DNA from: a virus
Length of the DNA stretch: 40,510 bases
Virus record (IMG/VR): IMGVR_UViG_3300040809_000936
Coordinates: 1 to 40,510 of that record
Reading direction: 5' to 3' (one strand)
Position numbers and translations under genes: made by a program
Shown: in pieces, positions 1 to 40,510 of the stretch
Position numbering within the stretch: position 1 is the first letter of the stretch
Layout of the letters: the number at the start of each line of letters is the position of its first letter
Notes under the pieces: model-generated
Told to the model about the DNA's origin: nothing
Database searches by the model: none
The model's input: only the letters and a program-made list of their open reading frames with translations

Positions 1-2
1 CA

Positions 3-137
3 AATGGTTATATTGAAAATTTCCATAATTTATTGAAAGAAAACGATTTTCCTTTACCAATAAAAGAAGTGGTTCATGCTAAAGAACCATTGTTAGCAGT
101 TAGCAAAGGTTGTTTAATAGCTAGTAACATATTATGA
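3..137 (+). CDS. C-terminal end of a possible actin/ParM-like ATPase (5' truncated)
   Basis: An open frame runs in from the left edge and ends at the TGA at 135-137, giving the last 44 residues of a protein. The tail reads HAKEPLLAVSKGCLIAS. It resembles the last helix region of actin/Hsp70-superfamily ATPases such as plasmid and phage ParM-like proteins, where a 'dP..AvakG..i' pattern is usual. If right, the protein would form filaments used in DNA segregation or positioning. The nucleotide-binding motifs lie outside the window, so this is a weak family guess. The stop overlaps the next start as ATGA, so both belong to one operon. Confidence 0.4.
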   Translation, partial: NGYIENFHNLLKENDFPLPIKEVVHAKEPLLAVSKGCLIASNIL

Positions 138-457
138 TGTTTAATTTTTTTAAAAAAGAAGTAAGATATGCCTCACGATCTTCTGAATGGAAAGAAGTTC
201 GTAAACTACATTTAAAAAGAGAATCAGAATGTATAGCATGTGGTAAGGATAGTATAAAAGATTTAGAAGTACATCATATAGTACCAGTGCATATAAATAA
301 AACTCTAGAATTAGAACCAAGCAATCTAGTGACACTATGTACTAGATGCCATCTTGTTTTTGGTCACTTGTCTGATTATAGAAGTTGGAATAGAAATGTT
401 ATTAATGATTCATTAGCATACTATGATAAAGTTCAAGATAGACCATACAAAAAATAG
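134..457 (+). CDS. HNH endonuclease
   Basis: This 107-residue protein has a compact HNH nuclease fold. C33-x2-C36 and C69-x2-C72 form the structural zinc site. VHHIVPV (H47, H48) is the first HNH strand and N64 with H73 completes the metal and catalytic site. Such small stand-alone HNH proteins in phages are either homing endonucleases or helpers of packaging. Neighbours give no terminase context here, so a selfish or homing role is more likely. The start at 134 overlaps the preceding stop as ATGA; a second ATG follows immediately at 137. The nuclease call is firm, the role is not. Confidence 0.85.
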   Translation: MMFNFFKKEVRYASRSSEWKEVRKLHLKRESECIACGKDSIKDLEVHHIVPVHINKTLELEPSNLVTLCTRCHLVFGHLSDYRSWNRNVINDSLAYYDKVQDRPYKK

Positions 458-466
458 TTATGGCAC

Positions 467-494
467 TTGACTTTTGTTGGGGATATGCTATCAT
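467..494 (+). promoter_or_regulatory. Candidate sigma70-type promoter
   Basis: TTGACT (467-472) is followed after 16 bp by TATCAT (489-494). It lies in the only sizeable gap of this end of the window (458-532) and points at the gene starting at 533. The box sequences fit a host housekeeping sigma factor. Start of transcription would be near 501. Confidence 0.6.
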
Positions 495-532
495 ATAGGG
501 TAGGTTAAAGATATAAGTTTTCGGAGTTAATA

Positions 533-727
533 ATGGACGATTTTGAAGAAAAAGATAGAAAAGAAATCCGTAAAAAGCATTTAAAGAATAAGAATAGAAA
601 TAGATCTACTTCGATAGACGAAGAAACTAAGTTTGCTCATAAAGCGAGTAAGGCTAGAAAATATAGATTGGAAGCATTAGAGGAAGAAGAACTCTACGAT
701 GAATGGGGAGACTATCTAAAAAAATGA
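533..727 (+). CDS. Small charged hypothetical protein
   Basis: This 64-residue, highly charged protein is rich in Lys, Arg, Glu and Asp and is predicted to be mostly helical, with no cysteines or membrane segment. It is the first gene after the promoter at 467-494 and has a GGAG-type ribosome site at 522-526. I do not recognise a family. Its stop overlaps the next start as ATGA at 724-727, so it is translationally coupled to the following gene. Confidence 0.65.
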   Translation: MDDFEEKDRKEIRKKHLKNKNRNRSTSIDEETKFAHKASKARKYRLEALEEEELYDEWGDYLKK

Positions 728-954
728 AATATGTTGAAGAATTGAATGTTGGTGATTGTTTTGAATTTGAAAAAAATTTTTATATTAAAATGGTTGACTT
801 CAAACAAAACGGAACTAGATGTTGTGCTAATTTAAAAACTGGTTGTGTTAGATGGATTAATGAAAATTCTATTGTAGAAATTAATCCTATTTATACTTTA
901 GATAAAGACAACAATATTATACCAATGAAAGTTACAAATAAAGAAAATGTTTAA
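724..954 (+). CDS. Small conserved phage-type protein (SH3-like beta, Cys pair)
   Basis: The protein has 76 residues from the ATG at 724. An upstream in-frame ATG at 703 exists, but 724 overlaps the previous stop as ATGA and is preferred. The pattern 'VGDCFEF...FYIKMVDF...RCCANLKTG...IVEIN' describes a short all-beta protein. It looks like a distant relative of the 60-residue protein at 38320-38502, which has a similar order of VG, F, Y-K, CC, N and VEI. Small proteins with this pattern are widespread in phages, function unknown. It is coupled to the next gene, which starts inside its last codons. Confidence 0.65.
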   Translation: MKYVEELNVGDCFEFEKNFYIKMVDFKQNGTRCCANLKTGCVRWINENSIVEINPIYTLDKDNNIIPMKVTNKENV

Positions 955-1180
955 AAAACTTATTAACTTTGGAAAAAGCTTGAGTTTTCATATAGGTAAT
1001 GGTATGCCTAAAAGCACACAAGAAGAAATTAATCAAAGATTTGCAATATGTGAAGAATGTAGTTCTTTCGATAAAGATAATGAAGAATGTAAAATATGTG
1101 GATGTAATATCAATAAAAAAAGAATATTTATGAATAAGCTTGCGTGGAAAGATACATCTTGTCCTATGAGTAAATGGTAA
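947..1180 (+). CDS. Small zinc-binding Cys-rich protein
   Basis: This 77-residue protein carries six cysteines: C35-x2-C38, C48-x2-C51, C53 and C72. It ends in the phrase SCPMSKW. That layout (ICEECxxF...CKICGCN...CPxxKW) is a common small phage protein thought to bind zinc; no enzymatic function is known. The N-terminal 20 residues are basic and could be a short amphipathic helix. It overlaps the previous gene by 8 bp and is followed one base later by the macro domain gene. Confidence 0.7.
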   Translation: MFKKLINFGKSLSFHIGNGMPKSTQEEINQRFAICEECSSFDKDNEECKICGCNINKKRIFMNKLAWKDTSCPMSKW

Positions 1181-1181
1181 A

Positions 1182-1727
1182 ATGAACAATATTATCAATC
1201 AATCATCAAATAAAAACATATTTGAAATATCAAAATTAATTGTAGATTCTAAACAGAATGGAAGCAGTGTAATTATACCACATGTGTGTAATAACAAAGA
1301 TTCTTTTGGAGCAGGTTTTAGCGGAGATGTTGCTAAACATTATCCTATAGTAGAAACAAATTACCACATTTTGGGACAGACATTTCTAAATAAGAATCCT
1401 GGGTATGTTCAATTTGTTAAAGTGTATACAGAACCTACTTATGATAGGTCACTAATCATAGCGAATATGATTGCTCAAAACGGTATTCGTAATAGGAATA
1501 ATAAACGTCCATTAAATTATGCATATTTAGTTAAAAGTATGTTTGAAATAAATCAATACATAAATCGAAATATTAACACAGAAGATACTGTTGAAATCCA
1601 CTGTCCTAAATTTGGTAGTGGATTAGCAGGTGGAAATTGGAAATTTATAGAGTGTTTGATAGAAGATATTTGGGGGAAACATAAGGTCGTAGTGTATGGA
1701 TCTCAACAAAGGATTTTAAATGCCTAA
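1182..1727 (+). CDS. Macro domain protein (ADP-ribose-binding)
   Basis: This 181-residue protein is a single macro domain. N37/N38 of the HVCNN segment followed by SFGAGFSGDVAKHYP (41-55) matches the ADP-ribose distal loop, and CPKFGSGLAGGNW (141-153) is the second phosphate-binding loop. The closest style is the Poa1p/T4-like phage group that dephosphorylates ADP-ribose-1''-phosphate or removes ADP-ribose from macromolecules. Phage tRNA repair, NAD-based defence signalling and ADP-ribosylating toxins all generate such substrates, so tRNA repair clean-up or counter-defence are the main options; neither is shown by the sequence. It overlaps the downstream glycosyltransferase start by 8 bp. Confidence 0.85.
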   Translation: MNNIINQSSNKNIFEISKLIVDSKQNGSSVIIPHVCNNKDSFGAGFSGDVAKHYPIVETNYHILGQTFLNKNPGYVQFVKVYTEPTYDRSLIIANMIAQNGIRNRNNKRPLNYAYLVKSMFEINQYINRNINTEDTVEIHCPKFGSGLAGGNWKFIECLIEDIWGKHKVVVYGSQQRILNA

Positions 1728-2571
1728 AACTATAGGTGAATTATTTCCTATTCTAGAAGAATTTGTAGATGATTATAAAGAAACAATTCAGTTAGGAATT
1801 AATCATATTCAAGATAAAACCATAGGTATATTAGGTTTAGCTAGAAATATAGAACCAAAGATTAACTATGTCTCTGAATTTATCCAAAAATTAAGTGCAG
1901 TAGTAAAAACACAAACTTTTATTTACGAAAATGATTCTCATGACAAGACACCACATATTCTAAAGATATTAAAATCAGATACTTTTAATTATACCTCTGA
2001 ACAACATTTCTCTAAACAATACGGACAAACTAAACAAAAAGAAAGAACTAATCAGTTATCTGAATATAGAAATCAGTGTTTAGAATATGCTAGAAAAAAC
2101 TTTTTAAACACAGATTATATATTAGTCATAGACACAGATTTTGTTGTTTCTAGTGTAGACGGAATACTACATAGTCTTGGAAATATGCAAAAGAATAAAA
2201 ACATTAATGCAACGTGTGGTTTTTCGTATCAAATTAAACAATGCACACCACACGCTGAAAAACAACCCTGGAATTATGATTGTTGGGCCTATAGGAGCAA
2301 TTGGTGGGAAGATTTAGATAAAATACAACCTCATTACAATCCAATGCTTTGGTTTGGATTATGGGTTCCACCTATAGGTTCTAAACCCATCCCTATTAAT
2401 AGTGGTTTTGGAGGATCTTGCCTATATAAAACTAAAGACTATCTTAAAGGGAAGTATGAAGGCTATGATTGTGAGCATGTATGTTTCAACAAAAACCTAA
2501 AAAATACAGTTAAAAACTTTCAGTTATACGCAAACCCAGCACAATTAACAATACTAGATATTCTAGCATGA
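1720..2571 (+). CDS. Glycosyltransferase, GT-A type
   Basis: This 283-residue protein has a GT-A-like order: an early strand GILGLARNIEPKI, then FIYENDSHDKTP, YRNQCLEYAR (116-125) and YILVIDTDF (133-141), with D138-T-D140 as the metal-binding DxD. The overall pattern recalls CAP59/GT69-type alpha-mannosyltransferases. It would move a sugar from a nucleotide-sugar donor to a glycan, protein or modified base; the acceptor cannot be read. It has no signal peptide or membrane helix. The ATG at 1720 overlaps the macro gene and the stop overlaps the next start at 2568. It is one of several glycosyltransferases in this window. Confidence 0.75.
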   Translation: MPKTIGELFPILEEFVDDYKETIQLGINHIQDKTIGILGLARNIEPKINYVSEFIQKLSAVVKTQTFIYENDSHDKTPHILKILKSDTFNYTSEQHFSKQYGQTKQKERTNQLSEYRNQCLEYARKNFLNTDYILVIDTDFVVSSVDGILHSLGNMQKNKNINATCGFSYQIKQCTPHAEKQPWNYDCWAYRSNWWEDLDKIQPHYNPMLWFGLWVPPIGSKPIPINSGFGGSCLYKTKDYLKGKYEGYDCEHVCFNKNLKNTVKNFQLYANPAQLTILDILA

Positions 2572-3095
2572 ATAGATTAAAAAACCAAAGAGTTTACCTT
2601 GTTGGTGCTATGGACAGAGTTTCTGATAGAGGACAAGGATGGAGAGAGAATATAACTCCGTACCTTGAGAGTCTAGGAATTACTGTTTATAATCCACTCA
2701 AAAAGCCTACAGAACTTGGTAAAGAAAATGAGGATGCTTTTATTAAAAAGACTCATCTTAAAATAGGAAAGAATTACGATAAATTATCAGAAATGATGAG
2801 AACTGTTCGTAATGTAGATTTGAGACTTGTAGATATTAGCGATTTTATTATTGTTAATTTAGATCTAACAGTGCATCCTTGCGGAACATATGAAGAAATT
2901 TTTCTTGCCAACCGGCAGAAGAAACCTATAATAATTCATGTAGAGCAAGGCAAACAACAAACACCAGATTGGTTATTCGGATGTCTACCTCACCAGTTAT
3001 TTTTTAGTAGTTGGGATGAAATTAAAATTTACTTAAATAATATTAATACTTCTGATACTATTGAACACCTTAACCGATGGTACTTTTTTAACTAA
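2568..3095 (+). CDS. Nucleoside 2-deoxyribosyltransferase-like protein
   Basis: This 175-residue protein opens with VYLVGAMDR and contains VDISDFIIVNLD (88-99) and CGTYEEIFLA (105-114). These match the Rossmann-like nucleoside 2-deoxyribosyltransferase fold: an early glycine-rich strand, the D-x-I/V-V-x-N/D strand, and a GTxxE loop whose Glu (E110 by position) is the nucleophile. Members swap bases on deoxynucleosides or hydrolyse deoxynucleoside monophosphates. It could also be a related DUF4406-type protein of unknown reaction. It sits directly before GMP reductase with a 1-bp overlap, which suggests joint work on purine nucleotides. Confidence 0.65.
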   Translation: MNRLKNQRVYLVGAMDRVSDRGQGWRENITPYLESLGITVYNPLKKPTELGKENEDAFIKKTHLKIGKNYDKLSEMMRTVRNVDLRLVDISDFIIVNLDLTVHPCGTYEEIFLANRQKKPIIIHVEQGKQQTPDWLFGCLPHQLFFSSWDEIKIYLNNINTSDTIEHLNRWYFFN

Positions 3096-4213
3096 TGAGA
3101 ATCATAGAAGACAACAAGTTGGATTTTGACGATGTTCTCATTCAACCAAGAAGGTCTAAACTATTTTCACGGAAAGAAGTCGTAACCACGCGAGATTTTT
3201 ATTTTCCTAATGCTGACTCACAACTCAAAAAATGTTGTCCTTTAGTAGCAGCAAATATGGACACAACTGGTAGTTTTTATATGGCTAATACCATGTCTAA
3301 ACTCAATACTATGGTTTGTTTGCATAAACATTATAAGATAGAAGAGTATGTTAACTATTATAAGAATGATATATCTAGTAGTTCTAATTTTGTGTTTTAT
3401 TCTATCGGCACCTCTTCTAGTGATTTATCTAGGATGGATAAAGTTTTTGAAAAACTCAAAGCCTTTAGATGGCAACCACCAAACATTTGTGTAGATGTTG
3501 CAAATGGTTATTCTGAAAAGTTTATCAAAACTCTTATAAAAATAAGAGAAAAATATCCAAACAGCATTATTATGGCAGGCAACGTTGTTACGCCAGAAAT
3601 GACAGAACAACTTATAATGAAAGCTGGAGTAGATATTGTTAAAATAGGAATCGGTTCTGGTAGTGTTTGCACTACTCGTTTAAAAACTGGTGTTGGATAC
3701 CCACAATTAAGCGCTGTTATAGAATGTGCCGATGCAGCAAAACATTCTGGAGGATACATTTGCAGTGACGGAGGATGTAGAACTCCTGCTGATGTCTGTA
3801 AGGCGTTATGTGCTGGTGCTGATTTTGTAATGCTTGGCAGTATGCTTGCCGGAACAAATGAATGTGATGGAGAGTGGACTTATGAATTTTTAGCAGACAG
3901 TGGGGACTTAAAGTTTTGGCAACCTATAGACCCAGGATATGCAACAGAAAGACGTAAAGTTACATTGCAGTTTTATGGAATGAGTAGTAAAGAAGCACAA
4001 GATAAACATCATAACGGAGTAGCAGACTATAGAACTAGCGAAGGTCGTTGTATTCAAATTCCATATAAAGGACTCGCTGAAGATATTATAAAAGATATTT
4101 TAGGTGGAGTTAGAAGCTGTTGCACATACATTGGGGCAAATAAAATAGAAGATATGTCTCAAAAAACAATTTTTATCAAGGTTAAAAATACTCATAATAG
4201 GATATACGAATGA
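3095..4213 (+). CDS. guaC: GMP reductase (IMPDH/GMPR family)
   Basis: This 372-residue protein follows bacterial GMP reductase from end to end. It opens with DDVLIQPRRS, then has AANMDTTGSF (52-61), HKHY, VDVANGYSE (133-141), AGNVVTPEM, and the active-site loop GIGSGSVCTTRLKTGVGYP with C192 as the thioimidate cysteine. SDGGCRTP binds phosphate and ADYRTSEGR is the E-loop. The enzyme converts GMP to IMP and ammonia with NADPH. The fit is much better to GMPR than to IMP dehydrogenase, and no CBS domains are present. It is about 25 residues longer than E. coli GuaC, mostly an insert before QFYGMSS. All visible key residues are intact, so activity is expected. A phage-borne copy is unusual. Confidence 0.92.
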   Translation: MRIIEDNKLDFDDVLIQPRRSKLFSRKEVVTTRDFYFPNADSQLKKCCPLVAANMDTTGSFYMANTMSKLNTMVCLHKHYKIEEYVNYYKNDISSSSNFVFYSIGTSSSDLSRMDKVFEKLKAFRWQPPNICVDVANGYSEKFIKTLIKIREKYPNSIIMAGNVVTPEMTEQLIMKAGVDIVKIGIGSGSVCTTRLKTGVGYPQLSAVIECADAAKHSGGYICSDGGCRTPADVCKALCAGADFVMLGSMLAGTNECDGEWTYEFLADSGDLKFWQPIDPGYATERRKVTLQFYGMSSKEAQDKHHNGVADYRTSEGRCIQIPYKGLAEDIIKDILGGVRSCCTYIGANKIEDMSQKTIFIKVKNTHNRIYE

Positions 4214-5343
4214 AGAACTTAAACATGTTTTGCCCAATCAATACGACAGGCTATGGCATCACATCAAAAAATATAACAATAGAATTAAATAAATTGTTTA
4301 ATGTTTCATTATTTCCTATAGGTTCACATGTCAATATTGACACCGAACAAGAAAAAACAATTCTTTCAAAATGTTTATCAAATTCAAATACATATGATCC
4401 AACAGCCCCCTGCATAAAAATATGGCATCAACATGAATTAGCCTCTAGAATTGGTACTGGTAATTACTATGTCCTACCATTTTTTGAAGCAGACAAATTA
4501 CAAGACAGAGAAATACATCAAATAAACTGTGCTGATCATGTATTTACAGCCAGTAAATGGGGCAAAGAAACATTAGAAAAAAACAACATAACAAAGCCAA
4601 TCTCTGTAACACCATTGGGTGTTAATCTAGATATATTTCAACAACCACAGAAAATTAGAATAGACAATGGTAAATATGTATTTTTCCATATAGGAAAATG
4701 GGAAAAAAGAAAAGGTCAAGATGTATTAATAGAAGCTTTTAATAGGGCTTTTGAAAAAACAGATAATGTTGAATTAAGACTATTACCTCAAAATCCATTC
4801 TTAACAAAAGAAGAAGAAGAAGCATGGCATTCTCTTATTAAAAATTCTAAATTGTCAGATAAAATTAATGCATATAATAGATTGCCTACTCATTATCATT
4901 TAGCTCAATTTATATTTGAAGCAGATTGTGGTGTTTTTATGAGTAGAGCTGAAGGATGGAATAATGAAATACCAGAAGTAATGGCTATGAATAAGCCAGT
5001 TATTGCAACAAACTATTCTGCACACACAGAGTATTGTAATAAAGAAAATAGTTTCTTAATTGATATTTCTGAAACTGAACCAGCCATAGATAATAAATGG
5101 TTTTTTGGACATGGAAATTGGGCAAAAATTGGTGAAGAACAAATAGAACAAACTATTGAATACATGAGATATGTGTATAAGAATAATATCAAAACTAATT
5201 CTCATGGTTTGGAAACTGCTCAACAATTATCTTGGAAAAATACTGCTTCTATTATTTCTAATATTTTAACCTCTAATAAGAAAAGTGATAATGCCAATAC
5301 CACAAAAAAACGCGGACGAAAGCCAAAAAAAGTTTCTAGCTAG
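4210..5343 (+). CDS. Glycosyltransferase family 4-like (GT-B)
   Basis: This 377-residue protein is a GT-B enzyme. The N half has TGYGITSKNI and a donor/acceptor cleft. The C half has FFHIGKWEKRKGQDVLIEAF (the GT4 phosphate-loop strand) and SRAEGWNNEIPEVMAMNKPV, where the paired glutamates of the E-x7-E motif bind the sugar nucleotide. The last 12 residues are a basic, AT-hook-like tail (KKRGRKPKK), odd for a glycosyltransferase and lying in the stretch that overlaps the next gene. The ATG overlaps the guaC stop. Its acceptor (cell-surface glycan, virion protein or DNA base) is unknown. Confidence 0.85.
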   Translation: MKNLNMFCPINTTGYGITSKNITIELNKLFNVSLFPIGSHVNIDTEQEKTILSKCLSNSNTYDPTAPCIKIWHQHELASRIGTGNYYVLPFFEADKLQDREIHQINCADHVFTASKWGKETLEKNNITKPISVTPLGVNLDIFQQPQKIRIDNGKYVFFHIGKWEKRKGQDVLIEAFNRAFEKTDNVELRLLPQNPFLTKEEEEAWHSLIKNSKLSDKINAYNRLPTHYHLAQFIFEADCGVFMSRAEGWNNEIPEVMAMNKPVIATNYSAHTEYCNKENSFLIDISETEPAIDNKWFFGHGNWAKIGEEQIEQTIEYMRYVYKNNIKTNSHGLETAQQLSWKNTASIISNILTSNKKSDNANTTKKRGRKPKKVSS

Positions 5344-5923
5344 ATGTATGAGTAATACAAAAATGAATGAAGAATATCCAAATGAAACCCAAAGGTATGC
5401 TGTGTGTATGAATCAAACCAAATCAAGCCTACTTGAGCAGGTATGTGAGATTATCGAAGAGAATAGTTTAGGTTTTGAAGAAGATGAATTAACCCCCTTC
5501 AATTTTATTGTTCCTGAAGAAGATCAATATGTTGATTTTGAAGAAGAAACCGAAGAACTAGACTTTAATACAATCGCAGCTTTCATTTATAAAGATCCTA
5601 TTACTAATGAATTGTATTACTATCAAAGACAAGGTGTTTATACAAAGAATGGAAGAAATTTAGTTTTTGTTTCTAAAGCAGCTGAATATCAGGGTAAAAA
5701 AGTTACTCTTAACAAACCTTTTAGAACACCAGATGGACCTAAAAAGTTTAGCGTTTATGTTAAAAACGATAAAGGTAATGTGGTTAAGGTAAATTTTGGT
5801 GATCCTAACATGAAAATAAAAAAGAATATTCCAGAACGTCGTAAAAGTTTTAGAGCAAGACATAATTGCGATAATCCAGGACCAAAATGGAAAGCAAGAT
5901 ACTGGAGTTGTAAAGCTTGGTAG
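5291..5923 (+). CDS. Two-module conserved phage protein, possibly structural
   Basis: The protein has 210 residues from the ATG at 5291; a GTG at 5285 is possible but less likely. The N-terminal module (about 1-45) reads MPIPQKNADESQKKFLARCM and then EYPNETQRYAVC, a short Cys-containing motif found in many phage head or protease-associated proteins. The middle is acidic. The C-terminal module (about 130-210) contains VKVNFGDPNMKIK and RRKSFRARHNCDNPGPK and ends in WSCKAW. It is a basic conserved phage domain that I know only as a hypothetical family. The two modules are usually separate. It overlaps the glycosyltransferase gene by 53 bp. Confidence 0.65.
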   Translation: MPIPQKNADESQKKFLARCMSNTKMNEEYPNETQRYAVCMNQTKSSLLEQVCEIIEENSLGFEEDELTPFNFIVPEEDQYVDFEEETEELDFNTIAAFIYKDPITNELYYYQRQGVYTKNGRNLVFVSKAAEYQGKKVTLNKPFRTPDGPKKFSVYVKNDKGNVVKVNFGDPNMKIKKNIPERRKSFRARHNCDNPGPKWKARYWSCKAW

Positions 5924-6567
5924 AATTAAATACATTATTAAATTACAAAAAAATTACAGAACTAAAGTACTATACCGAAGTAACTGAAGTTCCAATGAGT
6001 AATCTTGTAGACTTTGACTACAAAGATATACTACCACCACCCCCAGAAAATAATAGTAAATTAGTACAGAAAGAACTTTCTATTATCTCTGAAGCAACAA
6101 AAAAAAGAACAAAACAAGACATAGAATTTGTTCATAAGATGGATCAAGATATAGACAGTTTTTACATAGAGCTACTCAATAAAAACAAAAAAATATATCC
6201 ACAAAGGTATATTAATTTGTTCTATGAAATAGTAGAGCCTATACTAATGAATACCAAAAACTATTGGAATAGACCTAGACCAAATCAATTGTGTAAATTT
6301 TACAATATTGACATAAATATGATCATCACAGACACTATCCACACTGCATCATATCCTTCTGGACATACGGTGTATAGTAAATTAGTTGGAAATATACTTA
6401 CTGATATGTATCCAGAATTAAGTAGTCAAATTCTTAGTATCGCTGAAAGAACAGGAAAAGCTAGAGTGCAACAAGGAGTTCATTATCCTAGTGATAATGG
6501 TGCTTCTTTTGTATTTAGTAATTATGTATACGATAAATTAAAAAATAGACTAAAACAATACAGTTAA
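5917..6567 (+). CDS. PAP2-superfamily phosphatase
   Basis: The three PAP2 signature blocks are present: KNYWNRPRP (KX6RP), SYPSGHT (PSGH) and ARVQQGVHYPSD (the SRX5HX3D block, with Ala replacing its first Ser). The conserved His residues of the last two blocks are the nucleophile and the proton donor. The layout without membrane helices resembles soluble class A acid phosphatases rather than lipid phosphatases. A TTG start at 5917 has a GGAG site at 5904-5907; an ATG at 5995 is an alternative. Substrates in this family include nucleoside monophosphates and lipid phosphates. Position just after the purine group hints at nucleotides, which is inference only. Confidence 0.85.
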   Translation: MVELNTLLNYKKITELKYYTEVTEVPMSNLVDFDYKDILPPPPENNSKLVQKELSIISEATKKRTKQDIEFVHKMDQDIDSFYIELLNKNKKIYPQRYINLFYEIVEPILMNTKNYWNRPRPNQLCKFYNIDINMIITDTIHTASYPSGHTVYSKLVGNILTDMYPELSSQILSIAERTGKARVQQGVHYPSDNGASFVFSNYVYDKLKNRLKQYS

Positions 6568-6581
6568 GGAATAAAATAACT

Positions 6582-8333
6582 ATGTGTGCTAAACAACATT
6601 TCGTTTACAAGATAAGCAATACTAACTTTAGAGTTATGCAGAACAATCTTTCTGTAAAACAAGAATTAACCTATCAGAATGTTGCTGATGGAACAACAAA
6701 TTCTTTGGCTTATGACAATAATAATTCAACTTTATTCTTTATTAAATCAGACTTAAAATTATATTACATACAATCTGGAGATACTGTGGCTACTGAAGTC
6801 TCTGGATTTACCTCTCCAACATATCAGCCAGGCAATGCGGCATACTATAATGGAGCAATATGGTATTTTGAATTTAATTCTAATGTTTTAGTTAAATTAA
6901 CATTATCTTATAGTCTAGGTGTTCCTTCTGTCGCAAGTAAAACTACTTACTCTGTTGGAAGTATGAGTTTACCAACAACAGGAACTGTTGGTGCAAACAC
7001 CAACACTTTTGGTGATATAACTATAGATAGTAATACTGGTACTTTGTATGCATATACAAGTAGAGGTCGTTTTTATTCTGTTGATCTGTCAAATCCTACA
7101 GCAGGATTTACTGAAATAGTTTCGTCTCCAGGAAATGATAGAACAGTAGGTCTTCAACTTGTATATAATGATTCTACAAATACTTTGTATGGACACAATC
7201 ATAAAACAGGCAATTGGTACACAATTAATACATCTACTGGAGCAAAAACAGACCTTTCTCTTAACACAGGATTATTTAGAGATTTAGCAGGAAACAGTAG
7301 CAGTGCCATGTATGGAAATGATGTAGACGGAAATATTTTTACGGTCAACATAACACAAAGCACTCCGACAACATTAGATCAATTCTTTCTACCTTCTGGA
7401 ACATTAACACTAGGAGCTAACAATTTTACTATAGGAGTACAAAGTATTAATCCAGACCAAAGGTATAGAATAGGAATACTTAATACAACATCAACCCCAT
7501 ATGTAAAAATAAATTGGGGTGATAAAACTTTGTCTAGTTTTGAAACCGAAGGTTATTATGAGCATGTTTACGAAGATTTAATAGCAGCAGACGTTCAAAT
7601 ACAAGGAGATTTAGGAGGAGGAGAACTAGTAATAGGAGGAAAACCAATACCTGTTTATACTACTGCTTGGGGTTCTGACTACCAAACATCTGAAATGACG
7701 AGAACTGCTGATAATATTTCTGGTTTAACTAATGTAAGCTCTGTAAAGTTTACAAACAATGTAAACTTAACAACTGTTCCTAGTGGTCTTTTTAATAATG
7801 TGGTATCGACTATAACAAATTTAGATAACGCTTTTGAAAATACTGGACTTACAGTTATTCCATCTGGGCTATTAACTAGCATGACAGGCGTAACATCGTA
7901 TGTCGCAACCTTTAGAGACTGTGATGACATAACAGCAGTCCCGATACCACTGCTAAATGTTCACACAGGAATTACAACAATGGCCAACTTTTTGGACTAT
8001 ACAGAAATCACTAATTATGATGCGTTTTTAGATTGGTTATATACTCAAGCCAATTCTATTAACCTACAAAATATTACATTAGGAGCATGTGGTAATACCA
8101 CTAGTAATTCTACAGGAGCAACAGCAAGATCAAACTTAATAAATAATTTAGGTTGGACTATTAACGATGGAAGTTGTGTAGGGGTTCCTCCAACAGCCAC
8201 TCCAGCAGTAACCCCAACAGCCACCCCAGCAGCAACCCCAACAGCCACCCCAGCAGCAACCCCAACAGCCACCCCAACTGGTAGCGGACCAACACCAACA
8301 GCAACAGGTGGATCAACACCTACGCCTTCGTAA
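6582..8333 (+). CDS. Large virion/surface protein: propeller-like module, LRR-like region, Pro-Thr tail
   Basis: This 583-residue protein has four parts. Residues about 35-270 form a beta-propeller-like module with repeated YDNNNSTLFFI and YNDSTNTLYGH type strands. Residues about 270-355 look PKD-like (VKINWGDKT). About 365-530 has BspA/DUF285-like leucine-rich spacing (NLTTVPSGLFNN, LTVIPSGLL). About 535-583 is a Thr-Pro-Ala repeat tail. The propeller module is shared with the C-terminus of the subtilase at 12874-15258. No signal peptide is visible, so it is most likely a virion-associated adhesin or decoration protein. A ribosome site AAGGA lies at 6566-6570. Confidence 0.7.
   Translation: MCAKQHFVYKISNTNFRVMQNNLSVKQELTYQNVADGTTNSLAYDNNNSTLFFIKSDLKLYYIQSGDTVATEVSGFTSPTYQPGNAAYYNGAIWYFEFNSNVLVKLTLSYSLGVPSVASKTTYSVGSMSLPTTGTVGANTNTFGDITIDSNTGTLYAYTSRGRFYSVDLSNPTAGFTEIVSSPGNDRTVGLQLVYNDSTNTLYGHNHKTGNWYTINTSTGAKTDLSLNTGLFRDLAGNSSSAMYGNDVDGNIFTVNITQSTPTTLDQFFLPSGTLTLGANNFTIGVQSINPDQRYRIGILNTTSTPYVKINWGDKTLSSFETEGYYEHVYEDLIAADVQIQGDLGGGELVIGGKPIPVYTTAWGSDYQTSEMTRTADNISGLTNVSSVKFTNNVNLTTVPSGLFNNVVSTITNLDNAFENTGLTVIPSGLLTSMTGVTSYVATFRDCDDITAVPIPLLNVHTGITTMANFLDYTEITNYDAFLDWLYTQANSINLQNITLGACGNTTSNSTGATARSNLINNLGWTINDGSCVGVPPTATPAVTPTATPAATPTATPAATPTATPTGSGPTPTATGGSTPTPS
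8190..8277 (+). repeat. 24-bp tandem repeat inside a coding region
   Basis: About 3.7 copies of a 24-bp unit begin at 8190, 8214, 8238 and 8262. Copies 2 and 3 are identical and copy 1 has two changes (T and T for C and C). Each unit encodes the octapeptide pattern T-A-T-P-A-A/V-T-P, so the reading frame is kept and copy number can change without a frameshift. It forms the flexible Pro-Thr-rich tail of the upstream surface protein. Confidence 0.9.
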
Positions 8334-8347
8334 CATAAGGAGATATA

Positions 8348-8770
8348 ATGAGATATCATGATATTTTAAGAGATGTAGAAACTAATTTATCGAAAGAAAA
8401 AGCAAATCAAGAAATGGAAATGACGGAATACAAAGAAGACTTTTTTAATATGAGTGTTGGTTCTCTTAAAGCTATTATGATGCATTCAAAAGAAATACTA
8501 GAAAATCTAGAGAATCCACAGGTAAAAGAGAACTTGACAGAAAGCTGGCTTCAGGGTAAAATTGCTATAACAGAAGACTACATGAGAACGATCCATGATT
8601 TTATCATGTATGTCTCTGAGGCTGCCGATAGTATTGAAGCAGCGGACAAGCCAGGATTATGGGAAAATATCCGAAAGAAAAAAGAACGAGAAGGTAAAAA
8701 ATACCGACCAGCAAAACCAGGGGATAAAGACAGACCTGATCCAGAAGCTTGGAAAAAAGCTCAAAAATAG
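8348..8770 (+). CDS. Conserved phage protein, possibly head-associated
   Basis: This 140-residue helical protein contains ESWLQGKIAITEDYMRTIHD (65-84) and ends in a basic tail GLWENIRKKKEREGKKYRP followed by a KPGDKDRPDPEAWKKAQ stretch. Both segments are familiar from T4-like and marine phages: the tail module occurs at the C-terminus of several head or protease-region proteins. An excellent ribosome site (AAGGAG, 8337-8342) precedes the ATG, in keeping with high expression. A structural or scaffold role is inferred, not shown. Confidence 0.6.
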   Translation: MRYHDILRDVETNLSKEKANQEMEMTEYKEDFFNMSVGSLKAIMMHSKEILENLENPQVKENLTESWLQGKIAITEDYMRTIHDFIMYVSEAADSIEAADKPGLWENIRKKKEREGKKYRPAKPGDKDRPDPEAWKKAQK

Positions 8771-8818
8771 GAAAGAGTAAATAGGAAACTTTTAAATATT
8801 AAAAACTTAGGAGAAAAT

Positions 8819-9472
8819 ATGCTTTTACAGCTTGAAGGAATTGGCAAACAAAAAATTAAGTATCAAGATCCAATGAATGTAGAATTTGATAACTTGTCAG
8901 AATATATGACTTTGGCTAAAAAATCTATTTCAAAATTTGCCAATAAATTCTACACAGGACTATCCGCAAAAATGCTGAAGGATGAAGAAGCAATAGCAAG
9001 CATTACTAATGCGATTATAATGGCTGATTGGAGGTACAATGAAAACCACCAAGGTCAAGATGGAAAAACTAAGACCAAATATTCTTATAGAAATCAGTGT
9101 GCTTTATGGGCTATTCAAACGTATGTAACAAAAAATTACAAAAAGAATCAAAAGAATAAAACTTATTCCTTGAATTATAATTCTGATGAAGATTGTGAAG
9201 AAACAGGTACTCATATTGTAGACAAAAGAATAAAAACACCAGAAAATATTTTAATTGAGCAGGAATCCAAACAACATGTGTCTTCATTAATTAATACTAT
9301 TCTTGAAAGTGACTGTATTACACAAAGACAGTCTGAATATATCAAATTATACTATTTTGAGAATAATACATATGAACAAATTGGGAAAAAATATGATTTA
9401 ACGAGAGAAGCTATTAGACAATCTATTAACAAAGCACTATCTATAATAAGAGGCTTATCAGAAAACCAATAA
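8819..9472 (+). CDS. Phage RNA polymerase sigma factor (sigma70 family, late-sigma-like)
   Basis: This 217-residue protein has a reduced sigma70 layout. SYRNQCALWAIQTYVTKNY (about 97-115) looks like the region 2 core/-10 helix, and the C-terminal TYEQIGKKYDLTREAIRQSI (about 181-200) is a clear region 4 helix-turn-helix. The size, and the absence of regions 1 and 3, recall gp55-type late sigma factors of T4-like phages, which redirect host RNA polymerase to late genes. It is followed by virion-type genes. The ribosome site is TAGGAG at 8808-8813. Whether it needs a sliding-clamp activator cannot be told. Confidence 0.8.
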   Translation: MLLQLEGIGKQKIKYQDPMNVEFDNLSEYMTLAKKSISKFANKFYTGLSAKMLKDEEAIASITNAIIMADWRYNENHQGQDGKTKTKYSYRNQCALWAIQTYVTKNYKKNQKNKTYSLNYNSDEDCEETGTHIVDKRIKTPENILIEQESKQHVSSLINTILESDCITQRQSEYIKLYYFENNTYEQIGKKYDLTREAIRQSINKALSIIRGLSENQ

Positions 9473-9488
9473 TGAGAGGAGTGACTTG

Positions 9489-9881
9489 ATGATATCTTAC
9501 TTAAAGAAACTCTTTTCAAATAAAAAAACAGAAGAAGAAAATTCATATTTGATAGATATTTCTAAAGAAGCTTTTATTTCTTTTGTATTAGACGAGAACA
9601 ATAAAATAGTCATTAGAATTAATTTTCAAAATATGAACGACGATAATTGTAAAAAAATGGCAGAAGTTCTCTATATGATTAACAATGGGGGTTATCAAGT
9701 TCAACTTATAGAAATGTTAAAAGAAATAGCTGTGAAAGACCCTAGTGTCTATAGAACAGTTGAGAAAGTATTTGATAACTGGAAAGATTATTACGACTTA
9801 GTTAGCGTATCTAATAATAGTCCATGTGTATCTCCTTGTTCATTTTCTAAATCTTTACAAAAACCAATGGATCACAAATGA
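9489..9881 (+). CDS. Hypothetical phage protein
   Basis: The protein has 130 residues from the ATG at 9489, which has an AGGAG site at 9477-9481; a TTG one codon upstream is less likely. It is mixed alpha/beta with KIVIRINFQNMNDDN and EVLYMINNGGYQVQLIEML segments, and a Ser/Cys-rich tail. I recognise no catalytic motif. Similar-looking small proteins sit beside sigma or protease genes in marine phages. The stop overlaps the next ATG by 4 bp. Confidence 0.6.
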   Translation: MISYLKKLFSNKKTEEENSYLIDISKEAFISFVLDENNKIVIRINFQNMNDDNCKKMAEVLYMINNGGYQVQLIEMLKEIAVKDPSVYRTVEKVFDNWKDYYDLVSVSNNSPCVSPCSFSKSLQKPMDHK

Positions 9882-10336
9882 AAGACATACCAATAATAGT
9901 TTGGGAAAAATGGATAGATCCTTTTGGTCAGGAACTAGACGACGCCAAATGGACAGACTATGAGAATAAAATAGATAACTCATTAAATGAAATAGAATAT
10001 GAAGATGACTACGAAGATGTAGATGAAGAACATCAAGTGTTTGGATCAGATAAAGAAATTAAAGTAATCGCAACACCAATGGGTTTAATTCCATACAACG
10101 AATTGACTGCACCTGGTAAAATCTTTAATTTTTGGGTTGCTCATACTAATTTTAATATCTCACCACCGGTATCAAAAATAATCGAAGAAACAGAAGGAGT
10201 AGAAATATTAGATATTTTTACTAGATATAGATTTAGAGTTAGTATAGGCAAATGTTTCAATGCCAGCGAGACAATGAAATCTATCAATGATAATGTTTAC
10301 TCCTTTCTAGGCTTAAAAGAACATGAGCAACAATAG
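9878..10336 (+). CDS. Hypothetical phage protein with acidic N-terminal third
   Basis: This 152-residue protein has an acidic stretch (about 33-52, rich in Glu, Asp and Tyr). A more ordered half follows: IATPMGLIPYNELTAPGKIF, then VSKIIEETEGVEILDIFTRY and FRVSIGKCF. The second half reads like a small alpha/beta domain conserved among large phages; I cannot name a function. It is coupled to both neighbours by short overlaps. Confidence 0.6.
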   Translation: MKDIPIIVWEKWIDPFGQELDDAKWTDYENKIDNSLNEIEYEDDYEDVDEEHQVFGSDKEIKVIATPMGLIPYNELTAPGKIFNFWVAHTNFNISPPVSKIIEETEGVEILDIFTRYRFRVSIGKCFNASETMKSINDNVYSFLGLKEHEQQ

Positions 10337-10979
10337 AAATAATGATATATTACATGATTTTCATGATTATTCGACAAATATAAAAAGCCGAGAAATATTT
10401 TTACACAACTATTATCCTGATAATGAAGGTAATCAAGGTGTTGAATACAAAATGGCTAATGTATTTATTAAAAATCTCAGAGCGTTGAATTTATCTTCTA
10501 ATAAACAAATATTAGTACATCTCTATAGTATAGGAGGAGAATGGAATGATTGTATGGCTATGTACGATGCAATTCAATTTTCTGAGTCTCCAATAACAAT
10601 GCTCTCATACGGACAAACAGAATCGTCTAGTACAATCCTATTACAGGCCGCATCAAGAAGAATCCTAATGCCAAATTCTTATTTTATGGTTCATTATGGA
10701 AATAGCGGATACTCTGGTGAATATCAAAATGTACAAAATTGGAATAAATACGAAAATTATATTTGTGATATAATGATGACTATTTATGCTGAAAGATGTG
10801 TGAAAGGTCAATTTTTTAAAGAAAAAAAGTACACTGTAGATCAAATAAAAAAGTATCTATATAAAAAATTTAAGGATGGAGATTGGTATATGTCTCCAGA
10901 AGAAGCAGTATATTATGGCTTTGCTGATGGTGTATTAGGAGATATAAAAGAAAACATATCAACGATCATTACATCATGA
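10323..10979 (+). CDS. clpP: ClpP-family serine protease (S14)
   Basis: This 218-residue protein has the ClpP fold signature. LVHLYSIGGEWNDCMAMYDA (64-83) forms the oxyanion strand, followed by YGQTESSST with the nucleophile at S101, LMPNSYFMVHYG with H124, and DWYMSPEEAVYYGFADGV with D187. The triad is therefore complete. The usual small residues before the nucleophile are replaced by T-E. In phages such proteins act either as prohead maturation proteases or as altered ClpP subunits. Neighbouring virion-like genes favour a late or assembly role, but no capsid gene is beside it. Confidence 0.85.
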   Translation: MSNNRNNDILHDFHDYSTNIKSREIFLHNYYPDNEGNQGVEYKMANVFIKNLRALNLSSNKQILVHLYSIGGEWNDCMAMYDAIQFSESPITMLSYGQTESSSTILLQAASRRILMPNSYFMVHYGNSGYSGEYQNVQNWNKYENYICDIMMTIYAERCVKGQFFKEKKYTVDQIKKYLYKKFKDGDWYMSPEEAVYYGFADGVLGDIKENISTIITS

Positions 10980-10991
10980 TAAGAGAAAATA

Positions 10992-11663
10992 ATGCATATA
11001 GATTTTGCTATTATAGATACTGATATTAATGAAAAACAAGCAAAAGAAAATTGTATACAGGCTATTGAATGTGGAGTTAATAGTATTACAGTTCCTTTCT
11101 ATCTTTTAAAAACATGTAAATATCTTATAGAAAAAACACAGACAGAACTGTCATGCTTTATAGATTTCCCTCTAGGTATCTCTGATATTAAAACAAGAAG
11201 TTACGCGGTAAGACAAGCTATTATTTATGGAGCTAATGTAATAGACATTAGTATGCCACAAAATTTGGCAGCAAATAGAAAATACGACAAAATAAGAGAT
11301 GACATAAAAAATATTAAAGACATATGTTCTGAAAAGAATATTAAAATCAGATATATTTTAGAATATAGATTATTTGATCATAGGTGTTTAAAAAAGATTT
11401 GTGAAATTTTTGACGTATTAGATATACAATACGCTTTCCCCTCTACCGGATTTTTTATTGATAACCTAGCAGATAACTTGATAGCAGGATCTTTCCTACA
11501 TCAAAACTCTAAGGAAATCAATATAATTTGCAGTGGTAATTTTTGGTTAGAAAAACATTTCAATATCGTAAACAAATCTGGAATTTATGGACTCAGATGT
11601 TTCTGTCCTAAAATTATTTGCAATTTTAAACAATTTTTAGCAAAACAGAAACAAGGTTATTAA
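10992..11663 (+). CDS. DeoC-like TIM-barrel protein lacking both catalytic lysines
   Basis: This 223-residue protein follows deoxyribose-phosphate aldolase (DERA) in outline. FIDFPLGISDIKTRSYAVRQ (56-75) matches the DERA 'GFPLG' region, and GANVIDI carries the Asp (D85). FPSTGF (149-154) stands where DERA has KTSTGF, and ICSGNF (179-184) stands where DERA has KASGGI. By this alignment the Schiff-base lysine is Phe149 and the second lysine is also gone, so classic aldolase chemistry is unlikely. It may bind a sugar phosphate, use another mechanism or be regulatory. It has its own ribosome site and lies between ClpP and a virion-like gene. Confidence 0.65.
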   Translation: MHIDFAIIDTDINEKQAKENCIQAIECGVNSITVPFYLLKTCKYLIEKTQTELSCFIDFPLGISDIKTRSYAVRQAIIYGANVIDISMPQNLAANRKYDKIRDDIKNIKDICSEKNIKIRYILEYRLFDHRCLKKICEIFDVLDIQYAFPSTGFFIDNLADNLIAGSFLHQNSKEINIICSGNFWLEKHFNIVNKSGIYGLRCFCPKIICNFKQFLAKQKQGY

Positions 11664-11717
11664 ATTTGGTGTATAAAACAAGAGATCCTTTTTCAAAAAA
11701 TAATATGGAGTATTTAC

Positions 11718-12245
11718 ATGGCAATTAAACAAAGAGACGGATCACCTGCAACACCACGATCAACTGTTAATAATGGTGGATCAATGGCTGGTAAAGGAAC
11801 ATCAAGCGTATTAGATACAGTATCTAACACTCCTCGATCTGTAGGTGTTTTTGGATCTACTGTTGTGCAAGGAAACGAAGTAAATAAAATTTTAAGTGCA
11901 GGAGAATTTGCTCATAATCATAATGCACCAATTACTAAAAGAGTAACCACAGAATTAGCAGGTTTGTCTAGTGATGCTTTACAAACCACAGGTGGAAATC
12001 CAGAAGGTATTAAAAGTATTCATAAGGTTGTAGACTTTGATACCGTGTTACGCACAACAGCGATTAGAGAAGGCAAATTTGATATTTACAGTGGTGAATT
12101 TGATGCAGGTTATCCTGCATCTACAGGAACCGCTTTTGGAGTAGATGACGCTGCTAATCCTACAAGAGATGATCCAGGTCAATTGACATATAGAACCGGA
12201 TCTCCTACAGCAACAACATCAAATTATAGTAAAAAAAATAGCTGA
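11718..12245 (+). CDS. Putative virion-associated hypothetical protein
   Basis: This 175-residue protein is rich in Gly, Ser, Thr and Asn with few hydrophobic stretches (MAIKQRDGSPATPRSTVNNG at the start; a Thr/Ser/Pro tail). The composition is typical of minor virion or tail-associated proteins rather than enzymes. It has a GGAG site at 11706-11709 and is the last gene before a strong terminator, so it ends a transcription unit. The 54-bp gap before it holds a TTGGTGTATA element (11666-11675). Function is unknown. Confidence 0.55.
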   Translation: MAIKQRDGSPATPRSTVNNGGSMAGKGTSSVLDTVSNTPRSVGVFGSTVVQGNEVNKILSAGEFAHNHNAPITKRVTTELAGLSSDALQTTGGNPEGIKSIHKVVDFDTVLRTTAIREGKFDIYSGEFDAGYPASTGTAFGVDDAANPTRDDPGQLTYRTGSPTATTSNYSKKNS

Positions 12246-12270
12246 GTATTATTATTAACAGCAAGAAATA

Positions 12271-12305
12271 AAAGAGCCATTTGCCAATTGGTATAATGGC
12301 TTTTT
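12271..12305 (+). terminator. Rho-independent terminator
   Basis: The arms AAAGAGCCATT (12271-12281) and AATGGCTTTTT (12295-12305) pair over 11 bp with one G-U. A 13-nt loop separates them, and the T run forms the 3' arm and tail. The loop itself contains the palindrome CCAATTGG. It lies 26 bp after the stop at 12245 and 20 bp before the next ATG, so it cleanly separates two units. Confidence 0.85.
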
Positions 12306-12325
12306 AATTATATGGAGAACTAATC

Positions 12326-12664
12326 ATGATTTTTGCAGATGCTGACACAACTAATGTAGTTATAAACTTTTGGCAAAGTCTGGCTACAACAGTTTTAGGA
12401 ATTGTTGTTACATTAATTGGATTTTGGGCTACGGTTGTTAGGCATATGGCAACAAGACAAGAGGTTTGTGACTTAATTAAAAATAGTAGTCCATATACCA
12501 GAGATAGGCAATATATTATGGAAAGACTAGCTATTAATAAAGAAATGCAAGAAGAACTATCTAATGCTCTTAAACATAATTCAGAAGTTATGAACGACCT
12601 TAAGGTTCAGATAGCAATTTTAGCAAATACCTTAGGCTCTCTTGAATCTCGAATGGAGAAATAA
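12326..12664 (+). CDS. Single-pass membrane protein with coiled coil
   Basis: This 112-residue protein has one membrane helix at about 17-38 (ATTVLGIVVTLIGFW core). A long charged helical region then reaches the end, with heptad-like spacing at about 60-110. It resembles small phage proteins of the spanin or holin-accessory type in layout only. It is the first gene after the terminator, with GGAG at 12314-12317. Membrane location is well supported by composition; function is not. Confidence 0.6.
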   Translation: MIFADADTTNVVINFWQSLATTVLGIVVTLIGFWATVVRHMATRQEVCDLIKNSSPYTRDRQYIMERLAINKEMQEELSNALKHNSEVMNDLKVQIAILANTLGSLESRMEK

Positions 12665-12665
12665 T

Positions 12666-12872
12666 ATGGAAAATATTAAAATTGGCTTATACGATCAAAA
12701 CAAAATCTTTTTTAATCAAACCGCAAACAGATTTGCATCTGCCTCATATGCGGAAGCAAAAGACTATAATTCTCAACCAAGTTCTTTTTCTCAAAATGAT
12801 CAAATACTAGATACAGATGTCAATTGGGGTATCTTAAGAGTATGTCTTCCTAACAATCCTTTTGAGGACTAA
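12666..12872 (+). CDS. Small hypothetical protein
   Basis: The protein has 68 residues from the ATG at 12666, chosen because GGAGAA at 12655-12660 is well spaced; an upstream in-frame TTG at 12642 would add 8 residues. It is polar, rich in Asn, Gln and Ser, with NWGILRVCLPNNPFED at the C-terminus. There is no recognisable domain. It lies directly before the subtilase gene, whose ribosome site is inside its last codons, so it may be a virion partner of that protein. Confidence 0.55.
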   Translation: MENIKIGLYDQNKIFFNQTANRFASASYAEAKDYNSQPSSFSQNDQILDTDVNWGILRVCLPNNPFED

Positions 12873-12873
12873 G

Positions 12874-15258
12874 ATGAAAAGATACGACGTTATTTTGAAT
12901 AACATTAAAGATAAACAAGAATTCCTAGACGACATGCAAAATGTGTCTCATAAATCTAATATTCCACATAGAGATTGTGAGTGTTTCAAGAAAAGACCAA
13001 CTAGTAAAATTAGTACTTTTTATTTAAGTGATGAAGAAGCGATAGCTTTAAAAAAAGATGATAGAATAAAGTCTGTTGAAGTTTCATTGCTAGACGAGCC
13101 GCAAGCTATTATAGGGACAATGGATAGTATACCAGTACCCAATATAGTCGGTCCATTACCTCCACAAGATTCTACTCCTAGCGATGTTCTTAATACATCT
13201 TCTTCTATAAATTTTAATGCTATAGATGATGCTAATATAATTGTGGTTGATAGCAATGTAGATTTTGACCATCCAGAATTTGATAAAATAGTTTATCCTC
13301 CTCCCCTAAATAGAAACAGAACAGGTTCACGATTTTCTAGTAGAGGAGTTCCTATTAACTGGCACGCTTATGATTCTATAATTGGTGGATTTCATCGGTC
13401 TCCATATAATTATGGTGTTCATGCTGGTAGACAAGATGCTTATCATGGTACACATGTTGCTAGTACAATAGCTGGAAATATAAATGGTTGGGCTAAAAAT
13501 TCTAATATTTTCTTTAAGTCATTTTATGACTATAATGAGGGAGATTCTGTATCAGATTACATTCGAGCGTTTCATAATAATGGATTAATTAATGGTACTC
13601 TTAGCACTAATGACTTATCAAGATATCCAGATTTACTTCCTGTAAATGGTACATATAATAGAACAAAAGCTACCATCACTAATCATAGTTGGGGTCATTG
13701 GTATGACCTAAGAAATATACCGATTAATGCTATTCACACAGTAATTTATCGCGGTAATACTTTTACTAGACCTCTTAATGGATGGGATTGGAGATTTTTT
13801 TGGTGGACACTAAAAATGATTGTGAATATAGACGCACAAGGAAGAGATACTTTATGGTTTCTGCCATTTTTAAACAATGCTGTTGATACAGAAATCCAAG
13901 AAATGATAGACGATGGAATTATATGTGTAGCTGCTGCTGGAAACACATTCTCCTATGTTGCTTCACCCGAAGATCAAGATTGGAATAATCGTATTATATT
14001 TGATGGGGACACCCCCAATTTACCGTTGAATATTAGAATCAATGATAATACATTATTTATACATAGAGGATCTTCTCCTGCAAATTCTTCTATTTGTGTT
14101 GGATCAATAGCGCCAGGAGATAGGAAAAGTATATTTAGTCATTTTGGTCCAGGTATAGATATTTATGCTCCAGGATCAAATATTACTGGTGCCGTTAATT
14201 TAAATAGAGATACTTTTAATTTTGATACTGTTGGATACCCAAGATACCAAGAATACAATGACCTATCTCAAGAATATGGATTAGCAAAATTAAATGGAAC
14301 TAGCATGGCTTGTCCTCAAGTGTGTGGAGTATTGTCTCTAGTTGCAGCAAATTCTGGAGTAGTATCCAATCCAGCAGATTTTGATCAAACAGCGGCAGAA
14401 AACTGGCTAAATAATACTGGTTCTTTACCCACTATAAATGATCCAAGTCCTATAACAGAAGGTATGGATGCCGATACAAAATGGCAGTGTCTAGAAGGAT
14501 CTCCTAACAGATATTTATATTACCCGTATGCTACTACAGAATTATCTAATGATAAATCAAATGCTTTAGCATATGATTATGATAATGATATGTTGTTTTA
14601 TATAGATACAGATCTTAGAATGTATTATTATGATGTGTCTGATATAGAAAATATACCAAGTCCACAATTGTTGAGTGGTTTTCAATCACCAACAGCACAA
14701 CCAGGAAATGCCGCATATTGGAATAATGGAATATGGTATTTTGAGTATAATTCTAATATTTTAGTTAGACTAACATTGTCTTATACTAATAATGTACCAT
14801 CTATATCTGATATTAGAAAATGGTATGTTTTAAATATGAATTTACCAACAACAGGAACTGTTGGTAATAATACAAACACTTTTGGAGATATAACAATAAC
14901 AAGTGCTGGAAAACTTATTGCTTGTACTAGTAGAGGAAGAATGTATAGTATTAATATCCTTCCAAGATTTGTAGTAGGAAGAAGCATAGGTAGCTTTGCT
15001 GAAATAAAATCTTCAGAAGGAAATGATAAAAGCGTAGGACTACAATTATCTTGGAACGACAGAGATAAAGTATTGTATGGTCATAATTTCAAAACTGGTA
15101 ATTGGTATATTGTTAATGAAAATAATGGATCAAAAACATCTATCAATATAGCATCAGACAGAAAATATAGAGACCTAGCTGGCAATTCAAATATAGTGCA
15201 TGGTATTGACGAAAATGGAAATCTAGACATATTAAATATGCAATTTTTATTACCGTAA
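12874..15258 (+). CDS. Subtilisin-like serine protease (S8) with C-terminal propeller module
   Basis: The protein has 794 residues from the ATG at 12874 (GAGGA at 12864-12868). Residues 1 to about 75 look like an I9-type prodomain (YLSDEEAIALKKDDRIKSVE). The catalytic triad is D126 in VVDSNVDFDHPEF, H191 in HGTHVAST and S477 in NGTSMACPQ, with oxyanion N357 in AAAGN. Residues from about 549 to the end repeat the propeller-like module of the protein at 6582-8333. There is no signal peptide, so it is probably carried on the virion. Likely roles are cleavage of host surface proteins at entry or maturation of virion fibres. Large virion subtilases are known in T4-like marine phages. Confidence 0.9.
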   Translation: MKRYDVILNNIKDKQEFLDDMQNVSHKSNIPHRDCECFKKRPTSKISTFYLSDEEAIALKKDDRIKSVEVSLLDEPQAIIGTMDSIPVPNIVGPLPPQDSTPSDVLNTSSSINFNAIDDANIIVVDSNVDFDHPEFDKIVYPPPLNRNRTGSRFSSRGVPINWHAYDSIIGGFHRSPYNYGVHAGRQDAYHGTHVASTIAGNINGWAKNSNIFFKSFYDYNEGDSVSDYIRAFHNNGLINGTLSTNDLSRYPDLLPVNGTYNRTKATITNHSWGHWYDLRNIPINAIHTVIYRGNTFTRPLNGWDWRFFWWTLKMIVNIDAQGRDTLWFLPFLNNAVDTEIQEMIDDGIICVAAAGNTFSYVASPEDQDWNNRIIFDGDTPNLPLNIRINDNTLFIHRGSSPANSSICVGSIAPGDRKSIFSHFGPGIDIYAPGSNITGAVNLNRDTFNFDTVGYPRYQEYNDLSQEYGLAKLNGTSMACPQVCGVLSLVAANSGVVSNPADFDQTAAENWLNNTGSLPTINDPSPITEGMDADTKWQCLEGSPNRYLYYPYATTELSNDKSNALAYDYDNDMLFYIDTDLRMYYYDVSDIENIPSPQLLSGFQSPTAQPGNAAYWNNGIWYFEYNSNILVRLTLSYTNNVPSISDIRKWYVLNMNLPTTGTVGNNTNTFGDITITSAGKLIACTSRGRMYSINILPRFVVGRSIGSFAEIKSSEGNDKSVGLQLSWNDRDKVLYGHNFKTGNWYIVNENNGSKTSINIASDRKYRDLAGNSNIVHGIDENGNLDILNMQFLLP

Positions 15259-15272
15259 CATGGAGTTAAATA

Positions 15273-16844
15273 ATGGGTAGAAATGACGTTATAAAATTCA
15301 AAAGAGGTACAGCAGCAGATTGGACTTCTTTAAATCTCGTATTAAGAGTAGGTGAGCCAGGATTTGAAACCGATACTGGTAAATTAAAAATTGGTGACGG
15401 AACTACTGCATGGAATAGCTTAGTCTATTTAACAGATGTAGAAGGAGCCCCTGTTACAATAGAGAATGTAGACGATAGAGTTAGTGAGTTATTAGCAGCT
15501 GGTCCTTTTATTGGTCTAGAATATGATGACGATGGTGGTATATTGACTATTAGTGGTACTGGAATTGGACCAAGCGGACACAATCATGTTCTCAATGATA
15601 TTGTAGATTTTGATGGTTCCTTAACTACTAGTCTTGTAGGAAAATCTGGTATTGGAATAACATACGATTCAGTAAATGATGAATTAGTTGTTGTTTATAC
15701 AGGAGTAACTGGAGGTCCGACAGAACTAGATCAATTAACAGACGTCAGTATTAATCTTCCTCAGGTTGGTCAGGTTTTAAAATATGACGGTAATGATTGG
15801 ATAAATGGTACTGATAATTCTGGTGGGTCAATCAGTAGTCCTGTTGTTATTGATAGCATAACTATTGAAGATAATGTTGTAAGAAACAATAATACTGTAA
15901 CGTCAGAAAAAGATTTAGTATTAAAACCATACACAGGTGGTTCTTTAGTTACGACAAATAATGCTTTTACAAATCCTTTTACCGTTCCTTCTGGCACAAG
16001 AGGATGGTATGCAATAGATTTACAACAATTTAGAACGGAAGTTCATCAAATAGCAGCAGGAAATTATAGTTGCATACCAGGAGGATCAAATAACACTGCC
16101 AGTGGAGATCATTCTTATTGTATGGGTGCTGGCAATACTGTTTTTTCAGATCATGGTGGTATTCTAGCAGGCTTGAATAATACAATACAAATAAACTCAG
16201 ATAATTCTGTTATTTGTGGAGGAACAGTAAACATCATACAAAGCGGATCGACAGAAGGAGTCATAGTTGGTGGTCGAAACAATGTTTTGGCTAGTGGGTC
16301 TTTGGATAGTTGTATAATCAATGGAGATTATCATAAAGTAGATGCGAATTATTCGACTATTGTAGGTGGTCGTTATGGTTTAGCAACAATGTATGGTGAA
16401 ATAGCACATGCTACGCAACCACAAGCCGCTCAAAATCGTGGAGGCATTCAACATAGCGTGGTACTTGCTTCTTCTAGACAAAGCTCTGGATCAAAAGAAG
16501 AATTATTTTTAGACGGATCATCTAACAGTGAGAGAATCACTATTCCATTAGATACCTCTTGGCATTTTGATATCAATATTACAGCAAAAGGATACGGCAC
16601 TTCTGATGCTGGTTGGTGGAAATTTACTGGAGGTATTGTTAATACTGGAGGAACTGTGACTCAAATAGGTACTGTCACACAGTTAGGATATGGTATTAAT
16701 GGTACAAATTTTACACAAAATGATATTACTATTAGTGCTGATAATACTAACAAATCTTTAAAAATAGAAGCTACAGACCCAGGTGGCTTTGCTACATATT
16801 ATTCTGCAACTGTAAATATTACGCAATGTAAGCTTAGTACATAG
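15273..16844 (+). CDS. Trimeric tail fibre / receptor-binding protein
   Basis: This 523-residue protein begins with the tail-fibre N-terminal motif KFKRGTAADWTSLN, then LRVGEPGFETDTGKLKIGDG (25-44), as in Mtd_N or hyaluronidase-type phage fibres, where it attaches to the baseplate. The middle (about 250-380) has repeated short strands (GGSNNTASGDHSYCMGAGN, VGGRNNVLASGS) like YadA head repeats, which form trimeric beta-rolls. The last 120 residues, rich in aromatic and Thr residues (SDAGWWKFTG), form a candidate tip. It directly follows the subtilase gene. Its role is host recognition. Confidence 0.85.
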   Translation: MGRNDVIKFKRGTAADWTSLNLVLRVGEPGFETDTGKLKIGDGTTAWNSLVYLTDVEGAPVTIENVDDRVSELLAAGPFIGLEYDDDGGILTISGTGIGPSGHNHVLNDIVDFDGSLTTSLVGKSGIGITYDSVNDELVVVYTGVTGGPTELDQLTDVSINLPQVGQVLKYDGNDWINGTDNSGGSISSPVVIDSITIEDNVVRNNNTVTSEKDLVLKPYTGGSLVTTNNAFTNPFTVPSGTRGWYAIDLQQFRTEVHQIAAGNYSCIPGGSNNTASGDHSYCMGAGNTVFSDHGGILAGLNNTIQINSDNSVICGGTVNIIQSGSTEGVIVGGRNNVLASGSLDSCIINGDYHKVDANYSTIVGGRYGLATMYGEIAHATQPQAAQNRGGIQHSVVLASSRQSSGSKEELFLDGSSNSERITIPLDTSWHFDINITAKGYGTSDAGWWKFTGGIVNTGGTVTQIGTVTQLGYGINGTNFTQNDITISADNTNKSLKIEATDPGGFATYYSATVNITQCKLST

Positions 16845-16899
16845 TTGGTGTATTAGATTTTAGACAGAAAACATAAAATTAAACCCAGAGAGAGATATT

Positions 16900-17112
16900 A
16901 TGGCTGTAGAGATTAGACTTATGAGAAGTGGGCAACCTATTGTACACGGAAGTTGTGTAGTTAGTTGTACTCCAGTTGGTGAGTATTCTACATTAAAAAC
17001 TAATGTTGTTAATACTCCTACCATTGCTGAGATACAAGAAAAATATGATGATAGATTTGATAACCCAGGTTATTATTATGGTGGCGGGGCAGACGGTGGA
17101 AGCATACAGTAG
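16900..17112 (+). CDS. Small hypothetical protein, Gly/Tyr-rich tail
   Basis: This 70-residue protein has three parts: a beta-rich start with two cysteines (GSCVVSCTPVG), a short helical stretch (IAEIQEKYDDRF) and a Gly/Tyr-rich end (GYYYGGGADGG). No family is recognised. It follows the tail fibre gene after a 55-bp gap containing TTGGTGTAT (16845-16853), the same 9-mer seen before 11718. It may be a small virion or fibre accessory protein. Confidence 0.55.
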   Translation: MAVEIRLMRSGQPIVHGSCVVSCTPVGEYSTLKTNVVNTPTIAEIQEKYDDRFDNPGYYYGGGADGGSIQ

Positions 17113-17120
17113 AGACTTAA

Positions 17121-17597
17121 ATGAAACCTAACTATAAAACGAGTGAATTTTGGTTTACTCTTGTAAGCTTTATTATTAGTGGTATGTTTTTATTAGGTGT
17201 TATTACAGATAATGATTATAAAGATGAATTAATTGATACGATAACACACGCTGTTGAGAGTTGCATATTATTAAGTGGACAAGCTATTATTTTGTTCAGA
17301 TATATTAATAGCAGAAAAGAACAGAGAATAGAAAATGAAAAAACTAAGAGAAAACAAATAGATCATTTAGAACAAGAACTAGAAGAATATGTAGACATCG
17401 AAAATCAAATAATTAATATTAACACAGCAAATGTTGGACAACTCATTAAACTCCCACATATAGGACCAGCAACAGCAAAAAAAATTATTGATTACAGGAA
17501 TAAAAACGGTAAATTTCTACATACAAAAGAACTGATTAGAATTAATGGAGTAGGTCAATCAACGTATAAGGATATTGAACAGTACATAACTTTATGA
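17121..17597 (+). CDS. Fusion of two-helix holin-like membrane domain and ComEA-type HhH domain
   Basis: In this 158-residue protein, residues 9-30 (EFWFTLVSFIISGMFLLGVI) and 45-62 (VESCILLSGQAIILFRYI) are membrane helices. The N-terminal KTSEFWFTLVS is typical of small phage holin-like proteins. Residues 63-95 form a charged, probably coiled helix. Residues 100-157 are a tandem helix-hairpin-helix of the ComEA kind, with NINTANVGQLIKLPHIGPAT then KIIDYRNKNGKF and IRINGVGQSTYKDI. In ComEA this domain binds double-stranded DNA at the membrane during transformation. The fusion could tether DNA to the membrane, control lysis or take part in DNA entry. The domain calls are firm and the function is open. 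Confidence 0.8.
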   Translation: MKPNYKTSEFWFTLVSFIISGMFLLGVITDNDYKDELIDTITHAVESCILLSGQAIILFRYINSRKEQRIENEKTKRKQIDHLEQELEEYVDIENQIININTANVGQLIKLPHIGPATAKKIIDYRNKNGKFLHTKELIRINGVGQSTYKDIEQYITL

Positions 17598-17607
17598 GAT
17601 TTATATA

Positions 17608-18009
17608 ATGGACACTAAAAATAGTGAAGAATTAATAACAAAAGAATTTGAAACACTAAAGTTAAATACTCAAAAACTGTTGCCGGAAATCAAAAAAATA
17701 GCCATTGATGAAGCATGGAAGTTGCTTCAGATTACTCTTGCGTCTATTATACAAATAATAGAAAACATCGGAAATGACTTAAGTGGACCAGAAAAAAAGA
17801 AACTAGCCTTAAGTTTAATCAGCAATTTTTATGATACTACTTTTGATATTATCGACGTACCATATGTTCCAAATATTTTGGAGTCTTATGTTCATAAATA
17901 TGTCAAAAGATTTCTTATGATATTAGTGAGTTCTAGTATAGATAGTATGGTTACTATATTTAGAAGCACAGGGGTTTTTCTTAAAAAAACAATAGAGGTT
18001 ACAAAATGA
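17608..18009 (+). CDS. Helical hypothetical protein, possibly membrane-associated
   Basis: This 133-residue, almost wholly helical protein has long amphipathic stretches (WKLLQITLASIIQIIENIGN; FLMILVSSSIDSMVTIF). The C-terminal helix (about 104-121) is hydrophobic enough to lie on or in a membrane. No family is recognised. It sits in a run of short membrane protein genes between the HhH fusion and the papain-like protease, and overlaps the next gene by 4 bp. Confidence 0.55.
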   Translation: MDTKNSEELITKEFETLKLNTQKLLPEIKKIAIDEAWKLLQITLASIIQIIENIGNDLSGPEKKKLALSLISNFYDTTFDIIDVPYVPNILESYVHKYVKRFLMILVSSSIDSMVTIFRSTGVFLKKTIEVTK

Positions 18010-18392
18010 ATTATACACAAAGTTTCGAGGAATTTTCTGCATCTTTAGGACCAACAGATTTAGCTTTATATGCAGGAGCAGGAATCATATTATATGTTTT
18101 ATTTAAAGATAAACTAAGTCCTGTACAGAAGATGATAGTTGATACATTTAACGACTTAAAGAAATCAGTAAACCGTTCTGAAAATGTAGTAACAGTAAAA
18201 GTTCCAATGCCAGATTTACCAAAAGTATCTTCTAAAAAACAAGATGTTTTTTTTGAATTAGTAGCTTCATGGAAACAGACAAGAGACCTTTCTGTTAAAT
18301 CTAACTGTAATAAAGCTACTGAATTATTAGATGAAACATTTCAATATTTATCACCAAATGTTTGTGATGGAAAAGAAGGAGACGTTCAATGA
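18006..18392 (+). CDS. Single-pass membrane protein
   Basis: This 128-residue protein has one hydrophobic helix at about 18-34 (LALYAGAGIILYVLF). A soluble part then holds a Pro/Val segment (VKVPMPDLPKVS) and a helical region with two cysteines (C100 and C119). It is coupled to its neighbours by 4-bp overlaps. The layout suits a small envelope protein acting with the genes around it; no family is recognised. Confidence 0.55.
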   Translation: MNYTQSFEEFSASLGPTDLALYAGAGIILYVLFKDKLSPVQKMIVDTFNDLKKSVNRSENVVTVKVPMPDLPKVSSKKQDVFFELVASWKQTRDLSVKSNCNKATELLDETFQYLSPNVCDGKEGDVQ

Positions 18393-18889
18393 GCAATAAC
18401 AAGAAAATTGTCCTAGCACTAGGTGCTGTATTAATTTTGGTGGGTTTGTTTAAACCAAATTTGGGTAGTCTCTTACCAAAACCTTCTCCAGTTTCACCAA
18501 CACCTTCGGTAGAAATTTTAGAACCAAACGACCCAACTCTTAAAGAAGATGCTTTAAAAGTTGCAGAAATCATATCTTCTGGAACAGATAAGAAGGTTGA
18601 TGGAGTTGCTTTATCAGAACTATATACCGACATTGCTCTGTTAATTAGTTTAGACGAAGACAACACGGTAGTAAAAACAACTAGTGAAATAAGAGAAGTT
18701 AATAGTGTAGCCGGTAGTCTTATGAACCTAAAATTAAAAGGTAAATATCCAGGCTTAACAGAGGCAGCGGAAACATTAGTTTCTAATGTATTAGGTAAAG
18801 ATATTTCATCTCTTAATCAAGAAAATAGAAAGAAGGCAGTTGATGCTTTCAATGCCTTGGCATGGGGTTGTTATGAAGGGTCTAAGTAG
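18389..18889 (+). CDS. N-terminally anchored membrane protein
   Basis: This 166-residue protein has a hydrophobic N-terminal helix at about 5-21 (KIVLALGAVLILVGLF), then a Pro-rich spacer (PKPSPVSPTPS) and a helical domain of about 120 residues. The order suggests an inner-membrane anchor with an exported domain. AAGGAG precedes the ATG. No family is recognised. The following HNH gene starts inside its final 17 bp. Confidence 0.55.
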   Translation: MSNNKKIVLALGAVLILVGLFKPNLGSLLPKPSPVSPTPSVEILEPNDPTLKEDALKVAEIISSGTDKKVDGVALSELYTDIALLISLDEDNTVVKTTSEIREVNSVAGSLMNLKLKGKYPGLTEAAETLVSNVLGKDISSLNQENRKKAVDAFNALAWGCYEGSK

Positions 18890-19376
18890 TACTCGCATTT
18901 GTTATAAATGTAAAAAACAAAAAGAATTCAATGAGTTTAACAAAGATAAAAGTAAAGTTCTTGGTATAGAATATATTTGTAGAGAATGTAAACGACAAAG
19001 AGACAAAGACTGGTATAAACGAAGACCTCATGTTCGTTTAAATTACCATAACAAGAAATATAAAGAAGACCCATTGTATAGGCTTCAATGTATTGTAAGA
19101 AACAATGTAACAAGATATTTAAAAAATGGTAAAAATAAAAAAACAGAACAAATTATTGGATGCACATGGTTAGAATTCCAAGACCATATAGAAAAACAAT
19201 TTACAGAAGGAATGACTTGGGATAATCAAGGTAGTTGGCATCTTGATCATATAATACCACTAGCATCTGCGAACACAGAAGAAGAAATATATAAGTTGAA
19301 TCATTATACAAATTTTCAACCTCTTTGGGCTGAAGACAATTACAAAAAAGGTAGTAAAATATTATGGCAAGATTAA
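18873..19376 (+). CDS. HNH endonuclease with zinc fingers
   Basis: The protein has 167 residues from the ATG at 18873; a longer TTG start at 18840 would overlap the previous gene by 50 bp and is less likely. The N-terminus has C10-x2-C13 and a second CRECK pair, a zinc ribbon. The catalytic part reads HLDHIIPLASA, then LNHYTNFQPLWAEDN and a basic KKGSK end. This type is usual for phage HNH homing endonucleases. It interrupts a run of membrane genes, which fits later insertion of a mobile nuclease. Confidence 0.85.
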   Translation: MKGLSSTRICYKCKKQKEFNEFNKDKSKVLGIEYICRECKRQRDKDWYKRRPHVRLNYHNKKYKEDPLYRLQCIVRNNVTRYLKNGKNKKTEQIIGCTWLEFQDHIEKQFTEGMTWDNQGSWHLDHIIPLASANTEEEIYKLNHYTNFQPLWAEDNYKKGSKILWQD

Positions 19377-20293
19377 CATCAGAACAATTGTATGAAGATT
19401 ATAGAAAAGGATTAATGGGAACATTATGGGAAGAACATGTTTTCCAAGAATTAATTGATGTTTCTAAATATCCGTATTTTGCAGACGCTTCTAGTAAAAT
19501 ACAAGATAGTGGCAAAGGAAAATTATCCTTACCATTTAAAAGTGTCTTGAACTTTGACAAACAAGCATATTCCGAACGACAAACTACAGGAGATTGTGTA
19601 AGTCACTCAACTCGTAACGCTGTAGATTTAAGTCGTGCTGTAGAGATTGACATAAAAGGAGACAGAGAAGGTTGGCATGCCCGTGGTGCTACTGAAGCAA
19701 TATATGGTTGTCGTGGTCATAGCGGCCAAGGAATGAGTTGTTCTAGAGCAGCAACATTTGTTAGTAAAACTGGGGGAATTCTATTAAGAAAAAATTATCC
19801 AGGTTTAGTTGATTTAAGTAAGTATAAGAGTAGTATTGGCACAAATTGGGGAAGTCGTGGTGTCCCTTATAATGTAGTTGACGAAGCCAATGACCATCAA
19901 GTAAAAACTGTTTCACTTGTTACCAGCGTAGAAGAAGCGAGGGATGCTATAGCCAATGGGTATGGTTTAAGTGTATGTTCTGGTTATGGGTTCAGTCGTA
20001 CTAGAGACAGTAAGGGTATTTCTCGTAGAAGTGGTTCATGGGCACATGCGATGGCATGGATAGCTTGTGATGATACTCATAAGAGATTCAAAGAAACATT
20101 ATTTCTAGTCCAAAATAGTTGGGGTAAATGGAATAGTGGGCCGAAAGTTCACGACCAACCAGACGGAAGTTTTTGGATTAGAGAAAAAGATGCAGCAGGG
20201 ATGTTAAGCGGTAGAGGTTCTTATGCTTTTAGTAATGTAAACGGATTTCCTCCTCAAAAGCTACCAGATTATGGGTTTGTAGATTATCTATAA
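19364..20293 (+). CDS. Papain-like cysteine protease (C1 family)
   Basis: This 309-residue protein carries the papain catalytic set: Q73 and C78 in RQTTGDCVSHSTRN, H228 in GSWAHAMAWIA and N251 in FLVQNSWGKW. There is no recognisable signal peptide or prodomain, and the first 60 residues are probably an adaptor. C1 proteases cut proteins; some papain-fold relatives in phages cut peptidoglycan cross-links. It sits among small membrane proteins in a segment with no ordinary endolysin, so a lysis or envelope-opening role is a fair inference. A virion protease is the alternative. Confidence 0.85.
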   Translation: MARLTSEQLYEDYRKGLMGTLWEEHVFQELIDVSKYPYFADASSKIQDSGKGKLSLPFKSVLNFDKQAYSERQTTGDCVSHSTRNAVDLSRAVEIDIKGDREGWHARGATEAIYGCRGHSGQGMSCSRAATFVSKTGGILLRKNYPGLVDLSKYKSSIGTNWGSRGVPYNVVDEANDHQVKTVSLVTSVEEARDAIANGYGLSVCSGYGFSRTRDSKGISRRSGSWAHAMAWIACDDTHKRFKETLFLVQNSWGKWNSGPKVHDQPDGSFWIREKDAAGMLSGRGSYAFSNVNGFPPQKLPDYGFVDYL

Positions 20294-20307
20294 AAGGAAA
20301 TCATAAC

Positions 20308-20478
20308 ATGAAATTTTTAGATAAAATAGCATTAAACAGACTAATTAAAACATTGCTGGACTTTCTGCTAAAAATATTAGAAATGTTTAACCCAAACAAA
20401 GATAAAGATCCGGAAGTTAAACCAGACAGAAAACCTATTTTACCGTGGAGAAGGAAAAAAAATGAAAAACCTGATTAG
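20308..20478 (+). CDS. Small basic amphipathic protein
   Basis: This 56-residue ORF opens with an AAGGAAA site at 20294-20300 and ATG at 20308. The first 28 residues form an amphipathic Leu/Ile/Lys helix (FLDKIALNRLIKTLLDFLLK). The rest is a Pro- and Lys-rich basic tail (PEVKPDRKPILPWRRKK). It could bind a membrane surface. It overlaps the following gene by 17 bp. Spacing, ribosome site and lack of another gene in this gap support it as real. Confidence 0.6.
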   Translation: MKFLDKIALNRLIKTLLDFLLKILEMFNPNKDKDPEVKPDRKPILPWRRKKNEKPD

Positions 20479-20782
20479 TATTCTGATTTTGACTGTAATG
20501 ACTGGTGTAGTCGTTGGTGAACTACAACCTTCTTCTACAAGCTCTGTAAGCCTTATAGGAGGGGTAATTAAAGCTAGAAGGGTTGCGGATCAAGATTCTA
20601 AATACCCTCGCAAAGACTGCCCTGTTTGCGAAGGTAAAGGATGGTATATAAGCGGAGACGGTATTGAAAAAGTTGATTGTGGATATTGCGAAGAGACAAA
20701 GGAAGAACCAACAGAACATCAAGTAGATGAACCAGAACTAGTACCTGTAATCGCTCCGCCAAAAGAATTTATACTGAGGTAA
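20462..20782 (+). CDS. Secreted small protein with DnaJ-type zinc motif
   Basis: This 106-residue protein has an N-terminal signal peptide (MKNLISILILTVMTGVVVGE) with likely cleavage near residues 19-22. CPVCEGKGWYISGDG and a later CGYCE form a CxxCxGxG plus CxxC pair, as in one half of the DnaJ zinc-finger repeat. An acidic Pro-rich tail follows. It should be exported. A single half-zinc module outside a chaperone may be a protein-protein contact. It belongs to the envelope gene group. Confidence 0.65.
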   Translation: MKNLISILILTVMTGVVVGELQPSSTSSVSLIGGVIKARRVADQDSKYPRKDCPVCEGKGWYISGDGIEKVDCGYCEETKEEPTEHQVDEPELVPVIAPPKEFILR

Positions 20783-20785
20783 AAA

Positions 20786-21190
20786 ATGCCAACAAATATA
20801 ATTACAGAATTATCAAAAAAAATTCTAAACGATACTGAACAGCAAGTATATGATAAAAACAGAATAGCAGCAGGAATAGATCCATTAACAATTATTATTG
20901 TAATTGGTGTTGTTGTAAATATTATTAGAGTAATACAAGAATGTAATAAAGAAAAAACTAGCACATTAACTAGTCAAGACAAAGCTAAATTATTAAGCAC
21001 AGATGTTAGATTTAGATCATTAAATCATAGTTTTTTGACAAGGTGGAGAGTCAGATCTATTATAAAGAAAAACTTGAATAAAGACCAGTATAAATTTTAT
21101 GGAGAAGCACTCTTAAAATCGTTATTAAAAGTGGGCAAAGAGATCAAGGACGAAGAAATGAAAAACCTTCTGGAGTACGACAATGTTTAA
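20786..21190 (+). CDS. Single-pass membrane protein
   Basis: This 134-residue protein has a soluble N-terminal 30 residues and a strong membrane helix at about 34-50 (LTIIIVIGVVVNIIRVI). A basic helical C-terminal half follows (RSLNHSFLTRWRVRSIIKK). GAGGT at 20776-20780 precedes the ATG. No family is recognised. It overlaps the GlsB-like gene by 8 bp and probably acts with it in the membrane. Confidence 0.55.
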   Translation: MPTNIITELSKKILNDTEQQVYDKNRIAAGIDPLTIIIVIGVVVNIIRVIQECNKEKTSTLTSQDKAKLLSTDVRFRSLNHSFLTRWRVRSIIKKNLNKDQYKFYGEALLKSLLKVGKEIKDEEMKNLLEYDNV

Positions 21191-21431
21191 TATATTAATA
21201 TGGTGTGTCTATGGAATTTTTGTAGGAAGTATTGCTAAGAGTATTGTTCCTGGAGAAGAAAACTTTGGTTTTGTTAAAACAGTAACATTAGGAGTAGCTG
21301 GTTCCTATATGGGTGGAGCAATAATGTATTTACTTGGACAATATGATGCAGTTTCACCGGCAGGATTATTTATGGGCGTTTTAGGATCTTGTATCAGTTT
21401 AGTACTATACAATAAACTTACTACAAAATAA
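21183..21431 (+). CDS. GlsB/YeaQ/YmgE-like (transglycosylase-associated) membrane protein
   Basis: This 82-residue protein is almost entirely hydrophobic. Three helices lie at about 4-17, 31-51 and 58-78, with the family glycine pattern: GIFVGSIAKSIVPGEENFGF, VTLGVAGSYMGGAI, GVLGSCISLVLYNKL. This matches the small Transgly_assoc family, whose members are host stress-linked membrane proteins; phages carry them occasionally. Holin-like action is possible but unproven. It closes the membrane protein run. Confidence 0.7.
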   Translation: MFNILIWCVYGIFVGSIAKSIVPGEENFGFVKTVTLGVAGSYMGGAIMYLLGQYDAVSPAGLFMGVLGSCISLVLYNKLTTK

Positions 21432-21449
21432 GGATAGAAAAAATTAAGG

Positions 21450-22343
21450 ATGAGTAGACCGATAGTATTATATAGTTACAATAGACCTAATTATTTTAAA
21501 CAAGTAATAGAATCATTAAAGTCACAAGTAGGTGACAGTGAAATATTTCTTTTTCAAGATGGTCCAAAAAATAGTAATGATAAAAAACTTACAGACGAAT
21601 CTGTAAACATTTTCAAAAATGCCTTTGCTAACGGAAATCTTTTTTATAGCGATAAAAATCTCGGCGTTGCTTTCAATCAAAAAAGAGCAAGAGATTTTAT
21701 ATTCGATAGAGCCGAGTCTGCCATATTTATAGAAGATGATATTGTACTTAATGATTATTACATTAAACTTTTAAATGGTTTGATGGATATTTTTTCAGAT
21801 GATGATCAAATTGGAATGGTAAGTTGTTTTGGCGAGCCCCACAGACATGAAGATGTTTTCCAATATTTTGAATATTTAATTCCAGATAATGATTGGAACC
21901 AACAGCAAGAAAACAATAAAAATCATTTTATGCAGATGGAACATCTGTGGGCTTATGGATTTTATCGTGAATCATATAATAAAATACGCGATGAAATAGA
22001 AAATTACTATGCAATTTTACCTGCAGATTACGCTTATAGATCTCCACAAAAAATATTATCATACGCTGTTTCTCTTGGATTAGACCCAAGAAAGGTTGTA
22101 ACTAGTCAAGATAGTATACTATCAGGTATTTTAATACTGAATAATATATACAAAATAAGTACATTTACAATGAACGCTAGATATATTGGTGAGATTGGGG
22201 TGCATTCAAACCCACAACATTTTGCAGAAAACTGGTCCCATGTTGTTCCCTATAACAAAGTATGCGACACATTTCTATGGAACAATCAAGTTAAACAAAG
22301 ACTTATAAATATGTGTCGTCATAAGTTTATACCCAGTTGTTAA
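21450..22343 (+). CDS. Glycosyltransferase, GT-A type (GNT-I-like)
   Basis: This 297-residue protein begins IVLYSYNRPNYFKQVIESLK and continues with IFLFQDGPK, SDKNLGVAFNQKRA and AIFIEDDIVL, with E95-D96-D97 as the metal-binding acidic motif. The pattern is close to GNT-I/GT13-type and other family 2-like transferases. It is soluble. It starts a block of glycan genes after a short gap and is followed directly by a GT-B enzyme. Its acceptor is unknown. Confidence 0.8.
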   Translation: MSRPIVLYSYNRPNYFKQVIESLKSQVGDSEIFLFQDGPKNSNDKKLTDESVNIFKNAFANGNLFYSDKNLGVAFNQKRARDFIFDRAESAIFIEDDIVLNDYYIKLLNGLMDIFSDDDQIGMVSCFGEPHRHEDVFQYFEYLIPDNDWNQQQENNKNHFMQMEHLWAYGFYRESYNKIRDEIENYYAILPADYAYRSPQKILSYAVSLGLDPRKVVTSQDSILSGILILNNIYKISTFTMNARYIGEIGVHSNPQHFAENWSHVVPYNKVCDTFLWNNQVKQRLINMCRHKFIPSC

Positions 22344-22344
22344 T

Positions 22345-23223
22345 ATGAAAAAAATAATAAACTACACTCCATCCACATATGAAAATGGATCTTTTGGCGG
22401 ATTAGCTAGATTCGATTACGAATTAAAGAAGGCTTTTCCGGATCTTATATCATTGCTTAGATCTCCAATAAATTGGAATGAGTTTAATCCAGAAGAATGT
22501 ATTGTAATATCAGATCAATCTTATATTTTTGAAGTACCATTAGAATTTAAAGTAATCGCTGTTCATCATGGCATGGCTGCAATTCATAAACAGAGAAATC
22601 CAAATTGGTCTGGAGATTTGTTTGTTCATCAACAGTCTAGGATGAGTGAACGCCCTAATACTTGGTTTGTTGGCATATCCAAGTTCACACAAGATGCCGC
22701 TAAAGAATTACATGGCATTGAAGACCAAGCTGTTATTCTACATGGAGTTGATACTAAAAATGATTGTATACCATCAAAAGGATATTCTATTGTAGGAGAT
22801 TGGAGAAACGAGTCTAAAGGCAGATATATTGTAGAAAAATTAAAGAATCAGAATACCATGTTTACATTTAATCAACTATCATGTGGTCAATATGAAAAAA
22901 CATCTGGATATATAAATCATAATATATACCTTTGTCTTTCAGTATCTGAAGGAAATAGCTATGCCATGATGGATGCTATTGCCTGTGGCCTGCCAGTATT
23001 GTCAACAAATGTTGGGCTTTTTCATGGAGATTATGCAAGTATACTTGGAGAATCTATACCGTGGCAAGAAAGAGATAATATTGACTTGATATTGGACAAA
23101 CTTATGTATATGTATCATGGCTATGAGAGATATAATCCTAAGAAGTGGCTAAAAGATACAATACCCTTTGATTCATGGATATTACAGTGGCAAAAGCTAG
23201 TTAAGGAAATATCAAGTGTTTAG
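22345..23223 (+). CDS. Glycosyltransferase family 4-like (GT-B)
   Basis: This 292-residue protein shows the GT-B pattern: GSFGGLARFDYELKKAFP at the N-terminus, ILHGVDTKN at the hinge, and SVSEGNSYAMMDAIACGLPV as the sugar-nucleotide site (an E-x7-E-like motif with Asp in the second place). It is shorter than typical GT4 enzymes, mainly in the N domain. Its ATG is one base past the previous stop. It acts in the same glycan cassette as its neighbours. Confidence 0.8.
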   Translation: MKKIINYTPSTYENGSFGGLARFDYELKKAFPDLISLLRSPINWNEFNPEECIVISDQSYIFEVPLEFKVIAVHHGMAAIHKQRNPNWSGDLFVHQQSRMSERPNTWFVGISKFTQDAAKELHGIEDQAVILHGVDTKNDCIPSKGYSIVGDWRNESKGRYIVEKLKNQNTMFTFNQLSCGQYEKTSGYINHNIYLCLSVSEGNSYAMMDAIACGLPVLSTNVGLFHGDYASILGESIPWQERDNIDLILDKLMYMYHGYERYNPKKWLKDTIPFDSWILQWQKLVKEISSV

Positions 23224-23404
23224 AATAGACGATTACCCAACTGGCGTTAGACCTGTTGTAAAGGATAGGTTTAAAAAATTTAGTACAGTACTAATTGACA
23301 CATATATACCTCCATTCAATAGGTATAGCCAAAATCTTGTAGATGCAGTTGTAAGACTTGGAATTAAAAGAATAACAACAGGAGGGGTTAATAATGAATA
23401 TTAA
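23216..23404 (+). CDS. Short ORF resembling the start of a polysaccharide deacetylase (probable remnant)
   Basis: This 62-residue ORF starts with GTG at 23216, inside the previous gene. It reads FRIDDYPTGVRPV and later DTYIPPFNRYSQ. The opening resembles the N-terminal strand of polysaccharide deacetylase-like proteins, which are usually several times longer. Nothing after residue 62 continues it, so it is either a short remnant of a larger gene or a small protein of its own. It carries the ribosome site GGAGG (23381-23385) of the next gene. Confidence 0.4.
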   Translation: MFRIDDYPTGVRPVVKDRFKKFSTVLIDTYIPPFNRYSQNLVDAVVRLGIKRITTGGVNNEY

Positions 23405-23987
23405 ACATCTTGGCTCACAATACGGCGGGTATCATGTTGATATAGATTCCATTAATGATGGAGATAAAGTTTTATCGCTAGGTATTGGAACTGATTATAG
23501 TTTTGATGAAGATTTAAGATCATTAAAAATGGTTGATATAATTGCCGTTGATCCAACAGAAAAATCTTTGATGTACAACAACTCTAGAAATCTTGATTAT
23601 ATTACGTTCATCAACAAGGCTATATACAAAGAAGACAATTGCTTAATAAATTTATACAGAAATAGAAATCCAAATTACGTTTCTGATAGTATTGATAAAG
23701 AAATAAAAGATGTTGGAAATATTGCATATTCTGTTGAAACGATTTCCATAAAAACACTAATAAATCAATATAATCCGACTTTAATAAAGATGGATATTGA
23801 AGGTGCTGAATACATAGTTTATAAATACTGTCTTGGCGTTAAACAAATATGCCTTGAGACGCATGATTATAGAACAAATAGAGATGATTCTAGAGATAAA
23901 GAGATAGTAGACTTCTTTATTAAGAACGACTATCGTGTAATACATAAAGGAAATCATCGGTTTTTTTCTTTTCTTAGGGATAACTAA
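23394..23987 (+). CDS. FkbM-family methyltransferase
   Basis: This 197-residue protein has the SAM-binding strand VLSLGIGTDYSFDE and IIAVDPTE, followed by the hallmark FkbM segment ETISIKTLINQYNPTLIKMD and then IEGAEYIVYKY (M133, D134, E136). These O-methyltransferases often methylate sugars in surface glycans. It has a strong ribosome site (GGAGG at 23381-23385). It is a natural partner of the glycosyltransferases around it. Confidence 0.88.
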   Translation: MNIKHLGSQYGGYHVDIDSINDGDKVLSLGIGTDYSFDEDLRSLKMVDIIAVDPTEKSLMYNNSRNLDYITFINKAIYKEDNCLINLYRNRNPNYVSDSIDKEIKDVGNIAYSVETISIKTLINQYNPTLIKMDIEGAEYIVYKYCLGVKQICLETHDYRTNRDDSRDKEIVDFFIKNDYRVIHKGNHRFFSFLRDN

Positions 23988-24847
23988 TGAGAATTATAGA
24001 CACTCAGGGCTGCGAGTTTGGATATGAATTAATCATGTCCATTCCATATGCAAACTATTTAAAGCAAAACAATCAGAGACTACAAGTCTATTCAGCAAAA
24101 GATACAAGATGCCTATACTACTTCCTAGACGATCATGAACATTCTGAAATTTATTTAACTAGGAAGCATTCAATTCCTATTGGAACGGACTTAAAAGATA
24201 TCCATATCAAAACTTTGGACAAGTCTAAGTTTTTATTTCCAGATTTCAAAAATCATTATATCCATCAAGACTTTAATTTTGAAACAGATAAAGAACTATT
24301 AGTAATAAGCAATAAATACAATAGAGAATGGCTCAAGCCTCCGATTAATTTTCTGTCTTTAGAATTGCTCGATAAACTTTTTAGTGATCTTTCAAGTAGG
24401 TATACTGTTGTGTACAATAGATCAAGTCCTAAAAACCTAGTGAATGATAATTCGGACCAATTAGAGTTCAAAGACTATGATATTGTTAAAAGTCATAAAG
24501 ATGTTATAGATGCAAATGATCTATTTGAAGAATATGATATGAGTTTCAATCTATTTCAGATGCTTCTTTATTCTAGATCAAGTAAATTCATATCCGTTCA
24601 GGGTGGAACATCTGTTTTTTCTAGTATTTTTGGTGGAACCAATATTATTTATGCAAAGAACGGATCTGAACTTGCCTGCGGTTCTTTTGACAATTGGTAT
24701 TCAGAATTCTCTTCATGCAAAATACTTCATACAAATGAATACAGTCAATTGATTTCATTAGTTTCACAAGAGTATTTAAAGCCGCCTGGGGGAGTTGAAC
24801 CCTCAAACGGAGAAAAGTATCAACATAGATTTATGAAAATAATTTAA
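23987..24847 (+). CDS. Glycosyltransferase-like hypothetical protein
   Basis: This 286-residue protein begins IIDTQGCEFGYELIMSIPYA and has a late segment SKFISVQGGTSVFSSIFGG followed by NIIYAKNGSE. Its alpha/beta layout and 'isvqGG..vf...fg' loop recall GT-B enzymes such as fucosyl- or GT61-type transferases. I regard it as a likely but unproven transferase. The last 25 residues (from about KPPGGVEPSNGE) are encoded by the antisense of a tRNA-like 3' end, so the original C-terminus may have been altered by an insertion or recombination there. Confidence 0.6.
   Translation: MRIIDTQGCEFGYELIMSIPYANYLKQNNQRLQVYSAKDTRCLYYFLDDHEHSEIYLTRKHSIPIGTDLKDIHIKTLDKSKFLFPDFKNHYIHQDFNFETDKELLVISNKYNREWLKPPINFLSLELLDKLFSDLSSRYTVVYNRSSPKNLVNDNSDQLEFKDYDIVKSHKDVIDANDLFEEYDMSFNLFQMLLYSRSSKFISVQGGTSVFSSIFGGTNIIYAKNGSELACGSFDNWYSEFSSCKILHTNEYSQLISLVSQEYLKPPGGVEPSNGEKYQHRFMKII
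24780..24804 (-). other. Antisense 3' tRNA/tmRNA-like fragment (T arm plus acceptor strand)
   Basis: Read on the - strand this is GAGGG-TTCAACT-CCCCC-AGGCGGC-T. The T-loop matches the GGTTCRANNC consensus, with five-base arms (one A-C mismatch), a seven-base acceptor strand and a discriminator T. No matching 5' acceptor, D arm or anticodon arm lies within the following 80 bases, so it is only the 3' piece. It overlaps the end of the gene at 23987-24847. Such pieces occur at phage and island attachment sites or as remains of phage tRNA genes. Confidence 0.5.
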
Positions 24848-24882
24848 CGGTACACAATTATAACGATTTTGACAAAAAAAAA

Positions 24883-24911
24883 TTGACAAGAGACCAAGAT
24901 CAGAATACAAT
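24883..24911 (+). promoter_or_regulatory. Consensus sigma70-type promoter of the DNA metabolism genes
   Basis: TTGACA (24883-24888) and TACAAT (24906-24911) stand 17 bp apart. A second TTGACA lies 14 bp upstream (24869-24874), separated by an A tract that could act as an UP-like element. The arms GAGACC (24890-24895) and GGTCTC (24930-24935) flank the -10 box and could be an operator. It drives the small ORF at 24948 and the ribonucleotide reductase. Confidence 0.8.
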
Positions 24912-24947
24912 AGTATTATTCATGTTACAGGTCTCAAGGTGTATATA

Positions 24948-25073
24948 ATGTGGTATGCGTCGTTAACTTACAATCTATGTCTTTCTACTGTAGACCAACA
25001 TATGATGATTAATCCATATGACATTATAAAAAATCTCAGGTCTACTAATCTTCCGGAAAAAAACAAAAAATAG
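24948..25073 (+). CDS. Small leader ORF upstream of ribonucleotide reductase
   Basis: This 41-residue ORF (MWYASLTYNLCLSTVDQHMM at the start) has AAGGT at 24936-24940, seven bases before its ATG. Its stop codon at 25071-25073 lies inside the TAGGAG ribosome site of nrdJ, so translation would couple the two. The peptide has no known domain. It may be a small phage protein or a leader peptide. The region also folds into a hairpin (24990-25045), so a purely RNA role is possible. Confidence 0.45.
   Translation: MWYASLTYNLCLSTVDQHMMINPYDIIKNLRSTNLPEKNKK
24990..25045 (+). other. Nested inverted repeat in the nrdJ leader
   Basis: GTAGACC (24990-24996) pairs with GGTCTAC (25039-25045). Inside them, the two CATATG copies (24999-25004 and 25014-25019) can pair with each other across a 9-nt loop. 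The element lies after the promoter start and 37 bp before the nrdJ ATG. It echoes the GAGACC/GGTCTC pair at 24890-24935. I see no B12-box sequence, so it is not a cobalamin riboswitch. Confidence 0.4.
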
Positions 25074-25081
25074 GAGAAAAT

Positions 25082-27277
25082 ATGTCCGCACTTCAAGAAC
25101 TACAGAATTACACATTCGTTGCTAAGTACGCTCGTTGGATTGAAGAAAAACAAAGAAGAGAAACTTGGAAAGAAGCAGTTGAAAGAGTCAAAGGAATGAT
25201 GCTTACAAAATATGTCGATTATGATGTGAAAGAAGATATAGAATGGGCATATGATATTATGTATAAGAAAAAAGTTCTTGGAAGTCAAAGAGCATTACAA
25301 TTCGGCGGGGAGCCTATCCTAAAAAGACATGCCAAAATTTATAATTGCACAAGTTCTTACTGTGATCGGTTAAGATTTTTCCAAGAATGTTTCTGGCTTT
25401 TATTATGTGGAAGTGGTACTGGTTTCAGCGTTCAAAAACATCATGTTGCAAAATTACCAAAATTGCGACACGATCCACCAAAAGGTCGCGGGGTGAAATA
25501 TGTTATTGAAGATAGTATTGAAGGTTGGGCAGATGCTCTTGGTGTGCTTCTTACTTCTTACTTTGATAGACCTAGTGATGTTCGTTTCAAAGATTATCAA
25601 AATTGTAATATAGTATTTGACTACTCCCAAATACGTCCTAAAGGAACATCTTTAAGTTCTGGTGTTGGAAAGGCTCCTGGTTATGAACCTTTAGCCTTTG
25701 GACTAGAAAAAATTAGAACAATATTGGACAGATGTATTGCAAATAAACAAGAAAAATTAAGACCAATTGATGCTTATGATATTGTGATGCATAGTAGTGA
25801 TGCTGTTATTTCTGGGGGAGTTCGTCGTTCAGCATCACTTGCATTATTTAGTCCAGATGATGAAGAAATGGCTAAAGCTAAAACAGGTAATTGGTTCGTT
25901 GATAATCCCCAAAGAGGTAGAAGCAACAACTCCGCTTTACTACTAAAAGAGGAGACAACATATGAGGAATTTGCAAAGCTTATGGAGAGCGTCAAAGAGT
26001 TTGGAGAGCCTGGGTTTATTTGGAGCGAATCTAAGGACATGATTTTTAATCCATGTGTAGAAATCGGTATGTGGCCTGTTGATGAACTAACAGGAAAATC
26101 GGGATGGCAAGGATGCAACTTGTCTACAATCAACTGTTCTTCTCTTGATGACGAAGAAGATTTCTATGAGAGATGTCGTGCCGCTGCTATTATAGGTACG
26201 CTTCAGGCCGGCTTTACCAAACTAGAGTATCTAGGCAAAACTAGCGAAAATATCTTTGATAGAGAAGCATTGCTTGGGGTTAGTCTTACAGGAATTATGG
26301 AAAAGCACGATTTGGTTCTCAGTGAAAAAGTTCTCAAAAAAGGTGCAGCGATTGCTGTAAAAACTAATAAAGAAATATGCGAAAAAATAGGAATTAATCA
26401 GGCGGCAAGAGTTACATGCCTAAAACCAGAAGGCACTAGTTCGACAATGCTGGGTACTAGTTCTGGCATACATCCGCATCATGCTAAAAGATATATTCGT
26501 CACGTTCAAGCAAATAAAATTGAAGCCCCCTATAATTATTTTAAGAGCTATAATCCACAAGCGTGTGAGCCTAGCGTATGGTCTGCTAACGGAACAGATG
26601 AAGTAATTAAGTTTCCAATTGAAGTGCCAGATGGATCAAAACTTAAAAATCAACTACCAGCAGTAGAAATGCTTGATGTTGTTAAGAATACTCAAATTCA
26701 TTGGGTAAATTCTGGCAAAAATAAACAATTATGTACCCAACAATTCTTAAGTCATAATGTAAGTAATACTATTACTGTCAAACCCGACGAATGGGAAGAC
26801 GTAACAAAGTTTATTTACAAAAACAGAAGATATTATGCAGGAATAAGCTTGATTCCTCAAAGTGGAGATAAGGATTATCCCCAAGCTCCATTCACGACTG
26901 TTTATACAAGCAGAGAGATCGTTAAAGAATACGGAGATGCTTCTCTATGGTGTTCTGGGCTAATAGAGCTTGCTCTGCAAAACTTTAACAAAAATTTGTG
27001 GGCTGCTTGTGACTATGTTACTTTTAATCAAGCTAAATCAGATGATGATGAAGGTAAATTAAATTTTACAACTAAGATGAAGAATTTTGCTGGAAAATAT
27101 TTTGAAGGAGATATCAAGAGACTGACATATTGTATGAAAGATGTCTATAACTGGAAACTTTATTATGATCTCAAAGATAGTTTTAAGAAAGTTGATTACA
27201 CTCAATTATCAGAAAGCGAGGATAATACTACAGGCATAGAAGAAGTTAGTTGTGCTGGCGGCGCTTGCTTAATTTAA
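25082..27277 (+). CDS. nrdJ: Adenosylcobalamin-dependent ribonucleoside-triphosphate reductase (class II, monomeric)
   Basis: This 731-residue protein is close in length to the Lactobacillus leichmannii enzyme. It reduces ribonucleoside triphosphates to deoxy forms using a B12-derived thiyl radical. YNCTSSYC (C89 at the first redox cysteine) and CGSGTGFSVQ lie in the N half. NPCVEIG (323-329) holds N323, C325 and E327 of the active site, and GCNLSTINC and LKPEGTSSTMLGTSSGIHPH follow. The C-terminal SCAGGACLI carries the thioredoxin-linked cysteine pair. It needs no second subunit. It is the first large gene behind the consensus promoter and supplies dNTPs to the replication genes downstream. 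The host must make or import cobalamin. Confidence 0.93.
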   Translation: MSALQELQNYTFVAKYARWIEEKQRRETWKEAVERVKGMMLTKYVDYDVKEDIEWAYDIMYKKKVLGSQRALQFGGEPILKRHAKIYNCTSSYCDRLRFFQECFWLLLCGSGTGFSVQKHHVAKLPKLRHDPPKGRGVKYVIEDSIEGWADALGVLLTSYFDRPSDVRFKDYQNCNIVFDYSQIRPKGTSLSSGVGKAPGYEPLAFGLEKIRTILDRCIANKQEKLRPIDAYDIVMHSSDAVISGGVRRSASLALFSPDDEEMAKAKTGNWFVDNPQRGRSNNSALLLKEETTYEEFAKLMESVKEFGEPGFIWSESKDMIFNPCVEIGMWPVDELTGKSGWQGCNLSTINCSSLDDEEDFYERCRAAAIIGTLQAGFTKLEYLGKTSENIFDREALLGVSLTGIMEKHDLVLSEKVLKKGAAIAVKTNKEICEKIGINQAARVTCLKPEGTSSTMLGTSSGIHPHHAKRYIRHVQANKIEAPYNYFKSYNPQACEPSVWSANGTDEVIKFPIEVPDGSKLKNQLPAVEMLDVVKNTQIHWVNSGKNKQLCTQQFLSHNVSNTITVKPDEWEDVTKFIYKNRRYYAGISLIPQSGDKDYPQAPFTTVYTSREIVKEYGDASLWCSGLIELALQNFNKNLWAACDYVTFNQAKSDDDEGKLNFTTKMKNFAGKYFEGDIKRLTYCMKDVYNWKLYYDLKDSFKKVDYTQLSESEDNTTGIEEVSCAGGACLI

Positions 27278-27284
27278 TTCCATC

Positions 27285-28031
27285 ATGAGAGGTAATGCTT
27301 TGAGAAAAAAAAGACAATCAAAAGTTCAAAAACCAAAATTTATTGACATTACTAAAGACATAATTCCAGAAATACATGATGTTCAATTTAGAAACCGATT
27401 AAAACCTAGAACAGAAAATCAAAAACTTTTCATCAGATCTATGGTTGAAAACGATGTAGTTTTTTGTCAAGGATTAGCAGGTTCGGGTAAAACACATATA
27501 GCAGTTGGTATGGCTTTAGAATGGTTAATAGAAGATAAAGTAGATAAGATAGTTATAACTCGACCAGTTGTAGAGGCTGGAGAGAGACTCGGGTTTCTAC
27601 CTGGCACAGCGGAAGAGAAATTGCATCCATATCTACTTCCTATATTAGATGAGATCAATCATTTTATTACAATGTCTGATTATGTGAAACTTAAAAATGA
27701 AAATAAGATAGAGATAGTACCCTTAGCTTTAATGAGAGGTAGAAATTTTCACGATAGTTTCATTATTGCTGATGAATGTCAAAACGCCAGCTATGACCAA
27801 TTAAAAATGCTTATAACTAGAATAGGAAATCAAAGTAAGATGGTACTGACGGGTGACTCTGGACAATCAGATTTACCAAGACATATTAGGGGCGGTTTTG
27901 TTGATCTAATAGAAAATTTAGATGATATCGACGGAGTTGGTATTGCGTTTCTAGAATCTTGTGATATAGTAAGAAATCCAATTATAGGCAAAATTTTGAG
28001 CAAACTAGAAAAATATGAAAACCAACCATAA
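27285..28031 (+). CDS. phoH: PhoH-like ATPase
   Basis: This 248-residue P-loop protein has Walker A GLAGSGKT (63-70). The PhoH-specific ITRPVVEAGERLGFLPG follows, then a Walker B stretch FIIADECQNAS and a sensor segment LTGDSGQSDLP. Phage PhoH proteins are very common; the family has ATP-binding, possibly RNA helicase, activity, and the phosphate link is not established in phages. Two starts are possible: ATG 27285, or TTG 27300 with GAGG just upstream. The stop lies inside the next gene. Confidence 0.92.
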   Translation: MRGNALRKKRQSKVQKPKFIDITKDIIPEIHDVQFRNRLKPRTENQKLFIRSMVENDVVFCQGLAGSGKTHIAVGMALEWLIEDKVDKIVITRPVVEAGERLGFLPGTAEEKLHPYLLPILDEINHFITMSDYVKLKNENKIEIVPLALMRGRNFHDSFIIADECQNASYDQLKMLITRIGNQSKMVLTGDSGQSDLPRHIRGGFVDLIENLDDIDGVGIAFLESCDIVRNPIIGKILSKLEKYENQP

Positions 28032-28584
28032 AAAATGTCTTCTTTTAAATGTAGACTACACTCCAATTGCTTTAATTAGTTGGAAAAGAGCAATTGTTTG
28101 GTATTTTAAATATGAACATGATAAAGCTTATGGAATAGATATTATTGATTTCTACAAAAATGATAGCATTAAAGGAGTAAATAATAAAAAATTTCCAATT
28201 CCGGCAGTTACAAAAACAAAAAAATTTTTTCATGTTCACAATGACAAAGTTGTATTTTCTAGGAAAAACATATTTATTAGGGATGAATATACATGTCAAT
28301 ATTGTGGTAAACAATTTGATTATAGTAAATTAACATATGATCATGTTATTCCTAAATCTATTTGGAATCGACAGACTTCTTCTACTTGCTGGAACAATAT
28401 TGTTACTGCTTGTGTAGCATGCAATAATAAAAAAGGTAGTCGTACTCCAAAACAAGCAAATATGCCATTAAAGAAAATACCTGTTAGACCAGAAAGAAAA
28501 TTGAGATACTTGCCAATATTTGAGCATCTATCTACTATAAATGAAATCCCAGACGAATGGAAATTGTACATACCGGAGTTCTAA
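28015..28584 (+). CDS. HNH endonuclease
   Basis: In this 189-residue protein, RDEYTCQYCGKQF (C94, C97), LTYDHVIPKS (D109, H110) and WNNIVTACVACNNKKGSRT (N128, C133, C136) form a complete HNH fold with a structural zinc. The N-terminal 80 residues belong to the usual free-standing bacterial/phage HNH family with an LLLNVDYTPI start. It overlaps phoH by 17 bp. Roles in this family include homing and DNA processing; position between phoH and the recombination genes does not decide between them. Confidence 0.9.
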   Translation: MKTNHKKCLLLNVDYTPIALISWKRAIVWYFKYEHDKAYGIDIIDFYKNDSIKGVNNKKFPIPAVTKTKKFFHVHNDKVVFSRKNIFIRDEYTCQYCGKQFDYSKLTYDHVIPKSIWNRQTSSTCWNNIVTACVACNNKKGSRTPKQANMPLKKIPVRPERKLRYLPIFEHLSTINEIPDEWKLYIPEF

Positions 28585-28923
28585 ATGCCAGAATATACCT
28601 ATAAATGTTCTCATTGCAATGAAAAATTTTCTGTGATTTCTTCTATTGAAAAATACAAAGATAAAGAAAAGTGTTCTTGCGGCAAAAAAGCAGACAGAGA
28701 CTATATCAATGACTGTTCTACTATAAACGGAAATGTTAAGAAATCAGACGGAGAGCTTAAAACTCTAGGTGATTTAGCTAATAGAAATAGAGACAGAATG
28801 AGTTCTGATCAAATACAAGAAATGAATTACAAACACAATTCTTACAAATATGAAGAACCTCAAAAAGCATTACCGAAAGGTATGAAAAGAATGAAAACAC
28901 AAAAAACAAGGAGTAAACCATGA
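28585..28923 (+). CDS. FmdB-type zinc ribbon protein
   Basis: This 112-residue protein opens with PEYTYKCSHCNEKFSV and has a second pair CSCGKKADRDY. It is the FmdB-type zinc ribbon that occurs in many T4-like phages. The rest is charged and helical, ending in a basic tail KRMKTQKTRSKP. It starts directly after the HNH stop codon. A role in transcription or nucleic-acid binding is presumed from the family name only. Confidence 0.8.
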   Translation: MPEYTYKCSHCNEKFSVISSIEKYKDKEKCSCGKKADRDYINDCSTINGNVKKSDGELKTLGDLANRNRDRMSSDQIQEMNYKHNSYKYEEPQKALPKGMKRMKTQKTRSKP

Positions 28924-29264
28924 CGGACGAAAAAACAACAGCATACTACACTGTATTAGGTAGTCATGACTTTTTAGACGATAATGAAGCACCAATGCTT
29001 AATGATGACACTAAAAACGTTTATGCAAAAACTGTAACCGTATCAGATAGAACAAGGTATTTTGTAACAATAGGACTACACGGTAAACTTTTTAATCCTA
29101 TGGGTATGTATAGCGAAGGTAGAAGAGAAAAATTTCTTTCTAAAATTGGTAAGACAGAATGGAATTTGAAAGAAGTTAATCCAAAGATTTTTAATATGTA
29201 TATAAAATTTTTGTCGACTAGAAATATTGCGTGGTTAAACAATGCACAGAGGGAGTTAATATAA
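28920..29264 (+). CDS. Hypothetical phage protein
   Basis: This 114-residue mixed alpha/beta protein has an acidic start and a basic C-terminal helix (NMYIKFLSTRNIAWLNNA). The segment TRYFVTIGLHGKLFNPMGMY is beta-rich. It is preceded by AAGGAG and overlaps the zinc ribbon gene by 4 bp. I recognise no family. It is part of the recombination-gene operon. Confidence 0.55.
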   Translation: MTDEKTTAYYTVLGSHDFLDDNEAPMLNDDTKNVYAKTVTVSDRTRYFVTIGLHGKLFNPMGMYSEGRREKFLSKIGKTEWNLKEVNPKIFNMYIKFLSTRNIAWLNNAQRELI

Positions 29265-29596
29265 TGCCAGCCAAAAGAACAAACAAAGCGAAAGATTATG
29301 CCGTTAAGTATCTACATCAAACAGCTAAGATGTCTATTGAAGAAATAGCCAAAGAACTTAACATTAAAGTAGAAGACGTTCAAAAGATCGTAGACAGTAC
29401 TGCTGAACCTAAAGAAACGACTAGAAAAAAATCTAAGGTTGAGAATATGATGATTACAAAAACAAGTGGCAAAAAAAATAGTGGCGTTGCTATTATGACA
29501 GAAGCTGCTTCTCAGTATAACGATGAAATGAAGAAAAAAATACAAGCTAAAAAACAATTGCCAAAAGGTGTCAATAAAATATTTGACGACAAATGA
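29264..29596 (+). CDS. Small basic helix-turn-helix-like protein
   Basis: The protein has 110 residues from the ATG at 29264, with GAGGGAG at 29249-29255; a longer start at 29231 is less likely. Residues about 23-42 (MSIEEIAKELNIKVEDVQKI) read like a helix-turn-helix. The rest is Lys-rich and ends with KQLPKGVNKIFDDK. It may bind DNA or regulate transcription. It overlaps the preceding stop by one base and the following ATG by 4 bp. Confidence 0.6.
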   Translation: MPAKRTNKAKDYAVKYLHQTAKMSIEEIAKELNIKVEDVQKIVDSTAEPKETTRKKSKVENMMITKTSGKKNSGVAIMTEAASQYNDEMKKKIQAKKQLPKGVNKIFDDK

Positions 29597-30006
29597 ATAA
29601 ATATATTTCAAAGTATTCGAATGGTAAAGAAGTTTCACCAGCTCAATATATTACTGAAATCGTATGTGAAAAGAAAGCAAAACAAAGTAATGAGGATCTT
29701 CATTACAGATTTTGGCTGAACAAAAAATGGTCTAGTTTTTATAAACGTCAAATAGCCAAAGCTCATAAATTAGTTAAGGAATATAATCCTAAAGCAATTA
29801 TTAAAGCATTAAATGATCCTAAATTAGCCAGAGTATATTCTTTACATAGTCCTTTTCTTTCTGATAGTCTAATAAAAAAATATGAAAAGATTATAGAGTC
29901 AGAAAATCAGGAGTTAACCAAAGAATATAATAGACCAAAGGATATCAAATTTAGTAAAAAAACAGGAACAAAAAACATTATCTCTAGATTAAAGGACATT
30001 GAATGA
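29593..30006 (+). CDS. Hypothetical protein beside the recombinase
   Basis: This 137-residue basic helical protein reads FWLNKKWSSFYKRQIAKAHK and later SLHSPFLSDSLIKKYEKII. The order and basic charge suggest nucleic-acid contact. It lies immediately upstream of the RecA-like gene with a 4-bp overlap. An accessory role in recombination or replication is possible. No family is recognised. Confidence 0.55.
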   Translation: MNKYISKYSNGKEVSPAQYITEIVCEKKAKQSNEDLHYRFWLNKKWSSFYKRQIAKAHKLVKEYNPKAIIKALNDPKLARVYSLHSPFLSDSLIKKYEKIIESENQELTKEYNRPKDIKFSKKTGTKNIISRLKDIE

Positions 30007-31028
30007 GCACAATTACACAAGACATTACTAAAACTTTTGGTGAAAACATTATTCTTACTGGGCATTCGATAATTGACACTAATAATGTCATTATTCCGGT
30101 AAGTCCTGTTCTAGACATTCTACTAAATGGTGGTATTCCAGAAGGATCTTTCGTTATCTTGACAGGACAACCGAAATGCGGTAAAACAACCACATCTTTA
30201 GATTTTGCTGCTACAGCACAAGACCCTAAATATGGATACGGTTCTTTTAAGGACGGAAGAGAAGTGTACTACCTTAACATTGAAGGTAGACTGAAGAAAA
30301 GAGATCTACAAGGAATACCTCATTTGAATCCAGAGAAATTTCATGTTATAGGTTCTCAGCAAGGTAAGATTCTACACGCAGAAGAATATCTACAAATTGC
30401 CGAAAAATTAATCAACGAAGTGCCTGGAGCAGTAATAATCATAGATAGCTATTCTGCATTATGTACAGAAGCAGAAATTACTAGTGATATGAATAAGATG
30501 CAAAGAGCAGATGGCGCTAAGTTATTGGCTAAGTTTTGTAGAAAAGTAGCTAATGTAATTCCTGTCAATAAAAGTATTGTTATTGGTATTACTCATTTGA
30601 TGGGCAACCCAACAGGTTATGGAGCTGAATTTAAAGAGAAGTCTGGACAGGCTGTTGCTTATCAGACAGATATCAAATTGAGAGCAAAAAAGTTTAGTTC
30701 TTGGACAGTAGGGAACGACACATCTCCGATTGGACAAGAAGTCGAATGGCAAGTAGTTTGTTCTGCTTTAGGACCACCAGGAGCCAGTATGACTAGTTAT
30801 ATTAGATATGGAGAAGGAGTAGATAAGAGAACCGAGATCGTTCAATTAGCTTCTGATGTAGGAGTTATTAAAAAAGGGGGAGCTTGGTATACTTTATCTC
30901 ATTTAGAAGACCAGCCTAAATTTCAAGGTGTAGAGAAAGTAAGACAGTATCTCCTAGAAAACCCAGAATCTTACGAAGAACTGGTAGGCAAAGTAAAAGA
31001 AATGATGGGGATAAAAATATGCAAGTAA
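30003..31028 (+). CDS. recA: RecA/UvsX-like recombinase
   Basis: This 341-residue protein has a RecA core with Walker A GQPKCGKTT (55-63), the strand VYYLNIEGRL, Walker B AVIIIDSYSALC, and the L1-L2 region with IVIGITHLMGNPTGYG. The phage-type layout lacks the long bacterial C-terminal extension. It forms filaments on single-stranded DNA and drives strand exchange and replication restart. The gene is followed by a nuclease and then the helicase and primase, a classical recombination-replication module. It overlaps the next start by 10 bp. Confidence 0.92.
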   Translation: MSTITQDITKTFGENIILTGHSIIDTNNVIIPVSPVLDILLNGGIPEGSFVILTGQPKCGKTTTSLDFAATAQDPKYGYGSFKDGREVYYLNIEGRLKKRDLQGIPHLNPEKFHVIGSQQGKILHAEEYLQIAEKLINEVPGAVIIIDSYSALCTEAEITSDMNKMQRADGAKLLAKFCRKVANVIPVNKSIVIGITHLMGNPTGYGAEFKEKSGQAVAYQTDIKLRAKKFSSWTVGNDTSPIGQEVEWQVVCSALGPPGASMTSYIRYGEGVDKRTEIVQLASDVGVIKKGGAWYTLSHLEDQPKFQGVEKVRQYLLENPESYEELVGKVKEMMGIKICK

Positions 31029-31423
31029 AAGATTTGGAAGGTAAAATATGCAATTGGAATTTAAGAGGTCATATATCACATGGTAATACGAATAAATCTG
31101 AACCTCATTTACTAGCTAGAAAACTGATAAATGACACATTCCCAACCTTGCAATCATTAGAGGAAGTGCCTATTAACCTAAAGAAGGGTGTCACTCTATA
31201 CATGGACTTCTACTTGCCCCTAAAAAAAATGTGCATAGAAGTACATGGAGAACAGCACTATAAATATGTTTCGTTCTATCATGGGAATATACTAAATTTT
31301 GTTAAAGCACAAAAAAGAGATAGAGAGAAAGAAGAATGGTGTGAAATCAACGGAATAAAATATGTGGCTCTGCCATATAATAAAAATATTGAAGAATGGA
31401 GAGATTTGATTATCAATGAGTAA
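31019..31423 (+). CDS. PD-(D/E)XK nuclease of the DUF559/Vsr-like type
   Basis: In this 134-residue protein, YMDFYLPLKKMCIEVHGEQH (61-80) gives D63 and E74 with H76 and the GEQH motif typical of Vsr/DUF559-like nucleases. E28 may join the active site. The tail AQKRDREKEEWCEINGIKYV is the usual final helix and strand. It begins inside the end of the recombinase gene, which points to a role in processing recombination intermediates. A homing nuclease is the alternative. Confidence 0.75.
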   Translation: MQVKDLEGKICNWNLRGHISHGNTNKSEPHLLARKLINDTFPTLQSLEEVPINLKKGVTLYMDFYLPLKKMCIEVHGEQHYKYVSFYHGNILNFVKAQKRDREKEEWCEINGIKYVALPYNKNIEEWRDLIINE

Positions 31424-31904
31424 AACATCCAAAGAACTAGTAGAATATTGGGACAAAATTTTAGATGAATACGAAACAAATATGGGTTTACCCGTATATA
31501 CAAACAATGCTTTGTCAGAAACAGAACTGCAAGAGTACTTGACAATGAACAGAAATGTGTTAGAAAAGACAAGCCCAGAAGATTGTGCTCAAATGGCATA
31601 TCGGTTAGGTCAATATGCTTTTCATTTACAAAGAACACTAAATAGAGAACAAGCAAGATTTAATTGGGCAGAAGAGACCATAAAAGATGTTATATGCGGT
31701 GAAATTAATAACTACAAGGGATATGGATATTTAGAAAAAAGCATTCAGGCTATCAATAATAATGAAAGGGCTGTTGCTTTAAACTCGATCAAGAAACATG
31801 CTAAACAAAGAATGGACAGGCTCAGTTTTTTGGCCAACAATATTAAAAATCTTTCTGATATTTTACTATCTATTCAAAGGAACAAGGTGAAAAATGGCAC
31901 TTGA
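31416..31904 (+). CDS. Helical hypothetical protein, possible recombination mediator
   Basis: This 162-residue protein is nearly all helix. Segments include LEKTSPEDCAQMAYRLGQYA and QRMDRLSFLANNIKNLSDIL. Its place right after the recombinase and nuclease, and its size, recall UvsY-type mediators of T4, but there is no clear sequence match that I can see. It is coupled to both neighbours by 8-11 bp overlaps. I record it as unknown with that suggestion. Confidence 0.6.
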   Translation: MSKTSKELVEYWDKILDEYETNMGLPVYTNNALSETELQEYLTMNRNVLEKTSPEDCAQMAYRLGQYAFHLQRTLNREQARFNWAEETIKDVICGEINNYKGYGYLEKSIQAINNNERAVALNSIKKHAKQRMDRLSFLANNIKNLSDILLSIQRNKVKNGT

Positions 31905-32268
31905 AAAAGAAGATATAATGGCATTGATATCCATACTACAAAAAGGTTTGGAAACAGACGAAGATACTGTAACCGAAACATCAAAAAAGAAAAAGCCTGC
32001 TATTAAAGTTAAAAATAAAAATCAGAATCAGACTAAAGACAAAAGAGTTAATAAGTTTTTAGAGATGCCAGAAAGAAATATGCATCGTGAAGACTCCAAG
32101 ATAGATAAACTGCTAAGTGCTAATGCTCCAAGAGCAGCAAGAAATAGATCATTTCAACCTGTTAAAGTTAGGTGTAGGTTATGTGGAAAAGAAGAAGAAG
32201 TAGGAAGATCATATGTAGAATCTTTAGAGAGATATAAGTGTAATAAGTGTTCGGCAATGGCAGGTTAA
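31894..32268 (+). CDS. Small zinc-binding basic protein
   Basis: This 124-residue protein has a short helical start, a Lys-rich middle (about 28-58), and a C-terminal zinc site CRLCGKEEEVGRSY followed by YKCNKCSAM. Such two-pair zinc proteins sit before helicase or primase genes in many large phages and may contact DNA. It is separated from the helicase gene by 6 bp. The zinc site is clear; function is unknown. Confidence 0.65.
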   Translation: MALEKEDIMALISILQKGLETDEDTVTETSKKKKPAIKVKNKNQNQTKDKRVNKFLEMPERNMHREDSKIDKLLSANAPRAARNRSFQPVKVRCRLCGKEEEVGRSYVESLERYKCNKCSAMAG

Positions 32269-32274
32269 AAAATA

Positions 32275-33723
32275 ATGAATTTAGCAGATCCGTCGGCAGA
32301 AAGAGCGGTCTTAGCCGGTATATTTAATTATGGAGACGATGCCTATTTGGAAGTTTCTGACATATTGTCAGAATCTGCTTTCACTATAGATAGCAATGTC
32401 ATCATTTATAAGTGTCTGAAGAATCTTTGTGAAAACAACAGAGAAGTAGACTTCGCTTCTGTTCTATCAACAGCAGAAGAGTTAGGCGTTGCTTCCCTGC
32501 TCAATAAAAAAGAAGAAATACAGCACTTAAAAGCTGTTATTGCTTTTCCTGTAGGTTTTTCTAACATTAGAAAATTTGCTGGTAAAGTCAAAAAACTAGA
32601 GATTACTAGACTATTAATTAAACAGCTTGGGTTAGCTCAAGATAAATTATTAGAAATTAATGGAACAGAAACAATCGGTAATATTTTAAGTATTGCTGAA
32701 GATACTGTATTCAATTTTACAAATCTCTTAAGCGATAATGACGAAGCACCAAATCATATTGCCGATAATCTAGAAGAATACATCAAAGAACTGAAAGAAA
32801 ATCCTATAGATCAAGTGGGTATTCCTACAGGGTTTCCCATTTACGATCAATCAATAGGTGGAGGTTTAAGAAAAGGTACTGTCAATGTTATTGCTGCCAG
32901 ACCTAAGACAGGTAAGACTCTTTTATCTGACAATATGGGATACAACATAGCTGCTCAAGGTGTGCCTATTCTAAATATGGACACAGAAATGACTAAAGAA
33001 GATCATATTAATCGTATTTTAGCTATGATGACAGAAACAGAAATTAATCAGATAGAAACGGGTCAGTTTGGGGAAAATGCAGACAAAGAACATAAAATAG
33101 GAAAAGCTGTTGACAAATTAAAAGATACCAGGATTTTTCACAAGAGTATTGCTGGTAAACCTTTTGAAGACCAGTTAGGTATTATGAAAAGATGGTTAGT
33201 CAAAGAAGTTGGGTTAAATGATGACGGAACAGCGAAAGACTGTGTTATATTTTATGATTACTTAAAATTGATGGATACTAGTGGCATGACTCAAGACCTA
33301 AAAGAATATCAGGTCTTAGGTTTTATGATGACTCAACTTCACAACTTTGCAGTGAAATACAAAGTACCAGTTGTTGCGTTTATTCAATTAAACAGGGACG
33401 GGATTACAAAAGAAAGCACTGATACAGCAAGCGGTTCTGATAGAATTATCTGGTTATGTTCTAATTTTACAATCTTCAAGAGAAAAAGCGACGAAGAAAT
33501 AGCCGAAGATGGACCCAATAACGGAAATAGAAAATTAGTACCTCTTATCAGCAGACACGGAGGAGGACTAGACGATAATGACTACATCAACTGCAATATG
33601 AAAGGTTGGTGTGCCAAAATTACGGAAGGTAAAACTCGATTAGAATTGATAAATAATACCACCTCTAAAGACGAAGGGTTTGTAATTGATGACGACGAAA
33701 CTGAAAAAATCTCGTTCGAGTAA
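32275..33723 (+). CDS. dnaB: DnaB-like replicative helicase
   Basis: This 482-residue protein has a DnaB N-terminal domain from the start (ADPSAERAVLAGIFNYGDDA). The RecA-fold core carries Walker A ARPKTGKT (208-215), LNMDTEMTKEDHINRILAM, the Walker B-like strand CVIFYDYLKLMD, and the late HGGGLDDND region. It unwinds DNA ahead of the polymerase as a hexamer. It is longer in the spacer between the parts than minimal phage helicases. The primase gene starts inside its last 35 bp, a tight helicase-primase pair. Confidence 0.92.
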   Translation: MNLADPSAERAVLAGIFNYGDDAYLEVSDILSESAFTIDSNVIIYKCLKNLCENNREVDFASVLSTAEELGVASLLNKKEEIQHLKAVIAFPVGFSNIRKFAGKVKKLEITRLLIKQLGLAQDKLLEINGTETIGNILSIAEDTVFNFTNLLSDNDEAPNHIADNLEEYIKELKENPIDQVGIPTGFPIYDQSIGGGLRKGTVNVIAARPKTGKTLLSDNMGYNIAAQGVPILNMDTEMTKEDHINRILAMMTETEINQIETGQFGENADKEHKIGKAVDKLKDTRIFHKSIAGKPFEDQLGIMKRWLVKEVGLNDDGTAKDCVIFYDYLKLMDTSGMTQDLKEYQVLGFMMTQLHNFAVKYKVPVVAFIQLNRDGITKESTDTASGSDRIIWLCSNFTIFKRKSDEEIAEDGPNNGNRKLVPLISRHGGGLDDNDYINCNMKGWCAKITEGKTRLELINNTTSKDEGFVIDDDETEKISFE

Positions 33724-34846
33724 TGATCAGTTTAAACTAAAAATACTTTGTGATCTTTTATGCGATAACATAGAAGAACTACTAAATTATTTTGGTTTAG
33801 AGTACAAGGCTAATGAAAAAATGATAAGTATGTCTTGTCCAATACATGGAGGAGATAACCAATCAGCAATTAGTTTGTATTATACTGGAGATAGTTATAG
33901 AGGTAACTGGAAATGTAGAACCCATAATTGTGAAAAAGTATTTCAAGGCTCTATTATAGGTTTTATCAGAGGCGTCATATCTAATCAAAAATATAATTGG
34001 GTTACTGAAGGTGACCAATATTGTTCATTTAAAGAAGCGTTAGATTTTGCAACAAAATTTGTACAAAAAGATCTAAACAGTATTAAAGTATCAAATATAG
34101 ACAGAAATAAAAAAACATTCACAAGTCTGATGAACTATATTGACACAAACGACAAAAATGAAGAAAACAAAGTTAGCAGAAAAGTTATTCAAAAGAGTTT
34201 AACAATACCATCTACATATTTTATAGATAGAAATTATGCTGCAAATACTCTAGAAAAATACGATGTAGGACTATGCGATAATCCCAAAAAGCCCATGTAT
34301 AATAGAGCCGTAGTACCTATCTATGATAATAATTATCAATACATGATTGGGTGTACTGGAAGAAGCATATTTGAATCATGTAAAATTTGTGGAGCTTATC
34401 ATAACCCTTCTAGTTTCTGTCCGGAAGAAAATGACAGATGGAAATATTCTAAATGGAAGCACAGCACAGACTTTAAAAGCCAAAATTCTCTATATAATTT
34501 CTGGTTTGCAAAAGAACACATTTTAGCAAGCACCATAGCTATTATTGTAGAAAGCCCTGGTAACGTCTGGAGATTAGAAGAAAACGGCATTCATAATAGC
34601 CTAGCTATATTTGGTTCGTCTCTTAGCGACAGACAAAAGATATTGCTTGATTCAAGCGGAGCAATGAATTTAGTTATATTAACAGATAATGATGAAGCAG
34701 GAAGAAAAGCTGCAGAACAGATAAAAACAAAATGTCAAAATACATACAAAGTTTATATTCCTTCTTTTAGTGCCAGTGATATTGGTGAAATGTCAAGTGA
34801 ACAAATAGATAATGAAATCAAACCTTTTCTGGAGAATATAATATGA
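33689..34846 (+). CDS. dnaG: DnaG-like primase
   Basis: The protein has 385 residues from the ATG at 33689; a TTG codon directly before it is less likely. The zinc site is CHC2-like: C50-x2-H53 and C76-x4-C81. A second Cys/His group, CKICGAYHNPSSFCP, sits in the middle, as in several phage primases. The TOPRIM part has IIVESPGNVWRLEENG (the conserved Glu) and LVILTDNDEAG (the acidic DxD region). It makes RNA primers with the upstream helicase. It overlaps the dNMP kinase start by 4 bp. Confidence 0.88.
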   Translation: MTTKLKKSRSSNDQFKLKILCDLLCDNIEELLNYFGLEYKANEKMISMSCPIHGGDNQSAISLYYTGDSYRGNWKCRTHNCEKVFQGSIIGFIRGVISNQKYNWVTEGDQYCSFKEALDFATKFVQKDLNSIKVSNIDRNKKTFTSLMNYIDTNDKNEENKVSRKVIQKSLTIPSTYFIDRNYAANTLEKYDVGLCDNPKKPMYNRAVVPIYDNNYQYMIGCTGRSIFESCKICGAYHNPSSFCPEENDRWKYSKWKHSTDFKSQNSLYNFWFAKEHILASTIAIIVESPGNVWRLEENGIHNSLAIFGSSLSDRQKILLDSSGAMNLVILTDNDEAGRKAAEQIKTKCQNTYKVYIPSFSASDIGEMSSEQIDNEIKPFLENII

Positions 34847-35427
34847 GTATCATAGCTTTTGCTGGGAGAAAACAATCAGGTAAAACTACTTTGGCAACAC
34901 AAATAGTTAACTGGCTGTATGAATTAGAGGGATTAGAAGATCAAGCGATTGTTTACAATTTTGCTGATCCGTTAAAAAATGTTTGTATGGATATTCTTGG
35001 ACTAGGTTTTGAACAATGTTATGGTACTGACCAAGAGAAGAACGAACTCGTAAACTGTTATAAAAATGGTAAACAGATGACAGCACGAGAAGTATTACAA
35101 ATGGTGGGCACAGAATTCTTTAGAAGTATTCAGCACGATGTTTGGGCAGGGGCTACAATTCGTAAAATTCAACAAGACAACCCTCCAGTAGCTTTAATAG
35201 CAGATTGTAGATTTCCTAATGAGGTAGAAGCTGTTAAAAAAGCTGGTGGTGTTGTGATTAAACTAACAAGAAATTTATATAATTCAGATCATGCTAGCGA
35301 AACAGCTTTAGATCCTGAAAACTATGATCAAAATAATTTTGATTTAATAGTATATAACCAAAACATGACTATTGGTCAGCAATGGCAGGAAGTAATAAGA
35401 TGGATACTACAAAATAAAAAATTATGA
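34843..35427 (+). CDS. Deoxynucleoside monophosphate kinase
   Basis: In this 194-residue protein, IIAFAGRKQSGKTTLA is the P-loop (GRKQSGKT, 8-15). FADPLKN, REVLQMVGTEFFR and IADCRFPNEVEAVKKAGG match the dNMP kinase family of T4 gp1 type, and SDHASETAL is its usual late loop. It phosphorylates dNMPs from host DNA breakdown or salvage. It complements the class II ribonucleotide reductase in making dNTPs. Confidence 0.87.
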   Translation: MSIIAFAGRKQSGKTTLATQIVNWLYELEGLEDQAIVYNFADPLKNVCMDILGLGFEQCYGTDQEKNELVNCYKNGKQMTAREVLQMVGTEFFRSIQHDVWAGATIRKIQQDNPPVALIADCRFPNEVEAVKKAGGVVIKLTRNLYNSDHASETALDPENYDQNNFDLIVYNQNMTIGQQWQEVIRWILQNKKL

Positions 35428-36446
35428 TAATAACATACCTTAGAAGCTCAAGCTACGGAACACACAATATGTGTGAACAACAATACTTTATTGAGTATAA
35501 CTTAGGCTTAAGATCTCCGTCTAATCAAAAAGCCGACAAAGGAACTATAGTTCATAAAGTTATGGAAATATTAGCAGATATTTCTGTGGCAGTATCTAAA
35601 GGTCAGCCAACTATTGAGGACGAGATCTGTGGTGAAATTAATGTATTTGATCATAATGTTGAAAAAATCACTGATCAAGTTTATGAATATTATACTAGTA
35701 GATTTATCCATCATCAATGGAAGCCATTAGATCTTAAACATTGCAAGAAATGGGTTGAAAAAACTATAACTGTGCAAAACTGTAATTTTGATCCTAGAAA
35801 TCAAAATATCATACAACCAGAACAAAGATTTGATATTGAAATTAAAAAACCTTGGGCTCACTATAAATATAGTGAAGACTTAGAAGGTTATTTAGCAATC
35901 AAAGGAACAATAGATCTGATTGCTCAACCTAACCCCAATACGATTGAGATTATTGATTACAAAACTGGCAAAAGGTTGGATTGGGCTACAGGAGAAGAAA
36001 AAACTTTCAAAAAACTGGAAAAAGATCCTCAACTCCGCATGTATCACTATGCGGCAAGTGTGCTGTATCCCGAAATAGAACATGTTATTGTTAGTATTTA
36101 TTTTATTAATGATGGCGGTATTTTTAGCATGAATTACAATAAGAGTCAGATTCATGAAACCGAAGACATGATTCGTAGAAAATTTCAAGAAATTAAAAGC
36201 TGTACCAGACCAAGATTGAACAAAACTTGGAAGTGTAGTAAATTGTGTCATTTTGGGAAAAATTATTTTCCAAATCCAGAGATTGAATATAGAGATGGTC
36301 AAAGAACACCTCACGGTCTTCCTATGACAATATGTGAAGAAATAAAATACAGTATAGACCTTTTGGGAATGAAAGGAACAGTTGACAAGTATCAGCAAGA
36401 AGGCTATAATGTTGGAAAGTACAAAGCGCCTGGAACCACAGAATGA
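35424..36446 (+). CDS. RecB/Cas4-like PD-(D/E)XK exonuclease with four cysteines
   Basis: This 340-residue protein has the RecB-nuclease order: SSYGTHNMCEQQYFIEYNLG at the start, KGTIVHKVME, IKGTIDLIAQ with D164, and IEIIDYKTG with D178 and K180, then QLRMYHYAA. One cysteine near the N-terminus (C17) and three late ones (C271, C275, C304) match the layout of the 4Fe-4S cluster in Cas4 and AddB nucleases. It likely resects DNA ends for recombination or degrades host DNA. It is coupled to the kinase and polymerase genes. Confidence 0.82.
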   Translation: MIITYLRSSSYGTHNMCEQQYFIEYNLGLRSPSNQKADKGTIVHKVMEILADISVAVSKGQPTIEDEICGEINVFDHNVEKITDQVYEYYTSRFIHHQWKPLDLKHCKKWVEKTITVQNCNFDPRNQNIIQPEQRFDIEIKKPWAHYKYSEDLEGYLAIKGTIDLIAQPNPNTIEIIDYKTGKRLDWATGEEKTFKKLEKDPQLRMYHYAASVLYPEIEHVIVSIYFINDGGIFSMNYNKSQIHETEDMIRRKFQEIKSCTRPRLNKTWKCSKLCHFGKNYFPNPEIEYRDGQRTPHGLPMTICEEIKYSIDLLGMKGTVDKYQQEGYNVGKYKAPGTTE

Positions 36447-38323
36447 AGAAATATATACCATTACATTGTCATAGTCATTACAGTCTATTAGATGGTTTAA
36501 GTCAACCTAAACATATTGCTAAAAGAATTAATTCTATTGAAGCCAATGCTTGTGCTTTGACAGATCATGGTAATATAGCTGGTCACGTTCAATTTCATAG
36601 CACAATGAAAAAGAATGGCATCAAACCTATTCTTGGTTGTGAACTTTATGTTTGTGAAGACGATCCTTCTATAAAAACTAAAGAAAATAGTTCATTGAGT
36701 CACATGCTTGTGCTTGCTAAAAATTATAATGGTTGGCTTAATCTTATTCAGCTTGTCAGTGAATCTAACAAACCAGATTTTTTCTACCATAAACCGAGGT
36801 TAGATCTTGAAACATTATCAAATTTCGTTAAAAACAATCTTATATGTATTACTGGTCATCTTGGCTCTACCCTTTCTAATGCAATTTGTAGAGACAATAA
36901 GATTATTAGTGACTATTCAAATATTGGAGTTGCCTATGTAGATAGGCTCAAAGAAGCATTTGGTAAGGAAAATGTTTTCTTAGAATCACAACTCATGGAC
37001 CAAGAAAATAATCCTATTCAAAAAGAACTTTCTGGTGCTATTGAGGAGATTGCCCATAAATGTGGAGTAAAAGTAATCTGTACTCCAGACGCACATTACG
37101 CTAATAGAGAAGATGCAGACGATCAGAGAATACTTCTCTGTAACAATCTTAAAACTACTATGCCTGAAATTAGCAGGAAATTAAGTGTGGGAGAAAAAGT
37201 TCCTGTAGAATGTTTCTTTTCTTCCAATAATTTTCACATACTGTCACAAGAAGAAATCAATGAGCTTCATAAAGAAGAACACATTGAAAATACTAATCTT
37301 GTAAATGAAATGATAGAAGATTATGAGATCAACAGCAAACCAAAGCTTCCTCCGTTTAATTGTCCAGAAAATTATGATCCAGACGAATACTTGCGTCAGT
37401 TATGTAGAGACGGATGGAAACAAAAAATACAAGGTAAAGTAGATGTTTCTTTACACGGAAGTTATACGGATAGGATTAAATACGAGCTTAAAATTCTGCA
37501 AGGAGCGGGACTTTCGAGCTACTTTCTAATTGTTCAGGATATTGTGAATCATGTCAAAGAAAACAAATGGTTGCCTGGACCCGGTAGAGGAAGTGCTGCT
37601 GGGTGTCTCGTATCGTACCTTGTCGGCATTACTAGCATTGATCCCATTAAGTATAGCCTGTTATTTGACAGGTTCTACAACGCTGGTCGTAATACTGCTG
37701 ACCACATATCTATGCCTGATATTGACGTTGATGTCCCTATTGACAAAAGAGAAGAAATCATAGAATACATCAAGAATAAATATGGAAATGACAAGGTTAG
37801 TCAGATGATTACCTTTAATACTATCAAAGGAAGAGGAGCATTAAAGGATGTTTTAAGAGCTTATGGGAATGTTAGTTTTGAAGAAATGAATAAAATTACA
37901 AAGAATATTCCAGATGAAGCTAAAATTGCAGACGAACTTCAACAAATGAAAGATGACACTGGAGAAGCGTCAATTATTAGATGGGCTTTAGAAAACAACC
38001 CAGAAAAACTTAAGGAGTGGTGCTATATTGACGATAAAAATATAATGCAAGGTCCTTTGTCAAAAAGGTTTGAGCAGGCTATTAGATTAGAAGGAACTAA
38101 GTCTAATCAAAGTAAACATGCTGCAGGAATTGCTATTGGTGCAAACCCTTTAAAAGAAGTTTGTCCTATGATTTATGATTCAAAAAATAAACAAATGATT
38201 GCCGGTATGGAAATGCAAGACTTAGAGAGTATTGGTGTTATAAAATTTGACATTTTGGGTATCGCAATGCTTGATAAAATTATGACAGTTCAACATTTAC
38301 TACAAGAAGGAGTTATACAATGA
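36443..38323 (+). CDS. dnaE: DNA polymerase III alpha-like protein, ending after the palm domain
   Basis: This 626-residue protein has a PHP domain (HCHSHYSLLDG, LTDHGN, TPDAHYANREDADDQ) with its metal ligands. The palm has GPGRGSAAGCLVSYL, PDIDVDV (425-431; D426 and D428 match the first catalytic pair) and VIKFDILGIAML (D603, the third aspartate). It stops 20 residues later, whereas bacterial DnaE continues for about 500 residues with fingers, HhH and OB domains. No continuation is present in this window. It may be half of a split polymerase or a shortened enzyme. An epsilon-like exonuclease lies close downstream. Confidence 0.9.
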   Translation: MKKYIPLHCHSHYSLLDGLSQPKHIAKRINSIEANACALTDHGNIAGHVQFHSTMKKNGIKPILGCELYVCEDDPSIKTKENSSLSHMLVLAKNYNGWLNLIQLVSESNKPDFFYHKPRLDLETLSNFVKNNLICITGHLGSTLSNAICRDNKIISDYSNIGVAYVDRLKEAFGKENVFLESQLMDQENNPIQKELSGAIEEIAHKCGVKVICTPDAHYANREDADDQRILLCNNLKTTMPEISRKLSVGEKVPVECFFSSNNFHILSQEEINELHKEEHIENTNLVNEMIEDYEINSKPKLPPFNCPENYDPDEYLRQLCRDGWKQKIQGKVDVSLHGSYTDRIKYELKILQGAGLSSYFLIVQDIVNHVKENKWLPGPGRGSAAGCLVSYLVGITSIDPIKYSLLFDRFYNAGRNTADHISMPDIDVDVPIDKREEIIEYIKNKYGNDKVSQMITFNTIKGRGALKDVLRAYGNVSFEEMNKITKNIPDEAKIADELQQMKDDTGEASIIRWALENNPEKLKEWCYIDDKNIMQGPLSKRFEQAIRLEGTKSNQSKHAAGIAIGANPLKEVCPMIYDSKNKQMIAGMEMQDLESIGVIKFDILGIAMLDKIMTVQHLLQEGVIQ

Positions 38324-38502
38324 CAAAAGTTACTTTTGACAAGGTTGCTATTGGTTCCACATTCACATATAAAAATGGAACATATGTAAAAACAGAGACT
38401 AGAAAAGTTAGTTGTTGTAAATTCAATAACGCTTACTCTACAACAGACAAGAACACAAGAATCGGAATCAGGCCTAATGAAGTAGTGGAGATTGCAGAGT
38501 GA
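38320..38502 (+). CDS. Small conserved phage-type protein (Cys pair, beta-rich)
   Basis: This 60-residue protein contains VAIGSTFTYKNGTYVKTETR and KVSCCKFNNAY and ends in NEVVEIAE. The same order occurs in the protein at 724-954, and similar short proteins are frequent in phages, function unknown. It lies between the truncated polymerase and the exonuclease, overlapping both by 4 bp. It is too short to supply missing polymerase domains. Confidence 0.65.
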   Translation: MTKVTFDKVAIGSTFTYKNGTYVKTETRKVSCCKFNNAYSTTDKNTRIGIRPNEVVEIAE

Positions 38503-39182
38503 ACTATAATAAAATTTGTGTGTTTGATTTTGAAACAGATGGAGTCAATCCAGAAAAATGTAGCCCAGTTCAATTAGCTGCTATAATGGTAGATCCTATC
38601 AATTTAGAAATCATTCCTAATTCTGAATTTAATTGTAACTTTAAACCAGAATGCATGGAAGAAGATCCAAACTTTGAGTATAAAACAGATATTTTAGATT
38701 TCCACGCTAAGGTTAAAGGATGTTCTAAAGATGATGTTTATAAAGAATGGCAAGAGTATCCTAAACAAAGCGTTGCTTGGAAAATGTTTGTTGACTATTT
38801 AGATAAGTATCATAGCAGAAACAGCAAAAAAAGCCAGTTCTCCGCTCCCATTGCTGCTGGCTATAATATCTATAGATTTGATCTTCCTATTATTGAAAGG
38901 CTTAGTCGGAAAAATAAGAATGTTAATAAGGAAGGAACTTCTAATATATTTTTCCCAAGAGATGTTATCGATAGTATTAATTTAGTTTATTATTGGTTTA
39001 GCCACAATAATGAATTGAAAAGTTTTAAATTAGATACGTTAAGAGATTATTTTGGTATTACAAAAGACGGCGCTCATGATGCCATCAAAGATGTTAGAGA
39101 TACAGCAGAAATTATAATTAGGTTTTTAAAGCTGCACAGAAATCTTGCGGAAAAAATTAAGTTTAAGGGATCTTTTAAATGA
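38499..39182 (+). CDS. dnaQ: DnaQ-like 3'-5' exonuclease (DEDDh)
   Basis: This 227-residue protein has all exonuclease motifs. Exo I is VFDFETDG with D10 and E12, Exo II is AGYNIYRFDLPII with D128, and Exo III is HDAIKDVRDT with H193 and D198. It probably proofreads for the Pol III-like protein upstream, like the epsilon subunit. The start is GTG at 38499 with GGAG at 38487-38490. A long insert (about 40-110) separates Exo I from Exo II. Confidence 0.9.
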   Translation: MNYNKICVFDFETDGVNPEKCSPVQLAAIMVDPINLEIIPNSEFNCNFKPECMEEDPNFEYKTDILDFHAKVKGCSKDDVYKEWQEYPKQSVAWKMFVDYLDKYHSRNSKKSQFSAPIAAGYNIYRFDLPIIERLSRKNKNVNKEGTSNIFFPRDVIDSINLVYYWFSHNNELKSFKLDTLRDYFGITKDGAHDAIKDVRDTAEIIIRFLKLHRNLAEKIKFKGSFK

Positions 39183-39601
39183 GTAAAAAACTTGTGGCAA
39201 AAACAATAGCAAGAACACTTGTATATCAAATCTTGCTATTATGGACTGGATTTTCTATTGGTTTTATGATTAATCCAGAATATTGGGGTAATCGTGCTCC
39301 AGTGGTTGAAAGATCTATACGGAATATTTTTTATCCTATTAAATATGATGAAAGAGTAAAAGAATTTTGTATTAACATTGGCAGATCTAGAGTATTTTTC
39401 TCTTTGCCGGAAGGAGCTAATAATTTCAAGATTATTAAAGATGATATGGTTGGTGAGGAACAATATATAGCGACTTATCAATATGTGTTAGACGGAGAAG
39501 CTATTTTAGTGAAAGATTTTACCTCTAAAATCAACTGGAAACCGTGGGAATTTGATTACCCAACCCCAGATGAATTGAAAGCGCAATTTCCTGAATCCTA
39601 A
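39179..39601 (+). CDS. Single-pass membrane protein
   Basis: This 140-residue protein has a membrane helix at about 13-32 (TLVYQILLLWTGFSIGFMIN) behind a basic N-terminus. A soluble domain of about 105 residues follows, rich in aromatic residues (INWKPWEFDYPTPDELKAQ near the end). It would be anchored with that domain either inside or outside. No family is recognised. It is the last gene of the replication operon and is followed by a 99-bp gap with its own promoter. Confidence 0.6.
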   Translation: MSKKLVAKTIARTLVYQILLLWTGFSIGFMINPEYWGNRAPVVERSIRNIFYPIKYDERVKEFCINIGRSRVFFSLPEGANNFKIIKDDMVGEEQYIATYQYVLDGEAILVKDFTSKINWKPWEFDYPTPDELKAQFPES

Positions 39602-39624
39602 CACAATTCTAACATAAAATCTGG

Positions 39625-39652
39625 TTGAATCTTCTTGCCGATTGAGTATTAT
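39625..39652 (+). promoter_or_regulatory. Candidate promoter of the DUF1559 gene
   Basis: TTGAAT (39625-39630) and TATTAT (39647-39652) are 16 bp apart. Start of transcription would be near 39659, about 40 bp before the ATG, and AAGGA (39689-39693) is the ribosome site. This gives the DUF1559 gene separate control from the replication operon. Confidence 0.6.
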
Positions 39653-39700
39653 ATGGTTAACAGGCTATTTTTTTACCCACCTAACATTAAAGGATTAATT

Positions 39701-40510
39701 ATGAAGAAAAAAGGTTTTACTCTCGTTGAACTATTGGTTGTTATTGCTATTATTGGTGTTCTTGTTGGTCTTCTTCTTCCAGCAGTACAATCCGCTAGAG
39801 AAGCCGCAAGACGAGCAAATTGCATGAGCAATATGCGTCAGTTTGGTTTGGCCGCACACAATGTGGAAAATAGCACTCAAAAGTTTCCAGCAGCATGTTG
39901 GACTATTGATACTATTGATCCATCTATAACCCCAATTGCTCCTTCAGATAATAGAGCAAGAACAGAGCGATCGTGGAGAGTTGATCTTTTATCATACATG
40001 GAAGAATCAGCACTAGCAGATACTTATGATAAGAATTTACATTGGTGGGAAGGTCCAAACCTTTTTGTAGCACAACAACAAGTCAAAGTATTTCAGTGTC
40101 CTTCTAATACTTACAATGGAGAAGAGTGGACTAATTTTCCAGACGGCCCATCAAGAGACAGTGACTCTACTGCACCAGCACTAAACACTGGTGTGCCTTT
40201 TGGCCGTACAGACTATGAAGTATTTACTGGAGTAAAGAATAAGGTTCTTGATCCAGATCCATATGCTAACAAGGGACCAGAAGCAGATGGTGCGTTGATT
40301 AAGGACCGTGTTACTACTATGGGTCAATTTAGAGATGGAACAAGCAAGACTTTTCTTGTAGCAGAATGTGCATCGAGACCAACTTGGGTTAAGGGTACTC
40401 CAGCACAGGTTGTTCCAGATGTTATTAATCAGTGTCTTGGTTGGGCAGATAGCCTTGGTCCATTTAAGCTTCATCCTATTGATGCTAATGGAGATAAAGG
40501 TGCTGCTAGA
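39701..40510 (+). CDS. DUF1559-family prepilin-like protein (3' end beyond window)
   Basis: The frame stays open for 270 residues to the window edge. The N-terminus [18 protein letters not shown] is a type IV prepilin signal: cleavage after G5, with Glu at mature position 5. It is followed by [20 protein letters not shown], the usual DUF1559 (SBP_bac_10) entry. [19 protein letters not shown] and the later [15 protein letters not shown] are also typical. These proteins are present in many copies in Planctomycetota and very rarely elsewhere; function is poorly known, probably secreted or pseudopilus-related. By rough hand count of single lines, GC is about 40-48% against about 30% just upstream, a sign of recent transfer or of a junction with host DNA. 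Confidence 0.9.

Follow-up and report, generated by a model that had tools for sequence, protein, structure and literature searches.

Lysine 164 of ComEA is essential for transformation in B. subtilis, the equivalent K166A substitution in the G. stearothermophilus protein abolishes the DNA shift, and contacts through the backbone are typical of DNA binding by HhH domains (PMC9747964). What is known of the timing of phage lysis comes mostly from a small number of model phages. A DNA signal has been proposed for T4, in which the antiholin RI is a precedent for DNA signalling lysis to a holin system (PMC8385771). In phi29, p16.7 is an integral membrane protein that contacts viral DNA (PMC4974454).

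Here we describe a phage gene that joins a two-helix membrane domain to an HhH domain of the ComEA fold. The window, i.e. the whole stretch of DNA that was analysed, is an entire IMG/VR record of 40,510 bases. It also encodes RNR, a DNA polymerase III alpha-type protein, a glycosyltransferase-like protein and tail-fibre proteins.

The fusion gene and its product

The gene and the parts of its product are as follows.

17121..17597, + strand: whole fusion gene, two-helix membrane domain, charged helix and HhH domain, 158 aa (translation; 28 distinct homologues of equal architecture)
17142..17210, + strand: membrane helix 1, spanning residues ~8-30 and carrying KPxY[KR]TSEFWFTxVSF, the signature of the family (hydropathy; invariant columns)
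17241..17306, + strand: membrane helix 2, of moderate hydrophobicity and spanning residues ~41-62; H43, E46, S47, G53 and Q54 are conserved (hydropathy; conserved columns)
17307..17405, + strand: charged helical linker, residues 63-95 (AlphaFold2 helix 31-88)
17406..17591, + strand: (HhH)2 domain, Pfam HHH_3, ComEA fold; first hairpin LPHIGP, with His replacing the usual first Gly (profile, PDB sequence and structure matches)

An earlier note, made from the letters of this DNA, had described two membrane helices with a holin-like start, joined through a charged helix to a "clean ComEA HhH". The overall architecture is borne out by hydropathy, by the AlphaFold2 model (helix 7-24, a single long helix 31-88, then the HhH at pLDDT ~90) and by a profile search that confirmed the C-terminal fold, residues 96-157 matching Pfam HHH_3 with E=1.9e-18 and 66.8 bits (cut-off 27). 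Among PDB sequences the HhH part matches ComE operon protein 1 (8dss, E=2e-9; 8dfk, E=9e-9), and in a structure search its model fits the solved ComEA folds 8dss and 2duy with rmsd values of 1.3 Å and 0.6 Å, respectively. By a rough NG86 estimate, the HhH part is under purifying selection (median dN/dS 0.32). Since 28 distinct full-length homologues keep the architecture and the HhH is under such selection, 17121-17597 is not a chance ORF.

The two finer labels of the note stood only in part. The fold is that of ComEA, as the matches to 8dss and 2duy indicate, but the DNA-binding lysines of ComEA are not retained. All 28 phage domains have T, L or I at the position of ComEA K164 (position 118); in the 17 domains compared for the other lysines, K193 is lost in all, K197 in 16, and K199 is missing in 10 and kept in 7. 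The first hairpin Gly is replaced by His in 25 of the 28 domains. Known HhH domains face the DNA with their hairpins. In the 28 phage domains no surface is more conserved than hairpin 1 (L-I-x-L-P-x-I-G-P), and a Lys one turn further on is kept in 23 of them. The net charge of the HhH varies from -6 to +5 and is neutral to acidic in most members; ComEA domains themselves have a net charge of about -2. Backbone contacts to DNA could survive despite the loss of the lysines. HhH domains without a role in DNA binding exist, and PsbU and GspK-type proteins were among the profile and PDB matches.

As to the "holin-like" start, no holin family matched the membrane domain significantly, the best matches being Pfam Phage_holin_1 (E=0.075) and phrog_297 (E=0.058), and the N-terminal part had no significant match in PHROGs or Pfam. 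By sequence alone the label is weak; indirect support comes from the context, with a holin-like next gene and tail-fibre genes upstream. The 158-aa protein is predicted to display the trait of two-helix holins and antiholins (small, two membrane helices, N-in/C-in), albeit with a helix 2 that is moderately hydrophobic. A K/R-rich segment, predicted to be cytoplasmic by the positive-inside rule, directly follows this helix. All 62 homologues have a positively charged N-terminus, positive charge following helix 2 and an acidic loop, and the same rule predicts both termini to be cytoplasmic in 62 of 62.

Distribution and gene block

An alignment search with the membrane domain across 2.9 million viral contigs identified 227 viral loci, of which the best 80 were read, and the domain is thus more widely spread than its fusion to the HhH. 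Searching with the HhH part only gave 32 loci, and each of the 26 distinct proteins read had the family membrane domain in front. The earlier note had named the fusion as one not known from any standard phage family and suggested looking for it in other viruses. Full-length fusions are present in at least 28 distinct genes on uncultivated viral contigs, all in one slot. Neither the membrane domain nor the fusion was found in 50,697 public phage records, and an HhH on the tail of a two-helix membrane protein has no parallel in PHROGs or INPHARED. The HhH matches in INPHARED cover the HhH part only and belong to short unannotated records or to records annotated as competence or DNA-uptake proteins. 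A literature search for the membrane-HhH fusion, and for a ComEA-type phage protein with a holin, returned nothing relevant. Together with the lack of a significant N-terminal match in PHROGs and Pfam, these searches support the view that the fusion is not known from annotated phage families. Host contamination or a captured host comEA was ruled out by the 28 distinct fusions in one phage block; capture is also contradicted by the HHH_3 counts, with exactly one domain per HhH-plus record and none in any of 12 records without the HhH, which reach 232 kb in length.

The gene order around the two-helix (2TM) gene is near-invariant across ~75 loci: 2TM gene, a helical protein of 127-159 aa, two successive one-helix (1TM) proteins, and a papain-like protein of ~308 aa. 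In almost all of these loci the order is the same with either type of tail described below. The corresponding genes and their neighbours in the window are the following.

12326..12664, + strand: cluster 8, one-helix coiled-coil protein with weak matches to phrog_1625 ("bacteriocin production or immunity")
15273..16844, + strand: tail-fibre-type gene (Mtd_N, PHROG tail fibre), upstream of the block
16900..17112, + strand: small ORF ending in GGGADGGSIQ, close upstream of the fusion gene; cluster 9 in many loci
17608..18009, + strand: next gene, cluster 1, 133 aa, helical, with weak holin-family matches
18006..18392, + strand: cluster 0, conserved one-helix membrane protein, part of the block
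18389..18889, + strand: cluster 2, conserved protein with an N-terminal membrane anchor, part of the block
19364..20293, + strand: papain-like cysteine protease, cluster 3, 309 aa, with invariant C78, H228 and N251-S-W-G; candidate lysin

Matches of the next-gene family (cluster 1) are weak throughout: phrog_6918 in 7 of 19 members (best 3e-4), phrog_608 (1e-3) and Pfam Phage_holin_6_1 in 4 of 19 members (2.8e-3). The papain-like family (cluster 3) has 80% mean column identity. Peptidase_C1 matches of its members are sub-threshold, a sequence profile gave no match in PDB, and the model has structural matches to cathepsins and calpains that are supportive only, as its N-terminal half is of low confidence. 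Nine large relatives lack Amidase_2, SLT, Peptidase_M15_3 and Phage_lysozyme, four classical lysin families, which leaves the papain-like gene as a possible lysin. The tail-fibre genes upstream, the holin-like next gene and the papain-like gene downstream suggest that the block resembles a lysis cassette.

Several other genes of the window deserve mention. An HNH-endonuclease-like ORF, recognized by eye (18840-19376, +), lies between the cluster 2 and papain-like genes and splits the block at a point where nearly all other loci show no break; it is possibly a mobile or homing gene. In the same block, 20462-20782 (+; cluster 4, also present in relatives) encodes a small conserved protein that looks exported and has a CxxCxGxG...CGYC motif resembling the DnaJ zinc centre. 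A subtilase-type protein is encoded at 12862-15258 (+; Peptidase_S8, E=2e-19), and its C-terminal part resembles, by eye, the first half of the 6582-8333 (+) protein. The product of the DNA polymerase III alpha gene (36443-38323, +) is just 626 aa long and contains PHP and NTPase domains. Its C-terminal part is missing from the window; the gene may be split or its remainder encoded elsewhere.

A DUF1559/N_methyl prepilin gene is found at 39701-40510 (+; PF07596, E=2.3e-35), and DUF1559 prepilin genes occur in 7 of 26 related records, including L085-L090. DUF1559 is apparently exclusive to the PVC superphylum according to a genome study (PMC4807772), and the prepilin genes hint at Planctomycetota as hosts. 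A search of GTDB genomes with the membrane domain returned only two contigs, one full match in a Flavobacteriales MAG and one weak match, and was uninformative on the host. The phage group, which is unrepresented in the public phage collection searched, may infect Planctomycetota, whose phages are little known.

Alternative tails and overprinting

A point absent from the earlier note is that the HhH is optional, and that most orthologues have an overprinted basic tail instead. Among HhH-less members, the next gene was located in 40 distinct cases, and in every one of them the 2TM gene overlaps it by 29-161 nt (median 89) and in the same frame; in most of these members the overprinted tail is a basic, K/R/S/T/N-rich end. 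In HhH members the overlap ranges from -15 to +17 nt (17 measured). Start-codon choice does not account for the overlap: even if the next gene is taken to begin at its last possible start, 29-146 nt of overlap remain in HhH-less members, and the distances from the stop to a conserved motif in the next gene are disjoint between the groups (80 to 148 nt versus -52 to 65 nt).

The tails were compared with synonymous re-codings of the next gene. The HhH-less tails have 28.9 open codons against a mean of 11.0 under re-coding, HhH members show no excess openness (6.4 versus 6.6 codons), and the tail charge, given an open frame, is +8.4 where +4.0 would be expected (p<0.05 in 23 of 34), all of which are indications and not exact probabilities because related sequences are not independent. 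The idea that the basic tail results passively from translation running on into the next gene is unsupported, with both openness and charge above the re-coding expectation. Because the tail is open for longer and is more basic than re-coding predicts, the HhH and the overprinted basic tail can be regarded as alternative modules.

Five sister genes of the window gene (L004-L006, L027 and L028) carry neither an HhH nor a clearly basic tail, so neither type is essential everywhere. On a tree of four neighbouring genes, HhH presence requires five changes, of which at least four are forced by well-supported branches, and the module has therefore been gained or lost repeatedly. The overprinted basic tail, found in L029-L082 at the start of the gene after the 2TM gene, is a candidate case of overlapping-gene origin. 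More generally, a folded domain that alternates with an overlapping-gene tail at one locus bears on both the origin and the loss of overlapping genes.

Possible functions and comparison with known systems

Our preferred reading is tentative, and we give it somewhat less than an even chance: the 2TM gene may encode a holin/antiholin-type inner-membrane protein whose exchangeable cytoplasmic tail docks nucleic acid and, with the next-gene product, places or times permeabilisation. It would be a lineage-specific inner-membrane protein of a lysis-type block, with two helices and both ends in the cytoplasm. The docking module would be the tail, which is (HhH)2 in the window phage and the relatives that carry the fusion; in most of the remaining relatives it is the overprinted basic tail. 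This module would most likely bind nucleic acid loosely and with no preference for any sequence. Together with the holin-like next-gene product, the protein would act as a holin/antiholin-type component; held at, or responding to, DNA under the membrane, it could determine where or when the membrane is permeabilised. Gene context and the weak profile matches point to the lysis role, and the HhH fold and its replacement by a basic tail point to docking. The main argument for the latter is that basic disordered tails and the HhH share one plausible ligand, nucleic acid; an influence on the timing of permeabilisation we likewise infer. Against the lysis part stand the lack of a significant holin-family match for the membrane domain, the weakness of the neighbour matches and a lysin that is only a candidate. 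Ordinary holins often have basic tails, which counts against docking.

It is also conceivable, although unlikely, that the protein is a DNA-sensing lysis regulator, held by its HhH or overprinted basic tail on unpackaged phage or host DNA, so that two unrelated and repeatedly exchanged tails do one job. If so, lysis would be linked to DNA state in the infected cell. A DNA-binding-type fold and an overprinted basic tail in one slot form a natural domain-swap series for asking whether lysis proteins read DNA.

The HhH may instead be a protein-interaction or oligomerisation module that docks another phage protein, for example the next-gene product, and takes the place of the charge-based basic tail. 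Such a role for the domain is nearly as likely as DNA docking, albeit doubtful when taken as the full explanation. The missing ComEA lysines and the replacement of the first hairpin Gly by His favour it and, with the variable HhH charge, weigh against our preferred reading; it also accords with a domain that is neutral to acidic in most members, with HHH_3-fold proteins such as PsbU and the GspK type that act without DNA, and with the strict adjacency of the next gene. However, the most conserved surface is hairpin 1, on the DNA-facing side of known HhH domains, 23 of 28 domains keep the Lys one turn further on, and ComEA domains are likewise slightly acidic. A membrane tether for phage DNA or for the replication or packaging machinery, working outside lysis in the manner of phi29 p16.7, would make sense of an HhH or basic tail, predicted to be cytoplasmic, on a membrane anchor, and with p16.7 there is already one phage membrane protein known to recruit viral DNA (PMC4974454). 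We consider this improbable, as the gene sits among tail-fibre and holin-like genes, away from the replication genes at 25-39 kb, and the ComEA lysines are lacking.

There is only a slim chance that the protein is an ordinary holin with an unimportant hydrophilic tail and the HhH a neutral acquisition. Size, two helices, basic C-terminus and location would all fit, and some relatives lack both tails, but the HhH is under purifying selection (dN/dS ~0.32) and recurs across the tree, and the openness and basicity of the other tail exceed what the overlapped gene imposes. The earlier note had suggested, besides tethering of replication to the membrane, that the protein could guide incoming phage DNA or block uptake of other DNA, which would be a ComEA-like function with an outward-facing HhH. 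The ComEA fold speaks for it, as does T4 RI, a phage protein believed to sense periplasmic DNA. Yet uptake or exclusion of outside DNA is disfavoured because both ends are predicted to be cytoplasmic, the opposite of ComEA; the C-terminus is predicted inside in 62 of 62 homologues, and T, L or I stands in place of the essential ComEA lysine in 28 of 28 domains. On the predicted topology and the absent lysine this was dropped as the leading idea, and we regard it as very improbable.

Among viral proteins, ComEA-like HhH proteins of the same fold occur in the giant viruses Indivirus, Klosneuvirus, Hyperionvirus and Yasminevirus (BFVD matches of the model), but those of Indivirus, Klosneuvirus and Hyperionvirus belong to eukaryotic viruses, are 224-343 aa long, and match over the HhH part only. 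T4 RI is periplasmic and, as far as known, unrelated, whereas the phage domain described here is predicted to be cytoplasmic and has an HhH fold. The phi29 protein p16.7 functions in a replication context, in contrast to the late, lysis-like context of the 2TM-HhH gene; its DNA-binding fold presumably differs from the HhH, and a PDB fold search with the whole protein model gave no p16.7-like match. With class II-type two-helix holins and antiholins the protein shares its small size, two helices, a predicted N-in/C-in topology, a charged C-terminal tail and tail-fibre and holin-like neighbours; it differs in lacking a significant family match and in an HhH tail that has no counterpart in the phage collections searched. 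With ComEA (ComE operon protein 1) of Bacillus and Geobacillus it shares a C-terminal HHH_3 (HhH)2 of the same fold and an N-terminal membrane anchor. ComEA has one helix, an HhH outside the cell and an oligomerisation domain (PMC9747964), whereas the phage protein has two helices and an HhH predicted to lie inside, in which K164 and K193 are lost from every domain compared and K197 from 16 of 17.

What the first reader, a model, noticed from the sequence alone, without database searches (positions are those of the whole stretch)
36443..38323. Pol III alpha that stops right after the third catalytic aspartate
PHP and palm motifs are intact, including the three catalytic Asp positions (D426, D428, D603), but the fingers, HhH and OB regions are missing. 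The next genes begin with 4-bp overlaps, so it is not an obvious recent frameshift. A second gene elsewhere may encode the other half, giving a split polymerase cut at an unusual point, different from the cyanobacterial DnaE intein site.
Basis: partly seen in the sequence, partly recalled or inferred. Interest (0 to 1): 0.7.

Follow-up and report, generated by a model that had tools for sequence, protein, structure and literature searches.

The report
Phage DNA polymerase in two genes
This virus gene encodes only the first half of a bacterial-type replication enzyme, and in more than a hundred related viruses the other half is a separate gene a little further on, so the enzyme seems to work as two proteins that assemble rather than as one chain.

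Summary
The window is a phage contig (IMG/VR). ORF 36443-38323 encodes PHP + palm of a DnaE-type Pol III alpha and ends 23 residues after the third catalytic Asp (D603). An independent contig, 99.7% identical, has the same stop. Among 139 distinct related contigs every complete N half ends here and none is fused; in 80 of 80 contigs recruited by the other half (fingers, HhH, OB) the two are separate ORFs, usually about 860 nt apart with a DnaQ-like exonuclease gene between. The window's own C half must lie beyond the contig end. Both halves are under strong purifying selection. In 23 contigs of 105-231 kb the pair is the only DNA polymerase found. No intein or known intron lies at the cut, so a non-covalent two-subunit polymerase is most likely; assembly and activity are untested. 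Some relatives add split inteins inside one half. A second lineage (Rossellomorea phage phiT1; plasmid p_ACL01CRY2) is cut at the same linker. Split polymerases are known; an intein-free, clade-wide split of full-size Pol III alpha appears undescribed in the papers I could search.

The parts
36443..38323 (+). DnaE N half (DnaE-N): PHP + palm/thumb of Pol III alpha, 626 aa, stops 23 residues after catalytic D603
   Evidence: ORF; Pfam PHP and DNA_pol3_alpha; PHROG 405 positions 41-616 of 1190; AF2 model pLDDT 87 matching solved Pol III alpha
38320..38502 (+). 60-aa ORF of unknown function, conserved between DnaE-N and the exonuclease gene in most relatives; overlaps DnaE-N by 4 bp, and its AAGGAG ribosome site lies in the last codons of DnaE-N
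   Evidence: no PHROG match
38499..39182 (+). DnaQ-like 3'-5' exonuclease gene, which lies between the two polymerase halves in relatives
   Evidence: Pfam RNase_T, PHROG 192 'DNA polymerase exonuclease subunit'
39179..39601 (+). 140-aa ORF of unknown function, inserted between exonuclease and DnaE-C in the closest relatives
39635..40510 (+). DUF1559 prepilin-like ORF running off the contig end; in L003, L006 and L008 it lies between the exonuclease gene and DnaE-C (L004 and L007 carry it too but end before DnaE-C)
   Evidence: Pfam; ORF maps

Best explanation
The ORF is the larger subunit of a permanently two-gene DnaE-type DNA polymerase of a large, mostly uncultured phage clade. DnaE-N carries PHP, palm and thumb with all three catalytic aspartates. 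DnaE-C (about 535 aa, encoded downstream past the exonuclease gene) carries fingers, HhH and OB. Shown: conserved cut, separate ORFs, one copy of each per phage, strong constraint on both, no intein or Rfam intron at the cut. Inferred: the two proteins are translated independently and dock along the palm-fingers boundary into one active, non-covalent polymerase that copies the phage genome, with the adjacent DnaQ-like exonuclease as a likely proofreader. A clade-specific CxC...C segment at the start of DnaE-C may help docking. In this phage DnaE-C lies beyond base 40510.
For: All complete N halves end within about 20 residues of the LDK motif, and 80 of 80 C-half contigs have a separate N half upstream with no fusion. 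The N half aligns to E. coli alpha 3-564 and Taq to 635; the C half starts at E. coli 588 and Taq 646. On PHROG 405 the halves tile: 41-616 and 614-1077. dN/dS is about 0.05-0.08 for the N half against L003, L004 and L006 (approximate, dS near saturation); pN is far below pS for the C half. N and C distance matrices correlate at r = 0.89, but the exonuclease, a separate gene, gives 0.87, so this shows co-inheritance only. In 23 contigs of 105-231 kb: one N half, one C half, no PolA, PolB or second DnaE. The same cut occurs in cultured phage phiT1 and plasmid p_ACL01CRY2. No Rfam intron at gathering threshold in window, L008, L009, L017.
Against: The C half of this very phage was not seen. No complex model could be run, so binding of the halves and polymerase activity are untested. 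The C-half model has only moderate global confidence (pTM 0.62). None of the long contigs is rated complete, so another polymerase could lie in missing sequence.
Confidence: 0.88

Rival explanations
1. The two halves are joined after expression by an unrecognised route (trans-splicing of RNA or protein), giving one chain.
For: Relatives appear to use split inteins inside one or other half (L008, L062, L081, L151), so trans-splicing probably operates on this enzyme in the clade.
Against: At the N/C cut neither half carries an intein fragment: DnaE-N has only about 23 residues after D603, and DnaE-C lacks the Asn-plus-nucleophile junction. Rfam finds no intron. The gap holds conserved genes with their own starts.
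Confidence: 0.05
2. DnaE-N is a repurposed stand-alone PHP/nucleotidyltransferase protein and is not part of a polymerase.
For: The N half has an intact-looking PHP site and its model is confident on its own.
Against: The catalytic Asp residues are invariant, and a one-to-one C half is present nearby as the only fingers domain in the phage.
Confidence: 0.04
3. This particular phage has lost DnaE-C and borrows it from a co-infecting phage or the host.
For: No C half in the 40.5 kb seen.
Against: L003 and L006, with the same local gene order (DUF1559 between exonuclease and C half), have DnaE-C 3.5-4.5 kb downstream of DnaE-N, and the window ends 2.2 kb downstream of it.
Confidence: 0.02
4. Truncation artefact: sequencing error, frameshift or a decaying gene in this contig.
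For: The contig end shows a step in identity to L006 at about 39143, which could be a chimera.
Against: The step lies 800 bases beyond the stop; an independent contig carries the same stop, and the whole clade shares it.
Confidence: 0.01

Closest known systems
Rossellomorea phage phiT1 (PV767480) gp20/gp18 and plasmid p_ACL01CRY2 (LC810155)
   Same: DnaE in two ORFs (573-575 and 469 aa) cut at the same palm-fingers linker, with another gene between and no intein
   Different: About 33% identical; no CxC segment on the C half; between the halves lies a 49-aa ORF (phiT1) or a nucleoside deoxyribosyltransferase-like gene (p_ACL01CRY2). phiT1 is annotated as two 'DNA polymerase III subunit alpha'; the plasmid ORFs as hypothetical
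Minimal split Pol III alpha of group 2.2 jumbo phages (PMC7824862)
   Same: Phage Pol III alpha catalytic module in two separate proteins, thought by the authors to reconstitute an enzyme
   Different: Described there as a minimal core lacking the other Pol III domains, with distantly located genes, beside a family B polymerase. Here PHP, palm, fingers, HhH and OB are all present and no PolB is found
Cyanobacterial split DnaE with split intein
   Same: DnaE encoded in two genes
   Different: Cyanobacteria cut at Y/CFNKSHS and rejoin by an intein (from memory); here the cut is about 170-190 residues earlier and has no intein
Fractured genes with split inteins and free-standing endonucleases (Dassa et al. 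2009, cited in PMC6892783; not held, content from memory)
   Same: L008, L062, L081 and L151 show this arrangement inside one polymerase half
   Different: The N/C cut of the window's clade has neither intein nor endonuclease
Two-subunit PolB of Methanothermobacter thermautotrophicus and split gp43 of some T4-like phages (from memory)
   Same: Replicative polymerase split into two genes without an intein
   Different: Family B polymerases, not Pol III alpha

Membership tests
Bacterial DNA polymerase III alpha (DnaE type) | PHP domain followed by palm with three catalytic Asp | tested here: met
   Pfam PHP and DNA_pol3_alpha; D426, D428, D603 invariant
Bacterial DNA polymerase III alpha (DnaE type) | Fingers, HhH and OB on the same polypeptide | tested here: not met
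   Absent from the ORF and the record; present on a separate ORF in relatives
Bacterial DNA polymerase III alpha (DnaE type) | Fold of solved Pol III alpha | tested here: met
   Foldseek: N half to 2hpi, E 9e-47, TM by query 0.76; C half (of L003) to 4iqj, E 9e-22
Split-intein DnaE (cyanobacterial kind) | IntN at the end of the N half and IntC at the start of the C half | tested here: not met
   No intein domain or residues at the cut
Group 2.2 jumbo-phage minimal split Pol III alpha | Only core catalytic and template-binding domains, with a PolB in the same phage | tested here: not met
   PHP, HhH and OB present; no PolB in 23 long relatives
Two-subunit polymerase (works like) | Halves bind each other and are active together | not testable with these tools
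   No complex prediction or assay available

The most novel reading that the evidence does not exclude
A large phage clade replicates with a Pol III alpha that is permanently two subunits, held together without covalent joining by a docking element (the CxC...C segment that replaces the palm-fingers linker), and this stable state may descend from a split-intein 'fractured' gene that lost its intein, since related phages still show such fractures at other points of the same enzyme.
Probability: 0.3. Interest if true: 0.72.

Novelty: new variant of a known kind. Interest (0 to 1): 0.55.

Why it matters
It would show that a full-size bacterial-type replicase can run as two separate proteins over long evolution without protein splicing, and it gives a natural cut site for reconstituting or regulating Pol III alpha. 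The same clade shows unbroken, contiguous-intein, split-intein and intein-free states at different points of one enzyme, so the evolution of gene breaking can be studied in one family.

Tried and rejected
Looked for the C half in the window by profile: none. Searched viral contigs for the last bases of the window to extend it: no match. Tested for introns with Rfam: none. Considered sequencing error: rejected. Considered N/C distance correlation as proof of interaction: not specific, because the exonuclease correlates nearly as well. Asked whether the phiT1 split is an independent origin: the tree puts both split lineages together with support 76, so one or two origins remain open. Searched bacterial genomes: only four hits, three at 59-69% identity in MAG contigs labelled Flavobacteriales, Chitinophagia and Alphaproteobacteria, probably misbinned phage; the two inspected show the same split. 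A phiT1-like N half was not found in viral contigs. Literature searches found no description of this clade's split DnaE, but subscription papers are mostly missing from the library.

Full report
What the window is. The record is an IMG/VR virus contig of 40,510 bases. It carries a phage replication block in one direction: RecA/UvsX-like recombinase, DnaB-like helicase, primase, dNMP kinase, a PD-(D/E)XK nuclease, the DnaE ORF, a 60-aa ORF and a DnaQ-like exonuclease. Its last codons hold the AAGGAG ribosome site of the next gene.

Is the stop real? Yes. L002, a contig from a different metagenome, matches window 32988-39077 at 99.7% and has the same 626-aa protein and stop. Every relative with a complete 3' end stops at the same point: all N halves end a few residues after the helix that follows D603, and the tail after LDK is 11-19 residues in 80 of 80. 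Counting distinct contigs by name gives 139, of which about 136 have a complete end of the N half; none is fused.

Where is the rest? In relatives a separate ORF of about 535 aa holds the fingers (PF17657), HHH_6 and, in some members, a detectable OB domain. It lies about 850-900 nt downstream in most, after the 60-aa ORF and the exonuclease, and 3.5-4.5 kb downstream in the closest relatives L006 and L003, where a 140-aa ORF, DUF1559, ThyX and other genes are inserted. The window shows the same 140-aa ORF and DUF1559 and then ends. The fingers profile finds nothing in the window.

Where is the cut? The N half aligns to E. coli alpha up to residue 564 and to Taq up to 635; the C half begins at E. 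coli 588 and Taq 646. This is the linker between palm and fingers, a domain border. An alignment with unsplit phage and bacterial DnaE shows continuous chains across this place. In the window's clade the C half gains about 30 residues at its start with three invariant Cys (C8, C10, C35), absent from the unsplit homologues and from phiT1 in that alignment.

Do both parts work? Nucleotide comparison of the N half with L003, L004 and L006 gives dN/dS about 0.05-0.08 (dS near saturation, so approximate); the C half between L003 and L006 gives pN 0.10 against pS 0.76. Catalytic Asp and PHP site residues (D17, H42, E67, H87, D216, H218, with H8 and H10 nearly so) are conserved. AF2 models of each half match solved Pol III alpha. 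In 23 contigs of 105-231 kb there is one N half, one C half, no PolA, no PolB and no beta clamp by Pfam; two of the 23 show the profile in two pieces because of the inteins described below. None of these contigs is rated complete, so absence is suggestive, not proven.

How does it work? No intein domain lies at the cut and no Rfam intron was found. The simplest reading is two separately translated proteins that dock at the palm-fingers border; this is inferred. The distance matrices of the two halves correlate (r = 0.89), but both also correlate with the exonuclease (0.87 and 0.86), so this shows shared ancestry, not contact.

Further breaks in relatives. L008, L062 and L081 have the C half broken again at FNK|SHS by an apparent split intein with a free-standing endonuclease gene between (Pfam Hint/intein matches for L008; endonuclease matches). 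L151 has the N half broken at GPGRG|SAAG in a similar way. L011 and L047 carry a contiguous intein in the fingers. Splicing is inferred from sequence. The N/C cut itself is never of this kind in the contigs examined.

A second lineage. Rossellomorea phage phiT1 and plasmid p_ACL01CRY2 have DnaE in two ORFs cut at the same linker. Other phage DnaE checked are mostly single chains of 1,028-1,183 aa, with exceptions broken elsewhere, such as Bacillus phages Jayan and KLEB27-3. The tree joins the two split lineages with weak support (76), so one ancient split or two are both possible.

Comparison with the literature. A minimal split Pol III alpha has been proposed in jumbo phages, beside a PolB (PMC7824862); this differs in domains and context. 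A split PolB with intein is reported for phage MIJ3 (PMC6892783), and split polymerases for OM43 phages (PMC10580990). I found no paper on this clade's split DnaE in the open library, which lacks most subscription journals.

Noticed in passing
window 39143-40510: Identity to L006 and L007 jumps from about 0.77 to about 0.97 at the border between the exonuclease gene and the 140-aa ORF: recent recombination, or an assembly chimera near the contig end.
   Followed up: partly
window 39635-40510; L003:13978-14961; L008:12725-13999: Prepilin-like DUF1559 genes, and in L008 a DUF1501 gene, sit inside the phage replication region; these families are, from memory, typical of Planctomycetota, hinting at the host. 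No paper linking DUF1559 with phage was found.
   Followed up: partly
L008:15967-18850; L062:12384-15343; L081:12730-15677: DnaE C half broken again at FNK|SHS by an apparent split intein with a free-standing endonuclease gene between, a few residues past the cyanobacterial split-intein site; with the N half this makes a polymerase in three genes.
   Followed up: partly
L151:2041-5148: DnaE N half broken at GPGRG|SAAG by an apparent split intein with a free-standing ORF between.
   Followed up: partly
L011:12738-15092; L047:12732-15131: Contiguous intein of about 250 aa inserted in the fingers at RPG|C; Pfam intein and HNH matches for L011.
   Followed up: partly
window 38320-38502: A 60-aa protein with a conserved SCC motif follows DnaE-N in most relatives but appears to be missing where the gap is only 695 nt (L072, L075); function unknown.
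   Followed up: no
window 3095-4213, 25082-27277, 32275-33723: The phage encodes an IMPDH-like protein (by reading), a class II-like RNR and a DnaB-like helicase, the same gene kinds that, from memory, host well-known metagenomic split inteins; here all three appear unbroken.
   Followed up: no

Follow-up and report, generated by a model that had tools for sequence, protein, structure and literature searches.

The stretch analysed here, referred to as the window, takes up an entire IMG/VR virus record of 40,510 bp and so has no further sequence to extend into; its ends are recorded as 'linear', so it is probably a fragment. Its last gene encodes a prepilin-type protein of the DUF1559 family and is preceded by genes for a UvsX-like RecA, DnaB, a primase, a dNMP kinase, a nuclease, the N-terminal half of DNA polymerase III alpha and an exonuclease (Table 1). 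These gene identities bear out the position directly behind a phage replication module that had been proposed from the sequence alone. The polymerase itself is split: some 4.5 kb separate the PHP/catalytic N-half (36443-38323) from a C-half with fingers, HHH and OB, found at 12406-14010 in the related contig L002. The split is conserved across the whole group, with no intein seen by eye, and in L006 (11859-14742) a 306-aa ORF breaks up the C-half still further. Three other genes of the window were noted by eye: an IMP dehydrogenase/GMP reductase-like gene (3095-4213) that adjoins glycosyltransferases and has a homologue in the relative G011; a 583-aa protein with N-terminal repeats and a TPTATPAA tail (6582-8333); and a subtilisin-like protease (12862-15258) fused to a region resembling the N-terminal repeats of that 583-aa protein.

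Table 1. Features at the right-hand end of the window (positions in the 40,510-bp record).
Feature	Position	Strand	Remarks
Split DNA polymerase III alpha, N-terminal half (PHP + alpha domain)	36443..38323	+	C-half beyond DUF1559 in relatives
RNase_T-type exonuclease, phage replication module	38499..39182	+	Profile match
Small membrane-protein-like gene, 140 aa, no family	39179..39601	+	Directly upstream of DUF1559; 96% identical in G002
CTAACACAATTCTAACA, direct repeat of 11-bp period, Pho-box-like putative operator	39598..39614	+	Overlaps the upstream gene's stop codon; ~100 bp before DUF1559
Sigma-70-like promoter TTGAAT-16-TATTAT	39625..39652	+	TGCCG just before the -10; conserved form TGCCG..GRGTATWATA
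Ribosome-binding site AAGGA	39690..39694	+	Read from the sequence
DUF1559 (PF07596) prepilin-type protein gene	39701..40510	+	ATG at 39701; 270 codons open to the contig end, which cuts the 3' end
Class III prepilin signal + hydrophobic alpha1-N	39701..39778	+	PF07963 at residues 2-26; predicted cleavage after Gly5

The encoded protein matches the Pfam families PF07596 (DUF1559; E=2.3e-35, 123.4 bits against a curated cut-off of 23.3) and PF07963 (N_methyl; E=3.6e-8), which confirms the prepilin signal and the DUF1559 assignment made earlier. The signal is of class III (G|F..E) and is followed by a hydrophobic helix; it is recognized by PF07963 in the window and by TIGR02532 in the window gene's orthologue, and the helix spans residues 8-59 of the predicted model. 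The copy in L002 (10001-10984) is 98% identical to the window gene and of full length (327 aa); it scores 142.2 bits against PF07596, a match that runs through to the last part of the family model. This orthologue also has HPGGMNVTRTDG, a candidate for the C-terminal H-X9-DG motif that is not listed for TIGR04294; the window copy is truncated. TIGR04294 itself is passed by L012 and L014. The predicted model (pLDDT 77) combines a pilin helix with a globular domain that has no solved counterpart. PDB pilins align with the N-terminus only: Foldseek found no known pilin fold for the globular domain, its matches being to the N-terminal ~60 residues of pilins and none reaching E<=0.001, and neither the PDB nor the viral structure libraries gave a match beyond the pilin helix. 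In L002 the gene is directly followed by one for a 90-aa secreted Arg/Cys-rich protein of no family (11186-11458), seen in this one phage.

Two accounts of the gene's place had been put forward, capture by the phage and a window that crosses a prophage-host boundary so that the gene is chromosomal. For a boundary speak the gene's position as the last on the contig and its GC content of 0.405, the highest among the window's ORFs (mean 0.323). Its GC3 is nevertheless phage-like (0.233 vs. 0.216 +/- 0.033), so the high GC is no sign of recent capture; the earlier observation of elevated GC stands, and we reject its use as a capture signal. The relatives decide the matter. We compared the window gene with its relatives on twelve further IMG/VR contigs, and in three of these (L002, L003, L006) the DUF1559 gene is internal and followed by ThyX, the C-half of polymerase III alpha and SSB, so that the proposed search for phage genes resuming to the right, run on related contigs, ended in phage genes and not in host chromosome. 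Phage nature follows from matches to a tape measure, tail-fibre, UvsX, primase, dNMP kinase and ribonucleotide reductase, the tail tape measure protein being present in G002, of the same contig group. The 171-kb relative G011 holds two DUF1559 genes, one of which overlaps its upstream neighbour's stop codon and sits between dNMP kinase and nuclease genes. Searches of these contigs for a terminase (PF03237) found nothing; those for the Gp23 capsid (PF07068) had no match anywhere and hence are uninformative. Moreover, the window holds no tRNA (tRNA and Rfam searches both came back empty), and host copies are 60-64% identical with a GC of 0.60-0.63. With the gene internal in relatives, a prophage edge is excluded as the general explanation, and a chromosomal location of the window copy is extremely improbable. 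The gene resides inside phage genomes.

Among viruses this arrangement is widespread. Searching with a back-translated DUF1559 motif retrieved 73 IMG/VR stretches with DUF1559. At 50% identity the viral loci sort into 9 groups, with 42 members in that of the window; GC is <=0.43 at all analysed loci but one. Nearly all of the loci have neighbour genes in common with the reference phages, and some of them lie on the reference contigs themselves. Most related virus contigs carry DUF1559 in single copy. No matching phage record was found in a protein search of INPHARED, and the literature searched makes no mention of DUF1559 together with phages. DUF1501 (PF07394) occurs on about 30 virus contigs of up to 178 kb (L102-L133, L004 10476-11786, L006 8617-9891), some of which hold DUF1559 too. 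In G011 (L012) a planctomycete cytochrome PSCyt1+DUF1549+DUF1553 protein adjoins DUF1501 and a 4Fe-4S ferredoxin (2902-5403, 5393-6694 and 6694-7074), and DUF1549 is also present in virus records G803 and G805.

The nearest cellular homologues come from Planctomycetota MAGs (L027-29, L028 being a Pirellulales MAG), each with one gene at 60-64% identity followed by a sharp drop in similarity. In a phylum-wide sample of 392 genomes, 1e-50 was passed by the centre genome itself only, and within its order 49 of 397 genomes pass 1e-45, the two samples thus having been scored at different thresholds. The 78-row tree, the placement that had been suggested as a check, nests the viral clades among planctomycete host genes: the window clade is sister to the Pirellulales hosts L061-63 (support 98/95), hosts L073/74 form the sister group of the L010/L012 viral clade (100/100), and the L014 type falls in a different host paralogue group. 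At least 6 host-virus label changes are forced on this tree, their exact number being uncertain because some rows are long-branched. The pilin-like gene has therefore been captured repeatedly from the host by large tailed phages, as one of the two original accounts had it, and the phage host is probably a planctomycete of the Pirellulales, in agreement with the sequence-only reading.

Once captured, the gene is maintained and passed between phages. Window-type copies show dN/dS values of 0.03-0.14, that is, purifying selection. In a comparison of the window with G003, identity is 37-62% for the core proteins but 94% for DUF1559 (dS 0.53); against G001 and G002 its dS is 0.31-0.35 while that of core genes is mostly >1.2 or saturated. 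Divergence so far below that of the core genes means that the gene moves between phages. Six of the 13 contigs with a close relative, the window included, end in the gene or within about 60 bp of it, as expected if assembly breaks at sequence common to several phages; this pattern is weak because several of those contigs are short.

The upstream region offers a clue to function. In PhoB-type Pho boxes, direct repeats of 7 bp are set apart by an AT-rich spacer of 4 bp, which gives an 11-bp period, and the CTAACACAATTCTAACA element therefore fits that architecture. Across eight aligned phage upstream regions the block is almost invariant and is followed by a TTG..16-17..TATWAT promoter. By itself the TTGAAT-16-TATTAT promoter is weak evidence (12 sites found vs. 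10.1 expected); it is conserved together with the upstream repeat in all 8 phages, which upholds the claim that the gene has its own promoter. Of 28 viral upstreams, 22 have a pair of YTAAYA half-sites (CTAACA-type) at period 11, and 0-3 have one at every other period from 6 to 22. The element occurs once in the window and, at <=1 mismatch, once per phage genome, at DUF1559, apart from two unrelated near-matches; five viral contigs with the exact 17-mer and no DUF1559 visible downstream were taken as chance. In phage genomes the composite promoter (repeat, TGCCG, GRGTATWATA) is found only at DUF1559, and it is common to the two main viral clades that the protein tree separates; phages may have exchanged the promoter, or the captures may have been fewer than the tree implies. 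Upstreams of the L146/L154 type also hold the repeat; it is absent from those of the L014, L144, L145, L150 and L189 types, so that a phosphate reading is limited to the main group plus the L146/L154 type. Phage DUF1501 genes were considered as part of the same regulon and rejected, having no element upstream.

Host genomes carry a repeat of the same kind. It was found at period 11 in 9 of 10 host DUF1559 orthologues, mostly as CTCAY-type repeats, three or four in number and spaced exactly 11 bp apart, and in 0 of 14 members of the sister host DUF1559 clade. Host pstS promoters have the pair at period 11 in 7 of 11 cases, with at most 1 at any other period; compare CTCACACAACGCTAACA at pstS in G013 (L251) with CTAACACAATTCTAACA in the phage. 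The phage gene thus has direct repeats of the 11-bp period seen in the hosts' own pst promoters, with half-sites that differ (CTAACA in the phage, mostly CTCAC in the hosts). When nine host genomes were scanned blind for three phased CTCAY, 13 sites came up vs. 0 in the control, and the majority are located upstream of genes for DUF1559 or prepilin-type proteins. In the hosts a phytase-like esterase gene (PF13449) comes next after the orthologue, a partner that is absent from the phages at the DUF1559 locus. Three phased CTCAY also stand near PATR-type secreted proteins in host genomes (L236, L242), suggesting further members of the host regulon.

The phasing may be read in another way. Spacing of 11 bp is general for the OmpR/PhoB regulator family, with similar phasing in its other members, and some host phased sites lie in PATR, RimK-type or sliding-clamp neighbourhoods and not at phosphate genes. 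The repeat could therefore bind another regulator of this family, e.g., an envelope-stress sensor, and the gene could serve envelope maintenance during infection independently of Pho. We hold this to be quite unlikely, as in 7 of the 11 genomes host pstS, a classic PhoB target, is preceded by the same phased half-sites, and the host partner gene is phytase-like. In favour of a PhoB reading, PhoR-PhoB is reported to be widespread in lacustrine Planctomycetes (PMC6461901); against it count the differing half-sites, the absence of the phytase-like partner from the phage locus and a published warning that Pho boxes predicted in phages are unreliable without binding assays (PMC10976474).

With a probability that we put at roughly 60%, the gene is a host-derived, Pho-regulated pseudopilin kept by planctomycete phages as a phosphate-stress auxiliary gene. 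The host prepilin peptidase would process its DUF1559 product, which would then become part of the host pilus or pseudopilus machinery or be anchored with it. When the infected cell is starved of phosphate, host PhoB~P would bind the repeat and switch on the phage copy, the phage promoter having kept a two-repeat version of the host element directly above a sigma-70 promoter. The phage copy may then keep organic-phosphate scavenging going at a surface or secretion step as host transcription declines, and the phosphate so gained would feed phage DNA synthesis. It had also been proposed that the gene changes the host surface or blocks superinfection; the pseudopilin would then jam or decorate host pili or the cell surface and exclude superinfecting phages, its phosphate-type promoter being inherited and incidental. 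In PHROGs, pilin-like phage families indeed come under moron/host takeover (phrog_3433). The gene passes from phage to phage and most contigs have one copy of it, both of which are common among exclusion genes, and several of its neighbours are surface-related (an FkbM methyltransferase in L002, DUF1501 in G001/G003/G005). A phosphate-type operator would however be unexpected on an exclusion gene, and this one has been retained with few mismatches in phages whose synonymous divergence is saturated. We found no specific evidence in support of a surface or superinfection role, the promoter pointing to phosphate stress instead, and regard it as unlikely.

Phosphate-stress genes of the kind favoured here have a close parallel in the pstS and phoA genes of cyanophages, which were captured more than once and exchanged between phages and for which host PhoB control was shown experimentally (PMC10976474). 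Like the window gene they are host-derived, have no fixed genomic place and carry a host phosphate-regulon element; unlike it, pstS encodes a phosphate-binding protein and not a pseudopilin-like one, the host phylum is another, and PhoB control, experimental there, is here deduced from the promoter. A phosphate-regulated pseudopilus machine such as we propose also has a precedent in the Hxc type II secretion system of Pseudomonas aeruginosa, which bears a pseudopilus and secretes alkaline phosphatase (PMC12872787); Hxc is a complete host secretion system rather than a phage gene, and sequence comparison with it is limited to the N-terminus. The phage pilin phrog_3433 shares a prepilin N-terminus in a phage, but matches over the N-terminal ~40 residues only (E=7e-7) and has no DUF1559 domain match. 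With the DUF1559/SBP_bac_10 paralogues of Planctomycetes (PF07596) the window gene has in common the full domain, the prepilin N-terminus and, in relatives, the H-X9-DG end; it differs in being phage-carried, in its phage codon composition and in being single-copy in most related virus contigs.

The uncharacterised DUF1559 family is huge in planctomycetes: Planctopirus limnophila has 68 paralogues, of which two are essential (PMC10632474). Tentatively, and with somewhat less confidence than in the reading above, we suggest that the captured orthologous group is a phosphate-acquisition pseudopilin, captured at least twice and kept under the host phosphate switch, and that it makes up a new class of phage phosphate-stress gene. 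Repeated capture of one orthologous group with a pstS-like promoter suggests a testable function, namely phosphate scavenging. If true, this would provide the first regulatory handle on a part of DUF1559, the largest planctomycete paralogue family, and would extend the cyanophage pstS principle to another phylum.
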